Shown here: one piece after another, positions 1 through 64,000 of the stretch
How the letters are laid out: each line of letters opens with the position of its first letter
Numbering within the stretch: position 1 is the first letter of the stretch
From: Leptotrichia massiliensis
GTDB lineage: Bacteria > Fusobacteriota > Fusobacteriia > Fusobacteriales > Leptotrichiaceae
Assembly: GCF_900104625.1 (NCBI RefSeq)
Contig: NZ_FNVZ01000005.1
Coordinates: 868,001-932,000, forward strand
Direction: 5' to 3'
Length of the DNA: 64,000 bases
Translations under genes and position numbers: made by a program
The notes under the pieces: generated by a model
Databases searched by the model: none
Seen by the model: only the letters and a program-made list of their open reading frames with translations
What the model was told of the DNA's origin: nothing

Positions 1-915
1 AGAAAAGTAATTCGTGATACAAAGGAAAATCCAAAATTTTTACCCAATATAAAATTACCTGATAATCTTAATGTTGTGGATGATTATGCAGATGTTCTTG
101 AAAATCCTGAAAAATATGGTAAAATTGATATTCTTTTATTAGCAACTCCTACACAATTTTTAAGAGTAATTTTAAAAAGATTGAAAAATTTTTTAAATTA
201 TAATATAATATTGGTAAATGTTGCAAAAGGGCTAGAAATTGCTACTAAAAAGAGAATTTCTGAAATAGTGGCTGAAGAGTTTGGAAACAAGCCATATAAT
301 TATGTTCTGCTGGCAGGACCGACACACGCTGAAGAAGTGGCTCAAAAATTGCCATCTGCCATACTTTCGGTATCTGAAAATGAAGAAGCGGCCAAAACGG
401 TACAAACTACATTTAGTAATCTTTATTTCAGAGTTTATACAGGAACAGACCTGATGGGAGCTGAGCTTGCGGGAGCATTAAAGAACTGTCTTGCAATTGT
501 AGCGGGAATTGCCGATGGAATGGGTTATGGAGATAATACAAAGGCTGCTCTTATAACTCGAGGAATTAATGAAATGTTTGAGATCGCAAAATATTACAAT
601 GCCAATCCTAAAACATTTATGGGGTTATCAGGGCTTGGAGATATTATTGTAACTTGTACGAGTAAACACAGTAGAAATAGATTTGTGGGGGAAAAGCTGG
701 GACAAGGTGAAAAAATTGAAGATATAGTTTCACATATGAATATGGTGTCAGAAGGTGCAGAAACAATAAAGGCCCTTTATAAAATTATAAAGGAAAATAA
801 TCTGAAAGCACCTATTTTTACAGCACTTTATGAAGTGATTTACAATGGAAAACCAGTTTCAGAACTGGAATCTACATTTATGAGCAGAGATTTAAAGTCA
901 GAATTTTTAAGTTAA
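1..915 (+). CDS. gpsA: NAD(P)-dependent glycerol-3-phosphate dehydrogenase, 5' end cut by window
   Basis: The enzyme reduces dihydroxyacetone phosphate to sn-glycerol 3-phosphate for phospholipid synthesis. The frame is open from base 1, so about 30 N-terminal residues carrying the Rossmann GxGxxG are outside the window. What is present is diagnostic: LVNVAKGLEI, the LAGPTHAEEV segment, the catalytic lysine context ELAGALKNCLA, and the C-terminal GLGDIIVTCTS and SRNRFVG motifs. The visible 304 codons fit a normal length of about 330. It lies 45 bases upstream of the sigma-factor gene on the same strand and could be co-transcribed with it. Nothing unusual is seen apart from the window edge. 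Confidence 0.97.
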   Translation, partial: RKVIRDTKENPKFLPNIKLPDNLNVVDDYADVLENPEKYGKIDILLLATPTQFLRVILKRLKNFLNYNIILVNVAKGLEIATKKRISEIVAEEFGNKPYNYVLLAGPTHAEEVAQKLPSAILSVSENEEAAKTVQTTFSNLYFRVYTGTDLMGAELAGALKNCLAIVAGIADGMGYGDNTKAALITRGINEMFEIAKYYNANPKTFMGLSGLGDIIVTCTSKHSRNRFVGEKLGQGEKIEDIVSHMNMVSEGAETIKALYKIIKENNLKAPIFTALYEVIYNGKPVSELESTFMSRDLKSEFLS

Positions 916-960
916 AAATAAGTTAAAAAATTATATAAAAAATAAAATTGGAGTGAGGTA

Positions 961-1782
961 ATGGAAGATAACAACTTAAACTTGATGTCGTTATATTTAA
1001 GTGATATTCAAAAATTTGATCTACTCTCAAAGGAGGAAGAATATGAACTGTTAAAACGGATTAGGGAAGATGATGATGAGCAGGCAAGGCAATTATTGAT
1101 TTTATCAAATTTAAGATTGGTAATAAGTACAGCTAAAAAGTCTCTTGGAAACGGGCTTCCTTTGATTGATTTGATTAGTGAGGGTAATATTGGATTAATA
1201 AAAGCTATAAATAAATTTGATTATGAAAAAGGACATAGGTTTAGTACGTATGCAGTATGGTGGATAAAGCAGTCAATAAAAAAAGCCATCATTAATATAG
1301 GACGTGATATAAGAATACCTTCTTATAAATACGAACAATTGTCAAAAGTGAATAAAGTTATAAAAGATTATACTGCCATTCATGGGGAAGCTCCATCAAC
1401 AGAGTATATTGCAAAGGAAGTTGATCTGAAAGAAAGTAAAGTTATTTTACTTTTAGGAGAATTTCAGGATATAATGTCTTTGAATGAAACAATTGGAGAT
1501 AATATTTATTTGGAAGACATCATTGGAAAAAATGATGATGTGGAAGATAAAATAATAAAAGAAGATCAGCTAGTTGAAATGAAAGACTTGCTTGAAAGAG
1601 TTCTGAATGAACGTGAAAGAGCGATTCTCGAATATCGTTACGGACTGTATGACAATAAAATCCATACATTAAAGGAAATCGGTGAGCAGATGGGAATTAC
1701 TCGTGAAAGAGTCAGACAGATAGAAAAAAAGGCAATAACAAAATTAAAAGAACATTTGGAAGAATATAAAGATATATTGTAA
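961..1782 (+). CDS. RpoD-like sigma-70 family RNA polymerase sigma factor, short form
   Basis: A 273-residue sigma-70 protein. Region 1.2 is near residues 10-25 (LYLSDIQKFDLLSKEEE) and region 2 near 45-105, including FSTYAVWWIKQSIKKAI, the -10 binding and melting helix. Region 3 follows, and region 4 ends with LKEIGEQMGITRERVRQIE, the -35 binding helix-turn-helix. Region 1.1 and the long spacer of primary sigma factors are absent, so this may be a group 2 (alternative, RpoD-like) factor. It could instead be a compact primary factor; a genome-wide look for a longer RpoD would decide. Start at 961 follows GGAGTGAGG. dnaN starts 15 bases after its stop. Confidence 0.9.
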   Translation: MEDNNLNLMSLYLSDIQKFDLLSKEEEYELLKRIREDDDEQARQLLILSNLRLVISTAKKSLGNGLPLIDLISEGNIGLIKAINKFDYEKGHRFSTYAVWWIKQSIKKAIINIGRDIRIPSYKYEQLSKVNKVIKDYTAIHGEAPSTEYIAKEVDLKESKVILLLGEFQDIMSLNETIGDNIYLEDIIGKNDDVEDKIIKEDQLVEMKDLLERVLNERERAILEYRYGLYDNKIHTLKEIGEQMGITRERVRQIEKKAITKLKEHLEEYKDIL

Positions 1783-1797
1783 AGGAGAGGTGAATAT

Positions 1798-2925
1798 ATG
1801 TTACATATAATTGTAGATAGAAAGTCGTTATTAAAAGCTATAACTATAGTGGAAAATGCAGTAACTGAAAACAAAATAAGAGAAGTCCTTTCTGGAATTT
1901 ATATTGAAACAAACGAAGGAAAGGCAATTTTACGAGGAACAGACTTGGAGCTGTCTATAAATACAGAAATATCGGCACAAGTTGAAGATGAAGGAAAAAT
2001 TGTTATAAAACACAAATTAATTGAAGAATTTTTAAAACAAATTTCTGATGAAAAAATTACATTGATTGAGGAAAATGGGAAATTAGTAATTCAGGCAAGT
2101 TCAACAAATACAGAGTTTTCATTATATGATGCTAGTAATTTTCCAGTTCAGTCAAAATTGGAAAATGGAGTGGAATATGTTTTTGAAAAGGAAAAATTAT
2201 TAAATAATATTGAAAATGTAAAAATTTCAGCTTCCCCAAATCCAGAAAATCTAGCTGTGAACTGTATCAGACTGGAAATCGAAGAAGATAAATTAAAACT
2301 TGTTTCATCTGATACATACAGATTGACATATATTGAAGAGGATTTGGATGAAACTCAACAAGGAAAAGAAAATCTTAGTCTAAGTATCCCATTAAAGACA
2401 ATTGACGGATTAATAAAAATTATGAAACTTATTGATGAAGAAAATATTACTGTAAAGTCAGATGGTTCAAAAGTATTCTTTCAATTTTCGAATGTAGAAA
2501 TTTTAACTCGTACAATTGATTTACAATTTCCAGATTATAAGTCAATTTTAAATAATTCACAGCATAATAAAAAAATATTGTTAAATACAAAAGATTTCTT
2601 ATCTGTACTAAGGAGAACAGCTATATTTGTCAGAGATAACAAAGAAGCTAAAAATGGTGGTATATTTAATTTTGCTAATAACAAGCTGTTACTTACTGGA
2701 ACTAGTGAAAATGCACAAATAAAAGAAGAAATTGTTACAATTCAAGAAGGTGCAGATTTGAAAATTTCATTGAATGTAAGATTTTTACTTGATTATATTT
2801 CTACAATTGAAGGAAAAGTAACTGTGCTGGAATTACTAAATAACAAGAGTTCAGTAATTGTAAGAGATGAGGATAATGATAAATCCCTATACTTCACAAT
2901 GCCATTGGCACTTAGGGAAAGTTAA
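1798..2925 (+). CDS. dnaN: DNA polymerase III beta subunit (sliding clamp)
   Basis: The beta clamp is a head-to-tail dimer that encircles DNA and tethers polymerase III. The 375-residue length is normal for three clamp domains. Typical features include the start LHIIVDRKSLLKAI, LRGTDLELSI in domain I, the SSDTYRL motif in domain II, and a C-terminus ending near YFTMPLALRES, close to the usual LPMRL-type end. AGGAGAGG lies 6 bases before the ATG. The gene sits between a sigma-factor gene and a small membrane-protein gene rather than next to dnaA or recF, so it is not at a classical dnaA-dnaN origin cluster here. Confidence 0.96.
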   Translation: MLHIIVDRKSLLKAITIVENAVTENKIREVLSGIYIETNEGKAILRGTDLELSINTEISAQVEDEGKIVIKHKLIEEFLKQISDEKITLIEENGKLVIQASSTNTEFSLYDASNFPVQSKLENGVEYVFEKEKLLNNIENVKISASPNPENLAVNCIRLEIEEDKLKLVSSDTYRLTYIEEDLDETQQGKENLSLSIPLKTIDGLIKIMKLIDEENITVKSDGSKVFFQFSNVEILTRTIDLQFPDYKSILNNSQHNKKILLNTKDFLSVLRRTAIFVRDNKEAKNGGIFNFANNKLLLTGTSENAQIKEEIVTIQEGADLKISLNVRFLLDYISTIEGKVTVLELLNNKSSVIVRDEDNDKSLYFTMPLALRES

Positions 2926-2953
2926 TTACTTTTGCGAAAGGAGACTTTAATTA

Positions 2954-3304
2954 ATGAAGAAAAAAAGCTTAAACCAATCGGAAACAATTAGATGGTTAAT
3001 ATTTTCATGGTTACCAGAAATTATAACTTTATTATATGTTATTATTAGAAGTATAGTTGACTCTTATTTTTTGGATCATTTTATTATTACTGCATTATTT
3101 TTTTCAGTTTTGATAGTAATATACACTTATTTAAAAGCAGGATTAATGGTTTGTTCATATTTCATATTAGTTAAAATAAATAATAATGAAACAGATGACA
3201 ATAAAAGACAATCTAAGAGAAACATCTTTACATTAGTAATGGTAATGATGAATTTAGTATTATTACTTCTGATTATAATTCCTATGCATATTTCTATGTA
3301 TTAA
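2954..3304 (+). CDS. small three-helix membrane protein of unknown function
   Basis: The 116-residue protein has a short basic N-terminus and three hydrophobic stretches, around residues 15-33, 40-72 and 90-113. These are separated by a charged loop rich in N, D, K and R (about 73-88). I do not recognise the family. It starts 28 bases after dnaN behind a good GAAAGGAGA ribosome binding site, so it may be read from the dnaN transcript. Composition matches its neighbours and there is no sign of recent transfer. Function cannot be inferred beyond an integral membrane location. Confidence 0.75.
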   Translation: MKKKSLNQSETIRWLIFSWLPEIITLLYVIIRSIVDSYFLDHFIITALFFSVLIVIYTYLKAGLMVCSYFILVKINNNETDDNKRQSKRNIFTLVMVMMNLVLLLLIIIPMHISMY

Positions 3305-3357
3305 TAAGCATTTTATAACTCAATTTTTAGATAAAATAACAGAAAGGAGAATATGCG

Positions 3358-4296
3358 ATGCCTATAAAAATACCAAATAACTTACCGGCTGTAGATATTT
3401 TAGCAAAGGAGAACATCTTTGTAATGGATGAAAATAGGGCATTGTCGCAAGATATTCGTCCTTTAAAATTTATAATAATAAATTTAATGCCTACAAAAAT
3501 TGAAACAGAAACTCAATTACTAAGATTACTTAGTAATACTCCGCTTCAAATGGAAATTACTTTCTTAAAAATGACTTCATATATGTCAAAAAATGTTTCG
3601 GAAGAACATATGTCTAATTTTTATAAGACTTTTAATGATATAAAGAATGATTATTTTGATGGTTTAATTATAACAGGAGCACCAGTGGAAAACCTATCTT
3701 TTGAAGAGGTTATATACTGGAAAGAATTAGCAGAAGTAATGGAATGGAGCAAAACTCACGTTTACTCAACGATGTGTATCTGCTGGGGAGCACAGGCAGC
3801 TCTTTATTATCATTATGGAATAAAAAAATATCCATTAAAAGAAAAACTTTTTGGAATTTACCCATTAAAAATTGATATTTGCCATACTATGTTACTGCGT
3901 GGGTTTGATGAAGTGTTTAATATGCCACAGTCAAGACATACAGAAGTACTTGCAGAAGATATAGAGAAAATATCGGATCTTGAAATTATTGCAAATTCTA
4001 AAGAGGCAGGGGTTAGTATAGTTCGTACTCAGGATAAGAGAAATATTTTTATTATGGGACATTTGGAATACGATAGAATGACACTTGCTAAGGAATATGA
4101 GCGGGATGTGAAATTAGGGAAAAATATAAAAGTACCATTTAACTATTATCCGAATGATGATGTAACCAAAGAACCACTTTTTGTATGGCGTGCTCATGCA
4201 AATTTACTGTTTTCCAACTGGGTAAATCATCATGTTTATCAAGGTACGCCGTATGATTTGACAAAGTTAGAAGAAATTTCTAATTTTCAAATTTAG
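3358..4296 (+). CDS. metA: homoserine O-acyltransferase, MetA family, predicted acetyl-CoA type
   Basis: MetA acylates L-homoserine, the first committed step of methionine synthesis. The 312 residues match the family length. The glutamine-amidotransferase-like fold is visible, with nucleophile Cys142 in [10 protein letters not shown], His235 in MGHLEYD and the nearby acidic partner. Residue 111 is Glu (in [12 protein letters not shown]). In characterised MetA enzymes Glu at this position selects acetyl-CoA and Gly selects succinyl-CoA, so the product is predicted to be O-acetylhomoserine; that is inference from known biochemistry. AAGGAG lies 8 bases before the ATG. A strong hairpin terminator follows. 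Confidence 0.94.
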
Positions 4297-4315
4297 TTTT
4301 AAAAATATCAAAATA

Positions 4316-4343
4316 GAAAAAGCTCTCGAATGAGAGCTTTTTA
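4316..4343. terminator. rho-independent terminator between convergent genes
   Basis: AGCTCTC and GAGAGCT form a 7-bp stem around a GAAT loop, extended by A:T pairs and flanked by A and T runs on both sides. It can end metA on the plus strand and the facing amidase gene on the minus strand. Confidence 0.9.
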
Positions 4344-4355
4344 AAATAAGAATTA

Positions 4356-4928
4356 TTAATAAAGAGAAATATTTTCTAATAATGGAGAATCCATTATATC
4401 AAAGGGCATAACCCATCCGCCACCATTGGAATCAAGATTTATTTCACGTCCAACTTTTTCACCAGCCTTTTTAAATACAAGATAAACAAATTGTGAACAA
4501 TATAATCTTTTGTCAAAATTTTTATGAAACGTTAATCCATAAGGTTTTGTTATTGTATCATCAATTTCTTTAAATAGAGCTGTTTTAAATTTTTTATCAA
4601 TTCCTTTTAATCTAAAAATAGCCACTTTTCTATTAATGTTTTGCCACGCATATAATGGGCTTTCACTATAACCAGCAGAATAGGATGGAAATTCTACTAT
4701 TTTTTTATTTTCGTTAAGAACTGCAGCGTGTCCCCACATTGAACGTAAAGTCGGTCTTTTGGATAAAATAAGAATATCCCCTGGCTCTAATTTATCTGCA
4801 TTTGAAATAACTTCTCTTGGTGAATACCAAAGATATTTCTCTTCTGGTTTTGTTTTACATACGAGGGCAAAAGTTAATATTAAAAATAATAATAATCTTT
4901 TCAGATTTGATTTTAAATAAATATTCAT
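4356..4928 (-). CDS. YiiX/YebB-like permuted NlpC/P60 (papain-like) hydrolase, exported
   Basis: The 190-residue protein has an N-terminal hydrophobic signal segment (about 10-24) after basic residues. The core carries two marks of the permuted NlpC/P60 fold: GDILILS followed by GHAAVL with the candidate catalytic His (about residue 67), and YCSQFVYLVFKKAG with the candidate Cys (about 144). Members are thought to act on lipids, peptidoglycan or amide substrates; the substrate here is unknown. The segment ALVCK could be a weak lipobox, but it does not fit the consensus well. It is monocistronic and convergent with metA across a shared terminator. Confidence 0.75.
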   Translation of the reverse strand: MNIYLKSNLKRLLLFLILTFALVCKTKPEEKYLWYSPREVISNADKLEPGDILILSKRPTLRSMWGHAAVLNENKKIVEFPSYSAGYSESPLYAWQNINRKVAIFRLKGIDKKFKTALFKEIDDTITKPYGLTFHKNFDKRLYCSQFVYLVFKKAGEKVGREINLDSNGGGWVMPFDIMDSPLLENISLY

Positions 4929-5248
4929 ATAAAATTTCCTTTCTTAATTAAACTTGTGATAAAACTACTTGAAAATAGAATTTAAAAACTCATATAGTTA
5001 AAAAAATATAGTTGAAAATCTTTATATTTTAAAAGCAGTTTTAATATATTATATAAAAAAGATAGCAATTAGTCCAGTTTATTTTTTAATAAAAAAAATT
5101 TTTATTTATAATTTATTTATATTAACAAATAAATTAAGTTTTTTTCAAAAAAATGTAAAAAATAGCTTGTAATTTTTCTAAGTTTATGTTTTAATTAAAG
5201 TAGGGAAGTTAAATAAAATTAAAATATTTTTAGAGTAAGGAGGAATGA
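4929..5248. other. AT-rich intergenic region between divergent genes
   Basis: About 320 bases separate the divergent amidase and mrp genes. A possible plus-strand promoter for mrp is TTGTAA at 5167-5172 and TTTAAT at 5190-5195 with a 17-base spacer. No convincing small ORF, structured RNA or repeat was seen; the sequence is mostly A and T runs. Confidence 0.5.
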
Positions 5249-6064
5249 ATGCAGACTAATCCAGCTTTAGCTGAACGAAAACAAAGAATTGATTCCAATA
5301 TGTCCAAAATTAAGCATAAAATTGTAGTGATGAGTGGAAAAGGTGGAGTTGGGAAAACAACTACATCTGTTAATTTAGCTTATGGATTATCATTACGAGG
5401 ATATAAGGTTGGTATTCTTGATGCTGATTTGCACGGTCCTAATGTTCCGATTATGTTTGGAAAAGAAGGTGTGAAACTTTCAAAGATTTCTGAACCATTG
5501 GAAATAACAAAAAATTTACATATATCATCATTAAGTTTTTTTGTTCCAGATAATTCACCAGTCGTCTGGAAAGGTCCGCAAAAAATTACAGCAATAATGG
5601 AAATGCTGGAAGGAATTCGCTGGGGAGAAATTGACTTTTTAATAGTTGATTTACCGCCAGGAACAGGTGATGAAACGTTAGGTATTGCACAAAATATAGG
5701 AACAGATTCAAAAGCGATCATTGTTACAACACCACAGAAGGTTTCTATACTGGATTCTACAAGAGCAATAAATTTTGCTAAACTGATAAATCTAAATCTG
5801 CTTGGTATAATCGAAAATATGAGTGGTTTTATTTGCCCTGACTGTCAAAAGGAAGTGAATATTTTTAAAAAAGACGGTGCCAAAAATATGGCCCAAGAGA
5901 AAAAAACTGACTTTCTAGGCTCAATACCATTAGATGAAAATATTGTAGAATCTAGTGATAACGGGTTACCATTTATTTCAAATGATTCTGTAGCATCAAG
6001 ACGGATGAATGACATAATTACTAAAGTAATTGAAAATTTAGAAAACAAAAGCGAAAGTAAATAA
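5249..6064 (+). CDS. Mrp/NBP35-family ATP-binding protein, iron-sulfur cluster carrier
   Basis: The 271-residue P-loop NTPase belongs to the Mrp/ApbC family, which binds and transfers iron-sulfur clusters. A deviant Walker A motif, SGKGGVGKTT, is near residues 30-39. DADLHGPNVP follows at about 57, and DLPPGTGDE, the Mrp signature, at about 138. A CxxC pair in FICPDCQ near residues 195-198 would bridge a cluster in the dimer. The start follows TAAGGAGGAATGA. There is no adjacent iron-sulfur assembly gene, and the N-terminal DUF59 domain found in some homologues is absent. The next plus-strand gene is a response regulator 64 bases downstream. Confidence 0.92.
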   Translation: MQTNPALAERKQRIDSNMSKIKHKIVVMSGKGGVGKTTTSVNLAYGLSLRGYKVGILDADLHGPNVPIMFGKEGVKLSKISEPLEITKNLHISSLSFFVPDNSPVVWKGPQKITAIMEMLEGIRWGEIDFLIVDLPPGTGDETLGIAQNIGTDSKAIIVTTPQKVSILDSTRAINFAKLINLNLLGIIENMSGFICPDCQKEVNIFKKDGAKNMAQEKKTDFLGSIPLDENIVESSDNGLPFISNDSVASRRMNDIITKVIENLENKSESK

Positions 6065-6087
6065 ATGTGAAAGGAGAAGTATTTTAA

Positions 6088-6105
6088 ATGTATTATAGAC
6101 ATTAA
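6088..6105 (+). CDS. five-codon mini-ORF with strong ribosome binding site, upstream of response regulator
   Basis: ATG TAT TAT AGA CAT TAA follows AAAGGAGAAG at good spacing, whereas the next gene's ATG at 6129 has no Shine-Dalgarno of its own. The stop is 23 bases before that ATG and out of frame with it. It may be a leader peptide that delivers ribosomes by reinitiation, or a remnant of a former start. The peptide is too short for any homology argument. Confidence 0.4.
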   Translation: MYYRH

Positions 6106-6128
6106 TATATTTATTATACAACAAAAAA

Positions 6129-6806
6129 ATGAAAGTATTAGTATTTAATAAAAATGAAAAAACTAGAATGGTAGTAGGTCAGTTATTAAAAGAATTAAGT
6201 TTTAATGTAATACTGGCAGAAAACGAAGAACAAATGCTAGACGCATTAAAAACAGAATCTCTTGACATTTCTTTTTTAGACATCAGCTCAATCGAAGATT
6301 TTCCACTAGCAATAGAAAGAATAATAAGATATAAAAGGCAAAGCTATATCTTAATGGCAATTGAACAAGACGATAGATATGCTAAGACAGAGGCATTATT
6401 AAAAGGAATCGATGACTACATATATAATGACTTTAGACTGGAAGAACTTTCTGCTAAATTCAGAGCAATAGTAAGAATCTTAAACAAACGTTTAACTGAA
6501 GATGAAATGGGAATTTTGACAGCTTATGATTTGACATTAAATCCTGCAAATAGAGAAGTTAAACGTGATGGAAAAGAAATAGAATTGACAAATAAAGAAT
6601 TCTTATTGCTTGAATATTTTTTAAGAAATAAAAATAGAGTACTTACAAGAACTATGATTTCTGAAAAAATTTGGGATATAGATTTTGTTTCAGAAAGTAA
6701 TATTGTAGATGTGTATGTTAATTTTTTGAGATCTAAAATAGATAAAGGATTTGATCAAAAAATAATAAAAACTGTAAGAAGTGTCGGATATATTATAAAA
6801 GAATAA
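6129..6806 (+). CDS. OmpR/PhoB-family response regulator with degenerate receiver domain
   Basis: The 225-residue protein has an N-terminal receiver fold (1-115) and a clear C-terminal winged helix. Winged-helix marks are LTNKEFLLLEYFLRNKN, a recognition helix in NIVDVYVNFLRSKID, and a GYIIKE end. The receiver keeps an Asp at the phosphoryl site (D51 in FLDISS). The acidic pair that binds Mg is replaced (VFNKNE instead of a DDD-like start), the switch Thr is lost, and the conserved Lys is Asn100 (DDYIYNDF). No histidine kinase gene is adjacent. I infer an orphan, atypical regulator that probably works without canonical phosphorylation. The start has no good ribosome binding site; a mini-ORF upstream has one. 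Confidence 0.9.
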   Translation: MKVLVFNKNEKTRMVVGQLLKELSFNVILAENEEQMLDALKTESLDISFLDISSIEDFPLAIERIIRYKRQSYILMAIEQDDRYAKTEALLKGIDDYIYNDFRLEELSAKFRAIVRILNKRLTEDEMGILTAYDLTLNPANREVKRDGKEIELTNKEFLLLEYFLRNKNRVLTRTMISEKIWDIDFVSESNIVDVYVNFLRSKIDKGFDQKIIKTVRSVGYIIKE

Positions 6807-6890
6807 TATAATTTTTTACAAGCAATAGTGAATATTTTAATTAATTCATAATTGTAATAAGAACAAATTCATAAAAAATATAAATTTTTA

Positions 6891-6919
6891 TTGATTTTAT
6901 AAAAATAATATGATAAAAT
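6891..6919 (+). promoter_or_regulatory. sigma-70 type promoter for superoxide dismutase
   Basis: TTGATT (6891-6896) and TAAAAT (6914-6919) are separated by 17 bases, within a TATGATAAAATA context seen before several genes here. Transcription would start near 6926, about 25 bases before the start codon. Confidence 0.6.
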
Positions 6920-6950
6920 ATAATACAATTTAATTTAGGAGTGATAAAAA

Positions 6951-7586
6951 ATGTTTAAACAGATAGAATTATCTTATAATTTTGATGCATTAGAACCAAA
7001 TATTGATGCAAAAACTATGGAAATCCATTATGGAAAACACCACGCAGCTTATACAAATAACTTGAATGATGCATTAAAAAACAATGCACCACAATTTTTA
7101 GAAAAACCAATAGAAGAAATTTTGGCAAATTTGGAAGTATTACCAGAACAAATTCGTGGAGCTGTTAGAAACAATGGTGGAGGTTTTTATAACCATAACT
7201 TATATTTTGAAATAATGGGTCCTAACGCAGGTGGAGAGCCTACAGGAGAATTAGCTGAGAAAATAAACGAAACATTCGGAAGCTTTGATGCATTTAAAGA
7301 AGAATTTGCAAAAGCTGCAGCAACTAGATTTGGTTCAGGATGGGCTTGGCTTGTTGTAAATAAAGATGGGAAATTGAAAGTTACTTCAACTGCAAACCAA
7401 GATAATCCATTAATGCCAGGAGTAACACCTTGCGGATGTTCACAAGGGACTCCAATTTTAGGAATAGATGTATGGGAACATGCATATTATCTAAATTATC
7501 AAAATAGACGACCAGATTATATTTCAGCATTTTTCAATGTTATAAACTGGGATGAAGTATCTAAAAAATATGAAGCTGCAAAATAA
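6951..7586 (+). CDS. sodA: superoxide dismutase, Mn-type Fe/Mn family
   Basis: It dismutes superoxide in the cytoplasm. The 211 residues carry all four metal ligands: His in [12 protein letters not shown], His in [11 protein letters not shown], and Asp and His in [11 protein letters not shown]. The outer-sphere Gln is in TANQDNPL in the C-terminal half, as in Mn enzymes, rather than in the N-terminal half as in Fe enzymes. Metal use still needs assay, since cambialistic members exist. A CGC pair of cysteines lies in a loop just before DVWEHAY. GGAGTGAT precedes the ATG. It has its own promoter and a downstream terminator, so it is monocistronic. Confidence 0.96.
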
Positions 7587-7609
7587 TATAAGGTAAATTA
7601 AAATAGATT

Positions 7610-7686
7610 TAGATTGAATTGGATAAAATTAATTATTATTTATATAAAAGTAATTATTAAATTTATTTTAATTCAATCTTTTTTAT
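7610..7686 (+). terminator. long-stem rho-independent terminator after sodA
   Basis: AGATTGAATT (7611-7620) pairs with AATTCAATCT (7670-7679), followed by a T run. The loop of about 50 bases holds further complementary AT-rich arms (AATTAATTATTA against TAATTATTAAATT). Confidence 0.7.
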
Positions 7687-7755
7687 TTAAAACTATTAAA
7701 GCAACTTTACATAAAGTTATTTAATTTTGAATTGAAAAATATTTGGTATTTAAAG

Positions 7756-7784
7756 TTGACTAGTATAATTTAATTTGATATACT
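7756..7784 (+). promoter_or_regulatory. sigma-70 type promoter for DUF1858 gene
   Basis: TTGACT (7756-7761), a 17-base spacer, then TATACT (7779-7784), 35 bases before the start codon. A good match to consensus. Confidence 0.6.
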
Positions 7785-7818
7785 TACATTATAAAATGAT
7801 AATTAATGGAGGAAAATT

Positions 7819-8031
7819 ATGGCAGAAAAAGTGACAAAAGATATGAATATTATGGAAGCAGTTGAAAAATATCCAATTATAGCACAAGTGCTTATGAGAT
7901 ATGGACTTGGATGTGTTGGGTGTATTATTTCAAGTGCTGAAACATTGGGAGAAGGAATTGCTGTTCACGGATTAAATCCAGACATGATTCTTGAGGAAGT
8001 AAATATGATTCTTGAAAAACAAGAAGGATAG
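7819..8031 (+). CDS. DUF1858 domain protein with redox CxxC motif
   Basis: The 70-residue protein matches the DUF1858 / hybrid-cluster-protein-associated disulfide domain. It has an N-terminal TKDMNIMEAVEKYP followed by a helix ending in YGLGCVGC, where the paired cysteines (about 32 and 35) sit, and a C-terminal helix. Family members are small cytoplasmic proteins thought to bind a redox partner or metal; no specific role is established. No hybrid-cluster protein gene is adjacent. It stands alone with its own promoter and a hairpin terminator. GGAGG precedes the ATG. Confidence 0.9.
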   Translation: MAEKVTKDMNIMEAVEKYPIIAQVLMRYGLGCVGCIISSAETLGEGIAVHGLNPDMILEEVNMILEKQEG

Positions 8032-8132
8032 TTACATAAATTATATTTATTATTCAAATTTAATTAATTTTTATTAGTTTAATTTTTAGTGAATTGTATA
8101 ATATTTATGGAAAATAAAAATTGTAAAAAAGA

Positions 8133-8176
8133 AAAAAGTGTACTGTTTAGATAATTTCTATTTAGTACACTTTTTA
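8133..8176. terminator. bidirectional rho-independent terminator
   Basis: AAAAGTGTACT (8134-8144) pairs with AGTACACTTTT (8164-8174), flanked by A and T runs. It serves the DUF1858 gene on the plus strand and the membrane-protein gene on the minus strand. Confidence 0.85.
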
Positions 8177-8188
8177 GTTACTTAAAAT

Positions 8189-8575
8189 TTAAACTATTAA
8201 TAAAAATCCATAAATAATATTTGTTAATAAAATTATTCCAACAAAAAACCTATTTATAAATTTAAAGATACTTTGGCTTCCAAATGTAAAACTTAATGCC
8301 AGATTTAAAAGTGAATAACATAAAAACACTACTGAAAAGTTATTAAAAATTAAAAATTTTGGAGTTTTTAACAGCATTAAAACTGGCGGTAATAAATATC
8401 TAAATGAAGCAAAAAAAGTATATAAAAATATAATCAGAACTTCAAATAATAGTATCAGTACAGTTATTCTTTCTGCAAATTGTACTTGTTTACCACTTAA
8501 AAATAAAAGTGACACAAATGAATAAATTCTTACAAAAAGTAATAACAGTGTTAAAAATGCAAATGTGTTAATCAT
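8189..8575 (-). CDS. small integral membrane protein, unknown function
   Basis: I place the start at the ATG reading MINTFAF because GGAG lies 8 bases upstream; a longer open frame to 8644 lacks such a site. The resulting 128-residue protein is almost entirely hydrophobic, with about four membrane spans near residues 2-22, 35-58, 65-90 and 105-127. There is a short basic loop after the first span. No family was recognised. It lies 34 bases downstream of the end of htpX on the same strand, after a gap with no clear terminator, so it could be the distal gene of an htpX transcript. Confidence 0.65.
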   Translation of the reverse strand: MINTFAFLTLLLLFVRIYSFVSLLFLSGKQVQFAERITVLILLFEVLIIFLYTFFASFRYLLPPVLMLLKTPKFLIFNNFSVVFLCYSLLNLALSFTFGSQSIFKFINRFFVGIILLTNIIYGFLLIV

Positions 8576-8678
8576 ATCAATTCTCCATATTTCATAGATT
8601 TTATACATTTTATCATATTTAAAATAAATTCTCAACAAAAACAAAAAAGAAATATTTTAATAAAATTAAAATTTAAAA

Positions 8679-9551
8679 TTACAACAAATGTTGCTCTCTT
8701 GCCATTTTTTCTAGTTCTCTAATTCTATCATCAGTAGACGGATGTGTACTAAATAGGCTTTTTAAATTAAAATTTCCCAATCCTGAAAATGGATTTATAA
8801 TAAACATATGTGCTGTTGCAGGATCTTGTCTGTTCATTGCGATATTATGGCTGTAACTTTCTAATTTTTGTAATGCGTTACGTAAATATAAGGGATTTCC
8901 TGAATATTCTGCTCCGGCCCTGTCTGCCATATATTCTCTTTTTCGTGAGATAGACATTTGAATTATTGAAGCTGCTATTGGAGCTAAAAATGAAAGCAGC
9001 ATTGCAGTTCCAACATTATTTCTTCGTCGTTCTCCATTTCGATTATCTCCACTTGATACATAAGGTAAAAATCGTGCAATATTGGCAATCGCTCCAGCAA
9101 AAGTGGCTGCAACTGTACTTACTAGAATATCACGATGTTTTATATGTCCCAATTCATGAGCCATAACTCCAGCCAGCTCATTATCATCCATCAGTTCAAG
9201 CAATCCCGCAGTACATGCCACAGCAGCATTTTGAGGATTTCTCCCAGTTGCAAATGCGTTTGGTTGACGTTCGGGAATTATGTAAATTTTTGGTATTGGC
9301 AGATTTGCGTTATTTGCCAGCCTTTGTATTAACTGATATAATCTTGGATTAGTTCGGGAAGTAACTTCTTGCCCATTATACGCTTTTATAACCATTTTAT
9401 CACTGAACCAGTAGCTATAAAAACTCATTCCCCCAGCAATCAAAAGTCCAATTACTGCTCCCTTTTGACTTCCTAATGCACCACCAATTGCTACAAAGAG
9501 AAAAACTAATCCAAACATTAATAAACCTGTTTTCATAGTATTTATAAACAT
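8679..9551 (-). CDS. htpX: HtpX-family M48 zinc metalloprotease, membrane bound
   Basis: HtpX takes part in quality control of inner-membrane proteins. The 290 residues fit the family. Two N-terminal membrane spans (about 8-25 and 30-47) are followed by the zinc motif HELGH in VMAHELGHIKHRD (about residue 131). The downstream glutamate ligand is in REYMADRAGAEY, and additional hydrophobic segments flank the catalytic site. The C-terminus carries FSTHPSTDDRIREL, typical of M48. The start follows a GAAAGG site 14 bases upstream; a second in-frame Met five residues later is possible. Transcribed away from the E1-like gene. Confidence 0.95.
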   Translation of the reverse strand: MFINTMKTGLLMFGLVFLFVAIGGALGSQKGAVIGLLIAGGMSFYSYWFSDKMVIKAYNGQEVTSRTNPRLYQLIQRLANNANLPIPKIYIIPERQPNAFATGRNPQNAAVACTAGLLELMDDNELAGVMAHELGHIKHRDILVSTVAATFAGAIANIARFLPYVSSGDNRNGERRRNNVGTAMLLSFLAPIAASIIQMSISRKREYMADRAGAEYSGNPLYLRNALQKLESYSHNIAMNRQDPATAHMFIINPFSGLGNFNLKSLFSTHPSTDDRIRELEKMAREQHLL

Positions 9552-9733
9552 AGCTATCTTTTTTCCTTTCTTTTAATTTGTGTTAAAGGTATTATATTAT
9601 AAATTGATGTTTTTTTCAATAACTATATTTATTTTATAACTTTTTATTCAATACTGTTTTCTAATATGATTTAGTATTAAATAAATTAAAAGTACCAAAT
9701 AAAACTTTATAATAAAAATTTATACTCTCACTA

Positions 9734-9761
9734 TTTACATTTTAAATATTTATGATATAAT
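9734..9761 (+). promoter_or_regulatory. promoter for the E1-like tcdA gene
   Basis: TTTACA (9734-9739) and TATAAT (9756-9761) are separated by 16 bases, with TG one base before the -10 box. About 60 bases lie between it and the chosen start codon. Confidence 0.6.
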
Positions 9762-9820
9762 ATGAGCGAAATTTTAGATAGAGAATAGAAAACTCTATAT
9801 TGAAAGGGGAGATAAAAAAA

Positions 9821-10579
9821 ATGAACGATAAGAATCAGACCTTTGCCAGATTTTCTATGATGGTTGGAGAAGATGGAATTGAAAAATTAAAGAATTCTCG
9901 TGTTATTGTATTTGGAGTTGGTGGCGTTGGATCTTACACCGTGGAGGCTTTGGCAAGGTCTGGAGTTGGGCAAATTACTATGGTTGATTTTGATGAGATT
10001 TCGGAGTCAAATATTAATAGACAGCTGCATTCGCTTAGAAGTACGATTGGGAAGTCTAAGATTGATGTTATGAAAGACAGAATTTTGGACATTAATCCAG
10101 ATTGTAAGGTTGAACTTGTAAAAAGATTAGTTCATGATGATGTGGATGAAGTTTTGGGAAATAATAAATATGATTTTGTCGTGGATGCTATTGATGTCAT
10201 TGGAAGCAAGATTAATCTGATTGAGTATTGTGCGAAAAATAACATAAATATTATTTCTTCAATGGGATTTGGCAACAAGATGCACCCTGAAATGATAGAA
10301 ATTGCAAAAATAAAAAATACATCTGTTTGTCCGATGGCAAGAACTATCAGAAGTATTTTAAAAAAGAAAGGGATTACAAATGTTCCAGTTGCATTTTCAA
10401 AAGAAATACCTGTACAACCAAATAAATCAGAATTATTTAAGGAAGAATTACCAACTGAATTTAGAGAAAATAATAAAATTCCGAGAAAGACTACGCCTGG
10501 AAGCAATTCATTTGTACCAGGAACGGCTGGGCTTGTACTAGCTTCCTATGTAGTGAGAAAGTTATTGGAGTGGGATTAA
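9821..10579 (+). CDS. tcdA: TcdA/CsdL-like tRNA threonylcarbamoyladenosine dehydratase (ThiF/E1 superfamily)
   Basis: The 252-residue E1-like enzyme has the dinucleotide motif FGVGGVGSYTVEALARSGVG near residues 31-50. DFDEISESNINRQ follows, then the TcdA-type segment ISSMGFGNKMHPEM. TcdA uses ATP to cyclise t6A37 in ANN-decoding tRNAs to ct6A. I chose the ATG at 9821, which is preceded by AAGGGGAG; an upstream TTG at 9800 would place that site inside the gene. Transcribed from its own promoter, with no obvious partner (CsdA or CsdE) nearby. The end is near a T(A)G(L)VLASYVVRKLL hydrophobic helix typical of the family. Confidence 0.9.
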   Translation: MNDKNQTFARFSMMVGEDGIEKLKNSRVIVFGVGGVGSYTVEALARSGVGQITMVDFDEISESNINRQLHSLRSTIGKSKIDVMKDRILDINPDCKVELVKRLVHDDVDEVLGNNKYDFVVDAIDVIGSKINLIEYCAKNNINIISSMGFGNKMHPEMIEIAKIKNTSVCPMARTIRSILKKKGITNVPVAFSKEIPVQPNKSELFKEELPTEFRENNKIPRKTTPGSNSFVPGTAGLVLASYVVRKLLEWD

Positions 10580-10725
10580 ATATAGGTAATGTTAAATATC
10601 TTAATTATTAAAATTATTTGATGAATTAATTTTAACGTTATAATTTCTAAAATAAATTATCAAACAAGTTTGTGTTTATCAATAAATGTTTGAAAACAAT
10701 TAAAATAAAAAAGGAGTGAGATTAA

Positions 10726-11682
10726 TTGGCAGAAAAAAATGATGCTGTTTTGACAGTAAACGAAGGTAAAAATCTGGAGAAAAATCAGAAAAATGATTCT
10801 CCAAAGTGGGATTTAGACAAAAAGAATATTTTAGTTAAAATATTAATTGTAATTGGACTGATTTTATGTATTTTTGGAATAATGGATAAAATCTTTGAAC
10901 ATACGATTTTTAACTTTTTTAAAAATTTAACAATGCCGTATTTGGAAAAAACTTATGAAGAGTCTAAAAAGATGTTTTTAACATTGTCGCTTTTGAAAGG
11001 AACTACGGATATTATTGAAGGAAGTACTGTTAATGTCAGTATGATTGTTGGAATGGAAATTGAGATTGGAGATATTATTCAGCCTATTTACGATATGATA
11101 AATATTTTATGGAAAGTGTCACTTGCGAGCGTTGTTATACTGAAGCTGGAAACGATTTATTATGAAATTTTTAAGGTAAAATTGGCTACAATCTTGACGT
11201 TTATTTCATTAATTACAATTTTTCCATATACTATTTATAAAAACAAAGTTACAAGAATTTTTAGAAAGATTTCTAAATATTCGTTTTTTATATTGCTTTA
11301 TATTTACATAGTTCTACCAAGTGCGATATTTGTAAATTCCACAATATCAAGCTATTTTGAAAAAGAATATAAAGAACCTGCAATTGTTGAACTGAATCAA
11401 GATTTAGGAAGACTAAATAAAGTGAAGGATGAGATGCTTTCATTAGATCAGTCTAAAAGTATTTTTAACATTCCAGGACAAATTGACAGTGCAAAAGTCA
11501 AAATTGATAATTTCTCAAAAGAAATAAATGTTATATCAAAAGACTTGGTTGAAAATACGCCAGTTATTATTGGAATAATTTTATTGACATCAATTGTATT
11601 GCCTCTGTTAATAGCAATTTTGCTTTATGTAGCAACAAAGTCGATTGTTTTTGAGAAGATTGGTGGAAAAGGAAGTAAGTAA
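10726..11682 (+). CDS. membrane protein of unknown function, TTG start
   Basis: The 318-residue protein starts at a TTG preceded by AAAAGGAGTGAG. A charged 40-residue N-terminus leads into a span at about 43-62. Two further hydrophobic regions lie at about 128-170 and 183-205, then a soluble, possibly helical segment (215-275), then a final span at about 280-305. The membrane-soluble-membrane layout could suit a sensor or envelope-stress protein, but I recognise no family. It ends at a hairpin terminator and is not obviously in an operon with its neighbours. Confidence 0.8.
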   Translation: MAEKNDAVLTVNEGKNLEKNQKNDSPKWDLDKKNILVKILIVIGLILCIFGIMDKIFEHTIFNFFKNLTMPYLEKTYEESKKMFLTLSLLKGTTDIIEGSTVNVSMIVGMEIEIGDIIQPIYDMINILWKVSLASVVILKLETIYYEIFKVKLATILTFISLITIFPYTIYKNKVTRIFRKISKYSFFILLYIYIVLPSAIFVNSTISSYFEKEYKEPAIVELNQDLGRLNKVKDEMLSLDQSKSIFNIPGQIDSAKVKIDNFSKEINVISKDLVENTPVIIGIILLTSIVLPLLIAILLYVATKSIVFEKIGGKGSK

Positions 11683-11689
11683 TTTATAA

Positions 11690-11719
11690 AAGGAGTATCT
11701 TTTAGGTATTCCTTTTTTT
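11690..11719 (+). terminator. rho-independent terminator
   Basis: AAGGAGTATC (11690-11699) pairs with GGTATTCCTT (11705-11714) through ten pairs, including two G:U, followed by a run of seven T. Confidence 0.8.
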
Positions 11720-12029
11720 GTTTTATTTAAATTATGGTTTAAATTTTTTCAATATTATAGGATCCTGGTCTAATCTTAAAAGCAAAAATATTTGAATAAT
11801 TAAAAATAAAATAGAATATTAGAATTTTAAATTTAATAAATTTTGAAATGTCAGGAATTGAGTTGTGGTTTTAGATTTTAAATAAAAAATATTTTATTAA
11901 ATTTCATTCTTGAAATACCCCCTCTAATCTGCTAAAATATACCTATAAATAAAAAGTTAATTTCAAAATTAAATATTTTTAATAGAAGGGAGATTTGCAA
12001 TAATTTGTATTTGCAAGAGTGGGATTGGT
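11720..12029. other. intergenic region upstream of FtsZ-like gene
   Basis: About 310 bases, mostly AT-rich and without a credible ORF. The only clear element is the promoter at 11910-11938; the predicted leader of about 85 bases ends in AGAAGGGAGATTT plus a second AAGAGTGGG close to the start codon. Confidence 0.5.
11910..11938 (+). promoter_or_regulatory. sigma-70 type promoter for FtsZ-like gene
   Basis: TTGAAA (11910-11915), 17-base spacer, TAAAAT (11933-11938). The spacer is unusually C-rich for this genome (TACCCCCTC). Confidence 0.6.
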
Positions 12030-12947
12030 ATGAAGGATAAAATGAGTATAAAAGTTATTGGAATTGGCGGGACGGGGATAAATTTTGTTAATTTTATGAT
12101 AATTTCAAATGTCCGGAAAATTGAGTATATAACGATAGATACGGATAGCAGAAATTCTAATTTTAGTAGAGCGGAGAAAAAGATTTTTTTGGATACTGGA
12201 GTTAAGGAATGTACTAGGGAACAGGCTGAAAGAGTGGCATTCCAGTGTGAAAATCAATTTCGGGAACTATTAAAGGGGACTGATATTTTATTTTTAGTTG
12301 CGGGAGTTGGTGGAGCTACTGGAAGTGGAATAATACCTATTATTCTTGAAGTTGCAAAAAAATTGGGTATTTTTACTATTAGTATTGTTGCTCGTCCATT
12401 TTATCTGGAAGGATTTGAAACTTTGAAAATTGCAAATGCGGGAATGAAGAAAATTGAGCAAATTACAGATAGCTTAATTGTAATTCCTAACGAAAAATTA
12501 TATAATCACATAGATAGAAAAAAACCGCTTGAAGAAGCTTATGCTAAAGTCAACGAAATTATAAAGGAAGGTATTGAAAGTATTGCAAATATTCTTACAG
12601 AAGTTGGGTTTATGAATATTGATTTATTAGATATAAAGGCTGTTCTGCAGAATTCAAAAGATACTATTATTAGTGTTGGAGAAGGCAAGGGAGATAATGC
12701 AGTTGATAAGATAATGGAACAACTGATGGAAAATAATCTGTTTGAGGGGAAATTGGAAAATGCAAAAAAAGTTTTGATAAATTTTACTACTGGAAAAAAT
12801 GTATCACTTATTGATATTGGACAGATAACAGAGAGAATTTCAAATATTATAAAGGATAAGCATGTTAATCTTATATGGGGAGTTATGATTAATGAGGGCT
12901 ATGAGGTAATTAGAAAAATAAAAACAGTAGTAATTTCTAGTGTTTAA
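12030..12947 (+). CDS. divergent FtsZ/tubulin-family GTPase (FtsZ-like paralogue)
   Basis: The 305-residue protein has the FtsZ order of motifs: VIGIGGTGINFVN (T1), VAGVGGATGSG as the tubulin signature near residue 95, then IVARPFYLEGFE and SLIVIPNEKL. The T7 catalytic loop GFMNIDLLDIK, needed to hydrolyse GTP of the neighbouring subunit, is intact as NxDxxD. The signature has Ala for the third Gly. The T3 loop normally reading TRGLGAGANPEVG is replaced by unrelated sequence. The C-terminal tail that recruits FtsA or ZipA is missing. This suggests a filament-forming GTPase distinct from the division FtsZ. It has its own promoter and terminator and no dcw neighbours. Confidence 0.8.
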   Translation: MKDKMSIKVIGIGGTGINFVNFMIISNVRKIEYITIDTDSRNSNFSRAEKKIFLDTGVKECTREQAERVAFQCENQFRELLKGTDILFLVAGVGGATGSGIIPIILEVAKKLGIFTISIVARPFYLEGFETLKIANAGMKKIEQITDSLIVIPNEKLYNHIDRKKPLEEAYAKVNEIIKEGIESIANILTEVGFMNIDLLDIKAVLQNSKDTIISVGEGKGDNAVDKIMEQLMENNLFEGKLENAKKVLINFTTGKNVSLIDIGQITERISNIIKDKHVNLIWGVMINEGYEVIRKIKTVVISSV

Positions 12948-12991
12948 GTAATGTTTTTACATTAAATTTTAAGATAAATTATTAAATAATA

Positions 12992-13026
12992 AAAATCCCT
13001 ATTTTCATTTTTTAGGGATTTTTTTG
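12992..13026 (+). terminator. rho-independent terminator after FtsZ-like gene
   Basis: AAATCCCTA (12993-13001) and TAGGGATTT (13013-13021) form a 9-bp stem followed by T's. It lies just past the end of the convergent minus-strand gene and could serve it too. Confidence 0.88.
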
Positions 13027-13045
13027 GTTATATGAAATTTTAGAT

Positions 13046-13624
13046 TTAATATGAATTATAATAATAGTTAGAATGATTCAAAATACCTGTTAAAGCAAGT
13101 GAAAACATAAAAATACAAATTACAACAGAAAGAACAATGCTGACAATTATGAAAATAATGTATAATTTTAAAGCTTTGGATTGCTCATTAAAATATAACT
13201 TTAATTTATTTTCATCATTGACAAGGACAGCTTCTTCCAAAAAACTAGCCGATTTAGAGATTTTTAATGAGATTAGAATAGTAAAAACACCAGTAGCAAG
13301 TGGAATTATAATAAAGAACATAAGTAATTGAAGTACACCAAAAATCATTCCCAAAATTGAAAAAATTTTCAATACTGTTGCAATAAATTTCATATTTTTT
13401 ATTGTTAAAGGGTCCAGTGTTAAAGTGATAGACTCTGTTACATTGTTAGTAAAATTTTGAAAATTATTAAGACTATCTTTCTTTTCATTAAAATTATTTG
13501 TTACTTCATTTCTAATTTCACTAAGTTTTTCTAAATTATTAAAATGATGCTCATTTTGCAAATTTTCTTTTTGCTTATCTTCTTTAAAAAACTCGTTTTC
13601 ATCTTTATTGTTGTCAAAATCCAT
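13046..13624 (-). CDS. DUF5362-like membrane protein
   Basis: The start is set at the ATG reading MDFDNNKD because GGAGG lies 5 bases upstream, giving 192 residues. The N-terminal 75 residues are charged, N/E/K-rich and probably disordered. Two double-span regions follow, around residues 80-122 and 155-185, separated by a soluble loop with SKSASFLEEAVLVNDENKL. The pattern resembles DUF5362: a membrane hairpin, a residue-in-helix loop with E/N, then a second membrane hairpin. This is from memory of the family pattern only. Function unknown. Convergent with the FtsZ-like gene. Confidence 0.65.
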   Translation of the reverse strand: MDFDNNKDENEFFKEDKQKENLQNEHHFNNLEKLSEIRNEVTNNFNEKKDSLNNFQNFTNNVTESITLTLDPLTIKNMKFIATVLKIFSILGMIFGVLQLLMFFIIIPLATGVFTILISLKISKSASFLEEAVLVNDENKLKLYFNEQSKALKLYIIFIIVSIVLSVVICIFMFSLALTGILNHSNYYYNSY

Positions 13625-13764
13625 AATGACCTCCATTTTCATATCTTGATTTTATTTAAATTATTATAACATAAATTTATTATTTTTCAAAATCCGAAAT
13701 AAAAAAATAGCATTAGTTTTTAATAGAAAATTAAAAATGATAAGATGGTATGAAAATAATGGTA

Positions 13765-13794
13765 TTTACATTTTTCAAAAAATTATGCTATAAT
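13765..13794 (+). promoter_or_regulatory. promoter for the ATP-grasp/esterase pair
   Basis: TTTACA (13765-13770), 18-base spacer, TATAAT (13789-13794) with an extended TGC immediately before it. About 75 bases of leader follow. Confidence 0.6.
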
Positions 13795-13872
13795 GATATA
13801 TAATTACTAAAAAAATGAATTACAGAAATAGTGATAATAAAACACTTTAACCGTAGAAGGAGATGAGATATT

Positions 13873-15078
13873 ATGAATTTTGTTTACATTTCACCACAAT
13901 TTCCAAAAACTAACTGTGAATTTTGTGATAGATTAAAGCAAAATGGAGTAAATGTATTAGGAATTGCAGATATGGAATATGATCAATTGGATCAAAAATT
14001 GAAGGATAGCTTGACAGAATATTATAAAGTTTCTAATCTTGAAAATTATGATGAAGTTTTGAAGGCGGTAGCTTTTTTTACACATAAATACGGAAAAATT
14101 GACTGGCTTGAGTCAAATAATGAACATTGGCTTGTACAAGATGCCAAACTTCGTTCAGATTTTAATATAACAACTGGGATAAAAGCTGATAAAATAGCAA
14201 ATATAAAAGAAAAATCAAAAATGAAAAAAGCATATAAAAAAGCTGAAATACCATTTGCTGATTTTTCATTAGTAACAACACTTACAAAAGCGAAAAAATT
14301 TATTGATAAAGTTGGATATCCAGTAGTTGCTAAACCTGATAACGGGGTTGGAGCAAGCGATACTCATAAAATTAAGAATGAAAAAGAATTGAAGAACTTT
14401 TTTGAAACTTGTAATCAAAATGTAAAGTATATTATGGAAGAATACGTTGATGGAGATTTAGTTTCTTACGATGCGATTATTGATTCCAATGGGAATCCTG
14501 TTTTTGAAACAGGGATAGTTGAACCTGCTGTTATGGATATTGTAAATAAAGGGCTGGATGTATTTTATTATGTAGAAAAAGAAATGCCTGAAAAATTATT
14601 GGATGCGGGAAGACGTGCTGTAAAGGGCTTTGGAGTAAAAAGCAGATTTATACATCTTGAATTTTTCAGACTAAATAAAAATAAAAAAGGTTTGGGTAAA
14701 AAAGGGGATTATGTAGGATTGGAATCAAATATGCGTCCTGCAGGCGGATATACTCCTGATATGTATAATTACGCTAATAATACTGATGTTTATCAGATCT
14801 GGGCAGATATGATTGCTTTTGATAAAATTGAAAAGGCTCAATTAAATGAAGATATAGAAAAAAACTACTGTGTTTATGCAAGCCGTCGTGATAATAAAAA
14901 TTATGTACATTCACATGATGAAATTAAACAAAAATATGGAAATGCAATTGTAATGGATGAAAGAATGCCGGATATTTTTGCAGGAGCTATGGGAAATTAT
15001 ATGTACACTGCAAAATTTGTTGCAAAAGAAGAAATGGAAGAATTTATAAGCTTTGTACACCAGAAAGTTGAAGAATAA
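13873..15078 (+). CDS. ATP-grasp domain ligase, unknown substrate
   Basis: The 401-residue protein belongs to the ATP-grasp superfamily, which couples ATP hydrolysis to carboxylate-amine ligation. An N-terminal pre-ATP-grasp Rossmann-like region (1-110) leads into the central lobe with VVAKPDNGVGASDT, the nucleotide-binding glycine loop (about 151-165). EEYVDGDLVSYDAI and the metal-binding HLEFF and LESNMRPAGG follow. The substrate cannot be told from sequence. It starts after GAAGGAGATGAG and is followed 27 bases later by an esterase gene; the pair probably forms a two-gene operon for a small-molecule or peptide modification. Confidence 0.88.
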   Translation: MNFVYISPQFPKTNCEFCDRLKQNGVNVLGIADMEYDQLDQKLKDSLTEYYKVSNLENYDEVLKAVAFFTHKYGKIDWLESNNEHWLVQDAKLRSDFNITTGIKADKIANIKEKSKMKKAYKKAEIPFADFSLVTTLTKAKKFIDKVGYPVVAKPDNGVGASDTHKIKNEKELKNFFETCNQNVKYIMEEYVDGDLVSYDAIIDSNGNPVFETGIVEPAVMDIVNKGLDVFYYVEKEMPEKLLDAGRRAVKGFGVKSRFIHLEFFRLNKNKKGLGKKGDYVGLESNMRPAGGYTPDMYNYANNTDVYQIWADMIAFDKIEKAQLNEDIEKNYCVYASRRDNKNYVHSHDEIKQKYGNAIVMDERMPDIFAGAMGNYMYTAKFVAKEEMEEFISFVHQKVEE

Positions 15079-15105
15079 AAATAAATAAAATTACAAGGAG
15101 AAAGA

Positions 15106-15843
15106 ATGCAAATAGAATACAAAAAAGAGTACAGCCATAATTTAGGAAGAGAAATGGAATTCATAAGATATGGACATTCAGGAAAGCCTGTTTTAGTTTT
15201 TCCTTCACAAGATGGAACTTGCAATCAGTATGAAGAATTTGGAATGGTAAATGTTCTGTCAGATTACATCGAGCAAGGAAGACTGCAATTATTCTGTGTT
15301 GGCAGTGTTGATACTGAGAGCTGGTCAGACATTCACGGAGATCCAAGACATAGAATAGAAATGCAAGAGAAATATTTTAATTATATTACAAATGAATTTG
15401 TTCCAAGAATATGGGATATTTCTTGGAGAAATGATATTATTGTTACAGGATGCAGCATGGGAGGAGCTCATGCGGGAATAGCATTTTTTAGAAGGCCCGA
15501 CTTATTTGACACATTGATTTCCTTAAGCGGAATGTTTGATGCGGCAATGTTTTTTGGAGATTACAAAGATGATCTTGTTTATAATAACTCTGTTGTTGAC
15601 TTTTTAAGAAATATGCCTTGGAATCATCCTTATTTAGATATTTACAGACAAAAAAACATCATAGTGTGCATTGGACAAGGAGCTTGGGAAGGAGAACTTC
15701 TTCCGAGCAACAGAGAACTTGCAGATATTCTTTATGAAAAAGAAGTTCCAGCATGGAATGATTTCTGGGGTTACGATGTAGCTCATGACTGGGACTGGTG
15801 GAGATTGCAAATAAGATATTTTATGGAACATTTAGATATCTAG
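15106..15843 (+). CDS. alpha/beta-hydrolase esterase, linked to ATP-grasp gene
   Basis: The 245-residue esterase has the nucleophile elbow GCSMGGAHAG (Ser near residue 121) and a likely catalytic His in VAHDWDWW near the C-terminus. The fold matches esterase D / YbbA-like proteins. No signal peptide, so cytoplasmic. AAGGAG precedes the ATG, 27 bases after the ATP-grasp stop. Ligase plus esterase in one operon suggests formation of an ester- or amide-linked product or control of its release; this is inference from context only. A long-stem terminator closes the unit. Confidence 0.85.
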   Translation: MQIEYKKEYSHNLGREMEFIRYGHSGKPVLVFPSQDGTCNQYEEFGMVNVLSDYIEQGRLQLFCVGSVDTESWSDIHGDPRHRIEMQEKYFNYITNEFVPRIWDISWRNDIIVTGCSMGGAHAGIAFFRRPDLFDTLISLSGMFDAAMFFGDYKDDLVYNNSVVDFLRNMPWNHPYLDIYRQKNIIVCIGQGAWEGELLPSNRELADILYEKEVPAWNDFWGYDVAHDWDWWRLQIRYFMEHLDI

Positions 15844-15871
15844 GTAATTTTGTTTAATTATACTAACAAAT

Positions 15872-15936
15872 AAAAAGCACTGAAATTTATTAATGAAGAT
15901 AAGTATTTCTTTCTTTAATAAGTTTCGTGCTTTTAA
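15872..15936 (+). terminator. long-stem rho-independent terminator
   Basis: AAAAGCAC (15873-15880) pairs with GTGCTTTT (15927-15934), continued inward by GAAA/TTTC and TTATTAA/TTAATAA. The stem exceeds 18 bp with small bulges. Confidence 0.8.
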
Positions 15937-15972
15937 ATTTTTATAATTAAGAAAAGAGAGGTGTTTATTTAT

Positions 15973-17712
15973 ATGTTAAAAAAACTATTTTCCCGTCTTG
16001 GGGAGTATAAAAAAAGTGCCTTAATTTCGCCAATATTTATTGGAATAGAAGTTATTTTTGAAATGCTTATTCCAACGCTTATGGCTGTAATTATTGATAG
16101 CGGACTGAATGGAAATGACGGTAAAGGAGATATGAAGTTCATTGTTATAATGGGACTTGCAACATTTGGAGTGGCTATGTTGTCGTTGTTATGCGGAATA
16201 CAGGCCAGTAAATACGCTTCTTATGCTTCAGCTGGATTTGCTAAAAACTTGAGAAAGGATTTATTTTCTAAGATACAGTCCTTTTCATTCACTAATATTG
16301 ATAAATTTTCTACAGCTGGACTGATTACAAGATTTACAACAGATGTTAATAACATTCAGAATTCATTTCAGATGTTAATTAGAGGATTTGTAAGGGCCCC
16401 GCTTATGATGTGCGTTGCGATATTTATGTCGTTTATGATAAGTCCAAAGTTGTCGATGATATTTATTGTTGCAGTTTTGTTTTTAGGAAGTTTTTTAGCC
16501 TTTGTTATTTTTAAGGTACATCCAATTTTTACAGCTGCAATTAAAAAATATGATGACATAAATTCCAGCCTCCAAGAGAATATAAACGGTATTCGGGTTG
16601 TAAAAGCGTATATCCGTGAAAAATATGAAACTAATAAATTTAAGAAGGCTACTGAAAGTTTGAAAAATATGCTTTTAAAAGGGGAAAAGATTATAATATT
16701 TGTGTCTCCTGTAATGCAAATAACGGTATTTGGGTGTATTTTACTGCTTTCATGGTTTGGAGCAAAGATGATTGTTGTAAATGAGCTGACGACTGGGCAA
16801 CTTACAAGTCTTTTTGCTTATACAACCAATATTCTTATGAGCCTTCTTATGCTTGCAATGATGCTTGTAAATATTGTGTTTTCAAGAGCATCTGGAGATA
16901 GAATTGTTATGGTGCTGGATGAGGAGCCAAGTATTAAAAATCCTGAAAATGGGATAACAGAGGTAAAAGATGGTTCAATAGTGTTTAAAAACGTGGATTT
17001 CAGTTACAGCAACAATCCTGATGTTCTGAATTTGACAAAAATAAATCTGGAAATAAAGTCTGGAGAAACTATTGGAATTATTGGGGGAACTGGAAGTGCG
17101 AAATCGGCTCTTGTTCAGTTGATTCCAAGATTGTATGATGTTCTGGATGGAGAACTTTTGGTTGGTGGAGTGAACGTAAAGGATTATGATATAAAGACGC
17201 TTAGGGACAATGTAGCGATGGTTCTTCAAAAAAATGTGCTTTTTTCAGGAACTATAAAGGATAATTTACGTTGGGGAAATGAAAATGCAACTGATGAGGA
17301 AATGGAACATGCCTGTAAATTGGCACAAGCTGATGAGTTTATTCAGAAATTTCCTAAAAAATATGATACTCGTATTGAACGTGGCGGAGCGAATGTGTCT
17401 GGAGGGCAAAGACAAAGGCTGTGTATAGCCAGAGCCTTGCTGAAATCTCCCAAAATATTGATTTTAGATGATTCAACAAGCGCAGTTGATACAAAGACGG
17501 ACAAATTAATAAGGGAAGCATTCAAAAATGAATTGCCACACATTACAAAAATTATTATTGGTCAAAGAGTATCATCAATAAAAGATTCTGATAAAATATT
17601 AGTTTTGGAAGACGGAATTATAACAGCAGCAGGGACACACGATGAACTGCTTAAAACAAGCAAGGTATACCGTGAAGTTTATGAATCCCAGACAGAAGGG
17701 AGTGATAAGTAA
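15973..17712 (+). CDS. ABC exporter half-transporter, degenerate-site subunit
   Basis: The fusion of a six-helix ABC transmembrane domain (about 1-300) and an ATPase domain (about 330-570) has 579 residues from the ATG that follows AGAGAGGTG; an in-frame GTG at 15961 overlaps that site. The P-loop reads GGTGSAKS, with Ala in place of the usual Gly. The signature is the canonical VSGGQRQR. The Walker B ends LDDSTSAVD, so the catalytic Glu is replaced by Asp. Such changes mark the degenerate-site partner of heterodimeric multidrug-type exporters (TM287/288 or LmrCD style). The stop overlaps the next start by one base (TAATG), so the two subunits are translationally coupled. Substrate unknown. 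Confidence 0.93.
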   Translation: MLKKLFSRLGEYKKSALISPIFIGIEVIFEMLIPTLMAVIIDSGLNGNDGKGDMKFIVIMGLATFGVAMLSLLCGIQASKYASYASAGFAKNLRKDLFSKIQSFSFTNIDKFSTAGLITRFTTDVNNIQNSFQMLIRGFVRAPLMMCVAIFMSFMISPKLSMIFIVAVLFLGSFLAFVIFKVHPIFTAAIKKYDDINSSLQENINGIRVVKAYIREKYETNKFKKATESLKNMLLKGEKIIIFVSPVMQITVFGCILLLSWFGAKMIVVNELTTGQLTSLFAYTTNILMSLLMLAMMLVNIVFSRASGDRIVMVLDEEPSIKNPENGITEVKDGSIVFKNVDFSYSNNPDVLNLTKINLEIKSGETIGIIGGTGSAKSALVQLIPRLYDVLDGELLVGGVNVKDYDIKTLRDNVAMVLQKNVLFSGTIKDNLRWGNENATDEEMEHACKLAQADEFIQKFPKKYDTRIERGGANVSGGQRQRLCIARALLKSPKILILDDSTSAVDTKTDKLIREAFKNELPHITKIIIGQRVSSIKDSDKILVLEDGIITAAGTHDELLKTSKVYREVYESQTEGSDK

Positions 17713-19607
17713 TGAGTAAAAATAAAAAAACTGAAAATTCGCAATCACGAAATCAGCTAAAAGGATTAATTCGATTACTTGGATATATGTTTAAGCATTA
17801 TAAAATACAGACGTTATTTGTTATTGTATTTATTTGTCTGAGTTCATTTGGAATGGTTATTGGGACAATGTATTCAAAACAATTGATTGATGGAATCATT
17901 ATTCCTAACATTGGAAAAAATAATCCCAATTTTATTAATGAGCTTGTGAGCCTAATTTTAAAAATGGCAGTCGTATATGGTGGAGCTGTAATTTGTACGT
18001 ATATTTATGAGATATTTATGATTTACGTTGCACAGGGGACATTGAAAAGATTAAGGGATGATGTGTTTATACACATGGAATCGCTTCCCATAAAATATTT
18101 TGATACAAATGCGCATGGAGATATAATGAGTGTCTATTCAAGCGATATTGATGCTTTACGAAATATGATGGTTGAAAGCTTGTCACAGGTAATATCTTCA
18201 ATTATTACAATTGTAAGTGTTCTTATTTCAATGTTTATATTAAATATTCCACTAGCACTTTTCGTAGTAATAATGATTATTATTATGATTGTTACAACAA
18301 AAACTATTTCTTCAAAAAGTTCAAAAAACTATACTGCACAGCAAAAAAATATTGGTATTGTAAATGGATATGTCGAAGAAATGATAGAAGGACTGAAAGT
18401 TGTAAAAGTATTTTCGTATGAGAAAAAGGCTGATGAACGTTTTAATAAGCTAAATACGGCATTATTTAACAGGGCGAACAATGCGATGAAATTTGCAAAC
18501 ATTCTAGGTCCTGCTGTAGGGAATCTTGGAAATATAAACTTTGTACTTACAGCAGTTCTTGGCTCAATAATTGTGTTTAATAATATTGCAGGCTTTACAA
18601 TCGGTGGACTTGTATCGTTCTTGCAGTTTATAAAAGTAATAAACCAGCCTGTTTCACAAATTGCACAGCAATTAACATCAGTAATATTGGCATCGGCTGG
18701 AGCTCAAAGAGTATTTAACCTATTAGATCAGACACCTGAACAAGATAACGGATATGTAACTCTTGTAAATGCAAATATTGATGAAAATGGAAATATTACA
18801 GAAACTGAGAAGCACACAGGTGCATGGGCTTGGAAATATCCGCATTCTGATGGAACGATTTCTTATGAAAGACTAATGGGAGATGTTGTTTTTGAAGATG
18901 TAACATTTGGATATAATGAAGAAAAGACAATACTTCATAATATCAATCTTTATGCAAAGCCAGGAGAAAAAATTGCCTTCGTTGGTGCAACAGGAGCTGG
19001 GAAAACTACAATTACAAACTTAATTAACAGATTTTACGATATTAACTCCGGAAAAATACGATATGATGGAATTAATATTGAAAAAATAAAAAAACAGGAT
19101 TTAAGAGAATCGCTTGGAATTGTATTACAGGACACACACTTGTTCTCTGGAACAGTTGCCGACAACATTAGATATGGAAAACTTGATGCAACAGATGAAG
19201 AAGTGTATGCAGCTGCAAAACTTGCCAACGCTGACCATTTTATAAAACACTTGCCACAAGGCTATGACACTTACTTAAGTGGTGACGGCTCCAGCCTTTC
19301 ACAAGGGCAACGGCAATTATTGTCAATAGCAAGAGCAGCAATCGCCGATCCACCAGTCTTAATTCTGGATGAAGCAACTTCAAGCATTGATACAAGAACA
19401 GAAAAAATCGTGCAGGAAGGAATGGATAAGTTGATGGTGGGAAGAACAGTCTTTGTAATCGCCCATAGACTTTCAACTATCAAAAATTCCGATGTGATAA
19501 TGGTACTTGATCAAGGAAAAATTATCGAACGTGGAAATCACGATGAACTGATTGCACAAAAAGGAACTTATTATCAGCTTTATACAGGCGGATTTGAAAA
19601 TCAGTAA
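17712..19607 (+). CDS. ABC exporter half-transporter, catalytic subunit
   Basis: The 631-residue partner of the previous gene has the same layout: an N-terminal charged leader, six transmembrane helices to about residue 330, then an ATPase domain. Walker A is GATGAGKTT. Walker B LILDEATSSID has the catalytic Glu, and the switch His is in VIAHRLSTIKNSD. The signature is non-canonical (LSQGQRQ). In the heterodimer this signature faces the other subunit's degenerate Walker motifs, leaving one competent ATP site. An extra segment of about 45 residues near 360-400, rich in aromatic residues, precedes the ATPase domain. Terminator downstream. Confidence 0.93.
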   Translation: MSKNKKTENSQSRNQLKGLIRLLGYMFKHYKIQTLFVIVFICLSSFGMVIGTMYSKQLIDGIIIPNIGKNNPNFINELVSLILKMAVVYGGAVICTYIYEIFMIYVAQGTLKRLRDDVFIHMESLPIKYFDTNAHGDIMSVYSSDIDALRNMMVESLSQVISSIITIVSVLISMFILNIPLALFVVIMIIIMIVTTKTISSKSSKNYTAQQKNIGIVNGYVEEMIEGLKVVKVFSYEKKADERFNKLNTALFNRANNAMKFANILGPAVGNLGNINFVLTAVLGSIIVFNNIAGFTIGGLVSFLQFIKVINQPVSQIAQQLTSVILASAGAQRVFNLLDQTPEQDNGYVTLVNANIDENGNITETEKHTGAWAWKYPHSDGTISYERLMGDVVFEDVTFGYNEEKTILHNINLYAKPGEKIAFVGATGAGKTTITNLINRFYDINSGKIRYDGINIEKIKKQDLRESLGIVLQDTHLFSGTVADNIRYGKLDATDEEVYAAAKLANADHFIKHLPQGYDTYLSGDGSSLSQGQRQLLSIARAAIADPPVLILDEATSSIDTRTEKIVQEGMDKLMVGRTVFVIAHRLSTIKNSDVIMVLDQGKIIERGNHDELIAQKGTYYQLYTGGFENQ

Positions 19608-19680
19608 ATTATTTAATTTTTTAATTGTGTTAATAAAGCAATATTCATGAAACTAAAGTATCTATTAAAATACTTAAAAT

Positions 19681-19708
19681 AAAAGAGTGGTATTATCCAC
19701 TCTTTTTA
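19681..19708. terminator. bidirectional rho-independent terminator
   Basis: AAAAGAGTGG and CCACTCTTTT flank a TATTAT loop: a 10-bp stem with A and T tails. It lies between the ABC exporter (plus) and the toxin gene (minus). Confidence 0.9.
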
Positions 19709-19725
19709 ATCAACAAAAAACAATT

Positions 19726-19983
19726 TTAATAATGTCCTCTACAAGAAATTATCCATAAAACCCCATTTTCATCAATGGCATAGACAAGCCTGTTAGTTTC
19801 GTCAATTCTTCGACTAAATCCTTTTCTATATTTCAAAGCTTCAGGTTTTCCTATTCCATTCAATGCTCCATTTCTTTCAATATCTTTTATGAGTTCATTA
19901 ATCCTTTTTAAAGTTTTTTTATCTTGAGATTGCCAATATAAATAATCTGCCCAGCCATCATCAGTCCATAATTTATTCATCAT
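19726..19983 (-). CDS. yoeB: YoeB-family mRNA interferase toxin
   Basis: The 85-residue RelE-superfamily toxin cleaves mRNA in the ribosome A site. Family hallmarks are the start MNKLWTDDGWADYLYW, the central KRINELIKDIERNG, GKPEALKYRKGFSRRID with the catalytic Glu, and the C-terminal CRGHY, whose His and Tyr correspond to the catalytic tail of E. coli YoeB. The start codons (ATGATG) overlap the end of the antitoxin gene by 11 bases, giving translational coupling. Intact by sequence, so probably functional. Confidence 0.94.
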   Translation of the reverse strand: MMNKLWTDDGWADYLYWQSQDKKTLKRINELIKDIERNGALNGIGKPEALKYRKGFSRRIDETNRLVYAIDENGVLWIISCRGHY

Positions 19984-20227
19984 CGACCTCGATTAAATCA
20001 TGAACTTGCCCTTGCCCACTTTTCATCTGAGAAAACCCTCTATCTATTTTTGCAAGATATTCAGCATTTTGGACTGCTTTCAAAAATTGATTATATTTTT
20101 CAAGATTTATTAAAACTACATTTTCTTCATTTTTTCTTGTTACAATTACATCTTCATTTTCTTTCACTGCTTTATCACAATAACTTTTTAAATTATTTCT
20201 CATTGTTGAAAAACTTACAGCTAACAT
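19973..20227 (-). CDS. yefM: YefM-family antitoxin
   Basis: The 84-residue Phd/YefM antitoxin has a DNA-binding N-terminal domain (MLAVSFSTMRNNLKSYCDKA, then VIVTRKNEENVVLINLEKYN) and an acidic C-terminus (HDLIEVDDE) that would wrap the toxin. The start is the ATG after AAAGGAGTG; the upstream part of the open frame holds the promoter instead. Autoregulation is likely: two TGTACA palindromes, the core recognised by E. coli YefM, overlap its promoter. Confidence 0.93.
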   Translation of the reverse strand: MLAVSFSTMRNNLKSYCDKAVKENEDVIVTRKNEENVVLINLEKYNQFLKAVQNAEYLAKIDRGFSQMKSGQGQVHDLIEVDDE

Positions 20228-20250
20228 ATTTATCACTCCTTTATAGTTTT

Positions 20251-20289
20251 TGTACAATTTATTATAGTTCTTTTTGTACAAAATGTCAA
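20251..20289 (-). promoter_or_regulatory. yefM-yoeB promoter with two TGTACA operators
   Basis: Reading on the minus strand, TTGACA (20289-20284), a 17-base spacer and TATAAT (20266-20261) are both perfect consensus. One TTTTGTACAAAA palindrome sits in the spacer (core 20275-20280). A second TGTACA is just downstream of the -10 (20251-20256), 24 bases away. E. coli YefM binds palindromes with the same core, so this is a likely autoregulatory operator. Confidence 0.8.
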
Positions 20290-20310
20290 TAAAAAAATAA
20301 AAACAAAAAA

Positions 20311-20339
20311 TTGACAATTATGGTAAAATGTACTAAAAT
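20311..20339 (+). promoter_or_regulatory. promoter for vapD
   Basis: TTGACA (20311-20316), 17-base spacer, TAAAAT (20334-20339). The spacer ends in a near-operator TGTACT. The divergent yefM -35 box is only about 20 bases away, so antitoxin binding could affect both. Confidence 0.7.
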
Positions 20340-20374
20340 ATTGTTGTAAAATATTTAAAAAAGGAGGGATACAG

Positions 20375-20659
20375 ATGTATGCAATTGCATTTGATTTAAA
20401 AATTGATGATTTGAAAAAAAATTATGGGGATTCATATAACAGGGCTTACGATGAAATTCGACAGGAATTGGAGATACTGGGTTTTGAATGGACACAAGAC
20501 AATTTATATGTGAATAGTACTCAAAAAGACACTTTAGCTGAAGTTTATAAAGCCATAACAAAACTAAAATCTATCGAATGGTTTAAAAATTCTGTAAGAG
20601 ATACTAGAGCTTTTAAAGTTGAGGACTGGAGTGATTTTACAGCTATCGTGAAAGAATGA
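20375..20659 (+). CDS. vapD: VapD-family endoribonuclease
   Basis: The 94-residue protein has the VapD start [13 protein letters not shown], with the conserved Asp of this Cas2-like ferredoxin fold. [18 protein letters not shown] and a Q-x-N-x-Y segment follow. VapD proteins are small ribonucleases, some paired with an antitoxin and some alone. No VapX-like partner is adjacent. It is divergent from yefM-yoeB, with the promoters back to back. AAAGGAGGG precedes the ATG. The next plus-strand gene starts about 10-20 bases after its stop, so a polycistronic transcript with 20682-22828 is likely. Confidence 0.9.
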
Positions 20660-20681
20660 TATAATAAAAATGGAGAAAAAT

Positions 20682-21593
20682 TTGAAAGATAAATTTAAAA
20701 ATGGGATCTATATTGTATATTTACTGTTTCTTTTTCGAACTATAATTATATTTTCAAGTGGTTATTCAGGGTATGTAACCAGAATAATGATATTGTCAAA
20801 TTTGGTAATTTGTGTTGTTTTATCATTAATTATCACTTTAAAGACAAAAAAATTTAATATTTATTGGGTAACGATGATAATTGGTATTTCTATTTTTGGA
20901 ATGAAATATTCTGGATTTAATGATATGAATAAATTTTGGAATATAGTTATCATATATGTGTATGTTATTTTTTCAGCATTTCAATTAATTTTGTTTTCAA
21001 TCACAAGATATTTGAAACAAAAAAGTTTAAAAAGATTAATAAAAGTGATACTATGCTTTTTTAGTTGTTACTTTTTTTCCGAATTTTATAATCAGCATTA
21101 CTGTGAACCTAAATCGATAGTTTACAGTACAGAAATATCAAATATAAAAAACGAAAATGAAATGTTTGAAATAATTCATAAAATGCCAATGGTTAAAAGA
21201 ATTTATTATAAATATAATCAAAAGGAGGTAATTTATCCAAAATCTGATTATTTTCCCTTCAATTTTGGTTTTATTCCTGATAATGAAAATAAAAATATAA
21301 TAATGATTTCTTTAAGCACATACATAAATTATGAAAGTATGGATAGATTAGCGGAAAAAGTAAGTGAATATTTAATGTTAATGAATAAAAGCAATGAAAA
21401 AATTTATTTGTATATGGTAACTGACAAAAGCGCAGATTCTATATTAAGTGAATATGAACTTGAGAATAAAAATATTAAGAAAGTACACAAATTGAAAGAT
21501 TTAAGAGAAACAAATAATATGTTAGAATTGTTTTTATACTTACCAGCGAGTCTGATAAAAGGAGAAAGCGATTATGATGGGAATGATAAATAG
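20682..21593 (+). CDS. multi-span membrane protein with cytoplasmic or outer domain, unknown
   Basis: About four hydrophobic spans occupy the first 140 residues, and a soluble domain makes up the remaining 160 or so. I favour the TTG start at 20682, which has GGAG 6 bases upstream; an ATG at 20670 gives four more residues but overlaps that site. The soluble part contains EIIHKMPMVKRIYY and a long helix AEKVSEYLMLMNKSNEKIYLYMV. No family recognised. The stop overlaps the next start (TAGTG), so it is coupled to the following gene. Confidence 0.7.
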   Translation: MKDKFKNGIYIVYLLFLFRTIIIFSSGYSGYVTRIMILSNLVICVVLSLIITLKTKKFNIYWVTMIIGISIFGMKYSGFNDMNKFWNIVIIYVYVIFSAFQLILFSITRYLKQKSLKRLIKVILCFFSCYFFSEFYNQHYCEPKSIVYSTEISNIKNENEMFEIIHKMPMVKRIYYKYNQKEVIYPKSDYFPFNFGFIPDNENKNIIMISLSTYINYESMDRLAEKVSEYLMLMNKSNEKIYLYMVTDKSADSILSEYELENKNIKKVHKLKDLRETNNMLELFLYLPASLIKGESDYDGNDK

Positions 21594-22144
21594 TGGAAAA
21601 AATTGAATATAAATTTAATGGTTTAACTTTTATAATTGAGATAGAAATCGAATTAGAAAGAAATAGAATAAGAATCAATATGGATTCTAGAGATATGTTG
21701 ACACTATGTTTTTATTTTTCATTAGGGGTTTTGGAAGATATTTCTACAAAACTAAAAATTTTATATGAAATGAAACGAAAAGAACAAAAAAAAGGGAAAG
21801 AGTTTAAGCAAATACCAAGAAATATGGCTAAAGAAATATATGTTCATATGTATGTTTTTATCGAAACAAAGAGTACATTGTTAGAAAAGTTTCCTGCGCT
21901 AAAGAAAATAAATAGAAGTTCTAAAATAGCAGATATAGGAGCTGATTTTAGTGTAGATGATAATAGTATTTGGACACATAGTGCTTATTATTTTCTTAAA
22001 GCTAATGAATTTCTTCAAACAGATCTTTCTTATACATCTATAATTCATAATATAATGAGAAATAATAGAATAACTAATATTCCAGATAATAAAAACATAA
22101 AATACCGAATGAAAAACGGTTCAAATAAAATAGAAATACTCTAA
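21593..22144 (+). CDS. unknown cytoplasmic protein, GTG start
   Basis: The 183-residue protein starts at a GTG overlapping the previous stop by one base. The N-terminus is beta-like (IEYKFNGLTFIIEIEIELERN), followed by mixed helices and a notable segment SSKIADIGADFSVDDNSIWTHSAYYFLK. It has no signal peptide or membrane span and no recognised domain. Tight coupling with the membrane protein before it and the DUF218 gene after it (18-base gap) suggests the three work together, perhaps at the envelope, but the sequence does not say how. Confidence 0.68.
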   Translation: MEKIEYKFNGLTFIIEIEIELERNRIRINMDSRDMLTLCFYFSLGVLEDISTKLKILYEMKRKEQKKGKEFKQIPRNMAKEIYVHMYVFIETKSTLLEKFPALKKINRSSKIADIGADFSVDDNSIWTHSAYYFLKANEFLQTDLSYTSIIHNIMRNNRITNIPDNKNIKYRMKNGSNKIEIL

Positions 22145-22162
22145 TTCAAGGAAATATAAAAT

Positions 22163-22828
22163 ATGAAGAATACAATTATAATATCAATAAAAATTTCTAT
22201 TGTCTTATTTGTTTTTTTATTTTGCTTTGTGCAATATTTTATAATAAAAGAATATATAAATGATAGAAAAGCCGTAAATGAAAATAAAAAAGTAGATTAT
22301 GTAATAATACTGGGAGCAAGAGTAAAAGGAGAAAATCCGACTAAATCACTTATGGAAAGGATAAAGGCTGCAACAGAGTATTTAAAGAAAAATCCAGAAG
22401 TTAAGGTTATTGCAACTGGTGGACAAGGTAAAAATGAAGGTGTTGCTGAAGGATTGGCGATAAAAAGGGAACTTTTGAAAAATGGAATTAGTGAGGATAG
22501 AATTATTTTGGAGGACAAATCTAAGAATACTGTTGAAAATTTTAGGTTTAGTCTTGAGAAGATAAAAAATATTGAAAATAGTAAAAATGTTCTAAATAAT
22601 AATGAAAAAAATCAAAAAATAAAAATATTGATTGTAACGAATGATTATCATATTTTTCGTTCTAAAAATATTGCTAGAAAAGTTGGATTTGATAATGAAA
22701 ATTATGAAATTTATGGACTTCCAGCGAAAACGCCACTTATTTCCATACCAAAATCATATTTTAGAGAATTTTTGTCAAATGTAAATTATTTTATTTTTCA
22801 ATCTGGGAATCAGTTAAAAGCTAAATAA
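22163..22828 (+). CDS. DUF218 (YdcF/SanA-like) membrane-anchored protein
   Basis: The 221-residue protein has one N-terminal membrane anchor (about 5-28) followed by a DUF218 domain. Family marks are VDYVIILGARVKGENPT, SLMERIKAATEYLKKNP, VIATGGQGKNEGVAEG, IILEDKSKNTVENF and VTNDYHIFRSKNIA. DUF218 proteins such as SanA, ElyC and YdcF act in envelope integrity or bind nucleotide-like ligands; their reactions are poorly known. It closes the vapD-downstream gene string. No clear terminator follows. Confidence 0.9.
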   Translation: MKNTIIISIKISIVLFVFLFCFVQYFIIKEYINDRKAVNENKKVDYVIILGARVKGENPTKSLMERIKAATEYLKKNPEVKVIATGGQGKNEGVAEGLAIKRELLKNGISEDRIILEDKSKNTVENFRFSLEKIKNIENSKNVLNNNEKNQKIKILIVTNDYHIFRSKNIARKVGFDNENYEIYGLPAKTPLISIPKSYFREFLSNVNYFIFQSGNQLKAK

Positions 22829-22878
22829 ATTTATAATTTAAATGATACAAATATAATTTTATTTCTAATTTTAAAATG

Positions 22879-22962
22879 TACGAGAACCTATTTAAAATTA
22901 AACTATTAAAAATTATATAAACTCACGGTTTGAGTAAAATAGTCATGGTCTTGAAGTTCAGT
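22879..22962 (+). repeat. dispersed intergenic repeat, copy A
   Basis: It shares the core TTTAAAATTAAACTATTAAA plus ATTATA and a downstream block GGTTTGAGTAAA, TAGTCAT and GAGTTCAGT-like sequence with copies at 56582-56667 (inverted) and 61261-61459. The copies sit only between genes. Confidence 0.75.
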
Positions 22963-23090
22963 TTTAAAGTAGTTTTACTATAATTTTGCGAGAAATTGGA
23001 ATATAATGTAAAAAATAACTGAATTTTGATAAAATATTTTTCACAAAGACTATGAAAAAATGCAAAATTATTATATAATATACATATTGC

Positions 23091-23123
23091 TGAGTAACTA
23101 GGTTCGGATAGAATAGTTACTCA
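23091..23123 (+). promoter_or_regulatory. stem-loop in the predicted 5' leader of lepA
   Basis: TGAGTAACTA (23091-23100) and TAGTTACTCA (23114-23123) form a perfect 10-bp stem with a 13-base loop, followed by TTTTA. A TATAAT at 23074-23079 would start transcription just before it. It could be an RNA-stabilising element, an attenuator or a weak terminator. Confidence 0.5.
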
Positions 23124-23178
23124 TTTTAAAAATAAAACAAAGAAGATAATAAACGAGTAAACGGAGGAAACAATATAA

Positions 23179-24975
23179 ATGTTGGATCAAAAAAATAAAA
23201 GAAATTTTTCGATAATTGCACATATTGATCACGGAAAATCTACTATTGCGGACAGGCTTTTGGAGCAGACAGGAACTGTAACGCAAAGGGAAATGGTGGA
23301 TCAGCTGCTGGATAGCATGGATTTAGAAAGGGAAAAAGGGATAACGATTAAGGCACAGGCAGTTACGTTGAAGTATAAGGCTCGAAACGGGGAGACTTAT
23401 GAGTTAAATTTAATTGATACGCCAGGTCACGTTGACTTTATTTACGAAGTATCAAGATCGCTTGCAGCTTGTGACGGGGCCTTGCTTGTAGTTGACGCTG
23501 CACAGGGAATTGAAGCACAGACATTGGCAAATGTGTATTTGGCTTTGGAAAACGATTTGGAAATATTGCCTGTAATAAATAAAATTGACTTGCCTTCAGC
23601 AGATCCTGATAAGGTTAAGCTGGAAATAGAGGAAGTTATTGGGCTTCCAGCAGATGATGCTGTTCTTGTTTCTGGAAAAACTGGATTTGGAATTGAAGAT
23701 TTGCTGGAATCAATTATTGAGCATATTCCTGCACCTAAAGGAGAAATTAACAATCCTTTGAAGGCGTTAATTTTTGACTCGCATTATGATGATTTTAGAG
23801 GAGTTATAACATATATTAGAATAATTGAAGGGAAAATTGCAAAAGGGGACAGAATTAAGATTATGTCTACCGAAAAGGAATTTGACGTATTGGAAGTTGG
23901 GATTTTTTCGCCTAAAATGAAGGAAGTTGATGAATTGACAGTTGGCTCAGTTGGATATATTATTACGGGAATAAAATCCATCAAGGATACACAAGTTGGG
24001 GATACAATTACGCATGTGAAAAATCCGACAGATACAGCTCTTGAAGGATACCGTCCTGCATTAAGCATGGTTTTTGCGGGAATTTATCCAGTTTCAACAG
24101 ATGATTATGAAGATTTAAGGGAAGCATTGGAAAAATTACAGTTGAATGATGCTTCGTTATCTTATGCCCCAGAGACTTCGCTTGCATTGGGATTTGGATT
24201 TAGATGTGGATTCTTAGGACTTTTGCACATGGAAATAGTTGTAGAAAGATTGCGTCGTGAATTTAACATTGACTTGATTTCAACAGCACCATCGGTTAAA
24301 TATAATGTAACACCTGAACAAGGGGAAATGATTGTAATTGACAACCCTGCGGAATTTCCAGAAGGGAAAAAGTATATCGAAGAGCCTTATGTAAAAGGTA
24401 CAATTATTGTTCCAAAGGATTATGTTGGAAACGTAATGGAGCTTTGTCAGGAAAAAAGAGGAACTTTCCTTAACATGAATTACCTTGATGAAACTCGTAC
24501 AATGATAAGTTATGATTTGCCACTTGCAGAAATAGTAATTGATTTTTATGATAAATTGAAATCACGTACAAAAGGGTATGCTTCATTTGAATATGAAATG
24601 ATTGGATACAAGGAATCAGACTTGGTAAAAGTGGATATTTTGGTAAGTGGAAATCCAGTAGATGCCTTTTCATTCATTGCTCATAAAGATAATGCCTATT
24701 ACAGAGGGCGTGCAATCGTTGAAAAATTAAAAGATGTAATTCCAAGACAGCAGTTTGAAATACCATTACAGGCTGCATTGGGTACAAAAATAATTGCAAG
24801 GGAAACAATTAAGGCACTTAGAAAGAACGTGCTTGCAAAATGTTATGGTGGAGATATTACACGTAAGAAAAAATTATTAGAAAAACAAAAAGAAGGTAAA
24901 AAACGTATGAAGGCAATCGGAAATGTAGAAATACCGCAAGAGGCGTTTTTATCAGTATTAAAATTAAATGATTAA
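23179..24975 (+). CDS. lepA: elongation factor 4 (LepA)
   Basis: The 598-residue translational GTPase back-translocates or aids biogenesis of ribosomes. The G1-G5 motifs are present: [33 protein letters not shown] and [14 protein letters not shown]-like domains III and V and the LepA-specific C-terminal domain (ending near [17 protein letters not shown]) follow. Length is exactly family-like. ACGGAGG precedes the ATG. Its leader carries a stem-loop. A DnaQ-like exonuclease gene follows 42 bases later without a visible terminator. Confidence 0.98.
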
Positions 24976-25017
24976 TTTTTTATATCTTGTGTAAAAATAT
25001 AAGGAAAAGAGAAAAAA

Positions 25018-25656
25018 GTGAACAAAGAAAAAAAACTAAATAAGAATATAATATTTTTTGATGTGGAAACAAATGGATTTCAGGGAAGTTCAGTTTTGTC
25101 AATGTCTGCAATAAAAGTGAATTATAATTCTGAAAACTCTGGAGAAGAGAGAAATAAATGGAAAAAAGTGTCTGAATTTAACAGATTTTATTTCAGAAAT
25201 GAAGGTGAAGAGTTAAACGAAGGTGCAGTAAGCGTAAATGGCTTGACAGACGATGTAATTTTAAGTGAAAGAAAAAATATTATTCAAAATACAGGAATTG
25301 AATATCCTTTGACTTTTAAGGAAGATATGGATAATTTCTTTTTATTCTGCCAGGATACAAGCCATTTTGTCGCCCATAACATAAAATTTGACAGAAGTTT
25401 CGTAGATTTTCCTCTGCAAAATCAATTTGATACAATGCTAACAAATATAGACATCGTTAAAGTAAATGGTTCTTCCTACGGAAATTACAAATGGCCAAAA
25501 CTTATGGAATGTGCCAATTATTATAATATCCCGTTTGAAGAAAGCCAGCTGCACGGCAGTTATTACGATGTTCTTATAATGTTTAGAATTTTCTTTAAGA
25601 TGATGAAGCATAAGACTGGAAATAAGCGGATCTTAGAATTTCTAGAAAAAGAATAA
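25018..25656 (+). CDS. DnaQ-like 3'-5' exonuclease, GTG start
   Basis: The 212-residue DEDD-fold exonuclease shows ExoI at FFDVETNG (about 14-21), ExoII at HFVAHNIKFDRSF (about 118-130) and ExoIII at LHGSYYDVLIM (about 180-190), so it is DEDDh type. It has no polymerase or helicase domain of its own. The GTG start has only a weak AAGGAAAAGAG upstream. It lies between lepA and the large helicase, 63 bases before the latter, and may process DNA or RNA together with it; this is contextual inference. Confidence 0.88.
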   Translation: MNKEKKLNKNIIFFDVETNGFQGSSVLSMSAIKVNYNSENSGEERNKWKKVSEFNRFYFRNEGEELNEGAVSVNGLTDDVILSERKNIIQNTGIEYPLTFKEDMDNFFLFCQDTSHFVAHNIKFDRSFVDFPLQNQFDTMLTNIDIVKVNGSSYGNYKWPKLMECANYYNIPFEESQLHGSYYDVLIMFRIFFKMMKHKTGNKRILEFLEKE

Positions 25657-25719
25657 TTTCTGAAAAAATATTTACGTAAAGTCAAAAAATAGAATTAAAT
25701 TAAAATAAATGGAGTGAAA

Positions 25720-28700
25720 ATGAGTATTTTAGTCAAAAAATCTGAGCCAAATAATTTAATAAATACAGAAGAAAAAAATAGTAATTTTTTAGAAATAACT
25801 GAATACAAGGAAAATTTGGAATTTGAAATTTTGGAAACTTTTTCAGAAAAAATTTCTGATTTTATTGGGAAAAATGATTATCAAAAAGTTATTGAATTTA
25901 CCGAAAAGCAGTTGTATTTATTAAATCAAGTATTTACAGATGAATCAGAAAAAATAAAAATTCAAAATACTGATTTTCATTTTGAGTTACCGCTAAAACG
26001 AAAAAATAGCGATATAATCGGAAACATAAATGAATTAATTATAAACGAAAAAATAAAATTTCGTAATTTTTTTATTTATTTAAAACAAGAATTATTAAAC
26101 TGTAAAAAATTCTATTTTATAGTAAGTTTTATAAAATACTCAGGTATACAGCTATTAATAAGCACTTTAGATGAACTGGAAAAACAAGGAATTCAAGGGG
26201 AAATTATAACATCTGTTTACTTGAATATTACAGACTCAAAGGCATTGCGAAAACTTTTGTCGTATAGAAATATAAAAGTAAGGATTTACAGTAATTCAAG
26301 CGAGAGTTTTCACACAAAAGCATATTTGTTTGAAAAGGAAAAATATCATAGTGTTATAATCGGATCATCTAATATTAGCCAAAGTGCTTTGTATTCGGCT
26401 GAAGAATGGAATGTGAAACTGACAGACAGCAGTTTTTTTAATATTTATGAAAAATCATTAAACCAATTTGAAAAATTGTGGCACAGCAATGAAGCAATAG
26501 AATTGACAGAAGATTTTATTGATGAATATGAAAAATATAAAAACTCTATAAGTACACAAAATACATTTGATTATAGAAAAACAAAAATAACACAAAAAGA
26601 TGAATTTATTCCAAACAGCATGCAAAAAAGAGTTTTGGAAAAGTTGAAGGAAACAAGAGAAAACGGAAATAAAAAGGGCCTTGTAATTTCTGCAACTGGT
26701 ACGGGAAAAACTTACCTTGCTGCAATGGATATAAAACAGTTTTTTGTTGAAATTAATTCTAACAATAAAAATAAATTATTTGAAATAAATGATGGAAAGT
26801 CCAAAGTTTCAAATATAAAGTTTTTATTTATTGCTCATCGTGAAGAATTGCTGGAAAATGCAATGAATGTCTTTTCGAGAATTCTTAAAATTGATAAAAA
26901 TGAATTTGGAAGAATTTACGGTGGCTTAAAAGAAACTAATAAAAGCATGATTTTTGCTTCTATTCAATCATTAAGAAATTGTTACAATGAATTTAAACTT
27001 GATTTTTTTGATTATATCATAGTTGACGAATTTCATCATTCAATGTCAGACAGTTATTTAAATACACTATCGTATTTTCAGAGTAAATTTTTGCTAGGCT
27101 TGACAGCAACTCCGAAACGTATGGATGGTAAGGATATTCTGTCACTTTGTGACTATAATGTTGTGGATGAAATTGGAATAAAAGAGGCTTTGGAAGAGGA
27201 TTTGATTGTGCCTTTTCATTATTTTGGTGTAAATGATTACATGATTAATTATGATAACATTCCTTACAAAAACGGAAAATATAATGAAAAAGTATTATTA
27301 GAAAATTTATTACTGAACACACGTACCGATTATATTGTTGAAAAAATCAATAAGTTTGGTTTTGATGGTGATAAATTAAGTGTTGTCGCATTTTGCCAAA
27401 ATATAGAACATGCTTTTTTTATGAAAGAAGAATTTACAAACAAAGGCTATAAATCCGCTGTAATCACAGCAAATACAAGCTCAAATGATAGAGCAGAAAT
27501 TTTAGACGAATTTAAAAATAAAAAAATTGAAATTTTATGTGTAGTAGATATTTTAAACGAAGGAATTGACATTCCAACAATTAATTTACTGCTATTTTTA
27601 CGTCCTACAATGTCCTCAACAATTTTTATACAGCAAATTGGAAGAGGATTAAGAAAGGCTGAAAATAAAGATTTTGTTACAATTATTGATTTTATTGGAA
27701 ATCATAAGAAAGATTACTTGCTAATAAATTATTTTTCAAACGAAGTTGACAACAAGGATACTTTATTTACTAAAAAAGAAAAAATTATAAACGAAATAAA
27801 AAATCAATTTTCAAATATTCCAAAATCATGCTACGTAGAGCTAGATAGAGTTTGTCAAAATCGTATTATTGAAAAAATTGAAAAAATCAACTTTAGTTCT
27901 AAAAATATTTTAAAAGACTTATATTTAGATTATAAAGAAGAAATTGGCAAATCTGAAAATGAAATTTTAAAAGTAAGTGATTTTGATACAAATATCGAAT
28001 TATTTCAAGAATTATCCTTAAAATTAGGCTCATTTTATAATGCACAGTTGCAATTTGAAAATCCTGAAATTTTAAAACAAAATAAAATATCTTTAAATTC
28101 AGAAGAAATTGAATTTTTGGCATATTTAGAAAAAAAATTGACGCTTGTAGAGCCATTTACGTATTTAATTATAAATTATTTGATAAACAATGATTTTATA
28201 ACTTCAAAAATTATTATTAATGAATATAAAAATTATTTCAATATCAAAAACGATTTTGAAAAAGAGTACGTAATAAACCGTATTTTTAGAGAATTAGTTG
28301 AAGATAAAATTTTAGAACAAAACTCCAAAAATAATGATTTATTCAAAATTTCTGAAACTTACAAAAAAATATTTCAAAATATAAATAAAATTGATAATAA
28401 CAATGAAATAAACTTAAAACTTATAAATTTAGATAATTCTCAAAATTCAAATTATAATTTCAAGATTCGTCTAAAAGAATTACTATATTTAGGATTGTCA
28501 GAATTTAAGAAAAGTAATAATTTATCGATATTCAATGAGAATATTCTGATTCCATATAAAAAATATAAAAGAATAGAACTCCAAATTTTGTTGGATTCCA
28601 AAGTACCAAAAGGAAGCTGGAGAGCAGGCTATGCAAATACAGACAAGGATATTTGCCTTTTTGCAACAATTGACAAAACTCATATTTTACAAGAAAACTT

Positions 28701-28995
28701 AAAATACGATAATTCTTTATTTGCAGACAACTTAATTCAATGGATAAGTCAACCTAAAACAGCCCATAACTCAAGTGTTGGTAAAATGTTTACTAATCAT
28801 AGTGAATTAGGGTATAATGTCCACATATTTATAAGGAAATATGCATTCATGAATAATAATAAAACAAACCCATTTATTTATCTAGGAAAAGCCAATTATT
28901 ATAAAAGCTATGGAGATAAACCAATGAGAATTTTATGGAAGTTAGATGAGAAAATACCACAAGAGTTAATTTATGAATTGTATAATTTAAGTTAA
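25720..28995 (+). CDS. PLD-like nuclease / superfamily 2 helicase / DUF3427 protein
   Basis: The 1091-residue protein has several domains. An N-terminal PLD-like nuclease has HTKAYLF (about 197) and GSSNISQSAL. A helicase core follows: SATGTGKTYLAA (about 325), VDEFHHS (about 435), LGLTATPKRMDG, then VVDILNEGIDIP and QQIGRGLRK (about 640). The C-terminal 400 residues match the DUF3427 layout, ending in a domain with KVPKGSWRAGYAN. Start is the ATG after GGAGTGAAA rather than the GTG at 25714. Proteins of this type resemble restriction-like and defence helicases. An exonuclease gene lies just upstream. It is intact over its whole length. Confidence 0.9.
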   Translation: MSILVKKSEPNNLINTEEKNSNFLEITEYKENLEFEILETFSEKISDFIGKNDYQKVIEFTEKQLYLLNQVFTDESEKIKIQNTDFHFELPLKRKNSDIIGNINELIINEKIKFRNFFIYLKQELLNCKKFYFIVSFIKYSGIQLLISTLDELEKQGIQGEIITSVYLNITDSKALRKLLSYRNIKVRIYSNSSESFHTKAYLFEKEKYHSVIIGSSNISQSALYSAEEWNVKLTDSSFFNIYEKSLNQFEKLWHSNEAIELTEDFIDEYEKYKNSISTQNTFDYRKTKITQKDEFIPNSMQKRVLEKLKETRENGNKKGLVISATGTGKTYLAAMDIKQFFVEINSNNKNKLFEINDGKSKVSNIKFLFIAHREELLENAMNVFSRILKIDKNEFGRIYGGLKETNKSMIFASIQSLRNCYNEFKLDFFDYIIVDEFHHSMSDSYLNTLSYFQSKFLLGLTATPKRMDGKDILSLCDYNVVDEIGIKEALEEDLIVPFHYFGVNDYMINYDNIPYKNGKYNEKVLLENLLLNTRTDYIVEKINKFGFDGDKLSVVAFCQNIEHAFFMKEEFTNKGYKSAVITANTSSNDRAEILDEFKNKKIEILCVVDILNEGIDIPTINLLLFLRPTMSSTIFIQQIGRGLRKAENKDFVTIIDFIGNHKKDYLLINYFSNEVDNKDTLFTKKEKIINEIKNQFSNIPKSCYVELDRVCQNRIIEKIEKINFSSKNILKDLYLDYKEEIGKSENEILKVSDFDTNIELFQELSLKLGSFYNAQLQFENPEILKQNKISLNSEEIEFLAYLEKKLTLVEPFTYLIINYLINNDFITSKIIINEYKNYFNIKNDFEKEYVINRIFRELVEDKILEQNSKNNDLFKISETYKKIFQNINKIDNNNEINLKLINLDNSQNSNYNFKIRLKELLYLGLSEFKKSNNLSIFNENILIPYKKYKRIELQILLDSKVPKGSWRAGYANTDKDICLFATIDKTHILQENLKYDNSLFADNLIQWISQPKTAHNSSVGKMFTNHSELGYNVHIFIRKYAFMNNNKTNPFIYLGKANYYKSYGDKPMRILWKLDEKIPQELIYELYNLS

Positions 28996-29384
28996 AAAGA
29001 AGATACGTATGATATATATATTATGATGATGATATTAAATGAAATGATAATGATTGGAATTGGACAATAATCACAATAATTAATATAAAGTATTTTATCG
29101 GACGTATTAATTTAATTATTAAAATATTATTTTATTTTAAATTTTAAAATAAATATATTAGTCCGATAATGTATGTTATGTATATTTTTTGGTAAAATTA
29201 ATGTACTATTATAGTAAATGCTATGTGTTTTTGAGATGTTGTCGTTTCTTTCATTTGTAAGCTTATACGAAACGCTTCTGCTCTTCTCATTTATATTTCA
29301 TATTACTTTTGATTATGTTAGCTGATTACCAATAACACTTCCTGTTGTAGAAACTAGGGCTTTTTTAAAAAATTTTCAATATCC
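28996..29384. other. gene-poor region with an inverted repeat and decayed sequence
   Basis: About 390 bases. It holds the ATCGGAC inverted repeat (29097-29167) and then sequence of slightly higher GC (29215-29365) with only very short open frames, such as minus-strand ALVSTTGSVIGNQLT just past the end of the 29385 gene. I see no promoter, terminator or RNA gene. It looks like debris next to an integrase. Confidence 0.45.
29097..29167. repeat. 71-bp imperfect palindrome with ATCGGAC/GTCCGAT ends
   Basis: ATCGGAC (29097-29103) and GTCCGAT (29161-29167) are perfect inverted ends around an AT-rich, largely self-complementary core. It could be a terminator-like hairpin or a MITE remnant. Confidence 0.5.
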
Positions 29385-29729
29385 TTACAAAAACTTTTTC
29401 TTTCGTTCCATCCTTAATTTATCATAAAATCTGTAATACTGATATAATTTTTTTCGTATCATTTCAAACTCAGTTTTATTTAACTCGTTTAAATCTTCAA
29501 TTTCAAAAAGATATAATTGATTTAAAAGTTCCATACAAAATAATGCTCTATATTTGGCCAAATCTTGGGAATAATTTTCTAAAATTTTTATTATCAGTTC
29601 TATAATCCAAATATTTTTGCTTTGGTATGAAAATGTTTTGCTATTTCCAATAAAATTAATGATTTTGTTTTTAATAATGTTTGTATCTTCTTCTTCGGAT
29701 TCGTTGTCTATATTATAGTATGTTTTCAA
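29385..29729 (-). CDS. unknown small protein, paralogous to the decayed gene beside it
   Basis: Up to 114 residues, with a TTG as the only available start and no convincing ribosome binding site. It is an acidic N-terminus followed by an all-helical region with SKNIWIIELIIKILENY. The same pattern (ENIWFIDLLATIYEYTD) occurs in the frameshifted gene immediately upstream. It overlaps the end of that gene by 17 bases. It may be a coupled second gene, or the distal part of one decayed unit. No family recognised. Confidence 0.5.
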   Translation of the reverse strand: MKTYYNIDNESEEEDTNIIKNKIINFIGNSKTFSYQSKNIWIIELIIKILENYSQDLAKYRALFCMELLNQLYLFEIEDLNELNKTEFEMIRKKLYQYYRFYDKLRMERKKKFL

Positions 29730-30185
29730 GTTCTACAATTTCTTCTTTTTCATATTCGTTTTTATGTCTTGAAATTTCAAAATTTATAAATTCTTGTATT
29801 TTTTTATTATTTACTTCTTCTAGATCTCTTTTCGTCTGTATATTCATAATCTGTATATTCATAAATTGTTGCAAGCAAATCTATAAACCAGATATTTTCA
29901 TAGTAATATGTTCCAGTGCAGTCATGTCCCACCAAATCATATTCGAAAGGACCTGGTTTTATGTTTTCGTTTAAAATATTCTTCTAACTCCTTTTTTATT
30001 TTCAGAATTTGTTTAAGATTTTTATGTGCCAAAACTTCATTTTCAACAATTTTTGCTATTTCTTCATCTTCAGGATAAATAAAATTTATTTTTAATTGCT
30101 CATCATCAATTACATTTTTAGATGTTTTCTGTTTTTTAGAATCCTTAAATATTTTTAGTAATTTCATTGTTACACTCGCTTTCAT
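29713..30185 (-). pseudogene. frameshifted gene of unknown family next to integrase
   Basis: Three minus-strand segments in three successive frames join into one protein-like sequence of about 155 residues. The first covers 30185 to about 29970 (KASVTMKLLKIFKDSKK to ELEEYFKRK). The second runs from about 29975 to 29830 (NIKPGPFEYDLVGHDCTG, YYYENIWFIDLLATIYEYTD). The third runs from about 29835 to 29713 (KRDLEEVNNKKIQEF to ENIL). Each junction needs one base removed. The middle part matches the neighbouring 29385-29729 protein around NIW(F/I)I(D/E)L. Two independent frameshifts argue for a decayed gene rather than one sequencing error. The middle segment encodes a YEYTD duplication from a 15-base tandem repeat. 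Confidence 0.7.
29834..29863. repeat. 15-base tandem duplication inside the decayed gene
   Basis: GTCTGTATATTCATA (29834-29848) is followed by ATCTGTATATTCATA (29849-29863), 14 of 15 bases identical. It duplicates YEYTD on the minus strand. Confidence 0.85.
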
Positions 30186-30297
30186 TTTAGCGTTAGCTTT
30201 AAATTAATTATACCATAATAAATAAAAAAATCAAAATATAACAGATTATTTTAACGACAAACAGATGAAACTTACTGTTTTTATTTTAAAAATATGG

Positions 30298-30303
30298 TAT
30301 AAT
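30298..30303 (+). promoter_or_regulatory. extended -10 box of the integrase promoter
   Basis: TATAAT preceded by TGG. It lies inside the open frame upstream of the chosen start and therefore supports the internal GTG start at 30340. The -35 region is weak. Confidence 0.55.
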
Positions 30304-30339
30304 TATATTGAAAATCATAAAAGTAAGGAGAACTTTGAA

Positions 30340-31449
30340 GTGCCAGTTTATTACAATGCGGATAGAAAGACTTGGTATGCGATGTTTTATGCTAAGGATT
30401 ATAAGGGGGAAAATAAGAAGTATAAAAAGACTGGATTTAAGAAGAAAAAAGAGGCTCAGGAATACGAATACGAATTTAAGAAAAAGATTGCCAAGTCTAT
30501 GAATATGTCCTTTCAATCATTATATGAACTTTATTTTGAAGATTATAGTAAAAGACATAAGCCTACTGCGGTTAATACTGTAAAAACGTTTTTTCGTTTG
30601 CATATTTTACCGTTTTTTGGTGAAATTGAAGTGAATAAAATTACTCCTTTTATGATTCGGGAATGGCAAAATGAAATGCTGGAAAAAGAACACGGAAATG
30701 GGCAACTGTTTAGTGAAAATTCTAAGTCTACTATTTATGCGGCATTAAAGAGTATGTTTAACTGGGCTACAAAATATCAAAACCTAAATGAAAATCCTTG
30801 CAAAAATATGGGGACTTTTGGAAGTAAGAAAAATCGTTCGGAAATGAAAATTTGGTCAGTGAACGATTTTGAAAAGTTTATTGAAGTTTTAGAACTGAAA
30901 AATAAAGAGAAAAATGGGAAATATTCTGATTCTATTATTGTGTTTAAGATTTTGTTTTGGACTGGGCTTAGGATTGGTGAACTTTTGGCTCTTTCTGAAA
31001 ATGATATTAATTTGCAAAAAAAAATTATTGACATAAATAAAACCCTTTCGCATATAAATAAAAAGGATTATATCACTACTCCGAAAACTTTGGGGTCGAT
31101 AAGAAAAGTTTTATTACCAGAAACTCTTATTTCGGATTTACAATTATATTTTTCTGAAACTTCAAAAATTAATCAAAATAAAAAAAATATAAATAGTGCT
31201 AGAATTTTTAATTTAAAAAGTTCTCAGCTTAGATACATTCTAGAGAAATACAGTTTACAAGCAAATTTGTCAAAAATACGCCTTCACGACTTTAGGCATT
31301 CTCACGCTTCGTACTTATTATTTATCCAAGCCGACATTACTGCTATCAGCAAGCGACTGGGACACGATAATTTGCAAACTACGATAAATACATATTCTCA
31401 TTTGTATAAGGATGCAAATACTCAATTAATGGAAAAATTAAATAAATAA
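30340..31449 (+). CDS. phage/ICE-type tyrosine recombinase (integrase)
   Basis: The 369-residue site-specific recombinase starts at a GTG (PVYYNADRKTWYAMFYAKDYKG) with AAGGAG 9 bases upstream. The open frame extends 25 codons further but covers the promoter. It has an N-terminal arm-binding domain (1-60), a SAM-like core-binding domain (75-175) and a catalytic domain. Catalytic residues are Arg in TGLRIGELLAL, His and Arg in HDFRHSHAS, His in RLGHDNL, and the nucleophile Tyr in TINTYSHLY. No excisionase, phage or conjugation genes and no tRNA lie next to it, so it looks like a stranded or domesticated integrase. Terminator downstream. Confidence 0.93.
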   Translation: MPVYYNADRKTWYAMFYAKDYKGENKKYKKTGFKKKKEAQEYEYEFKKKIAKSMNMSFQSLYELYFEDYSKRHKPTAVNTVKTFFRLHILPFFGEIEVNKITPFMIREWQNEMLEKEHGNGQLFSENSKSTIYAALKSMFNWATKYQNLNENPCKNMGTFGSKKNRSEMKIWSVNDFEKFIEVLELKNKEKNGKYSDSIIVFKILFWTGLRIGELLALSENDINLQKKIIDINKTLSHINKKDYITTPKTLGSIRKVLLPETLISDLQLYFSETSKINQNKKNINSARIFNLKSSQLRYILEKYSLQANLSKIRLHDFRHSHASYLLFIQADITAISKRLGHDNLQTTINTYSHLYKDANTQLMEKLNK

Positions 31450-31473
31450 TTTTTTCAAATTATAAATAATAAA

Positions 31474-31548
31474 AATTAGGAGTTATATTTATTAATCTAT
31501 TTTAATAAATTAGTTATCTAAAAGATATTTAATATAACTCCTATTTTT
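31474..31548 (+). terminator. long-stem terminator after integrase
   Basis: TAGGAGTTATATT (31477-31489) and AATATAACTCCTA (31531-31543) are perfectly complementary over 13 bp, followed by TTTTT. The 41-base loop is AT-rich. Confidence 0.8.
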
Positions 31549-31649
31549 ACATAAAGATTTTTTTATTTTATTCACCTTCAGAGCATCACTATGATAAAAA
31601 AGACTTTTCTAAAATTCCTCCTATCCTGTCTGCTCAGCTAATAGCTAAT

Positions 31650-32000
31650 TTAATGTAGCATTTCACATTCGCCTTCAACATTAGTATTATAAATTAATAA
31701 ATTGCCTGTATCATGATTTACATCTGCACAGTAATTATTTTTACTTGAAAAAACTTCTTTTGTAGGAATTTTAGTATTTTTATTATATTTGTAATAAGTT
31801 CTGTGAACTTTGATATTATTGTATTTTGTGCTATTAATACGGCATGATTTATATGTCGCTAAAATTGTTAAAGAGTCAGAATCATAGTCTTTTTTCAAAA
31901 TTTTTCCTCTTCCTTCACAATATCCTGATATAACTCGTTCTGTTCCTACTATATTAAATGAGCAAAATAAAATTAATAATAGAAATATTGTCCTCTTCAT
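31650..32000 (-). CDS. small exported protein with four cysteines, unknown
   Basis: The 116-residue protein has a clear signal peptide (MKRTIFLLLILFCSFNIVG, cleavage near 19-21). The mature part carries four Cys (about residues 28, 53, 90 and 111), which could form two disulfides, and many Tyr, Asn and Lys. It starts with GYCEGRGKILKKDYDSDSL. No family recognised. AAAGGAAA precedes the ATG. It is isolated between the integrase terminator and a 580-base gap. Likely periplasmic or secreted. Confidence 0.7.
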   Translation of the reverse strand: MKRTIFLLLILFCSFNIVGTERVISGYCEGRGKILKKDYDSDSLTILATYKSCRINSTKYNNIKVHRTYYKYNKNTKIPTKEVFSSKNNYCADVNHDTGNLLIYNTNVEGECEMLH

Positions 32001-32582
32001 TTTAAATTTTTCCTTTCTATATAATTTATTATTTTTTATGCTTTCAGTAGTGCTTTTTGTCTAATATAATTAGAACACTTATATTTTGAAAAAAGAATAG
32101 AATAAATGAAAAATTAGATATAATAATATATTTGTATTTCATTTTTATAAAAATTTTAAAATTTTAATTAATAGTTGAATTATTAAAATTTAGGTGCTAT
32201 ACTATAAATATAAAATAAAATATAGTATTTTATAGTAAAAATATTTTAAAAAATTAATAATAAAATAGAACTTTTATAGAACTTTTTAAAATTTCAAAAT
32301 CATGTATAATAATTATTTTATAATATATAATTACAAAAATTTGATTTATGTTCTACATAAATAGAAAATATAAAAAATCAAAATAAACGATTTTAAGCAA
32401 TAAAAAATCATCGACAATAAAAGTATGGCTAACTTAATTTTAGGCTCTTATACGCTTTCTATTGCGATGATTTTTTTTTTACATTGTATTCAATTTTTTA
32501 ATTAATAATCTTAATATAAAGTTATAAATTATTATTGTTATTATTTACCTATTTAGTAAAATAATAATTTTGAATTTGGCTT
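32001..32582. other. long AT-rich intergenic gap
   Basis: The gap is 582 bases with no credible gene on either strand. It holds the stem-loop at 32401-32480, a plus-strand TATAAT at 32305-32310 that could be an orphan promoter, and several AT-only palindromes. Nothing else is supported. Confidence 0.5.
32401..32480. terminator. large stem-loop with T10 tail; terminator or small RNA 3' end
   Basis: AAAAATCATCG-CAATA (from 32403) pairs with TATTG-CGATGATTTTT (to about 32475). An inner AAAAGTAT/ATACGCTTT arm lies within, and ten T's follow at 32471-32480. On the minus strand it has a T6 tail and could end the ribF-scpA-murJ-nuclease transcript 100 bases downstream of the last gene. On the plus strand there is no gene to terminate. 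Confidence 0.6.
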
Positions 32583-32948
32583 TTATTTTTTATATCTGTA
32601 ATGTATATTTTTTTCTTTCAAAAACTTTGTATCTTTTGCCATGAAGGCCGTTAATACAAATCTTAAATTTTTTACATTTTTATGTTGGGAAATTACTACA
32701 AAATAATTGAATTTTCCAAATTTTTTTTGATAAAAATGCTCTTTTCGAGATTTTGACTGCTTTGTTACAAAATCTGGATTTTCTAATACTTCTTTTATTA
32801 TTTCCAGCGAGATTTCAGGATGTTTTGGAAAAATATGTTCTTCAAACTGATTTTTGCTCATTACTACTTTTTGATGCAGTTTAGCTTTAAATTCGTAGAC
32901 TTCTATTCGTTTACCTGTCTTTGTGTATCTAGTTTTTTCCTGTATCAT
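32583..32948 (-). CDS. putative BECR-fold (barnase/EndoU/RelE-like) nuclease-type protein
   Basis: The 121-residue basic protein contains EEHIFPKHPEIS, then IIKEVLENPDFVTKQSKS, a strand HFYQKKFGKFNYFVVISQH, and a closing RFVLTAFMAKDTKFL. The H-x-x-x-KHPE start followed by a helix ending in NPD and three strands resembles the PBECR-type phage and toxin nuclease domains, which I recall as a pattern only. The start follows AGAGGTT inside the murJ tail, 2 bases after the murJ stop, so it is co-translated with a housekeeping operon. No antitoxin is visible. Confidence 0.55.
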   Translation of the reverse strand: MIQEKTRYTKTGKRIEVYEFKAKLHQKVVMSKNQFEEHIFPKHPEISLEIIKEVLENPDFVTKQSKSRKEHFYQKKFGKFNYFVVISQHKNVKNLRFVLTAFMAKDTKFLKEKNIHYRYKK

Positions 32949-32950
32949 AT

Positions 32951-34465
32951 TTAACCTCTGTTTAAAAATCTTTTTAGCATTTTTTCAATCAAATCTTTTC
33001 TGAAAATTGAAATTAAAATGAGCCAGATTAACAGGTAAATTACAGCAAATGCAATTAAATTTATTGCGATGTCAAATTTTCCAAGCAAATTTAATTTTAC
33101 CATTTTGGAAATATAAAAAGAAAATCCTGAAATTGCAAATGTAACAATAAGTATTACAAGATACTTGAAAGTTTGTAATTTTACGTATCTTTTTGCAAGC
33201 GAAGTATATAGGATTAAGAAATTTACCATTGCAGCAAATGATGTTGCGAATGTCAGTCCAACGTGCAGGTACTGTTTATATAATAACTCATCTAAAATAA
33301 TATTAATACCAATTGCTGTAAATGAAGAAATTACAGGCAAAGTTCTATCTTTAAATACATAATGACTTCTTGTTAAAAGATGTATTGTTGAGAAAAATAA
33401 TAGCCCAATTGCGTAAAATTGTAATGTTTCGGATGTTATAACTACACTTTTTGTTGTAAAATGTCCTCTTTTGTAAATCAATGCTACAATTTCCTGTGCA
33501 TAACCAAATAATACAACTGAAGATGGAACTATTAAAAATGCTAACATGTATAAACCTTGATGAACTACTCTTCGTACTGTTTTCATATTGTTCTTTATCA
33601 CAGCTTTTGACAATGTAGGAAATATTACTACTGATAATGAGATGGCAAAAACTCCAATTGGTAACAAGTATAGACGGCTGGCATAATTTAAAGCACTAAC
33701 AGTTCCTTTTGGTAACATTGTTGCATAACGGTTGTCTATAATTTCGTTTATTTGATAGCCAAAAATGCCAATTAGTGTTGGAATCATTAATTTAAACATT
33801 TCTACTACATACTCGTCTTTTAAATTAAAAGTAAATTTGTATGTTCTTACTATCTGAAAAAATTGTGGTAACATCATAGTCAGTTGGAAAACACCAGATA
33901 GTAAATATGCAACTCCTAAGCCGTAAATACCCATTTTATTTTTCAAAAAAAGCGTTCCAATGATAATTGTCAAATTAAACACAATTCCCATTGAAGCTGC
34001 AACTGCAAACTTTTTATAATTATTCAATAATGACGATACTACTCCAGAAAGTGCAATAAACAAAAAATAAAAAGCAACTATTTTTAGAAGAATGTTGGCT
34101 GTTTCAAACCTTTCTGAATCTGTAAACTTTGTTGTTATTTTTAAAATTTGTCTTGAAAACAAAATCATTAATATTGACATTGTTGATGTAAATGCAACTA
34201 TTAAATTCAATACTGAAAAGACAAATTCATCCGTCCTCTCTTTTCCTTGTTCTTCGATTCCACGATTATAAATTGGGATAAAAACTGTACCCAGAGATCC
34301 TTCCCCAAATAATGTTGTAAAGAAGTTTGGGATTTTTGTGGCACTAAAATATGCGTCTGTCATTCCTGTTGCGCCAAATACACTTCCAATAATCATTTCA
34401 CGAACAAGTCCTAAAATACGGCTTAGCATATTTATAATCATTACTATAAAACTAGATTTAAACAT
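32951..34465 (-). CDS. murJ: MurJ lipid II flippase (MviN family)
   Basis: MurJ moves lipid II across the inner membrane for peptidoglycan synthesis. The 504 residues carry 14 predicted spans and the MviN start SSFIVMIINMLSRILGLVREMIIGSVFGA. TDAYFSATKIPNFFTTLFGEGSLGTVFIPIY follows, part of the conserved cavity with essential Arg residues. It lies in an operon after scpA (21-base gap) and before the small nuclease-like gene. AGGAAATTA supplies the ribosome binding site. Nothing is truncated. Confidence 0.96.
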   Translation of the reverse strand: MFKSSFIVMIINMLSRILGLVREMIIGSVFGATGMTDAYFSATKIPNFFTTLFGEGSLGTVFIPIYNRGIEEQGKERTDEFVFSVLNLIVAFTSTMSILMILFSRQILKITTKFTDSERFETANILLKIVAFYFLFIALSGVVSSLLNNYKKFAVAASMGIVFNLTIIIGTLFLKNKMGIYGLGVAYLLSGVFQLTMMLPQFFQIVRTYKFTFNLKDEYVVEMFKLMIPTLIGIFGYQINEIIDNRYATMLPKGTVSALNYASRLYLLPIGVFAISLSVVIFPTLSKAVIKNNMKTVRRVVHQGLYMLAFLIVPSSVVLFGYAQEIVALIYKRGHFTTKSVVITSETLQFYAIGLLFFSTIHLLTRSHYVFKDRTLPVISSFTAIGINIILDELLYKQYLHVGLTFATSFAAMVNFLILYTSLAKRYVKLQTFKYLVILIVTFAISGFSFYISKMVKLNLLGKFDIAINLIAFAVIYLLIWLILISIFRKDLIEKMLKRFLNRG

Positions 34466-34486
34466 TAATTTAATTAATTTCCTTTC

Positions 34487-35203
34487 TTAATTTTTCATAG
34501 ATTTAATAAAAAAATTGTTCTCTTCAACAATTAGATCAATTTCTCCATTTTTAAACATATCTAAAATGCAGAGAAATAAAGTTACTATTCTAGATTTAGA
34601 AAATTTATTTTTTAGCAGATGATTAAATTCTATCTGATTATTAATTTGGATAATCTGAGAAACTTCAGTATAAGCATCTTCAGCTGAATAATCATCTTCC
34701 TCCAAATTTACAATCATTTTTTCTTCAAATTTATTTCTATCATTTAATTTAGAAGTAATTAAATTTTTTAGACTTTTAAATAGATTATCCAAACTCAGAC
34801 TGGAAATATCGTATTCTATCATTTCTGATCCCATACTTTCCGTCCCTGTTCTTGCGTATGGAATATTATATTCATTTTCATGTTTTGAAAATAATTCTGA
34901 AATTTCCTTAAATAGTTGGTATTCTATTATTTTTTTCTCTAAATTTTCAATTTTTTCAAGTTTTTTACCTCTATTTAACACTGAATAGGCTTTAATCTCG
35001 ATGAGATCTGTTGCCATTACTAAAAATTCGATTTTTATTTTTAAGTTTAGCTCTTTTTGTGCGTGAATGTAACTCAAATAATCATCTATTATTTGTGAAA
35101 TATTTATTGCGTTTACATCCATTTTCTTTTTTTCGATTAAATGAATAAGTAAATCAAGAGGTCCTTCAAAATTTTCAATTTTTACTTGTATTGTATTTTC
35201 CAT
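34487..35203 (-). CDS. scpA: segregation and condensation protein A
   Basis: The 238-residue kleisin bridges the SMC heads together with ScpB. The N-terminal signature FEGPLDLLIHLIEKKKMDVNAINISQIIDDYL is characteristic. The central part is charged and linker-like, and the C-terminal winged-helix region ends in LFLCILDMFKNGEIDLIVEENNFFIK. No scpB gene follows, unlike many genomes where scpA-scpB are paired; it must be elsewhere. It lies 7 bases after ribF and 21 before murJ, so it forms an operon with them. Confidence 0.94.
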   Translation of the reverse strand: MENTIQVKIENFEGPLDLLIHLIEKKKMDVNAINISQIIDDYLSYIHAQKELNLKIKIEFLVMATDLIEIKAYSVLNRGKKLEKIENLEKKIIEYQLFKEISELFSKHENEYNIPYARTGTESMGSEMIEYDISSLSLDNLFKSLKNLITSKLNDRNKFEEKMIVNLEEDDYSAEDAYTEVSQIIQINNQIEFNHLLKNKFSKSRIVTLFLCILDMFKNGEIDLIVEENNFFIKSMKN

Positions 35204-35210
35204 ATTTTAC

Positions 35211-36212
35211 CTATTTTTCTTTTTGATATTTCTTACGCCAGTATGAAATTTTATTTTTCCAGTAATTTACGTCCTTACTTATCTGCTCTTTCAACTCATC
35301 CACTGATTCAAATTTTTTTTCGTGCCGTATATTTTCTAAAATTTCAATAAAAATAACTTTTCCGTAAATATCTTCATTAAAATCAAAAATATTAGTTTCA
35401 ACACTTAGTACACCCACATCAACCGTAGGATTTCTGCCAATGTTCATAACTCCATTATAAACTTTTTCATCATCTTGGATGCATATTTTTACACCATAAA
35501 CTCCGAATTCAGGATAAATTTTATTTTCAAATCGTAAATTTGCCGTAGGAAAACCAATCACACGTCCAAGCTGTTTTCCATAAATTACTTCCCCAAGAAT
35601 AATAAAATTATGCCCAAGAAGTTTTCTAACTTTCTCAAAATTTCCTTCTTTAATATAATTTCTAACTCTTGTACTGCTTATAATTTCTCCATTTTCATCC
35701 AAAACTGGTTCTTGTACATTCAATTTTATATTTTTTTCTGTTAAAAGTTTTTCAAGTGTATTAATATTACCAGATTTTTCTTTTCCAAAAGTAAAATTAA
35801 AACCACAGTAAACTTCAGTCGCATTTAAAATATCCACAAGGACTTTTTCTACAAACTCTTCAGGTGTATAATTCCTAACTTTTTCAAACTGCTCCAAATA
35901 GAGATAATCAATTCCATTTTCATTTAACAAATACGCCTTTTCCGAGCAAGTCGTTATTTTAGTCTGCTGATTTTTGGGATATTCACGAAAAGTGTAAACT
36001 ATTGTCTTTAAATTTTTTTCTTTAGCTTGCTTCACAGCTTTTTGTAAAATTATCTGATGTCCGATGTGAACGCCATCGAAATTCCCCAAAATCAGAATAT
36101 TTTTATTCCGTTTTATTTCTTTAAGATTTTTATCATAATCAATAGACTCTAAATCATCATTATATTCCACAATATCCTTTATATCAGATAAATTTTCTGT
36201 AATAAATTTCAT
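35211..36212 (-). CDS. ribF: bifunctional riboflavin kinase / FAD synthetase
   Basis: The 333-residue enzyme converts riboflavin to FMN and FAD. The N-terminal adenylyltransferase shows ILGNFDGVHIGHQ (about 39-51), VYCGFNFTFGKEKSG and SSTRVRNYIKEG. The C-terminal kinase shows IGFPTANLRF, YGVY and VYNGVMNIGRNPTV. An N-terminal extension of about 35 residues before the NFDG strand is typical of part of the family. First gene of the ribF-scpA-murJ-nuclease operon; no FMN riboswitch was seen upstream. Confidence 0.96.
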   Translation of the reverse strand: MKFITENLSDIKDIVEYNDDLESIDYDKNLKEIKRNKNILILGNFDGVHIGHQIILQKAVKQAKEKNLKTIVYTFREYPKNQQTKITTCSEKAYLLNENGIDYLYLEQFEKVRNYTPEEFVEKVLVDILNATEVYCGFNFTFGKEKSGNINTLEKLLTEKNIKLNVQEPVLDENGEIISSTRVRNYIKEGNFEKVRKLLGHNFIILGEVIYGKQLGRVIGFPTANLRFENKIYPEFGVYGVKICIQDDEKVYNGVMNIGRNPTVDVGVLSVETNIFDFNEDIYGKVIFIEILENIRHEKKFESVDELKEQISKDVNYWKNKISYWRKKYQKEK

Positions 36213-36324
36213 TATTAAATCTCGTTCCTTTTTTATTTTATCATCTTACTTACTAGATTTTATCACAATTTCACTTTATACTCAACCTATAATTTTTAAA
36301 TTTATGTATTATATAAGTAAAAAA

Positions 36325-36369
36325 TTAAAAAAAGCCAAAAACTCATATATCAATTTTGAGTTAATGGCT
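36325..36369 (-). terminator. rho-independent terminator of the bactofilin gene
   Basis: On the minus strand AGCCATTAACTCA pairs with TGAGTTTTTGGCT, followed by T's: AGCCA/TGGCT and AACTCA/TGAGTT with a two-base internal mismatch. Confidence 0.8.
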
Positions 36370-36395
36370 ATAACTTTGTTCATTTATTAATTTTT

Positions 36396-36893
36396 CTATT
36401 TTTCTTTCTTTTCTTCTGATTTTTCTTCTTTTTTTTCTATTGAAGCTGGAGAACTTGATGTAGATGTATTTTTAGATTCTTCCTTTATAAGAGCAACTTT
36501 CATTTTCTTTCTTCCTTCAAATACACCGCCTTCCTGAATTACAAATAAAGCTGAAGTTATTGTAGCATAAGCCTTTCCGGTACTTCCTATTTCAACTTTA
36601 GTAGCTGCAATTTCTCCTGAGACTTCTCCGTCTACAATTACATTTTCAGCTGTAACATTTCCTTTTACTATTCCTGTTTTTCCAATATGAACAAGTTTGT
36701 TCCCTTTAATATCTCCGTTTAAGACACCGTCCATCTTAAATAGAGAGTTTGATTCAATAGTTCCTGTTATTGTTGTTTCCATTGAAATTGTACTTACTCC
36801 ATGCACGTTTTCTTCGTTGTTTGCAGAAAATTGACTGCTAAGATCCACACCTTCTCTTTTATCTTTTGATTTATTACTAGAAAATATTGCCAT
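36396..36893 (-). CDS. bactofilin (DUF583 polymer-forming protein)
   Basis: The 165-residue bactofilin has a disordered N-terminus (1-35), then a right-handed beta-helix core (about 36-130) with the recurring pattern GxIxGNKLVHIGKTGIVKGNVTAENVIVDGEVSGEI. A charged S/K/E-rich tail follows. Bactofilins form nucleotide-free filaments that position wall or envelope enzymes. It is monocistronic. A peptidoglycan peptidase of the M15 type is encoded about 1.7 kb downstream on the same strand, a plausible functional link, though not adjacent as in some bacteria. Confidence 0.93.
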   Translation of the reverse strand: MAIFSSNKSKDKREGVDLSSQFSANNEENVHGVSTISMETTITGTIESNSLFKMDGVLNGDIKGNKLVHIGKTGIVKGNVTAENVIVDGEVSGEIAATKVEIGSTGKAYATITSALFVIQEGGVFEGRKKMKVALIKEESKNTSTSSSPASIEKKEEKSEEKKEK

Positions 36894-37043
36894 TTTTATT
36901 CCTTTCTTCCTTTTTTATTTTATTATTTTTTTTATTGTAAAATTATAAATAAATTATCATAATAATATTGTACTACATTTTCTTTGTTTTTTCAAATATT
37001 TTTTTAATATTTTGTTGTTAATTAAAAAAATTCTAAAATTTAA

Positions 37044-38564
37044 TTATCTAAATAAAAAAATTTCATTCATATATTTAGAAATATTATCAATCACATCTGT
37101 TGCATTCACAGTATACTGCCTTCTTACCAATTCATCTGCAATTTTACCATGCAAATACGCTCCAATACTAGCAGATTTCATTAAATCATATTTTTGTCCT
37201 ACAAGTGAACATATTATTCCTGTTAGGCAATCTCCCATTCCACCGTTTGCCATGTGTGAATTTCCTGTACTGTTTGCAAAAAGTTCTTCTCCATTTGTAA
37301 TAATGGTATTTTTACCTTTTAATAACAAAATTATGCCGTATTTTTTTGAAAACTCTTTTGCTATTTCAAATTTATTTTTATTAATTACTTCTGGCGAAAA
37401 TCCTATCAGTCGTGAAAATTCAACCAAATGTGGTGTCAAAACGCTTCTATTTCTTATTTTTTCAAAAAGTTCCCTGTTTTCTGCCAGCAAATTTAAGGCA
37501 TCTGCGTCTAATATCAGTTTTATTGTATTTCCTTTATTGTTTTTCTCAATGTTGATTAATTTTTCAAAAATTGAAAATGCTTGTTGACTTTTTCCAATTC
37601 CTGGCCCAATTGTAATTACATCGGAGTTTAAAATTTCATTTTCCAGTTTTTCAAAATTTTCTTCTACATTTTCAAAATTTATAGGAAAGCTCATTGCTTC
37701 AGGTACAAACATATTTAATGAAAAGTTATTTTTATCAGTAATTACAGTAGTAAGTCCTGCTCCAGTTCTCACACATGATTTTGCAACTATATTTCCTGCA
37801 CCATAAAATCCACTGCTTCCAGCAAAAATCAATACTTTTCCAAAATCGCCCTTATGTGAATCCTGATTTCTTTTTATATGAAAACTTTTTACCATGTCAG
37901 GTGTTAAATAATATTCTTTGACCAAATGATTGATATTAGTTTCATTCAATCCAATATTTTCAATAATAACTTTTCCTAAGTAATCTTTTATTTTTGAATT
38001 TAAAAATCCTTTTTTGTAAGTAACAAATGAAATTGTAATATCAGCTTTGACTGAAATTCGCATAATTTCACCAGTATCGCCATTAATCCCAGAGGGAATA
38101 TCAATTGAATAAATAGCCTTATTGTTACTTGCTGTATTGATTTTTTCGATAATTTCCCGATAGATTCCTTTTATTTCTGAATTTAATCCTGTTCCAAAAA
38201 TCCCTTCAATAACAACATTACAGTCCAAAAGCAACTTATCCAATTCTTCTATTTCATAAAATATTTTAATTCCCATATTCTTGCAAATTTTATAATTTAT
38301 CATGCAATCATTACTCATATCTTCATTACTAATACAAAAAATTTTGACATTTTTCCCCTTTGAAAATAACTGGCGTGCAATCGCATAACCATCTCCACCA
38401 TTATTGCCCTTTCCACAAATAATAAGAAAATTATTCTCATTTCCATCAATATGTTTCACAAACGAAATCGCGGCATTTTCCATAAGCACAATACTCGGTA
38501 TTTTTAATTCATTTATCGCAAAACTGTCAATTTTTTTCGTAGTTTCATTTCCACCTAACAACAT
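37044..38564 (-). CDS. nnr: bifunctional NAD(P)HX epimerase / ADP-dependent dehydratase
   Basis: The 506-residue enzyme repairs hydrated NADH and NADPH. The N-terminal YjeF_N domain carries ICGKGNNGGDGYAIARQL (about 50-66) and DIPSGINGDTGE. The C-terminal ribokinase-like dehydratase carries ITIGPGIGKS, LDADALNLL and NGGMGDCLTG, with the catalytic Asp in GMGD. I chose the second ATG (MLLGGNETT), 8 bases after GAGG; an ATG six bases earlier is too close to the site. Stand-alone gene. Confidence 0.94.
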   Translation of the reverse strand: MLLGGNETTKKIDSFAINELKIPSIVLMENAAISFVKHIDGNENNFLIICGKGNNGGDGYAIARQLFSKGKNVKIFCISNEDMSNDCMINYKICKNMGIKIFYEIEELDKLLLDCNVVIEGIFGTGLNSEIKGIYREIIEKINTASNNKAIYSIDIPSGINGDTGEIMRISVKADITISFVTYKKGFLNSKIKDYLGKVIIENIGLNETNINHLVKEYYLTPDMVKSFHIKRNQDSHKGDFGKVLIFAGSSGFYGAGNIVAKSCVRTGAGLTTVITDKNNFSLNMFVPEAMSFPINFENVEENFEKLENEILNSDVITIGPGIGKSQQAFSIFEKLINIEKNNKGNTIKLILDADALNLLAENRELFEKIRNRSVLTPHLVEFSRLIGFSPEVINKNKFEIAKEFSKKYGIILLLKGKNTIITNGEELFANSTGNSHMANGGMGDCLTGIICSLVGQKYDLMKSASIGAYLHGKIADELVRRQYTVNATDVIDNISKYMNEIFLFR

Positions 38565-38594
38565 TTTCATCGCCTCTTTTTTTATTTAAACTTT

Positions 38595-39230
38595 TTACAT
38601 TTCATCAAAGCCGAAGTGCATATAATCTCGTGTTCTAAAGTTTGCTCCCCAGACCCATCCTCTTTTTGTAAAGGCTCTCACTACATCTCCGTCAGGTTTT
38701 ATAGAATATGGATTGCTGTTTGGTTCCCAGCTTTTTCCGACAATAGCTTTTCCGTTACTGTTTACCTGTGGATTTTCTTCGGGATTCAAGTCTATTGCCC
38801 GCCCTGTACTGTGAAGGCTTTTAAAACTTCCACGCCATGAATATCCAATTAACCTTTTTATCGGAAATTTTTCCTTGCCTTTATGTATCTCATGAAAAAT
38901 CTCCTTTACCTCATCTGCCAAAACATCCAAAACTTGAATTTTCTCTGTGTCAGAAACCTTTTTTCCATCCTTTAGCCGCCAGACAGGCAGTTCGATCCAA
39001 ACCAGTCTTGATTCAGCTTCTGATCTTGTGGAAACGTCTCTTATTCTATCCTTAACCTTTTGTTTCAATTCAGAATCTGGATCAGGATTCTCAACCTTTC
39101 GTTTAGATCTAAAAGAATATAGATTTTCATAAATATCATTTGCTGTACTTAAAGTTGCTGCAATACATATTGAAATAGCTAGAATAGCTAAATAGTTTGT
39201 TTTATTCCTTAATTTTTTCAAAATTATCAT
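38595..39230 (-). CDS. M15-family D-Ala-D-Ala carboxypeptidase-like protein, exported
   Basis: The 211-residue protein has an N-terminal membrane or signal segment (about 13-30). The C-terminal half is an M15-type peptidase with LHSTGRAIDLNP (His and Asp zinc ligands, about 133-144) and a terminal DYMHFGFDEM carrying the third His. Acts on peptidoglycan cross-link peptides in related enzymes; specificity here is unknown. AAGGAGG is 6 bases before the ATG. It lies just downstream of a small unknown gene (12-base gap). Confidence 0.85.
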   Translation of the reverse strand: MIILKKLRNKTNYLAILAISICIAATLSTANDIYENLYSFRSKRKVENPDPDSELKQKVKDRIRDVSTRSEAESRLVWIELPVWRLKDGKKVSDTEKIQVLDVLADEVKEIFHEIHKGKEKFPIKRLIGYSWRGSFKSLHSTGRAIDLNPEENPQVNSNGKAIVGKSWEPNSNPYSIKPDGDVVRAFTKRGWVWGANFRTRDYMHFGFDEM

Positions 39231-39241
39231 ATATAACCTCC

Positions 39242-39556
39242 TTATAAATTAATATACGTAACACCTAAAATTTTTTTATTTTGAATATCATATTGCTTAA
39301 TAAAATTAATATAATCAACTAATCCATTACTACAAATTTCTTTCAAAGTGGCTGGAATTATTTTATTCTTTAATTTAAACTCTTTTGCTCTACTCAAATC
39401 TCCAATATCTTCAACCGAAGTCCAAAAGATCATATATTCTGCACAATAAAAATAAATTTTATTATCATAAAATTCAGGTATTTTACAAAATTCAACTCCG
39501 TCACTTTGTCTTTCTAATGCTTTTTTATCTCGGTAAATAAAATAAGTTTCTTTCAT
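39242..39556 (-). CDS. unknown small protein
   Basis: The start is set at MKETYFIYRDKK because GGAG lies 9 bases upstream; the open frame reaches to 39595. The 104-residue protein has one Cys in FYCAEYMIFW, a basic middle (AKEFKLKNKIIPATL), and no signal peptide or membrane span. Family not recognised. It is translated just ahead of the M15 peptidase gene and about 60 bases after hisK. Confidence 0.65.
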   Translation of the reverse strand: MKETYFIYRDKKALERQSDGVEFCKIPEFYDNKIYFYCAEYMIFWTSVEDIGDLSRAKEFKLKNKIIPATLKEICSNGLVDYINFIKQYDIQNKKILGVTYINL

Positions 39557-39615
39557 CTTACTTTTCTCCATAAGTATTTTAAAATTTATTGACAATATTT
39601 CACTCTATATTTTCA

Positions 39616-40467
39616 TTAAATCTCAAAATCCTTAAACTCTCCACCATCCAAAATCTTCACACTCTTAAACCCAACTTTTCTGGCAATTTCAAGACTTTCT
39701 TCAAAATAAAAATCAATATTTTTAGTTTCGTGTGCATCAGAAGAAATTGTAATTGGAATATTTTTGGCTAATATTCTTTCCAGTATTGGAACACTCGGAT
39801 AAGGAGTTTGTGTCCATCCTCTTGACATTCCACCAGTATTAATTTCAATAATCGCATCAGTTTTTGCTATTTCATCCAGTACATATTCTACTTTCTTTTT
39901 GTACCAGTCAGCATTTTCATCAAAATATTTCAAATCTTTGTTAAATTTTCGTACTAAATCCAAATGCCCAATAATATCAGGCTTTTGAGTATGTATCATT
40001 TCCACAATATTATCAAAATATGCTTCAATAACCGCTCTTTCATCTCCATCCGCATAATTTTTTATCCCATATTCCAAAACTTCAGGCGTATTGTCAACAC
40101 AATAATACTCATCTTTTTCTCTATCTTTCACATAATGAACAGATCCAATCCTAAAATCAAGTCCCATTTCCTTATCAGTTTCCTTGTTATACCCAGTATA
40201 AAAATCAGCTTCGATTCCAATATAAACCTGCATTTTATTTTTGTATTTTTCTTTTAGTTCTTTTAATTCCTTCAAATATTCCTGCGTTCCTTGTTCGGTC
40301 ATGCACGGTTCTGTATCAAATGCTGTAAAAGAATGTCCTGAAAGCCCAACACTTGTAAATCCTTTCTCTATTGCTGTTAATATATAATCTTCAGCATTGT
40401 TTTTACCGTCGCAGTAGAACGTGTGAGCATGAAGATTTGATGGGAAAATTGTTTTTTTAGTTTGCAT
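39616..40467 (-). CDS. hisK: histidinol-phosphatase, PHP family
   Basis: It dephosphorylates L-histidinol phosphate, the penultimate step of histidine synthesis. The 283 residues carry the PHP metal motifs: NLHAHTFYCDG (about 11-21), GLSGHSF, GIEADF, GSVHYVKD, GHLDLVRKF and a final ISSDAHE. The protein fits the HisK/HisJ type, not the HAD-type HisB N-domain, consistent with the stand-alone HisB dehydratase nearby. It is the last his gene of the minus-strand series. Confidence 0.94.
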   Translation of the reverse strand: MQTKKTIFPSNLHAHTFYCDGKNNAEDYILTAIEKGFTSVGLSGHSFTAFDTEPCMTEQGTQEYLKELKELKEKYKNKMQVYIGIEADFYTGYNKETDKEMGLDFRIGSVHYVKDREKDEYYCVDNTPEVLEYGIKNYADGDERAVIEAYFDNIVEMIHTQKPDIIGHLDLVRKFNKDLKYFDENADWYKKKVEYVLDEIAKTDAIIEINTGGMSRGWTQTPYPSVPILERILAKNIPITISSDAHETKNIDFYFEESLEIARKVGFKSVKILDGGEFKDFEI

Positions 40468-40509
40468 TTTTATCAGCTCCTTATATTGTGATGTTCTGTA
40501 TTAAGTGAC

Positions 40510-40932
40510 TTAATTATCACTTAAATAAAGTCCATCTATTAATTCATCAAAACTATACGCAATTGTAATATATTGAAACTCTGCTCTTGTATGAGTATCA
40601 AATACTAAACGAATTTTTTTGTCGTATTTTGAAAGTGTTAGCATATTTTCATATCCGTCTATATCATTTAATACAAATTTGAAAGCTGAATGCCACTGAT
40701 ACTGATATTTATCGGAAAAATTTAATTTTTCAATAAAGAAAATATCACCCCTCCAATTTTTACAACATGTTCCAAATTTAAAATATAAAATATCATATTC
40801 TTCAAAAAGAAAATGATACTTCACTATTCCACACTCTTTAAAAAATTCATCATTAAAAATTAAACTTTTTTCAGTTTTTTTTTCACTTTTGTCAAAATCT
40901 ATGATTTCTTTTAAATGATTTTTATTTTCCAT
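40510..40932 (-). CDS. unknown small cytoplasmic protein inside his locus
   Basis: The 140-residue protein is rich in Phe, Tyr and Asp. It has a Lys/Glu-rich N-terminus, FGTCCKNWRGDIFF with a CC pair, and a C-terminal DTHTRAEFQYITIAYSFDEL. No signal peptide or membrane span. I do not recognise the family. The size and fold-like strand pattern would suit an immunity protein, but nothing shows this. It sits 30 bases after hisIE and 42 before hisK on the same strand, so it is probably part of the his transcript. Confidence 0.65.
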   Translation of the reverse strand: MENKNHLKEIIDFDKSEKKTEKSLIFNDEFFKECGIVKYHFLFEEYDILYFKFGTCCKNWRGDIFFIEKLNFSDKYQYQWHSAFKFVLNDIDGYENMLTLSKYDKKIRLVFDTHTRAEFQYITIAYSFDELIDGLYLSDN

Positions 40933-40962
40933 ATTAAATATCCTTTTTAAACAAATATTTTT

Positions 40963-41616
40963 TTACTTTTCTCCACCCATTTTTTCCTGTTTAACTTTAT
41001 AATCGACAACATGTCTTTTAGCAAGTTCATTTTTCACGTCTTGAATAGTAAGCCCTTGTTCAATCATTAAAACCAAAGTGTGATAATACAAATCTGCAAT
41101 TTCATATTTTAGTTCATCATTATCATTATTTTTAGCACCAATAATAACTTCTGTACATTCCTCGCCAACTTTTTTCAGAATTTTATCAAGCCCTTTTTCA
41201 AAAAGATAACTTGTATATGATTTTTCCTCAGGATTGACCTTTCTATCTTTTATTAAATTATAAAGTTTCTCAGGACTAAAATTACTGTTATTTTCTGCTT
41301 CAAATAAGGAATTGAAAAAACAGCTTTCAGAGCCAGTATGGCAAGCAGGGCCTTCCTTTTTTACTTCCAGAAGCAAAGAATCGGAATCACAATCATATTT
41401 TACCGAAACAACATTCTGATAATTTCCCGAAGTTTCTCCTTTTAACCATAATTCCTGTCTGCTTCTGCTATAAAAACAAGTTTTTTTATCTCTCAAAGTT
41501 ATTTCTAGACTTTCTTTATTCATATACGCAAGAGTCAGGACTTCTTTTGTATAATAATCTTGTATTATTGCTGGAACAAGCCCTTTTTCGTCAAATTTTA
41601 TTTGTTCTATATTCAT
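40963..41616 (-). CDS. hisIE: bifunctional phosphoribosyl-AMP cyclohydrolase / phosphoribosyl-ATP pyrophosphatase
   Basis: The 217-residue fusion of HisI and HisE catalyses the second and third steps of histidine synthesis. The HisI part (about 1-110) has YMNKESLE, FYSRSRQELWLKGETSGN, YDCDSDSLL and PACHTGSESCF, with the zinc cysteines. The HisE part (about 120-205) has VGEECTEVIIGAKN and ELKYEIADLYYHTLVLM. Normal length. It is preceded upstream by a degenerate nucleotidyltransferase region rather than directly by hisF. Confidence 0.96.
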   Translation of the reverse strand: MNIEQIKFDEKGLVPAIIQDYYTKEVLTLAYMNKESLEITLRDKKTCFYSRSRQELWLKGETSGNYQNVVSVKYDCDSDSLLLEVKKEGPACHTGSESCFFNSLFEAENNSNFSPEKLYNLIKDRKVNPEEKSYTSYLFEKGLDKILKKVGEECTEVIIGAKNNDNDELKYEIADLYYHTLVLMIEQGLTIQDVKNELAKRHVVDYKVKQEKMGGEK

Positions 41617-41739
41617 TTTTTACCTCTTTTCTAATTTTTCTCTTAATATGTAAATATACTTTAACAAATTTTCCATTTCAAAAACAGAAACTTCATAAAG
41701 CATTTCTAAACTTGTTCCCCACTGAAGTTTCTTCTTTTT

Positions 41740-42078
41740 TTATACATAAATTACACTCCCCAAAATTTCTTCCTTTATATCAACTTTGTATTTCTGAACT
41801 TTCGGATTTTTAAATTTATATTGAAACATACTTTCATCAACTAAATCTACTTTTTTTGAAAAATTTCTTCTAATTTTTTATGTAAACTACAAAAATTCTG
41901 ATACATCCCCTTCTTAAATTCCATTTTTACAAGAATATCAATATCGCTATCATTTGTATTAATATTTTTTGAAAAACTTCCAAAAAGACCTAATTTTAAA
42001 ATCGAATATTTTTTTTTAAATCTCTTCTTTTCTTATATTCACTTTCTAAAAATTCAAGATTTAGTTTTATTGTGACAT
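41740..42078 (-). pseudogene. MNT-type nucleotidyltransferase pseudogene (HEPN/MNT antitoxin-like)
   Basis: A decayed minus-strand frame encodes LEFLESEYKKRRDLKKKYS, then LKLGLFGSFSKNINTNDSD with IDILVKMEFKKG. That is the GSF-x9-DxD motif of minimal nucleotidyltransferases. A frameshift and stop near 41847 break it, and the remainder VDLVDESMFQYKFKNP to GSVIYV continues in another frame to 41740. The start codon is not clear; it may lie in the promoter region of the Phd gene. Such MNT proteins normally pair with a HEPN toxin (MntA-HepT type). A fragment LEMLYEVSVFEMENLLKYIY follows at about 41640-41725 and may be a partner remnant. Confidence 0.75.
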
Positions 42079-42087
42079 AATTTATGG

Positions 42088-42093
42088 TATAAT
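42088..42093 (+). promoter_or_regulatory. extended -10 box for the Phd/ParE module
   Basis: TATAAT preceded by TGG, 38 bases before the ATG at 42131. The -35 region (TTTTAT near 42065) is weak. Confidence 0.5.
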
Positions 42094-42130
42094 ATAGATA
42101 TAAATAATACATAAAGGAGTGTGTTTACTT

Positions 42131-42388
42131 ATGAAAATTATCCCTATTCGTGATTTAAAAAATACTGTTGAAATTGAAAAATACTGTTCCGAAGAACAAG
42201 GACCTGTATTTATAACTAAAAATGGTTATGGACGCCTAGTAGTAATGGATATTGAATATTATGAACGAACTATGCGTGAAATTGAAGAAGCAAAACTTCT
42301 GCTTGATGGAATAAAAGATGTTCAAAATAACAATATTTTAGACGGCAAAAATACTATTAATGAATTAAGAGGTAAATATGGAATCTAA
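42131..42388 (+). CDS. Phd/YefM-family antitoxin
   Basis: The 85-residue antitoxin starts at the ATG after AAAGGAGTG; a GTG 12 bases earlier overlaps that site. The N-terminal DNA-binding half reads MKIIPIRDLKNTVEIEKYCS and GPVFITKNGYGRLVVMDIEYYE, typical of Phd/YefM. The C-terminal half is a long helix (REIEEAKLLLDGIKDVQ). It overlaps the toxin start by 11 bases. The pair is on the strand opposite to the his genes and lies between hisF and hisIE, an evident insertion. Confidence 0.9.
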   Translation: MKIIPIRDLKNTVEIEKYCSEEQGPVFITKNGYGRLVVMDIEYYERTMREIEEAKLLLDGIKDVQNNNILDGKNTINELRGKYGI

Positions 42389-42710
42389 ATATTCTTATCA
42401 ATTTACTAAAAGTGCTAAAAATGATTTAGAACAAATTCTTTATTGCATCAAAATAGATTTAGGCAATCCAACAGCTGCATTTTCTTTTATTAATAAATTT
42501 CAAGAAGATGTTAGTAATATTCAATTATTTCCAAACAGTTGTCCAAAAGTTATAAATAAATTTTTATCTGAATCTATTATTATTAGAAAAAAATTGATTA
42601 GCAACTACGTTTTATATTATTCTGTAAATGATAATTTAAAAAGTATAATTATTTTACGTATTGTTTTTAGCCATAGAGATATAGATTCTATTTTAAAAAA
42701 TGAAAACTAA
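42378..42710 (+). CDS. RelE/ParE-family toxin
   Basis: The 110-residue toxin has the ParE layout: FTKSAKNDLEQILYCIK, AAFSFINKFQEDVSNIQLFPNSCP, then strands around IIIRKKLISNYVLYYSV, and the closing SIIILRIVFSHRDID. Target (gyrase or ribosome) cannot be told from the sequence. Translationally coupled to the Phd antitoxin. A hairpin terminator follows at once. Confidence 0.9.
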   Translation: MESKYSYQFTKSAKNDLEQILYCIKIDLGNPTAAFSFINKFQEDVSNIQLFPNSCPKVINKFLSESIIIRKKLISNYVLYYSVNDNLKSIIILRIVFSHRDIDSILKNEN

Positions 42711-42711
42711 T

Positions 42712-42746
42712 GAGAGATTAAGAGATTATCTTATCTCTCTTTTTTA
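42712..42746 (+). terminator. rho-independent terminator of the Phd/ParE module
   Basis: GAGAGAT (42712-42718) pairs with ATCTCTC (42733-42739), with inner AGAT/ATCT pairing and a T run. It is close to the end of hisF and may serve that side weakly. Confidence 0.75.
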
Positions 42747-42770
42747 TTTTAAAATTAAATATCAATTACG

Positions 42771-43526
42771 TCAAATCCTCATTTCCACTCCATTATCCCT
42801 CAGATACCTTTTCAGCTCCATAATTTCCACTTCCTTAAAATGAAAAATCGAAGCTGCGAGTCCCGCATCAATTCCTGGTATTTTAAATAATTCCTTAAAA
42901 TGTTCCATATTACCAGCTCCACCTGACGCAATTATTGGAATTGACAATTTTTCAGCCAAAATTGACAATAATTCCAAATCAAAGCCAGTTTTAACGCCAT
43001 CCGTATCGATACTGTTCACAACAACTTCTCCAGCTCCATTTTCCTGCCCCTGCGCAAACCATTCAATTGCATCGATTCCAGTATTTTCTCTGCCGCCTTT
43101 TGCAAAAACTTTAAATTTGCCGTCTACTCTTTTTACATCGACAGACAAAACTACACACTGATCTCCATATTTTTTTGCAGCTTCTTCAATTAATTTTGGA
43201 TTTTTTATCGCACCTGAATTGACACTTACTTTATCTGCTCCCGCTTTTAGTACTCTGTCAAAATCATCTAGTGTGTTTATCCCACCGCCAACAGTAAGCG
43301 GAATAAATATCTGACTTGCCACTTCCTTTAAAATATCAGTAAAAAGCCCTCTTTCCTCAACAGTTGCCGTAATATCATAAAAAACAAGTTCATCTGCACC
43401 AGATTTATTATAAAACTTTGCTAACTCAACGGGATTATCAACTTCTTTTATCCCAGTAAAATTAACTCCTTTTACTACTTTCCCATTTCTTACGTCCAAA
43501 CAGGGAACAATTCTCTTTGCAAGCAT
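42771..43526 (-). CDS. hisF: imidazole glycerol phosphate synthase, cyclase subunit
   Basis: The 251-residue TIM-barrel cyclase uses ammonia from HisH to make IGP and AICAR. Its start MLAKRIVPCLDVRNG is the family start; ten upstream codons in the open frame are not conserved. The catalytic Asp residues are in CLDVRNG (near 11) and SIDTDGVKTG (near 130), with phosphate-binding GGGI and ASGGAGN loops. It is 70 bases downstream of hisA and adjacent to the inserted toxin-antitoxin module. Confidence 0.96.
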   Translation of the reverse strand: MLAKRIVPCLDVRNGKVVKGVNFTGIKEVDNPVELAKFYNKSGADELVFYDITATVEERGLFTDILKEVASQIFIPLTVGGGINTLDDFDRVLKAGADKVSVNSGAIKNPKLIEEAAKKYGDQCVVLSVDVKRVDGKFKVFAKGGRENTGIDAIEWFAQGQENGAGEVVVNSIDTDGVKTGFDLELLSILAEKLSIPIIASGGAGNMEHFKELFKIPGIDAGLAASIFHFKEVEIMELKRYLRDNGVEMRI

Positions 43527-43596
43527 TTTTACCACCCACTTTCTTTTAATATGCAATATTTACATTTTCAATTTCATTTAAACAATTTTTAAAATA

Positions 43597-44313
43597 TTAT
43601 TTGCTAACTTCCAATACTTCTTTTAAATCAAGATTTCCAGAATAAATCGCCTTTCCAACAATAGCTCCATAAACTCCATTTTCATTAAGTTCTTTTATTT
43701 CATCTAAAAATGTAATTCCACCAGAAGCTATAATATCTGATTTTACTATTTTGGACAATTTTTTATAAATTTCAAGATTTGTGCCATTTAACATTCCATC
43801 TTTTGAAATGTCAGTATAAATTATTGTTTTTACTCCAATGTCCGATAACTTTTTGCAAAACTCAACTGAATTTAATTCAACGGTTTCTGTCCATCCCTTT
43901 ACAGCTACTTTTTCATTTTTCGCATCCACAGAAACTGCAATTTTATCTCCATATTTTTTTACCATTTCTCTTAAAAACTCTTCATTTTCAACAGCAATTG
44001 TTCCCAAAATAACTCTATTTACACCTAACTCAATGTATTTTTTTATTCTCTCTTCATCACGGATTCCACCGCCAACTTGAACAAAAAAATCACTTTTTTC
44101 AACCAGTTCTTTTATAACTTCATAGTTTTTAGTATTTCCATCTTTTGCCCCATCCAAATCTACAATATGAAGATTTTTTGAATTATTTTTATTAAAAAAA
44201 TCCAAAACTTCAACAGGATTTTTAAAAAACACTTCCACTTGATTATAATCTCCCTGTTTCAATCTTACTGCTTGTCCGTTATGTAAATCTATCGCTGGAA
44301 AAATCTCTATCAT
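43597..44313 (-). CDS. hisA: ProFAR isomerase (1-(5-phosphoribosyl)-5-imidazolecarboxamide isomerase)
   Basis: The 238-residue TIM-barrel isomerase is homologous to HisF. Family marks are the start MIEIFPAIDLHNGQAVRL with the catalytic Asp, VQVGGGIRDEE, VDAKNEKVAVKGW, YTDISKDGMLNGTN with the second Asp, and IIASGGITF. Length is normal. It follows a secreted-protein gene and hisH upstream and precedes hisF on the same strand. Confidence 0.96.
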   Translation of the reverse strand: MIEIFPAIDLHNGQAVRLKQGDYNQVEVFFKNPVEVLDFFNKNNSKNLHIVDLDGAKDGNTKNYEVIKELVEKSDFFVQVGGGIRDEERIKKYIELGVNRVILGTIAVENEEFLREMVKKYGDKIAVSVDAKNEKVAVKGWTETVELNSVEFCKKLSDIGVKTIIYTDISKDGMLNGTNLEIYKKLSKIVKSDIIASGGITFLDEIKELNENGVYGAIVGKAIYSGNLDLKEVLEVSK

Positions 44314-44493
44314 AATTTAATCTCCTTCAAATATTATATACTTTTTTATTTTATAACTCTATTTTTTTATGTACTGCAAAATTTTTCAAAAAAGTTAGGT
44401 CATTACAAAATACAAAGTAAAAATCCACATGTTTGGAATATCTGCTCCAACAACCATACTCAAATTCTAACTTTGATAAAAACTCTCAAAATG

Positions 44494-45348
44494 TTAATCA
44501 AGCATTCTTATTTTATCCAGATTTTTTTGAAATATTTTCTTATTATTGTAAAAATCAGTTTTATTCGCCTTTGCCAGCTCCGATTTTATATACCAGTTTT
44601 GATACCTATTGTAATACAATATTTCTTCACTTGGCTTATTTTTTCCTTCAAAATTTTCATAATAAAAATCAATTGCATCTTGCGTACGATTCTCATTTAA
44701 ATAAAAACTTATCGCAAACCATCCCATCGTCAATTTGTATGCCCACGCCTGCTCATCAGAAATATGTGATTCTTCCGTTTTTGTTTTATCATCGCACATC
44801 TTCATAATGGAATTTAAACTTGTAAGTGCGGCTTTTTCATCGTTTTTCATAACATTCCAGATTGCATCTCTTCCTATCGTATATGTTACAGCAATTCTAG
44901 TGATTAAATAATCAGGGTATTCCCTTTTAAGTTTTTCATAATTTTTATCAAACGCTACTGTATCTCCTTTGTTAGAATAATACATGTTTGAAAAAAATAA
45001 TTTTGACACTTCATAAGGATTATATTTTTCATACCGCTTCAAATTATTTAATTTTTCAGCCTCATTTTTTCCAAGTGCATTATAAATATTTATCAAATTT
45101 TCTGATAATACAAAATTCTTCTCATTCTTTTTCAGCAATTCTTCAATTTCTAATGCTAGTTTTTTTACTTTTTCCCTATCAGGTTCACTTACTACATTAG
45201 GTATTTCTTTATCCAGTTCTATTGTTTTTACTATTGTTTCCTGAGAAACTCCTAATTTTGACAAATCCTGTCTTATCATTTCACTTCGGCTTTTAGCATT
45301 CATATTCACTGCTGCAAGAAGACTTATCAATAATATCATTTTTTTCAT
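44494..45348 (-). CDS. secreted helical-repeat-like protein of unknown function in his locus
   Basis: I set the start at MKKMILLISLLAAVNMNAKS, a signal peptide, with AAAGAGG 6 bases upstream, although the open frame reaches 45399. The mature part of about 265 residues is helical, with repeats of charged helix pairs such as ENLINIYNALGKNEAEKL and YSNKGDTVAFDKNYEKL that hint at TPR-like structure. Family not recognised. It sits between hisH (82-base gap) and hisA (180-base gap) on the same strand; nothing ties it to histidine. Confidence 0.7.
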   Translation of the reverse strand: MKKMILLISLLAAVNMNAKSRSEMIRQDLSKLGVSQETIVKTIELDKEIPNVVSEPDREKVKKLALEIEELLKKNEKNFVLSENLINIYNALGKNEAEKLNNLKRYEKYNPYEVSKLFFSNMYYSNKGDTVAFDKNYEKLKREYPDYLITRIAVTYTIGRDAIWNVMKNDEKAALTSLNSIMKMCDDKTKTEESHISDEQAWAYKLTMGWFAISFYLNENRTQDAIDFYYENFEGKNKPSEEILYYNRYQNWYIKSELAKANKTDFYNNKKIFQKNLDKIRMLD

Positions 45349-45430
45349 AAATACCTCTTTCTCAATTAAAAAATAAGTTATCAAAACCCAAAAAATCAAT
45401 AAACTAAGTAAAATAATCGTAATGTTACTT

Positions 45431-46060
45431 TTATTTTATCAATTCTCCCCAGTTTTTTAATAACTTCAATCCAGTATCACCGCTTTTTTCAGGATGAAAC
45501 TGCATTCCATAGATATTTTCATTTTTTACAATTCCAGGTATTTTTGTCCCATACTCTGAATATGCGACAATATTTTTCATATCTGTTTTTGCAAAATATG
45601 AATGAACATAATAAACATATTCATTATTGTCTACATCTTTTAAAATTTTATCATCCTTAAATCTCTCATTTATAATTAAACTATTCCATCCCATATGAGG
45701 TATTTTCAAATCAGAGTTTTCAGGAATATATTTTTTTATCTCCTCAACAGTTCCATTTATAAGCCCAAGCCCTTCATATTCACCATACTCATAACTTTTC
45801 TCAAAAAGCATTTGCATTCCAAGGCAAATTCCCAAAAACGGCTTCCTTTTTTTCGCTTCGCTTATCAAAGTTTCTTTTAGCCCATATTTTTCCAAATTCC
45901 CAATAGCATCTCTAAAAGCCCCGACTCCTGGCAATATTATCCCCTTAGCATTTTTTATCTCTTCAATATCATTAGTCAGTTTCGTATTCAGTCCGACATA
46001 GTTTAAAGAAGAAAGTAAGGAAAAAAGATTTCCTACTCCATAATCAATCACTGCTATCAT
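45431..46060 (-). CDS. hisH: imidazole glycerol phosphate synthase, glutaminase subunit
   Basis: The 209-residue class I glutamine amidotransferase supplies ammonia to HisF. It has the start MIAVIDYGVGNLFSL, the oxyanion strand ILPGVGAF, the nucleophile in FLGICLGMQMLFE (Cys about 80), and the His/Glu pair in MQFHPEKSG. In this genome hisH and hisF are not adjacent but separated by hisA and a secreted protein, an unusual but workable order. Confidence 0.96.
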   Translation of the reverse strand: MIAVIDYGVGNLFSLLSSLNYVGLNTKLTNDIEEIKNAKGIILPGVGAFRDAIGNLEKYGLKETLISEAKKRKPFLGICLGMQMLFEKSYEYGEYEGLGLINGTVEEIKKYIPENSDLKIPHMGWNSLIINERFKDDKILKDVDNNEYVYYVHSYFAKTDMKNIVAYSEYGTKIPGIVKNENIYGMQFHPEKSGDTGLKLLKNWGELIK

Positions 46061-46090
46061 AATTTAAAATTTCCCTTTCTATTTTATTGT

Positions 46091-46367
46091 TTATTTATAC
46101 ACTTCATTATTTTGTTTTATCAATTCTATCCTTCTATTATTCAATTTACCAAATAAAGTTAGTGTTTCTATTTCTTTTATATTATTTCCAGTATTTAAAA
46201 TTTTATTCATTATTTTTTGTGCTTCATATTTTTCTTTTGAAATATCCTTTGATTCATTAATTACTTTTATAAAATTTTATTGCTTGTAACGAATCCCATT
46301 TTATATTTTGAATAGAAGTTATCATTGCTTGCTTCTGCATTTTATTTCCCCAAATATATTTCTTCAT
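46091..46367 (-). pseudogene. frameshifted small gene, unknown family
   Basis: One segment reads MQKQAMITSIQNIKWDSLQAIKF (with a GGGGA site before the internal ATG near 46340). A second segment in another frame continues FIKVINESKDISKEKYEAQK and ends RRIELIKQNNEVYK. They join at an AAAATTTTATAAAA run, so one base change there would restore about 85 residues. No family recognised. It may be a recently broken gene, or a homopolymer length error in the sequence. Confidence 0.55.
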
Positions 46368-46500
46368 TCTTGTTATACCATAAAATTACTATAAAAACAA
46401 TTTTTTACTTTTTATTAAATTTAGAATTTATATCGTATAAACAAAAAGAAGCAAAATATAATCAGCTTTTTTTGTACTTCATATAATCAATTATTTTTCA

Positions 46501-46638
46501 CTATTTTACACTCCACTTTAACTTTTTCTCATAAAATGCCATTCCCGTATACACAATTTCCTTTACTCCTTTTTTTCTTTTTTTCATATTTTTTTCTTTA
46601 CTATTTTCATTAATATTCATCGTTTCTTTTTCTTCCAT
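46501..46638 (-). CDS. possible 45-residue basic peptide
   Basis: MEEKETMNINENSKEK, then KKRKKGVKEIVYTGMAFYEKKL to the stop. AGGA lies 12 bases before the ATG, a long spacing. It has no signal peptide. The codons look gene-like, but the size makes this tentative. Confidence 0.35.
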   Translation of the reverse strand: MEEKETMNINENSKEKNMKKRKKGVKEIVYTGMAFYEKKLKWSVK

Positions 46639-46778
46639 ATTTATACTTTTCCTATTAAAATATTGTTTTATTTTATCTTATCATATAATTTCAAAAAAAG
46701 ATAGGGAAATACTTTTGATAATTTTTTCTTATATAATAGAAATAAGTTAAAAAAATATATATTTTTTCTCTTATAAGT

Positions 46779-46807
46779 TGAAAAACTTTGTAATAAATGA
46801 TATGATT
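46779..46807 (+). promoter_or_regulatory. promoter for DUF4143 ATPase gene
   Basis: TTGAAA (46779-46784), 17-base spacer, TATGAT (46802-46807). The start codon at 46830 leaves a leader of only about 16 bases. Confidence 0.6.
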
Positions 46808-46829
46808 TTCTTATATAGGCGGTGATAAA

Positions 46830-48044
46830 ATGATAAAAAGAGAACAATATTTAAAAGAAATCAGAAAATTTATGGATAAACCTGTAATAAAAGTTATTAC
46901 TGGTATGCGTAGAAGTGGTAAATCTATGATATTAAACTTAATATCTAAAGAACTTGAAGAAAATGGGGTAAACAAGGAAAATATTATTTTTATTAATTTT
47001 GAGTCTTTAATGTTTTCCGAATTAACAAATTTTAAAAATTTATACAGTTATATTATTGATAAATCCCAAAATATAACTGGAAAAATCTATATATTGCTTG
47101 ACGAAATTCAGGAAGTTGATTCTTGGGAAAAAGCAATAAATTCATTATTGGTGGACTTGAACTGCGACATTTATATTACAGGCTCTAATGCTAATTTATT
47201 ATCTTCTGAACTTGCCACTTATATCGCTGGAAGATATGTTGAAATAAAAGTTTTCCCTTTATCCTTTAAAGAATTTATAAAATTTTCTAAAATTCAAAAT
47301 CCACAGAAAATTTACACTACAGAGGAGTATTTTAAACAATATCTGAAGTTTGGAGGACTGCCTGCCATTCATAATTTTAGTCAAGATAAAACTTCGATTT
47401 ATCAATATTTGACTGATATTTATAATTCTGTTTTATTAAAAGATGTTATTTCAAAAAATAATATAAGAGATATTGAATTACTGGAAAGAGTTATTTTATT
47501 TATTTTTGATAATATCGGAAATACTTTTTCGGCAAAAAAAATTTCAGATTTTTTAAAAAATCAAGGCAGAAAGTTAAGCACTGAAACCGTCTACAATTAT
47601 CTAAAAGCACTTGAAAATGCCTATATTATTTCAAAAGTTCAAAGATACGACATAAAAGGAAAATCTATTTTAGAAACGCAAGAAAAATTTTATCTTCTTG
47701 ATTTAGGATTAAAACATTCTCAATTAGGATATAGAGCAAATGATATTGCCGGCCATCTTGAAAACATTATTTATTTAGAATTATTAAGAAGAAAGTACAA
47801 TGTAAATATCGGAAAACTAAAAACAAAAGAAATTGATTTTATAGGACAAAAAGAAAATGAAAAATTATACATTCAAGTTACTTATCTTCTGGCTTCTGAC
47901 GACACTGTTGAACGAGAATTTGCGCCATTAAAGGACATTAAAGATAATTATCCTAAATACGTTCTTTCTATGGATAATTTAACTAAATTCAACATAAATG
48001 GAATTGAAAGAAAAAAAATTATAGACTTTTTATTGGAACAATAA
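46830..48044 (+). CDS. DUF4143-family AAA ATPase, copy 1
   Basis: The 404-residue P-loop ATPase has Walker A in ITGMRRSGKSMIL (about 21-33), Walker B in ILLDEIQEV, then a DUF4143 C-terminal region with EIDFIGQKENEKLYIQV, a PD-(D/E)xK-like nuclease pattern. The family is widespread and often expanded; function is unclear, with proposals ranging from defence to archaeal-type DNA handling. It is about 40-45% identical by eye to the copy at 51338-52528. It faces opposite to the his genes and is inserted between hisH and hisB. Confidence 0.92.
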   Translation: MIKREQYLKEIRKFMDKPVIKVITGMRRSGKSMILNLISKELEENGVNKENIIFINFESLMFSELTNFKNLYSYIIDKSQNITGKIYILLDEIQEVDSWEKAINSLLVDLNCDIYITGSNANLLSSELATYIAGRYVEIKVFPLSFKEFIKFSKIQNPQKIYTTEEYFKQYLKFGGLPAIHNFSQDKTSIYQYLTDIYNSVLLKDVISKNNIRDIELLERVILFIFDNIGNTFSAKKISDFLKNQGRKLSTETVYNYLKALENAYIISKVQRYDIKGKSILETQEKFYLLDLGLKHSQLGYRANDIAGHLENIIYLELLRRKYNVNIGKLKTKEIDFIGQKENEKLYIQVTYLLASDDTVEREFAPLKDIKDNYPKYVLSMDNLTKFNINGIERKKIIDFLLEQ

Positions 48045-48066
48045 TTTTAAAAAACTAAATAATTTG

Positions 48067-48108
48067 TTGGGGGAAATAAATTAGTGTTATCCCCCTTATA
48101 TTTTTATT
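48067..48108 (+). terminator. GC-rich hairpin after DUF4143 gene
   Basis: GGGGGA (48069-48074) pairs with TCCCCC (48090-48095), followed by an AT stretch with TTTTT. Probable weak terminator. Confidence 0.55.
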
Positions 48109-48161
48109 TCTAATTCTAATTTTATAATTTTTTTCAAAAGAAGTTTAAATAAATAAATTTA

Positions 48162-48275
48162 TTATGTTTGTTTTAATTCTTTTGTTACATTTTCATTAAA
48201 CAATGGTTTGGTAAACAAATTTACTGAACACATCAAAGAAAACATACTTATAAACAGTATCTTCTTAATTCTCAT
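48162..48275 (-). CDS. small signal-peptide-bearing peptide coupled to hisB
   Basis: A 37-residue ORF starts at an ATG that overlaps the hisB stop by one base (TAATG). It begins MRIKKILFISMFSLMCSVNL, a convincing signal peptide or lipoprotein-type start, and continues with only 17 residues (FTKPLFNENVTKELKQT). The one-base overlap suggests translational coupling. It may be a real micro-secreted peptide or the remnant of a larger exported protein; no homologue can be named. Confidence 0.5.
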   Translation of the reverse strand: MRIKKILFISMFSLMCSVNLFTKPLFNENVTKELKQT

Positions 48276-48865
48276 TAAACCAAAACCCCTTTAGTCGAAG
48301 GAATCTCATCCTTATACTTTTCATCAATACTTACAGCCTCTGCCAAAGCTCTAGCAACTCCTTTAAAAATCGACTCAATTATATGATGCGAATTTGTCCC
48401 AGCCATATTCTTTATATGCAACGTCGCATTCAAATGCCGTGTAAAGCCAATGAAAAACTCTTCCACTAATTCTGTATCAAAAGTCCCAACTTTCTCGGTC
48501 GGAATATTCACATCAAAATTCAAAAAATATCTCCCGCTTAAATCAACAGCAACTAACGTCAGGGCCTCATCCATCGGCAAAAGAAAGTTACCATATCTTC
48601 TTACCCCCTTCAAATCTCCCAAAGCTTCATAAAAACATTTTCCCAATGCAATCCCAATATCCTCGGTACTATGATGATCATCCACCTGCGTATCCCCATC
48701 ACAATAAACCTTCAAATCAAATCTCCCATGCTTCGCAAACAAGTCAAGCATATGGTCCAAAAATCCAACCCCTGTATTATTTTCATATTTCCCAGTTCCA
48801 TCAATATTTAATTCAACTTTTATTTTTGTTTCAAATGTATTTCTTTCAATTTTAGATTTTCTCAT
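48275..48865 (-). CDS. hisB: imidazoleglycerol-phosphate dehydratase
   Basis: The 196-residue monofunctional dehydratase carries the two Mn-binding repeats HHSTEDIGIALG (about 67-78) and HHIIESIFKGVARAL (near 165). The start region RNTFETKIKVELNIDG and GFLDHMLDLFAKHG are standard. There is no N-terminal HAD phosphatase domain, in line with the separate PHP phosphatase. It is in the minus-strand his series but flanked by plus-strand genes on both sides, so it must have its own promoter or read-through from hisC. Confidence 0.97.
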   Translation of the reverse strand: MRKSKIERNTFETKIKVELNIDGTGKYENNTGVGFLDHMLDLFAKHGRFDLKVYCDGDTQVDDHHSTEDIGIALGKCFYEALGDLKGVRRYGNFLLPMDEALTLVAVDLSGRYFLNFDVNIPTEKVGTFDTELVEEFFIGFTRHLNATLHIKNMAGTNSHHIIESIFKGVARALAEAVSIDEKYKDEIPSTKGVLV

Positions 48866-48999
48866 AACTTTATCCTTTCGTTATACCTTTAATTATAAAT
48901 AGTATAATCTATTTTTTTCTCTTTTTCAAGATTGACTAAAAAACAAGAAATTTGTTTTGAAATATTAAAAATCGTGTTATAATTTAGTGGGTAATTTAA

Positions 49000-49404
<405 letters not shown>

Positions 49405-49449
49405 CATTCAGTATTAAATATGTTTAGAAATTTAACAATTTTTATTTCT

Positions 49450-49473
49450 AACAAGGGGAATTACCCCCTTGCA
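49450..49473. repeat. GC-rich hairpin, CAAGGGG type
   Basis: CAAGGGG (49452-49458) and CCCCTTG (49465-49471) form a 7-bp stem between the unknown gene and hisC. Related hairpins occur at 48069-48095 and 61354-61373. No good T run follows on either strand. Confidence 0.5.
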
Positions 49474-49497
49474 TATTCAGTTTATTTTTAATTTATG

Positions 49498-50577
49498 TTA
49501 TTTTTCCAACAAATCTTCCAATTTCTCAATAAAAATCTCCATTTCCTCATCCGTTCCAATTGTAACCCTCAAATAATTATCAATTCTATCTTTTGCAAAA
49601 TATCTTACTAAAACTCCATTTTCTTTTAGCTGTTTATACAAATCGCCTGCGAAAACTTTGTTATGAGAAATAAAAATAAAATTAGCACTTGAATTTAATA
49701 CTTTAAATCCTAATTTTTTCAATTTTTCAACCGTTTTTTCTCTAGTCTGAATAATTTTAGCATTAGTTTTTTCAAAATATTCATCGTCTTTAAACGACTC
49801 AATTCCAGCTTCAATTGAAATTCTGTCAATCGTGTATGAGTTAAAAGAAAATTTCAATCTATTCAACCCTTCAATTATATTTTCAGAGCCAAGTGCATAT
49901 CCAAGCCGTATTCCCGCCATAGAACGTGATTTTGAAAATGTTTGAACTACAAGAACATTATCGTACTTATTTATTAATTTTACAGCACTTTCTGCCCCAA
50001 AGTCAACATACGCTTCATCAATAACAGCCAATTGATTTGGATTTTTTTTTATTATTTCTTCAATTTCATTCAATTTTAAAGCAATAGAAGTTGGTGCATT
50101 CGGATTTGTGATAATTATATGCCCATTCAAGCCAAAATATTTTTGAATTTCAATTTCAAAACTATCATTTAAAGGAATTTTGACTTCCTTCACATTAAAT
50201 AAATCGGCATAAACTGGATAAAAACTGTATGTAATATCGGGATAATACACTTTATCTCCCGCATTGAAAAATGTCATAAAAATAAATGCCAGAACTTCAT
50301 CCGATCCATTTCCAATAAACACCTGTTTATGTGTAACTTTATCGTTTATTTTATTAGAAAAATATTCAGCAATAACTTTTGCAAGCTCCATTACATCTGG
50401 ATCTGGATACAATTTCAAATCTTCCAAATTCATAGATTTTATTTTTTCTATAACTTTCGCTGATGGCGGATAAGGATTTTCATTTGTATTAAGTTTAATA
50501 TATTTTTTGTCTTTAGGCTGTTCTCCTGGTGTGTAAGGCTCTATTTCCTTTATTTTATCATTCCAAAATTTACTCAT
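49498..50577 (-). CDS. hisC: histidinol-phosphate aminotransferase
   Basis: The 359-residue PLP enzyme of fold type I starts at MSKFWNDKIKEIEPYTPGEQ with AAGGAG 8 bases upstream; 15 extra codons in the open frame are ignored. It has LNTNENPYPPSAKV, FIGNGSDEVLAF, NPNAPTS, IDEAYVDFG, and the Schiff-base lysine in TFSKSRSMAGIRLGY. Normal length. It lies 19 bases after a secreted-protein gene on the same strand, so the two are probably co-transcribed. Confidence 0.95.
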   Translation of the reverse strand: MSKFWNDKIKEIEPYTPGEQPKDKKYIKLNTNENPYPPSAKVIEKIKSMNLEDLKLYPDPDVMELAKVIAEYFSNKINDKVTHKQVFIGNGSDEVLAFIFMTFFNAGDKVYYPDITYSFYPVYADLFNVKEVKIPLNDSFEIEIQKYFGLNGHIIITNPNAPTSIALKLNEIEEIIKKNPNQLAVIDEAYVDFGAESAVKLINKYDNVLVVQTFSKSRSMAGIRLGYALGSENIIEGLNRLKFSFNSYTIDRISIEAGIESFKDDEYFEKTNAKIIQTREKTVEKLKKLGFKVLNSSANFIFISHNKVFAGDLYKQLKENGVLVRYFAKDRIDNYLRVTIGTDEEMEIFIEKLEDLLEK

Positions 50578-50596
50578 TAATTTCTCCTTCCATTTT

Positions 50597-51289
50597 TTAA
50601 TTATCAACATCGTTAAAATCACTAGTCATTTCATTCATAAAAGTATTGAAATCATGCTCTAATTTCCATTTTCCATTAATTTTTTTTACTTCTATTTCTG
50701 AATAATTTTCATCATAATCAAAATTGTTCAGCTTTTCTTTAATTTCTTCATCAAGATATTTATAAAATTTATCAAATTTTATTTTATTAATTTTTTCTAT
50801 ATTTTCAAGTTCTTTGTATGAAATATTAGCTTTTTCAATTGCTTCATCAATAATTTTATCAGTATCAATATTATCTATATCTTTAAATTTCGATACTATT
50901 TTAATTTTTGCTTTATTTTTTTCTGAAAATGAAATTTCATTAACAAAAATTTTTAAATTATCAATTTCACCTAAAAAATTTTTTCCCATAACTTCATTTA
51001 TTTTATTAAAATACTCTTTTGCAGCCTGTTTTTGTTTTTTAGGAACATTTTTCACCAATTCATCAATTGATTTATTCATATATTCACGATAAAGTCCTTT
51101 TATAGTTTTTTTACCTTCTGTATTATATCTTTCAATTATTTCTTTATTTACAAGATTCTCAATTTCTTTACTATCCCTATCAACTTCACTTTGTGAAATT
51201 TTAACTCCACTTTTCACATAAACCTCATAATTACTTTGTGCTATTCCCAATGTTCCTAAAATAAATAATCCTAGTAGTATTTTTTTCAT
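50597..51289 (-). CDS. secreted protein of unknown function beside hisC
   Basis: The 230-residue protein has a signal peptide (MKKILLGLFILGTLGIAQS). The mature protein is very rich in Lys, Glu and Ile, mostly helical, with DELVKNVPKKQKQAAKEYF and IDEAIEKANISYKELEN. The C-terminal VKKINGKWKLEHDFNTFMNEM resembles the close of DUF4878/SnoaL-like lipoprotein folds, only loosely. It is intercalated between the second DUF4143 gene and hisC. Confidence 0.65.
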   Translation of the reverse strand: MKKILLGLFILGTLGIAQSNYEVYVKSGVKISQSEVDRDSKEIENLVNKEIIERYNTEGKKTIKGLYREYMNKSIDELVKNVPKKQKQAAKEYFNKINEVMGKNFLGEIDNLKIFVNEISFSEKNKAKIKIVSKFKDIDNIDTDKIIDEAIEKANISYKELENIEKINKIKFDKFYKYLDEEIKEKLNNFDYDENYSEIEVKKINGKWKLEHDFNTFMNEMTSDFNDVDN

Positions 51290-51337
51290 TTATCCTCCAA
51301 TATTTTGTTATTATTTTTTTATTTTAATTTATTTGTT

Positions 51338-52528
51338 TTATACTGTATTTTGCAAAAAATCTAAAATATTTATATGCCTAATTCCATCTTCGCTCAAATC
51401 TATTTCATCCATCGAAATTATAAACTTATGAAAATTATCCTTGACTTTCTTTAATGGTGTTATCTCTCTCTTGAATGTATTTTCATCAAGTATCGTTGCT
51501 GACACTTGATAGTATTTTCTTTCATTATTTCGTTCTGCTATAAAATCTATTTCCAAATCCCCAATTTTACCTATATGCACAGTATAACCACGCCTAATCA
51601 ATTCCAAATAAACTATATTTTCCAAAATATGTCCAATATCACTATGTTTTTTATTTATAAGCAATTTTCTTAGTCCTATGTCAACTATGTAATATTTCTC
51701 CAGCGACTTTAAATGCTGCTTTCCTTTTATATCATAACGTCCAGCTTTGTACAATATAAACGACGATTTCAAGGCTTCTATATAATTTTCAACGGTAGAA
51801 GATGTCGTTTTTCTGCCATAAGAAACAAGTGTATCAGCTATTTTTTTGGGTGAAACAATATTTCCAATGTTTTCAAATAGAAATTTTACTACAGATTCAA
51901 GTAAAGTAATGTCCTGTACTTTATTTCTTGCAACTATATCTTTTAGCAAAACTGTGTTGTATATTCCCATTAAATAGTCTTTTCTTATATCATCATCATT
52001 TATTTGTGTCGCATAAGGAAATCCCCCATTTTCAAAATATTTATTCCAAGCCTGTCTCACATCCTGTATTTCATCCAATTTAAGATATTCAGAAAAAGAT
52101 AGAGGCAATATGGATATTTCAATGTATCTGCCTGAAAGCAGTGTTGCTAATTCGCCAGATAGCATCATCGCATTGGAACCTGTTATATAAATATCCGTAT
52201 TATCCTTTATAAACAATGAATCCACTGCCCTTTGAAAATTCTCAACTTCCTGAATTTCATCAATAAATATATAATTTTTTTTATTAGGAACAAGCCTTTC
52301 GTTTATATATTGATACAATAATTTATAATCTTTTAAATCTTCAAACTTTAAATCCTCAAAATTTATGGAAATTATCTGTTCTTCCAATACACCAGATTCT
52401 ATTAAAAAATTTCTAAATTGAGATAGCAATGTAGATTTTCCGCACCGCCTAACGCCTGTAATAACTTTTATTATTTGCATATCTTTTATTTTTTTCAATT
52501 TTTCCAAGTATTCAGTTCTTTTAACCAT
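51338..52528 (-). CDS. DUF4143-family AAA ATPase, copy 2
   Basis: The 396-residue paralogue of the 46830 gene has Walker A in ITGVRRCGKSTLL, Walker B in IFIDEIQEV, GSNAMMLSGELATLLSGRY, and the DUF4143 nuclease-like EIDFIAERNNERKYYQV. It starts after GAGGTGAT. It lies on the minus strand between hisD and the secreted protein gene. The two copies bracket hisB and hisC. Confidence 0.92.
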   Translation of the reverse strand: MVKRTEYLEKLKKIKDMQIIKVITGVRRCGKSTLLSQFRNFLIESGVLEEQIISINFEDLKFEDLKDYKLLYQYINERLVPNKKNYIFIDEIQEVENFQRAVDSLFIKDNTDIYITGSNAMMLSGELATLLSGRYIEISILPLSFSEYLKLDEIQDVRQAWNKYFENGGFPYATQINDDDIRKDYLMGIYNTVLLKDIVARNKVQDITLLESVVKFLFENIGNIVSPKKIADTLVSYGRKTTSSTVENYIEALKSSFILYKAGRYDIKGKQHLKSLEKYYIVDIGLRKLLINKKHSDIGHILENIVYLELIRRGYTVHIGKIGDLEIDFIAERNNERKYYQVSATILDENTFKREITPLKKVKDNFHKFIISMDEIDLSEDGIRHINILDFLQNTV

Positions 52529-52773
52529 AAAATCACCTCATACAAAGTATAACAAAAAAAAGAAAAATAATCAATTTTTTATTCTCAAATCAAAAAACTC
52601 CAAAATTTTAAGAACTTTTTATTTTTTGAAATAAAAACTTTCAAAAATTAAATACTTTTTATTTTAAAAATGAAAAATTTTAATATTTTGAAAAAGCCTG
52701 AAAACTAGAAATTTATAATTTTCAATCTTCTCAAAAAAATATTAAAAATCTGTTTTCAGACAAATTCTATTTT

Positions 52774-54054
52774 TTATTTATCAAATCTTTTTGAAACTGA
52801 ACGAGCATGTGCTGTAAGCCCTTCATTTTCAGCAAATTTAATTACTTTATCCTTAACTTCTTCAAGTCCTTGTTTTGAATAGTAAATAAACGAAGATTTT
52901 TTAACGAAATCGTCTACTGAGAGTGGAGAAGAGAATTTGGCAGTACCGCTTGTCGGCAATGTGTGATTTGGGCCTGCTAGATAATCTCCAATTGGTTCAG
53001 GCGTGTTGTGTCCCATAAATATTGATCCTGCGTTTTTTATTCTTGGCAATAATTCAAATGGATTTTCTACTGCCAGTTCCAAATGTTCCGGTGCAACATA
53101 ATTGCTTACAAAAACAGCATCATCCATATTGTCTACAATAACTATTCTTCCTTGAGTTTCAATCGATGTCCTTGCAATTTCCTCTCTTGGCAATTCCTTT
53201 AACTGCTTTTCCAATTCCTTAGTAACTTCATTTGCCAACTTTTCAGAAGTCGTAACTAATATGCAGGCTGCCAGTTTGTCGTGTTCCGCCTGTGACAATA
53301 AATCTGCCGCTGTATGAACTGGGTCTGCACTTTCATCAGCAATTATAAGCACTTCACTCGGTCCTGCTATCATGTCAATCGAAACTTCCCCATAAACCAT
53401 TTTTTTAGCCATTGCAACGTAAATATTTCCTGGCCCGCCAATTTTATATACTTTTGGAATAGTTTCCGTACCATAACTAAGGGCAGCTATTGACTGAGCT
53501 CCACCCACTTTAAAGATTCTGTCAACTCCAGAAATTTTTGCCGCAACAAGAATAGAGGATAAAATTGTTCCATCTGAAGTTGGAGGTGTTACCATTATAA
53601 TTTCATTACATCCAGCAATTTTAGCTGGAACTGCATTCATAAGCAGAGTCGAAGGGTAAGCCGCTGTTCCGCCAGGCACATAAAGTCCAACTTTTTCAAT
53701 CGGATTAATTACTTGCCCCAAAATTACGCCATTTTCCTGTCTTATTAAAAAATCATTCCTAACTTGTTTTTCGTGAAATTTCTTGATGTTGTCGTGTGAA
53801 TACTGAATAACTTCCATTAATTCCTTGTCAATTGTGTCAAAGGCTTTTTGAATTTCCTCCTGTGTAACTTCCAGATTTTCCAGTTTTACACCATCAAATT
53901 TTTCAGTATACTCTATCAAAGCCTTATCTCCTCTAGCTTTAACATCTTTCAGAATGCTTTCCACAGTTTCATTTACATCATCGTACGAAAACTGGCTTCT
54001 AGCAAGCTCTTTTTCCAAATCAACATTTTTTGAATACTTTATTGTCTTAATCAT
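52774..54054 (-). CDS. hisD: histidinol dehydrogenase
   Basis: The 426-residue zinc enzyme oxidises L-histidinol to histidine with two NAD. Signature segments are YVPGGTAAYPSTLLMNAVPAKIAG, VAMAKKMVYGEVSIDMIAGPSEV, DLLSQAEHD with a zinc ligand, APEHLELAVENP, and the closing GPNHTLPTSGTAKF. Normal length. It follows hisG (62-base gap) on the same strand. Confidence 0.97.
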   Translation of the reverse strand: MIKTIKYSKNVDLEKELARSQFSYDDVNETVESILKDVKARGDKALIEYTEKFDGVKLENLEVTQEEIQKAFDTIDKELMEVIQYSHDNIKKFHEKQVRNDFLIRQENGVILGQVINPIEKVGLYVPGGTAAYPSTLLMNAVPAKIAGCNEIIMVTPPTSDGTILSSILVAAKISGVDRIFKVGGAQSIAALSYGTETIPKVYKIGGPGNIYVAMAKKMVYGEVSIDMIAGPSEVLIIADESADPVHTAADLLSQAEHDKLAACILVTTSEKLANEVTKELEKQLKELPREEIARTSIETQGRIVIVDNMDDAVFVSNYVAPEHLELAVENPFELLPRIKNAGSIFMGHNTPEPIGDYLAGPNHTLPTSGTAKFSSPLSVDDFVKKSSFIYYSKQGLEEVKDKVIKFAENEGLTAHARSVSKRFDK

Positions 54055-54115
54055 AACGCATCACTCCATTTCACTTTTTTATTATATTTAAAATATTTTT
54101 ATCAATTTTTTTATT

Positions 54116-54733
54116 TTACAAAATTTCTTTTATCTTATTAACAATTTCCTCAATTTTTTTATTCTTAAATCTGTAACTTGACTTATTGGCAACAAATCTG
54201 GCACTTATATCTTCGATGTTTGTAAGAATCTTCAAATTATTTTCCTTCAAAGTTGTCCCAGTTTCAACTATATCCATTATCACATCAGAAAGTCCCAGAA
54301 TTGGGGCTATTTCGATAGAACCATTTAATTTTATAAGCTCTACATCCCTATTAATTGAGTCAAAATATTTTTTCGCCACATTAAGATACTTTGTTGCAAC
54401 CACAAGAGGTCTATCGAAATTTTCCTTAAAATCCATCGGTCCTGCAAGCGAAAACCTGCATTTCCCAAATCCCAAGTCCATTAATTCATATACATCAGGA
54501 TCTTCTTCAAGCAGTATATCCCTTCCTACAACTCCAATATCCGCACTTCCCTTTTCGACATAAACCCCTACATCCGACGGCTTCACTAAAAGAAATCTAA
54601 TATTTTTTTCCTCATTCTCAAAAATCAGTTTCCTATTATCTTCCTTCATTTCCGCACTTTCATAGCCTATTTTCTCAAATAAATTATACACTTTATTTCC
54701 TAATCTCCCTTTAGGAAGAGCTATATTTATCAT
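54116..54733 (-). CDS. hisG: ATP phosphoribosyltransferase catalytic subunit, short form
   Basis: The 205-residue short HisG catalyses the first step (ATP plus PRPP). It lacks the C-terminal regulatory domain of long forms and therefore needs HisZ, encoded immediately upstream with a gap of one base. Family marks are the start INIALPKGRLGNKVY, PSDVGVYVEKGSADIGVVGRD and DIVETGTTLKENNLK. The near overlap makes equal production of the two subunits likely. Confidence 0.96.
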   Translation of the reverse strand: MINIALPKGRLGNKVYNLFEKIGYESAEMKEDNRKLIFENEEKNIRFLLVKPSDVGVYVEKGSADIGVVGRDILLEEDPDVYELMDLGFGKCRFSLAGPMDFKENFDRPLVVATKYLNVAKKYFDSINRDVELIKLNGSIEIAPILGLSDVIMDIVETGTTLKENNLKILTNIEDISARFVANKSSYRFKNKKIEEIVNKIKEIL

Positions 54734-54734
54734 A

Positions 54735-55868
54735 CTATTCCTCCTTTTTCAATTCCCCGTTTTGAAAAATATATTTCTCATCAAAATTAAAAATTTCAAA
54801 ATCACTTTTACCTAAATTCTCAATATTTTCCGTCCTTACTCTAAGCCCCTTTTTCTGAAAATCATTCACAATTTCGACCAATTTTTCAAAATCACTGTTA
54901 TCATACGCAATCAAAATCTCAAAATCCTTTTTATCCGTATCCTTATAATACCCTTTCAATCCATCAGTCAAAATCGCAAATCCAACCGCTCCAGTATCAA
55001 CCCCAAATTTTTCAAACAATTTGTCGTATCTCCCACCAGTTAAAATTACATTTGGAAAGCCTTCAATATACCCTTGCAAAATAATTCCGTTGTAATAATT
55101 TAGATTTTTTACAACAGAAAAGTCAAATATAATTTTTGATTTCTTGTAAAATTTCATCAATAAACTGTTTAACTGTTTAAGTTCAGATAATATTTTTTTC
55201 GTATTGCCATTTATTTTATATTTTAAAAGTTCCTTTTCAATATTTTCCAAATTCCCCGATAATTCAGGAATTTTATAAATTAATTTTTTCACATTTTCTG
55301 AAATATGTTCATTTCTTTTTAGTATTTTTTGTATATCGTGGCTGTTTTTTCTATTAATGCAATCCAATATTTGTTCTTTTATTTCATATTCCAAATCGAA
55401 ATTTTCAAAAATTGAAGAAATAAATCCTGCATGCGACAAAACAATCATACTTTTTTTATTTATAATATCCAGACTTTTTACTGCAAGATTAATAATCTCA
55501 AAATCCAAAAACGTCGATTCTTTCCCAATTAATTCAATCCCCAGCTGTTCATCCTCTTCGTAACCAACATATTTTGTCAGATTGTAAGTATTTTCCTGAT
55601 AATAAATTTTACTGTATTTCAAAGACTGATCTTTAGACACCTTTTTAGCAACCGACAACGTAATATCGGGCCTCAATGCCAACAATTTTCCATTCGGACT
55701 CATAACAGTCAATACATTTCTATCAATAAAATCCTTATTTTCATTATACAAATCATATTCCTCGAAACTCGGAAGAGAAATCTTTTTATATCCATAAGAA
55801 TCATACATTTTTCGTATATTTAGTAACACTAAATCTTTTTTACTCATATTTTTTATATAATTTTTCAT
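54735..55868 (-). CDS. hisZ: ATP phosphoribosyltransferase regulatory subunit
   Basis: The 377-residue protein is a class II aminoacyl-tRNA synthetase-like paralogue of HisRS that activates short HisG and binds histidine for feedback control. Visible are MYDSYGYKKISLPSFEEYDLY, LALRPDITLSVAKKV, YYQENTYN, EQLGIELIG and TGGRYDKLFEKFG. The C-terminal anticodon-binding domain is replaced by a short tail. First gene of the his series, with a promoter at 55903-55931. Either the Met at 55868 or the Met seven codons later could start it. Confidence 0.93.
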   Translation of the reverse strand: MKNYIKNMSKKDLVLLNIRKMYDSYGYKKISLPSFEEYDLYNENKDFIDRNVLTVMSPNGKLLALRPDITLSVAKKVSKDQSLKYSKIYYQENTYNLTKYVGYEEDEQLGIELIGKESTFLDFEIINLAVKSLDIINKKSMIVLSHAGFISSIFENFDLEYEIKEQILDCINRKNSHDIQKILKRNEHISENVKKLIYKIPELSGNLENIEKELLKYKINGNTKKILSELKQLNSLLMKFYKKSKIIFDFSVVKNLNYYNGIILQGYIEGFPNVILTGGRYDKLFEKFGVDTGAVGFAILTDGLKGYYKDTDKKDFEILIAYDNSDFEKLVEIVNDFQKKGLRVRTENIENLGKSDFEIFNFDEKYIFQNGELKKEE

Positions 55869-55902
55869 AATTTACTTCACTTTCCACACCTGTTTTGCTT
55901 TT

Positions 55903-55931
55903 ATCTTATCATATAATCAAAATAATTGCAA
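55903..55931 (-). promoter_or_regulatory. promoter of the his series (hisZ)
   Basis: On the minus strand TTGCAA (55931-55926), 17-base spacer, TAAGAT (55908-55903). The leader is about 30 bases and holds no T-box, attenuator or leader peptide. The -35 overlaps the end of the Nudix terminator. Confidence 0.6.
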
Positions 55932-55957
55932 AAAAAGGAAGTTTTTATACTCCCTTT
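55929..55957 (-). terminator. terminator of the Nudix gene
   Basis: AAAGGGAGT and ACTTCCTTT pair through 9 bp (one G:U), followed by T's on the minus strand. Confidence 0.75.
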
Positions 55958-55994
55958 CATCCACTATTTTTAAATTTGATATAATTTTTCTCTT

Positions 55995-56594
55995 TTATTT
56001 TTCTAAATACTTATAATACCCCTTAAATTCCTCATCAGACTCATTTTCTCCTAGCAAAAACCACTCCAACTCAGCCTTTTCAATATTTTTTTCTTCATCC
56101 AAGACAAGTTTATACCGAAAATCAATATGAATATGCTCCCCTTCACTTTTCACAGGATTTTCAGGAATATCAATCACATTAACATCAATCAATCCAAAAT
56201 TTTGCATATTTTCATCAACTTTTGCAAAAAAACCAGTCTCTTCTACAAATTCACGGATAGCAGTATCTAAAGGCATCTCACCATTTTCTACATGTCCTGC
56301 TGGCAGTAAAATAGTTTTTAAATACGGATGTTTTATAAAATAACATTTCGCATTCTTAAAAACTACAGCACTCGCTGATAAATGAACTTTAGACTTTCTG
56401 TTCGTTAAATCCTTTATTTTCGTTTGTGATAATATTTCTGAAATTCTTTCAATTTTTGTTTTCAATTCAGGCTCGTATTCTGCTAAATTTTGTAAATGTT
56501 TTTTTAAGAAATTTATATTTTCTATTTTCAAAATTTTCTCCTTTTGGATATTTTCTTTAATTTTATAGTAAAACCACTTTAAAACAGAACTCAA
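55995..56594 (-). CDS. Nudix hydrolase
   Basis: The 199-residue protein has an N-terminal helical extension of about 65 residues and a Nudix domain. The Nudix box [23 protein letters not shown] (about 104-126) is complete, including the REFVEETG metal-binding glutamates. Substrate is not evident; nucleoside diphosphate derivatives are usual. It is upstream of the his genes and downstream of a dispersed repeat; it has its own terminator. Confidence 0.88.
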
Positions 56595-56667
56595 AGGCTA
56601 TGACTATTTACTCAAACCCTAAGTTTGTATAATTTTTAATAGTTTAATTTTAAACGGGTTCGAGTAT
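56582..56667 (-). repeat. dispersed intergenic repeat, copy B (inverted)
   Basis: On the minus strand it matches copy A nearly base for base over TTTAAAATTAAACTATTAAA, the GGTTTGAGTAAA block, TAGTCAT and the GAGTTC end. It lies between folP and the Nudix gene. Confidence 0.75.
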
Positions 56668-56671
56668 AAAA

Positions 56672-57754
56672 TTAAATTTTATTATAAACTTCCAGCATAT
56701 TCAAAATATCCCTAGTTTTCTTTACATCATGAACTCGCAAAATCCTTCCGCCATCTTGTACCATTAGACTCTCAAACATCAATGTTCCCATAAGTCTTTC
56801 TTCTAGCGACAACCCAAATATTTTCTCATTAAAACTTTTTCTCGAAATAGCAATCATTATTGGTAATCTCATATTCCGTAAATATTTTACCGACTTAATT
56901 CTTTCCATATCTTCAGGTGTATTCATGCTGTTATTTGAAGAATATCCAACTCCTGGATCTATCGAAATTTTTTCTCTTTCAATTCCAGTTTCTAAAATTG
57001 CTTTTACTCGCTTATCAAAATAATTTTCCAAATAATTTTTCAAGTTTGGAATTTCATCAAACCGTCCATTATTCATCACAACCAACGCAGGTTTATATTT
57101 TTCAACTAATTTCAATTTTCTTTCCGAAGTAAATCCATTAAAATCATTAATAATATCAATACCCGCATCCAGTCCTTTTTCAATAACTTCCTCAGTATCA
57201 CTGTCTAAAGCCAGCACAATATCTGGAAACTCCTTTTTCACAGCCTCAATATATTTTTCAATCCGATTCCATTCTTCTTCTGCCGAAATATCATCAAAAT
57301 TAGGCTTCGATGATTTCCCCCCAAATTCAAATATTTTAGCCCCATTCCTAATATCTTCCTCAATTCGCTTCAAAACCTTATATACACTTGAATTTCTCCC
57401 ACCATCATAAAACGAATCTGGCGTAATATTCAAAATCGAATAAATAACTGATTCAGTTGTCAAATCAAACTCAAACCTATTCCCTTTCCAAATCAATCTA
57501 TTTTCTTGTAAAATCTCTTCCAATTTTTCAATTCCATTTTCAAATTCAAAACTATTTTCCATTTTCAAAATCTCAATCAGTTGTTTTAATTCTGAATATT
57601 TAAAAATAGCTGTAATCCCTTCATTTTTATTAAATGAAAAAATATTCTTTTCTTCCAAAAAATTCTCAAATTTAGGCAGTTCTTCTATATTTCCATTAAA
57701 TTCAATAATAATATTTTTTGAATCCTTATTCTTAATTTTACTGGTTTTAATCAT
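56672..57754 (-). CDS. folP: dihydropteroate synthase with N-terminal extension
   Basis: DHPS condenses 6-hydroxymethyl-dihydropterin pyrophosphate with p-aminobenzoate and is the sulfonamide target. The C-terminal 260 residues carry ILNITPDSFYDGGR, FEFGGKSSKP, LALDSDTEEVIE, IINDFNGF, SIDPGVGYSSNN and ISRKSFNEKIFG. About 100 N-terminal residues (EFNGNIEELPKFENFLEEKN and on) form an extra domain seen in some Firmicutes and Fusobacteria. I start at the ATG reading MIKTSKI; an earlier TTG at 57835 overlaps folC. The last gene of the folate block. Confidence 0.93.
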   Translation of the reverse strand: MIKTSKIKNKDSKNIIIEFNGNIEELPKFENFLEEKNIFSFNKNEGITAIFKYSELKQLIEILKMENSFEFENGIEKLEEILQENRLIWKGNRFEFDLTTESVIYSILNITPDSFYDGGRNSSVYKVLKRIEEDIRNGAKIFEFGGKSSKPNFDDISAEEEWNRIEKYIEAVKKEFPDIVLALDSDTEEVIEKGLDAGIDIINDFNGFTSERKLKLVEKYKPALVVMNNGRFDEIPNLKNYLENYFDKRVKAILETGIEREKISIDPGVGYSSNNSMNTPEDMERIKSVKYLRNMRLPIMIAISRKSFNEKIFGLSLEERLMGTLMFESLMVQDGGRILRVHDVKKTRDILNMLEVYNKI

Positions 57755-57818
57755 TTTTTTATTTCTTTCCCTTCTTAAATGGTATGCCTGTTTTTTTTTA
57801 ATATTTATTCTGATTAAA

Positions 57819-59201
57819 TTAAAAACATTTCTCAATAACTTTTTTTACTTCTCCTAACAAGTAAAATGATCCAACTACAAAAATACACTCATCTTCATTC
57901 TCTCTCAATTCCAACGCTTTCAAAAAAGCCTTCTCAATATTCTTTTCAGAAATTATAATATTTTTAGAGTTTTCAATTTTTTTATCTTCAAAATATTTTT
58001 CCAAAATCTCTGAATCCAATTTTCTTTCTTCGTTATTGGGTTCTGTCAATATAAAATTATCCCCAACTATTTTTAAAAGATTCACACATTTCTCAACTTC
58101 CTTATCCTTCAAAAATCCAACTACAAAAATCTTTTTCTTATTATCAAAATTCTTTTTAACATAATCTACAAATGCCTCGACACTATCCTCATTATGTGCC
58201 ACATCCAAATACACATTTTTAATTTCCCCAACTTTTTCCATTCTTCCTTCAATTTGCAATGTTCCCAAAGCTCTATCCAATATTTTTTCTGTATTTTCTA
58301 GAATATTTTCATCACAAAATCTAAAATACCACATTAAAACTGTTGCTAGATTCTCCAGCTGTTGTTCACCTTTTAGTCCAAATCTAAAAAAATATTCATT
58401 ATTTTTAAAATTTTTCCCAAAACCATAATTTCCAATTATTTCAGCTCTAACTTTATCTTGAAATTCTGAACCGTTTTCAGATGTTAAATCTTCTTTTTCA
58501 TAAATATTTTGGCTATTCTTTTCTTTATTTTCTACTTTTTCAATTTTTATATTTTTTTCAGCTAAAAAAATATCACAATTTTTATATTTTGCTTCTTTTT
58601 CCAAAATTTCATATACTACATCTCTCTGATTTGGAGCAATTATAACATTGCTCTGTTTTCTTATAATTTTTGACTTTGTTCGGCAAATTTCCTCAATCGT
58701 ATTTCCCAAAATATTTTTATGATCAATCCCAATCTTTGTAAAAATAGTATAATCAATTTTTGAAACTGCGTTCGTTGCATCCAGTTCCCCTCCAAGCCCA
58801 CATTCCAAAATCAAAACATTCACAGCCTTATTTTTAAAATGTATCATCGCAATCAAAAACACCATCTCAAAATACGACAAATCATTTTCCAAATCCAAAT
58901 CCAGCTCATTCAAAACCTGTCTTAACTTATTTTTATACTCTTCAAATTCCAACTCAGTAATTTCAACCCCATTAACCTTAATCAATTCATAAATTGTCCT
59001 TATTTGAGGACTCGTAAATAATCCAACTTTATATCCCGTTTCACACAAAATACTATTAATCATATAGCAAGTCGAACCTTTCCCATTCGTCCCACTAACA
59101 TGAATAACCTGAACATCACTCGCTGGATTATCCATTTTGTCTAAAATTTCTGCAAGCAAAGTTACTCTTTTCTTTTCTCCATATAATGATTCTTTCATCA
59201 C
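57819..59201 (-). CDS. folC: bifunctional folylpolyglutamate/dihydrofolate synthase
   Basis: The 460-residue Mur-ligase-family enzyme adds glutamate to dihydropteroate or folates. It shows HVSGTNGKGSTCYMI (P-loop, about 36-50), FTSPQIRTIYE, LECGLGGELDATNAV, TKIGIDHKNILGNTI and DVAHNEDSVEAF. A charged K/E/N-rich insertion is near 215-250. It lies 35 bases downstream of folE on the same strand. Confidence 0.94.
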   Translation of the reverse strand: MMKESLYGEKKRVTLLAEILDKMDNPASDVQVIHVSGTNGKGSTCYMINSILCETGYKVGLFTSPQIRTIYELIKVNGVEITELEFEEYKNKLRQVLNELDLDLENDLSYFEMVFLIAMIHFKNKAVNVLILECGLGGELDATNAVSKIDYTIFTKIGIDHKNILGNTIEEICRTKSKIIRKQSNVIIAPNQRDVVYEILEKEAKYKNCDIFLAEKNIKIEKVENKEKNSQNIYEKEDLTSENGSEFQDKVRAEIIGNYGFGKNFKNNEYFFRFGLKGEQQLENLATVLMWYFRFCDENILENTEKILDRALGTLQIEGRMEKVGEIKNVYLDVAHNEDSVEAFVDYVKKNFDNKKKIFVVGFLKDKEVEKCVNLLKIVGDNFILTEPNNEERKLDSEILEKYFEDKKIENSKNIIISEKNIEKAFLKALELRENEDECIFVVGSFYLLGEVKKVIEKCF

Positions 59202-59236
59202 TTTTTTCTCCCGATTTTTAATTATTTTTTAGAAGT

Positions 59237-59830
59237 TTAAGATTTAATCCCATCCAAAAACTCCTTCTTCCTATCCACATTCTCCTTAAATTCGCCACTA
59301 TAAAATGATGTTCTAGTCACAGAACCAATTTTATTAACCCCTCTCATTTCAATGCACATGTGTCGTGCCTCAACCACAACAGCAACTCCCAATGGATTTA
59401 ATATTTCTATCAATTTTTTTGCAACATTTACAGTAATTTCTTCTTGAACACTCAGTTTTCGTGAAATAAATTCAACAAGTCTTGGTATCTTGCTAAGTCC
59501 AATAACTTTATTATCTCTCGGAATATAAGCAACATGCACCTTTCCAAAAAATGGTAGCATATGATGCTCACACATTGAAAAAAAGGGTATTTCCTTCACA
59601 AGTACTATTTCTTGAGAATCACCTAAATCTACATCAAATAATTTATAATTTTCAAAATCATCTACACTTTTTGTACTCAGAATCTCATCATACATTTTTG
59701 CAACTCTTTTAGGAGTTTCAATAAGCCCTTCTCTATCCACATCTTCACCAATATTTATTAAAATTTCACGTACTGCATTTTCAATATTTTTTAATCTTGT
59801 TTCTTTATCTATATTTTTGTTTTTTTTCAT
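59237..59830 (-). CDS. folE: GTP cyclohydrolase I (FolE1)
   Basis: The 197-residue enzyme converts GTP to dihydroneopterin triphosphate. The zinc ligands are Cys and His in FFSMCEHHMLPFFGK (about 83-97) and Cys in RHMCIEMRGV (about 155). The start region KNIENAVREILINIGED is typical. First gene of folE-folC-folP. An upstream gap of 413 bases separates it from folK. Confidence 0.96.
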   Translation of the reverse strand: MKKNKNIDKETRLKNIENAVREILINIGEDVDREGLIETPKRVAKMYDEILSTKSVDDFENYKLFDVDLGDSQEIVLVKEIPFFSMCEHHMLPFFGKVHVAYIPRDNKVIGLSKIPRLVEFISRKLSVQEEITVNVAKKLIEILNPLGVAVVVEARHMCIEMRGVNKIGSVTRTSFYSGEFKENVDRKKEFLDGIKS

Positions 59831-60243
59831 TTTTTTACCTTTCTTTTTTTTTCGGTATTTTTCAATTCTCTTTTGATAAACTTTCTTCTTATATTTGTAG
59901 CATTAAGTAAGTCTAGTCCATATTTATTACATGATCTTATCTTTGTAAATTATTATTTACAATAAATGATATTTAAACTTACCCACTAACTTAACATTAT
60001 TTGTCTTTAATAAATAAAATTAATTCCTTTACAATAATAGTATATCTCTAAATTTATTCAATTACATTAGTAATTGTTAAATGAGTCGTTGTAATGATTT
60101 AATGATTGTAAATAAAATAATAAATACAATTAACGTCCGATAATTTAATTTAAAGATTCAAAAAATATAAGAATTATGATAATTCTTTTTATTGTATTCA
60201 AATATTTTAATTTGATCTATTAATTTTATAATTATTGGTTTTT
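59831..60243. other. intergenic gap between folK and folE
   Basis: A terminator-like hairpin at 60169-60187 and a likely folE promoter region are present, but no clear box pair could be chosen. It also holds CGTCCGATAA (60135-60144), which echoes an end of the 29097-29167 palindrome. No ORF is credible. Confidence 0.45.
60169..60187 (-). terminator. AT-rich hairpin after folK
   Basis: AAGAATT and AATTCTT form a stem. On the minus strand a run of T's follows within a few bases (ATATTTTTTG). Confidence 0.5.
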
Positions 60244-60732
60244 TCAAATTTTTTCAATTTTTTGATCCCCTGCTTTAACTAACTCATTTATTTTTTCTGC
60301 AATTTCTTCTTTGTCAAAATACTCTCCATCATAAATTTCACTCAATGGAACTAGTACAAATAATCTATTCAGCATTTCCTTATGTGGAACTATCAAATCA
60401 GGTTCGTTAATTTTTTTATCTGAAAAAATCAAAATATCAATATCAATCGTTCTTGGTCCCCATCTAATTTCCCTTTTTCTATCTAGTTCAGCTTCAATTT
60501 TATTTATGATTTTTAAGATTTCTCTTGCTGAAAAATCAGTTTCAATCTTAATTACTGCATTTAAAAACAAATCTTGCTCTAAATATCCAACAGGAGTTGT
60601 TTCGTATAATCCTGATTTTTTCAATACTTCAATTCCTTCAATTTTTTCAATTGCTTCAATAGCTTTTTGAATATATTCTTCTCTTTTTCCAATATTACTA
60701 CCCAAACTTAAATAAACTCTATTTTTAGCCAT
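60244..60732 (-). CDS. folK: HPPK (6-hydroxymethyl-dihydropterin pyrophosphokinase)
   Basis: The 162-residue enzyme has the start VYLSLGSNIGKREEYIQKAI, then LYETTPVGYLEQDLFLNAV, and the catalytic-loop segment RKREIRWGPRTIDIDILIF with the Asp pair, followed by IVPHKEMLNRLFVLVPL. Length is normal. It lies 28 bases after folB and supplies the pyrophosphate ester used by FolP. Confidence 0.96.
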   Translation of the reverse strand: MAKNRVYLSLGSNIGKREEYIQKAIEAIEKIEGIEVLKKSGLYETTPVGYLEQDLFLNAVIKIETDFSAREILKIINKIEAELDRKREIRWGPRTIDIDILIFSDKKINEPDLIVPHKEMLNRLFVLVPLSEIYDGEYFDKEEIAEKINELVKAGDQKIEKI

Positions 60733-60760
60733 TTTTATTTTATCCCTTTCCTTGCTCCGC

Positions 60761-61111
60761 CTAATCTTTTATCTGAATTTCAACACTGTCAAAAATTCCA
60801 TTAATTGGAACTGCTAATTTTCGTATATTTACTTGCACATATTCAATTTTTTCATTCATTTTTTTCATCTCTTCTATAATATCCAAAGCCAATGTTTCCA
60901 GCAAATCTACTCTGCTTGCTTTAACAATTTCCTCTATTTTTCTATAACAATCTCCATAACTCAATGTACTATTTATGTCATCATTTTTAATGATTTCCTT
61001 TGAAAGTGAAATGATTAAATCAATTTCAATATTTTGTCCAATTTTTTTTTCTTCTTCATAAACACCTATATATGAATGAAATTTCATGTTATTAATCTTT
61101 ATTTTATACAA
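60761..61111 (-). CDS. folB: dihydroneopterin aldolase
   Basis: The 116-residue tunnelling-fold enzyme has the start YKIKINNMKFHSYIGVYEEEKKIGQN with the catalytic Glu region, SYGDCYRKIEEIV, and the closing VQVNIRKLAVPINGIFDSVEIQI. It begins the folB-folK pair. AGGTAGATT lies upstream of the start. The upstream region contains repeat elements rather than a riboswitch. Confidence 0.95.
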   Translation of the reverse strand: MYKIKINNMKFHSYIGVYEEEKKIGQNIEIDLIISLSKEIIKNDDINSTLSYGDCYRKIEEIVKASRVDLLETLALDIIEEMKKMNEKIEYVQVNIRKLAVPINGIFDSVEIQIKD

Positions 61112-61192
61112 TTGAATCTACCTCATTTCTATTTAAAGTTTGTGTATATTTTAACATATAAAATCTTAAAAATAAATAGTGTTAATACTAAA

Positions 61193-61252
61193 CTCCGCCT
61201 AAATAAGAAATTTATTACAAACTTATTTGACAGAGTATAAAACCTAGTATTT
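61193..61252. repeat. short relative of the nested element, ends AATACTA/TAGTATT
   Basis: It starts AATACTAAACTCCGCCTAAA, very like the left end of the 61302-61418 insertion (AATACTAAACCCCATTTGAA), and ends in CTAGTATT, giving inverted AATACTA ends. Likely a shorter or decayed member of the same family. Confidence 0.5.
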
Positions 61253-61301
61253 TTAATATATACTCGAATCCATTTAAAATTAAACTATTAAAAATTATAT
61301 C

Positions 61302-61418
61302 AATACTAAACCCCATTTGAAAAAAGAAATGATTTCCTATTTCACTTTCTGACAAGGGGTCTTGACCCCTTGCTAAACGGAATTATAAAAACTACATTGT
61401 TTTAATAGGGAATAGTAT
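61302..61418. mobile_element. MITE-like insertion inside repeat copy C
   Basis: About 117 bases with imperfect terminal inverted repeats: ATACTAAACCCCATT at the left, and ATACTATTCCCTATT as the reverse complement of the right end. It contains the perfect CAAGGGGT/ACCCCTTG hairpin. There is no ORF, so it would need a transposase from elsewhere. A target duplication is not clear. Confidence 0.6.
61354..61373. repeat. perfect GC-rich hairpin inside the insertion
   Basis: CAAGGGGT and ACCCCTTG around a CTTG loop: an 8-bp stem in an otherwise AT-rich stretch. Related hairpins are at 48069-48095 and 49452-49471. Confidence 0.7.
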
Positions 61419-61529
61419 AACTAAGGGTTTGAGTAAATAGTCATAACTTTTGAGTTCAGTAATTTTTGTTTTTTAAATTACAAACAATACAAAATAACAT
61501 GATAAATTTTAATATTTCTAAATTTTTCT

Positions 61530-61565
61530 CAAAAAAAGAAGCAGAATCATAAAAATTCTACTTCC
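61530..61565 (-). terminator. terminator of the lipoprotein gene
   Basis: GAAGTAGAAT and ATTCTGCTTC pair over 10 bp (one G:U), followed by a run of T's on the minus strand. Confidence 0.85.
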
Positions 61566-61598
61566 AAGCATAACAATCTATTTAGATAAACTTACAAA

Positions 61599-61781
61599 TT
61601 AAAAACGATTTCCATACTTATCCTCACAATAGACATTTCCATTGTATTTTTTGTAACATTGTACGCCTCTTTCTTCCCATCTTTTATTTACTCTGTTCCA
61701 ATAACTCGGACTAAACAGTTCACAGCTTGCTACACTTAGTCCCAACAAAATTACAGCCAGAATTCTAAATACATTTTTCAT
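61599..61781 (-). CDS. small lipoprotein, unknown function
   Basis: 60 residues from the ATG that follows AAAGGAGTG by 8 bases; a GTG three codons earlier overlaps that site. A signal sequence (NVFRILAVILLGLSVASC) ends in a lipobox with Cys about residue 20. A short mature part has two further Cys (VQCYKKYNGNVYC) and a basic, aromatic composition. Likely anchored in the envelope. An A15 tract (minus strand) lies upstream in its promoter region. Confidence 0.75.
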   Translation of the reverse strand: MKNVFRILAVILLGLSVASCELFSPSYWNRVNKRWEERGVQCYKKYNGNVYCEDKYGNRF

Positions 61782-61852
61782 AGCGTTCACTCCTTTGTAT
61801 TATTTTATCCTTACTAAATTATATATTTGCTATAATTTTATCATAGTTACTG

Positions 61853-61867
61853 TTTTTTTTTTTTTTT
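61853..61867. repeat. homopolymer tract of 15 T (A on minus strand)
   Basis: Fifteen consecutive T's, the longest homopolymer I found here, about 70 bases upstream of the lipoprotein start and near a TATGAT -10-like box on the minus strand. Confidence 0.85.
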
Positions 61868-61915
61868 GATTTATCTTATAATTTTATTATAAAGGACGAA
61901 TACCACATTTTTAAA

Positions 61916-62818
61916 TTATAGTTTTTCTACTAGATCTTTCAAGTAATCTTTTACTTTATCCTTTAATTCTTCGTGTCTTAATCCAAATTCAACGTTTGCA
62001 ACAAACATTCCAAATTTATCTCCAGTATCGTATCTCAATCCATCAAAATTATACGCATACAATTTTTCACCATCGTTCTTCATTGCCAAAATTGCATCTG
62101 TCAACTGAATTTCTCCACCTTTTCCAGGTTTTGTCCTTTTTAAATATGAAAAAATTTCAGGTTCCAACACATATCGCCCTAATGCCGCAAGATTACTCGG
62201 AGCTTCATCAACTGATGGTTTCTCAATAAAATCTTCTACTGCTACTGTTTTTTCATCAATTTGTTTTAATGGCTTTATTATCCCATATTTTGAAACATTC
62301 TCGTGAGGGACTTCCTGTACTCCTAAAATTGTACCGCCTTGTAATTCATTATATTTTTCTACAAGCTGTTTTGTAACAGGATTTTGCCCTTTATCTTTAT
62401 CTGTATAAATAATATCGTCTCCTAAAAGCACAACAAATGGCTCATCTCCCACAAATGCTTCTGCACAACTTATTGCATGCCCTAAACCTAATGGTTTTTT
62501 TTGACGCACATAATAAATATTTGACATTTCAGAAATATTATTTACAACTTTTAATAAATCTTTTTTCCCTTTTTCTTCCAAAGTCTTTTCCAGCTCATAA
62601 GAATAATCAAAATGATTTTCTATTGATCCCTTATTTCTTCCAGTAATAATAAGAATTTCTTCAATTCCCGCATATACAAGTTCTTCTACAAGATACTGTA
62701 GTGCAGGTTTGTCAACTATTACAAGCATTTCTTTAGGCTGTGCTTTGGTTGCTGGCAAAACTCTCGTCCCAAGTCCAGCGGCTGGAATAACAGCTTTCCT
62801 TATTTTTTTTATACTCAT
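61916..62818 (-). CDS. galU: UTP-glucose-1-phosphate uridylyltransferase
   Basis: The 300-residue enzyme makes UDP-glucose for surface polysaccharides. It has the nucleotide-binding start AVIPAAGLGTRVLPATKAQPKEML (about 9-32), VDKPALQYLVEEL, FVVLLGDDIIY, EDFIEKPSVDEAPSN, GRYVLEPEIF and GKGGEIQLTDAI. Length is family-like. AGGAGGGAAATTAG precedes the ATG. A secreted-protein gene ends 48 bases upstream on the same strand. Confidence 0.97.
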   Translation of the reverse strand: MSIKKIRKAVIPAAGLGTRVLPATKAQPKEMLVIVDKPALQYLVEELVYAGIEEILIITGRNKGSIENHFDYSYELEKTLEEKGKKDLLKVVNNISEMSNIYYVRQKKPLGLGHAISCAEAFVGDEPFVVLLGDDIIYTDKDKGQNPVTKQLVEKYNELQGGTILGVQEVPHENVSKYGIIKPLKQIDEKTVAVEDFIEKPSVDEAPSNLAALGRYVLEPEIFSYLKRTKPGKGGEIQLTDAILAMKNDGEKLYAYNFDGLRYDTGDKFGMFVANVEFGLRHEELKDKVKDYLKDLVEKL

Positions 62819-62866
62819 ATCTAATTTCCCTCCTGAATAATTATAGACTCAAATATGATCAAATTT

Positions 62867-63415
62867 TTAATATATATGCCCTTCATCAGAATAAGATATT
62901 TTTGTTGATGCTAATGGAGCAAACAAATTTATTTTTTCAAAATATTCTTTTGCCTTTGAATTAACTACTAGCTGATATTCTTTAGTTTTTAAATCATATT
63001 CATATTTTCCTATTATTATTATACTTCTTTCATCTGGAAACTGAATATAGAAACGTACTATTTCTTTATCTGGAAGTGGATTTTTCCCCAAATTTTTTGT
63101 ATCAATTTTTGTAAAGAAATTTTTATAGTCATTAAATTTTTTATAAAAGTCCTTTTTAAATTCATCATTCGATGTTGTTGGACTAACTTTTATTACAATC
63201 CCTACATTTGCATTATAGTCCTCATCTTCAATAGTATAATATGCCATTTTTATTTTGTCTCTATCACAAAAAATATCATCTGATCGCTTTTCAGATTGTA
63301 TTTTTTTTATAACTCTATCTAAAAAAGTATCAGGGTTAGAGGCAAAGTTACATGTGCTATTACTAAATCCTTGCATTGCAACTAAAATTAAAAGTGATAA
63401 TATTAATTTTTTCAT
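62867..63415 (-). CDS. secreted protein of unknown function
   Basis: The 182-residue protein has a signal peptide (MKKLILSLLILVAMQGFSNS). The mature domain is mixed alpha/beta, with two Cys (CNFASNP near 22 and FCDRDKI near 50). YYTIEDEDYNANVGIVIKVSP and VRFYIQFPDERSIIIIGKYEYD form beta strands. Family not recognised. Just upstream of galU, but no functional link is shown by the sequence. Confidence 0.7.
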   Translation of the reverse strand: MKKLILSLLILVAMQGFSNSTCNFASNPDTFLDRVIKKIQSEKRSDDIFCDRDKIKMAYYTIEDEDYNANVGIVIKVSPTTSNDEFKKDFYKKFNDYKNFFTKIDTKNLGKNPLPDKEIVRFYIQFPDERSIIIIGKYEYDLKTKEYQLVVNSKAKEYFEKINLFAPLASTKISYSDEGHIY

Positions 63416-63655
63416 TTTATCTACATCCTTCCGATCTATGCTTGACTTTGTAAAATTGAATCATAAAAATTTAGTCTAAATTAGTAAACAATAATAAGTC
63501 ATAATTTTTGAAATTAAACTAATTTTATTATGTAATTTCAATTTTACCTAATTATATCATAATTTTTAAAATAATACATCAATATTTTATTATTTTATTT
63601 AAAATAAATTTTCACGTAAATATTACTTTTCTTGCATTTAAACAACCCAAAATTT

Positions 63656-64000
63656 TTATTTCAACAACTCTTTCTTTTTTTTGTCAAATTCTACCCGATT
63701 TATTACTCCTTCATCTAGTAATTTTTTAAATTTTATTAGTTCGTCAGCAACTGAAGTCTGATTTTTTTTTAAATTCTCAAACTCTTCTATCGAATCATTT
63801 ACAGCATTTACAAATGGAACAAGCGTTTTTTTCAGTATATTCGTTACTTTAATCATAGAGGCTCCATCCCATATTTCTATTTCTCCAAGAAAAAATCTTT
63901 TTCTATATTTTATTGAATTTACTTTACTTAGAGGTATCTCTATTTGATTTACACCAAAAAACATTCCTTTATCTAAGAAAATAATTCTTTTATTTGTTGA
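63656..64000 (-). CDS. bacterial PH domain protein with C-terminal SHOCT, 5' end cut by window
   Basis: The open frame continues off the right edge: codons before the Met at 63964 read STNKRIIFLDKG. The visible part holds a beta-rich bacterial PH-like domain, with a strand-turn pattern around MFFGVNQIEIPLSKVNSIKY, EIEIWDG and a following helix. A linker and a SHOCT-like short helical end (DELIKFKKLLDEGVINRVEFDKKKKELLK) follow. Such proteins are common and poorly understood. The N-terminus is outside the window. Confidence 0.8.
   Translation of the reverse strand, partial: STNKRIIFLDKGMFFGVNQIEIPLSKVNSIKYRKRFFLGEIEIWDGASMIKVTNILKKTLVPFVNAVNDSIEEFENLKKNQTSVADELIKFKKLLDEGVINRVEFDKKKKELLK

Follow-up and report, generated by a model that had tools for sequence, protein, structure and literature searches.

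The repeat nest upstream of folB

The window, a stretch of 64,000 nucleotides, belongs to a Leptotrichia genome (G000) of 2,537,566 bases in five contigs and harbours a dihydroneopterin aldolase-like gene, which from its translation and operon context we take to be folB. In the upstream region of this gene, at 61183-61478, lies a nest of repeats containing no ORF of 60 aa or more. The features of the nest, together with two further repeat copies in the window, are listed below, the types ISa and ISb referring to insertion sequences of sister genomes.

22877..22982, forward strand: copy A, uninterrupted ISb-type MITE
56564..56668, reverse strand: copy B, ISb-type MITE without interruption (site empty in G008 and G001, with a single TA)
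60761..61111, reverse strand: dihydroneopterin aldolase-like gene, presumably folB, with the nest in its upstream region
61183..61185, forward strand: TAA, putative left 3-bp flank of layer 1, presumably the oldest layer and an ISa-type MITE (right duplication invisible, that end being lost)
61186..61258, forward strand: putative left part of layer 1, a long-form ISa-type MITE (alignment to a 118-bp genomic form; family alignment)
61259..61260, forward strand: TA flanking copy C, layer 2 (TA duplication from the empty sites of other copies; right TA lost here)
61261..61300, forward strand: left part of copy C, ISb-type MITE (alignment to outer-repeat copies)
61301..61303, forward strand: CAA, left target duplication of the inner element
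61304..61417, forward strand: inner 114-bp ISa-type MITE, layer 3, ends TACTAAACCCCATT and TACTATTCCCTATT (end-motif counts; matches in genome and genus)
61353-61372: internal palindrome CAAGGGGTCTTGACCCCTTG of the inner element
61418..61420, forward strand: TAA, right target duplication of the inner element
61421..61460, forward strand: right part of copy C, without its last ~20 bases
61461..61478, forward strand: putative resumption of layer 1, 18/18 bases identical to the 118-bp form (alignment against shuffles and window tiles)

The members of the nest are short and AT-rich, 114 bp for the inner and 105-106 bp for the outer repeat. A preliminary description of the window had proposed that 117 bases split copy C, and this was confirmed as a 114-bp element plus a 3-bp duplication, CAA on the left and TAA on the right with one mismatch between them. 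With the insert removed, copy C can be aligned continuously with copy B (85/94 identical) and with copy A (81/98), so that the empty-site comparison within the window put forward earlier holds, and the 3-bp reading alone makes copy C equal in length to the two other copies at the insertion point.

The segment upstream of copy C had been regarded as a shorter relative of the inner element, starting nearly alike and closing in the inverse, at 61193-61252. A related start is indeed present, at position 61186, but the supposed inverse end (CCTAGTATT) lies inside a longer element and is no terminus, and the segment probably represents the left end, now truncated, of a third and longer MITE holding copy C, a proposal based in part on an AT-rich match of 18 bases. 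The left segment aligns to the 118-bp genomic form with a local score of 64, reached by 0/2000 shuffles, and on the far side of copy C positions 61461-61478 prolong the same long-form block with a score reached by 4/2000 shuffles and 2/3198 window tiles. With copy C inserted in a third and older ISa-type MITE the nest would be three layers deep. The right TA of copy C is gone, since the last ~20 bases of this copy are missing.

The outer repeat

A search with copy B as query gave 45 matches in its own genome. The repeat starts with TATACTCRAACC and finishes with TTTTACTATA, and in 23 of the 29 loci examined both ends are present, uninterrupted and 101-107 bp apart; besides A and B the genome has about 20 further full-length copies lacking the inner element. 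The flank search included 17 of 23 prepared loci, these 23 being a subset of the 29. Empty sites in sister genomes keep one TA, with clean cases for copy B (L262, L263), L043 (L260, L265), L054 and L051, while L056 and L049 agree less neatly with TA and L052 and L047 are ambiguous. Copy B is absent from both G008 and G001, each with a single TA, and is thus a clean TA-flanked insertion and no deletion derivative. The outer family duplicates TA, the rule among IS630 elements.

The inner family

The end motif ATACTAWWCCCYATT (at most one mismatch) occurs at 27+28 places in the genome compared with 5+1 for the reversed control, and a 20-base version at 28, 67 and 43 places in three other Leptotrichia genomes (control 0, 0 and 1). 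The 114-bp sequence itself is related at 93% to C4:534720-534837 and more weakly to other places in the genome, and the inner element is matched in 12 of the 13 genus genomes, so that many copies exist of the unit for which the preliminary description had asked a search. Two forms were found in the window's genome, a short form of about 115-124 bp, to which the 114-bp element belongs, and a long form, modular and about 300-440 bp in length, in which exchangeable hairpin cassettes accompany a GC-rich core that is conserved. The cassettes of the long form swap at one position, between GTCGGAGC and GTCGTAGACTAGCC (L072, L073, L076, L078, L083, L099), and an optional second module makes this form a mosaic. 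Searches of viral, phage and plasmid collections gave no match to the long form or its ends. Terminal inverted repeats are present on the MITEs of both families.

The flank search of the inner family included 18 of 26 prepared loci. In L. hongkongensis L072 (319 bp) is missing and one TAA is left in a site otherwise 98% identical to G000, the comparison of L076 with G008 and G002 likewise shows an empty site that leaves TAA, and L071, to which the inner element is most closely related, has TCA on both sides and empty sites of the expected length with one substitution in G003 and G010. Clean empty sites were obtained in 3 of the 8 loci aligned, the other five not being clean. Flanks were further compared in 30 sets, consisting of 27 hand-paired MITEs, some of which (e.g. 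L084, L086, L089, L093) may be wrongly paired and were counted nonetheless, and 3 ISa copies; identical 3-mers flank the element in 16 sets (shuffle mean 10.3, p 0.008), with T at the first left place in 26/30 and A at the third right place in 29/30. The inner family duplicates three bases, TNA. Readings of the duplication as zero bp or as TA are contradicted by the empty-site lengths and by the TCA and TGA cases.

The palindrome AAGGGG(TCTTGA)CCCCTT of the inner MITE (61353-61372) recurs at window position 49453 and in L059, L071, L027, L029, L110, L127 and L129, and is also found within another MITE, whose ends resemble GACCTGTTCGATAA, and by itself close to the ends of genes. A MITE with the ends TAGACCTGTTCGATAA, resembling those of an IS5-type element in G002 and G005, adjoins the nearest relative of the inner element (G000:C4, about 534505-534620, in L071). 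At G001:C1:2287936-2289550 the left end of the long form occurs twice in tandem, in one case with an IS5-type transposase beside or within it.

Insertion sequences with matching ends

When 13 genomes were searched for DDE_3 (PF13358), nine gave matches and the window's own genome gave none, so that the mobiliser proposed here is taken from sister species. There the MITE ends are shared with autonomous insertion sequences, ISa in G005 and G011 and ISb in G001 and G006, so that both repeats of the nest are MITEs, as had been suggested, with inverted ends, copies and matching elements. The transposase with matching ends for which the preliminary description had advised a search is accordingly present in sister genomes, but in the window's genome PF13358 had no match.

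ISa (1111-1113 bp, ends TACTAAACCCCG, transposase inside) occurs at two loci in G011, flanked by TTA/TTA and TAA/TAA, and at one in G005, flanked by TTA/TGA; the right end of the inner element matches it at about 10 of 14 places. Its transposase is read from two frames that overlap and join at a run of A, and among the three copies L243 alone has no further break in these frames. The catalytic half reaches 124.4 bits with the NCBIfam model transpos_IS630 (NF033545, cut-off 100) and 60.8 bits with PF13358, and the N-terminal half 75.6 bits with NF033545, below the cut-off of 100. ISb is an element of ~0.94 kb whose ends TATAGTAAAACCTATTTAAAACTGAACT (TATAGTRAAAC...) match the outer repeat, with a DDE_3 transposase and a TA duplication known from the empty sites of the MITE. 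The spacing from the second D to the E is 31 in ISa (DD31E) and 34 in ISb (approximately DD34E). ISa thus has an IS630-type transposase and a 3-bp TNA duplication, and as this replaces TA it is here filed as an IS630-like variant and not as a plain member.

In the window's genome a 92-bp relic of the ISa start, close to the G005 copy, was found at C3:120502-120593, while no facing pair of inner-type ends enclosing a transposase was seen, and the ORFs of seven loci next to TATAGTCAATC and similar sites included no recognisable transposase. The relic is itself interrupted by a long-form MITE (G000:C3:120502-120936), a second nest of this kind. An element in G006, which we take to be IS1182-like, was considered as a partner of the outer repeat and rejected, as it shares 'TTGAGTTCAG' with the repeat but has different ends (GGGGCTGTCTCA).

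DD31E relatives outside Leptotrichia

When the catalytic half of ISa was compared with plasmid records by tblastn, 324 records matched, all below 60% identity, and six were fetched for reading of the flanks. Three S. meliloti loci (L278-L280) and one from Skermanella carry TAA, TTA, TAA and TGA, respectively, on both sides (in S. meliloti TTA/TTA once and TAA/TAA twice), with ends starting TACC, while for the Acidithiobacillus and Caballeronia loci the element ends could not be fixed. The flanks of L279 joined with one TTA are identical over 360/360 positions in other strains, in all 8 records among the matches listed, and this empty site is found at an identity of at least 99% in 20 of 41 records; for L280 and L278 the best matches, of full length, reach 93.4% and 79.3%. 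The D-E spacing is 31 in S. meliloti, counted by eye from the translation, and 32 in Skermanella (DD32E). As far as the few members examined show, a duplication of 3 bp accompanies the DD31E branch.

Origin and age of the nest

The nest, its two families with their empty-site duplications and, in sister genomes, full-length insertion sequences that carry matching ends and a transposase are all directly observed. Very probably the nest consists of three layers of MITEs that two IS630-type transposases have moved in trans. In a first step an ISa-type MITE would have landed at TAA upstream of folB, in a second an ISb-type MITE (copy C) at TA within it, and in a third the 114-bp ISa-type MITE at TNA within copy C, with later decay of the right end of copy C and of the far end of layer 1. 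ISa and ISb would both be cut-and-paste DDE elements, ISb (DD34E) duplicating TA as IS630 elements do and ISa (DD31E) duplicating TNA, which would imply a stagger of three and not two nucleotides at strand transfer. The movement in trans, the succession of steps and the three-nucleotide stagger are inferred from sequence comparison. Only the TNA duplication is unusual, the elements being otherwise ordinary non-autonomous transposons.

That the nest has only two layers, 61186-61258 being an unrelated remnant and 61461-61478 a chance match, is unlikely; the right match is short and AT-rich and was equalled by a few shuffles, but the left match is strong, no shuffle reaching it, and the right one picks up close to where the left one stops. 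Copy C as the ancestral longer repeat, with A and B as its deletion derivatives, is barely credible: the presence of the insert in three genomes, and nothing else, agrees with it, while the 23 uninterrupted outer loci with both ends, the occurrence of the 114-bp sequence away from the outer repeat (93% in L071, for example) and the insert's own inverted ends and near-perfect 3-bp duplication speak against it, and independent copies and empty sites refute it.

The 3-bp duplication would also suit an IS5/IS1031-like or PIF/Harbinger-like transposase as mover of the inner family, the likeness to the ISa ends then being coincidental, since these groups duplicate TNA/TWA and PF01609 and PF13359 are found in 8 and 6 of the 13 genus genomes. 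This is very unlikely, as ISa itself has such ends together with a TNA duplication, whereas TACTAAACCCC ends were found in 0/16 loci with such a transposase whose surroundings were scanned for inverted repeats, and nearby single inner-type motifs belong, where looked at, to separate MITEs. A spread by recombination and not transposition, of structural repeats resembling terminators, regulatory RNAs or REP sequences, is suggested by the folding of the inner element, which is better than that of shuffles (z -3.1 and -4.9), and by the occurrence of its palindrome outside it, but is extremely improbable in view of the empty sites with exact short duplications, the inverted ends and the matching insertion sequences; moreover, no Rfam match at the gathering threshold was found in the window, and none of six loci scored above a family's gathering score.

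L. hongkongensis JMUB5056 (NZ_AP019846.1) has the region 61100-61800, nest included, at 701/701 identity, and G002 has the same nest at 95.9% identity. In L. sp. oral taxon 879 the whole galU-folB stretch is absent and offers for this reason no clean empty site; a 63-aa lipoprotein-like ORF (61599-61790, reverse strand), located between the nest and galU, is missing there together with the nest. As the nest is common to three genomes, all three insertions would predate the divergence of these genomes, unless the region was exchanged later. The earlier view of an active or recent family finds no support in the nest, given this conservation and the absence of a PF13358 match in its own genome, although one family member elsewhere, L072, does differ between G000 and L. 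hongkongensis. From its position, the nest may influence the expression of folB.

Comparison with known systems

Taken together, it is on balance probable that an IS630-like branch found in Fusobacteria and Alphaproteobacteria, of spacing DD31E or, in Skermanella, DD32E, makes 3-bp TNA instead of TA duplications, and that both kinds seeded MITE families nesting in one another in Leptotrichia. The small repeats of fusobacterial intergenic regions thereby gain an origin, and annotation tools expecting TA around IS630 elements would misplace the ends for the ISa branch. A change of stagger from two to three nucleotides alongside a catalytic spacing of 34 or 31 forms a natural pair in one genus, and ISa and ISb could serve to test what sets the stagger of DDE transposases. 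In the literature outside subscription journals and ISfinder, judged from listings, no such elements were recognised in work naming Leptotrichia, nor was this duplication found in work on IS630 with TNA or 3 bp.

The closest precedent for the nest is found in pneumococcus, with RUP/IS630-Spn1, BOX and SPRITE. RUP is described as a ~107-bp AT-rich MITE with ends like those of IS630-Spn1, and pneumococcal repeats are reported to insert into one another (PMC3049150), which is restated in PMC10969869. The Leptotrichia MITEs are similarly short and AT-rich, with IS630-type ends, and small repeats are nested in one another, but genus and end sequences are different, the inner family duplicates TNA and no matching transposase was found in the window's genome.

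According to PMC2170065, IS630 elements, e.g. ISY100, have TA duplications at their flanks and use TA almost exclusively as the site of insertion. ISa and ISb share with them an HTH and DDE_3 transposase, inverted ends and a putative cut-and-paste mode, ISb also the DD34E spacing and TA, while ISa differs in DD31E, a transposase in two overlapping frames and the 3-bp TNA duplication. A departure from the TA rule is also seen in the IS630-Tc1-mariner relatives Sailor, with mostly TATA, and Fot, with mostly TAA duplications, as given in PMC8533490 and PMC7386202; ISa has a different DDE spacing, Fot is a pogo element of a eukaryotic superfamily, and in the ISa-type elements TTA and TCA occur besides TAA, with TGA in a relative. 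Closest to ISa are the IS630-annotated elements on S. meliloti plasmids (L278-L280), which share DD31E, TNA and an exact empty site, although the catalytic half of their transposase is about 37% identical and their ends (TACC) differ after TAC.
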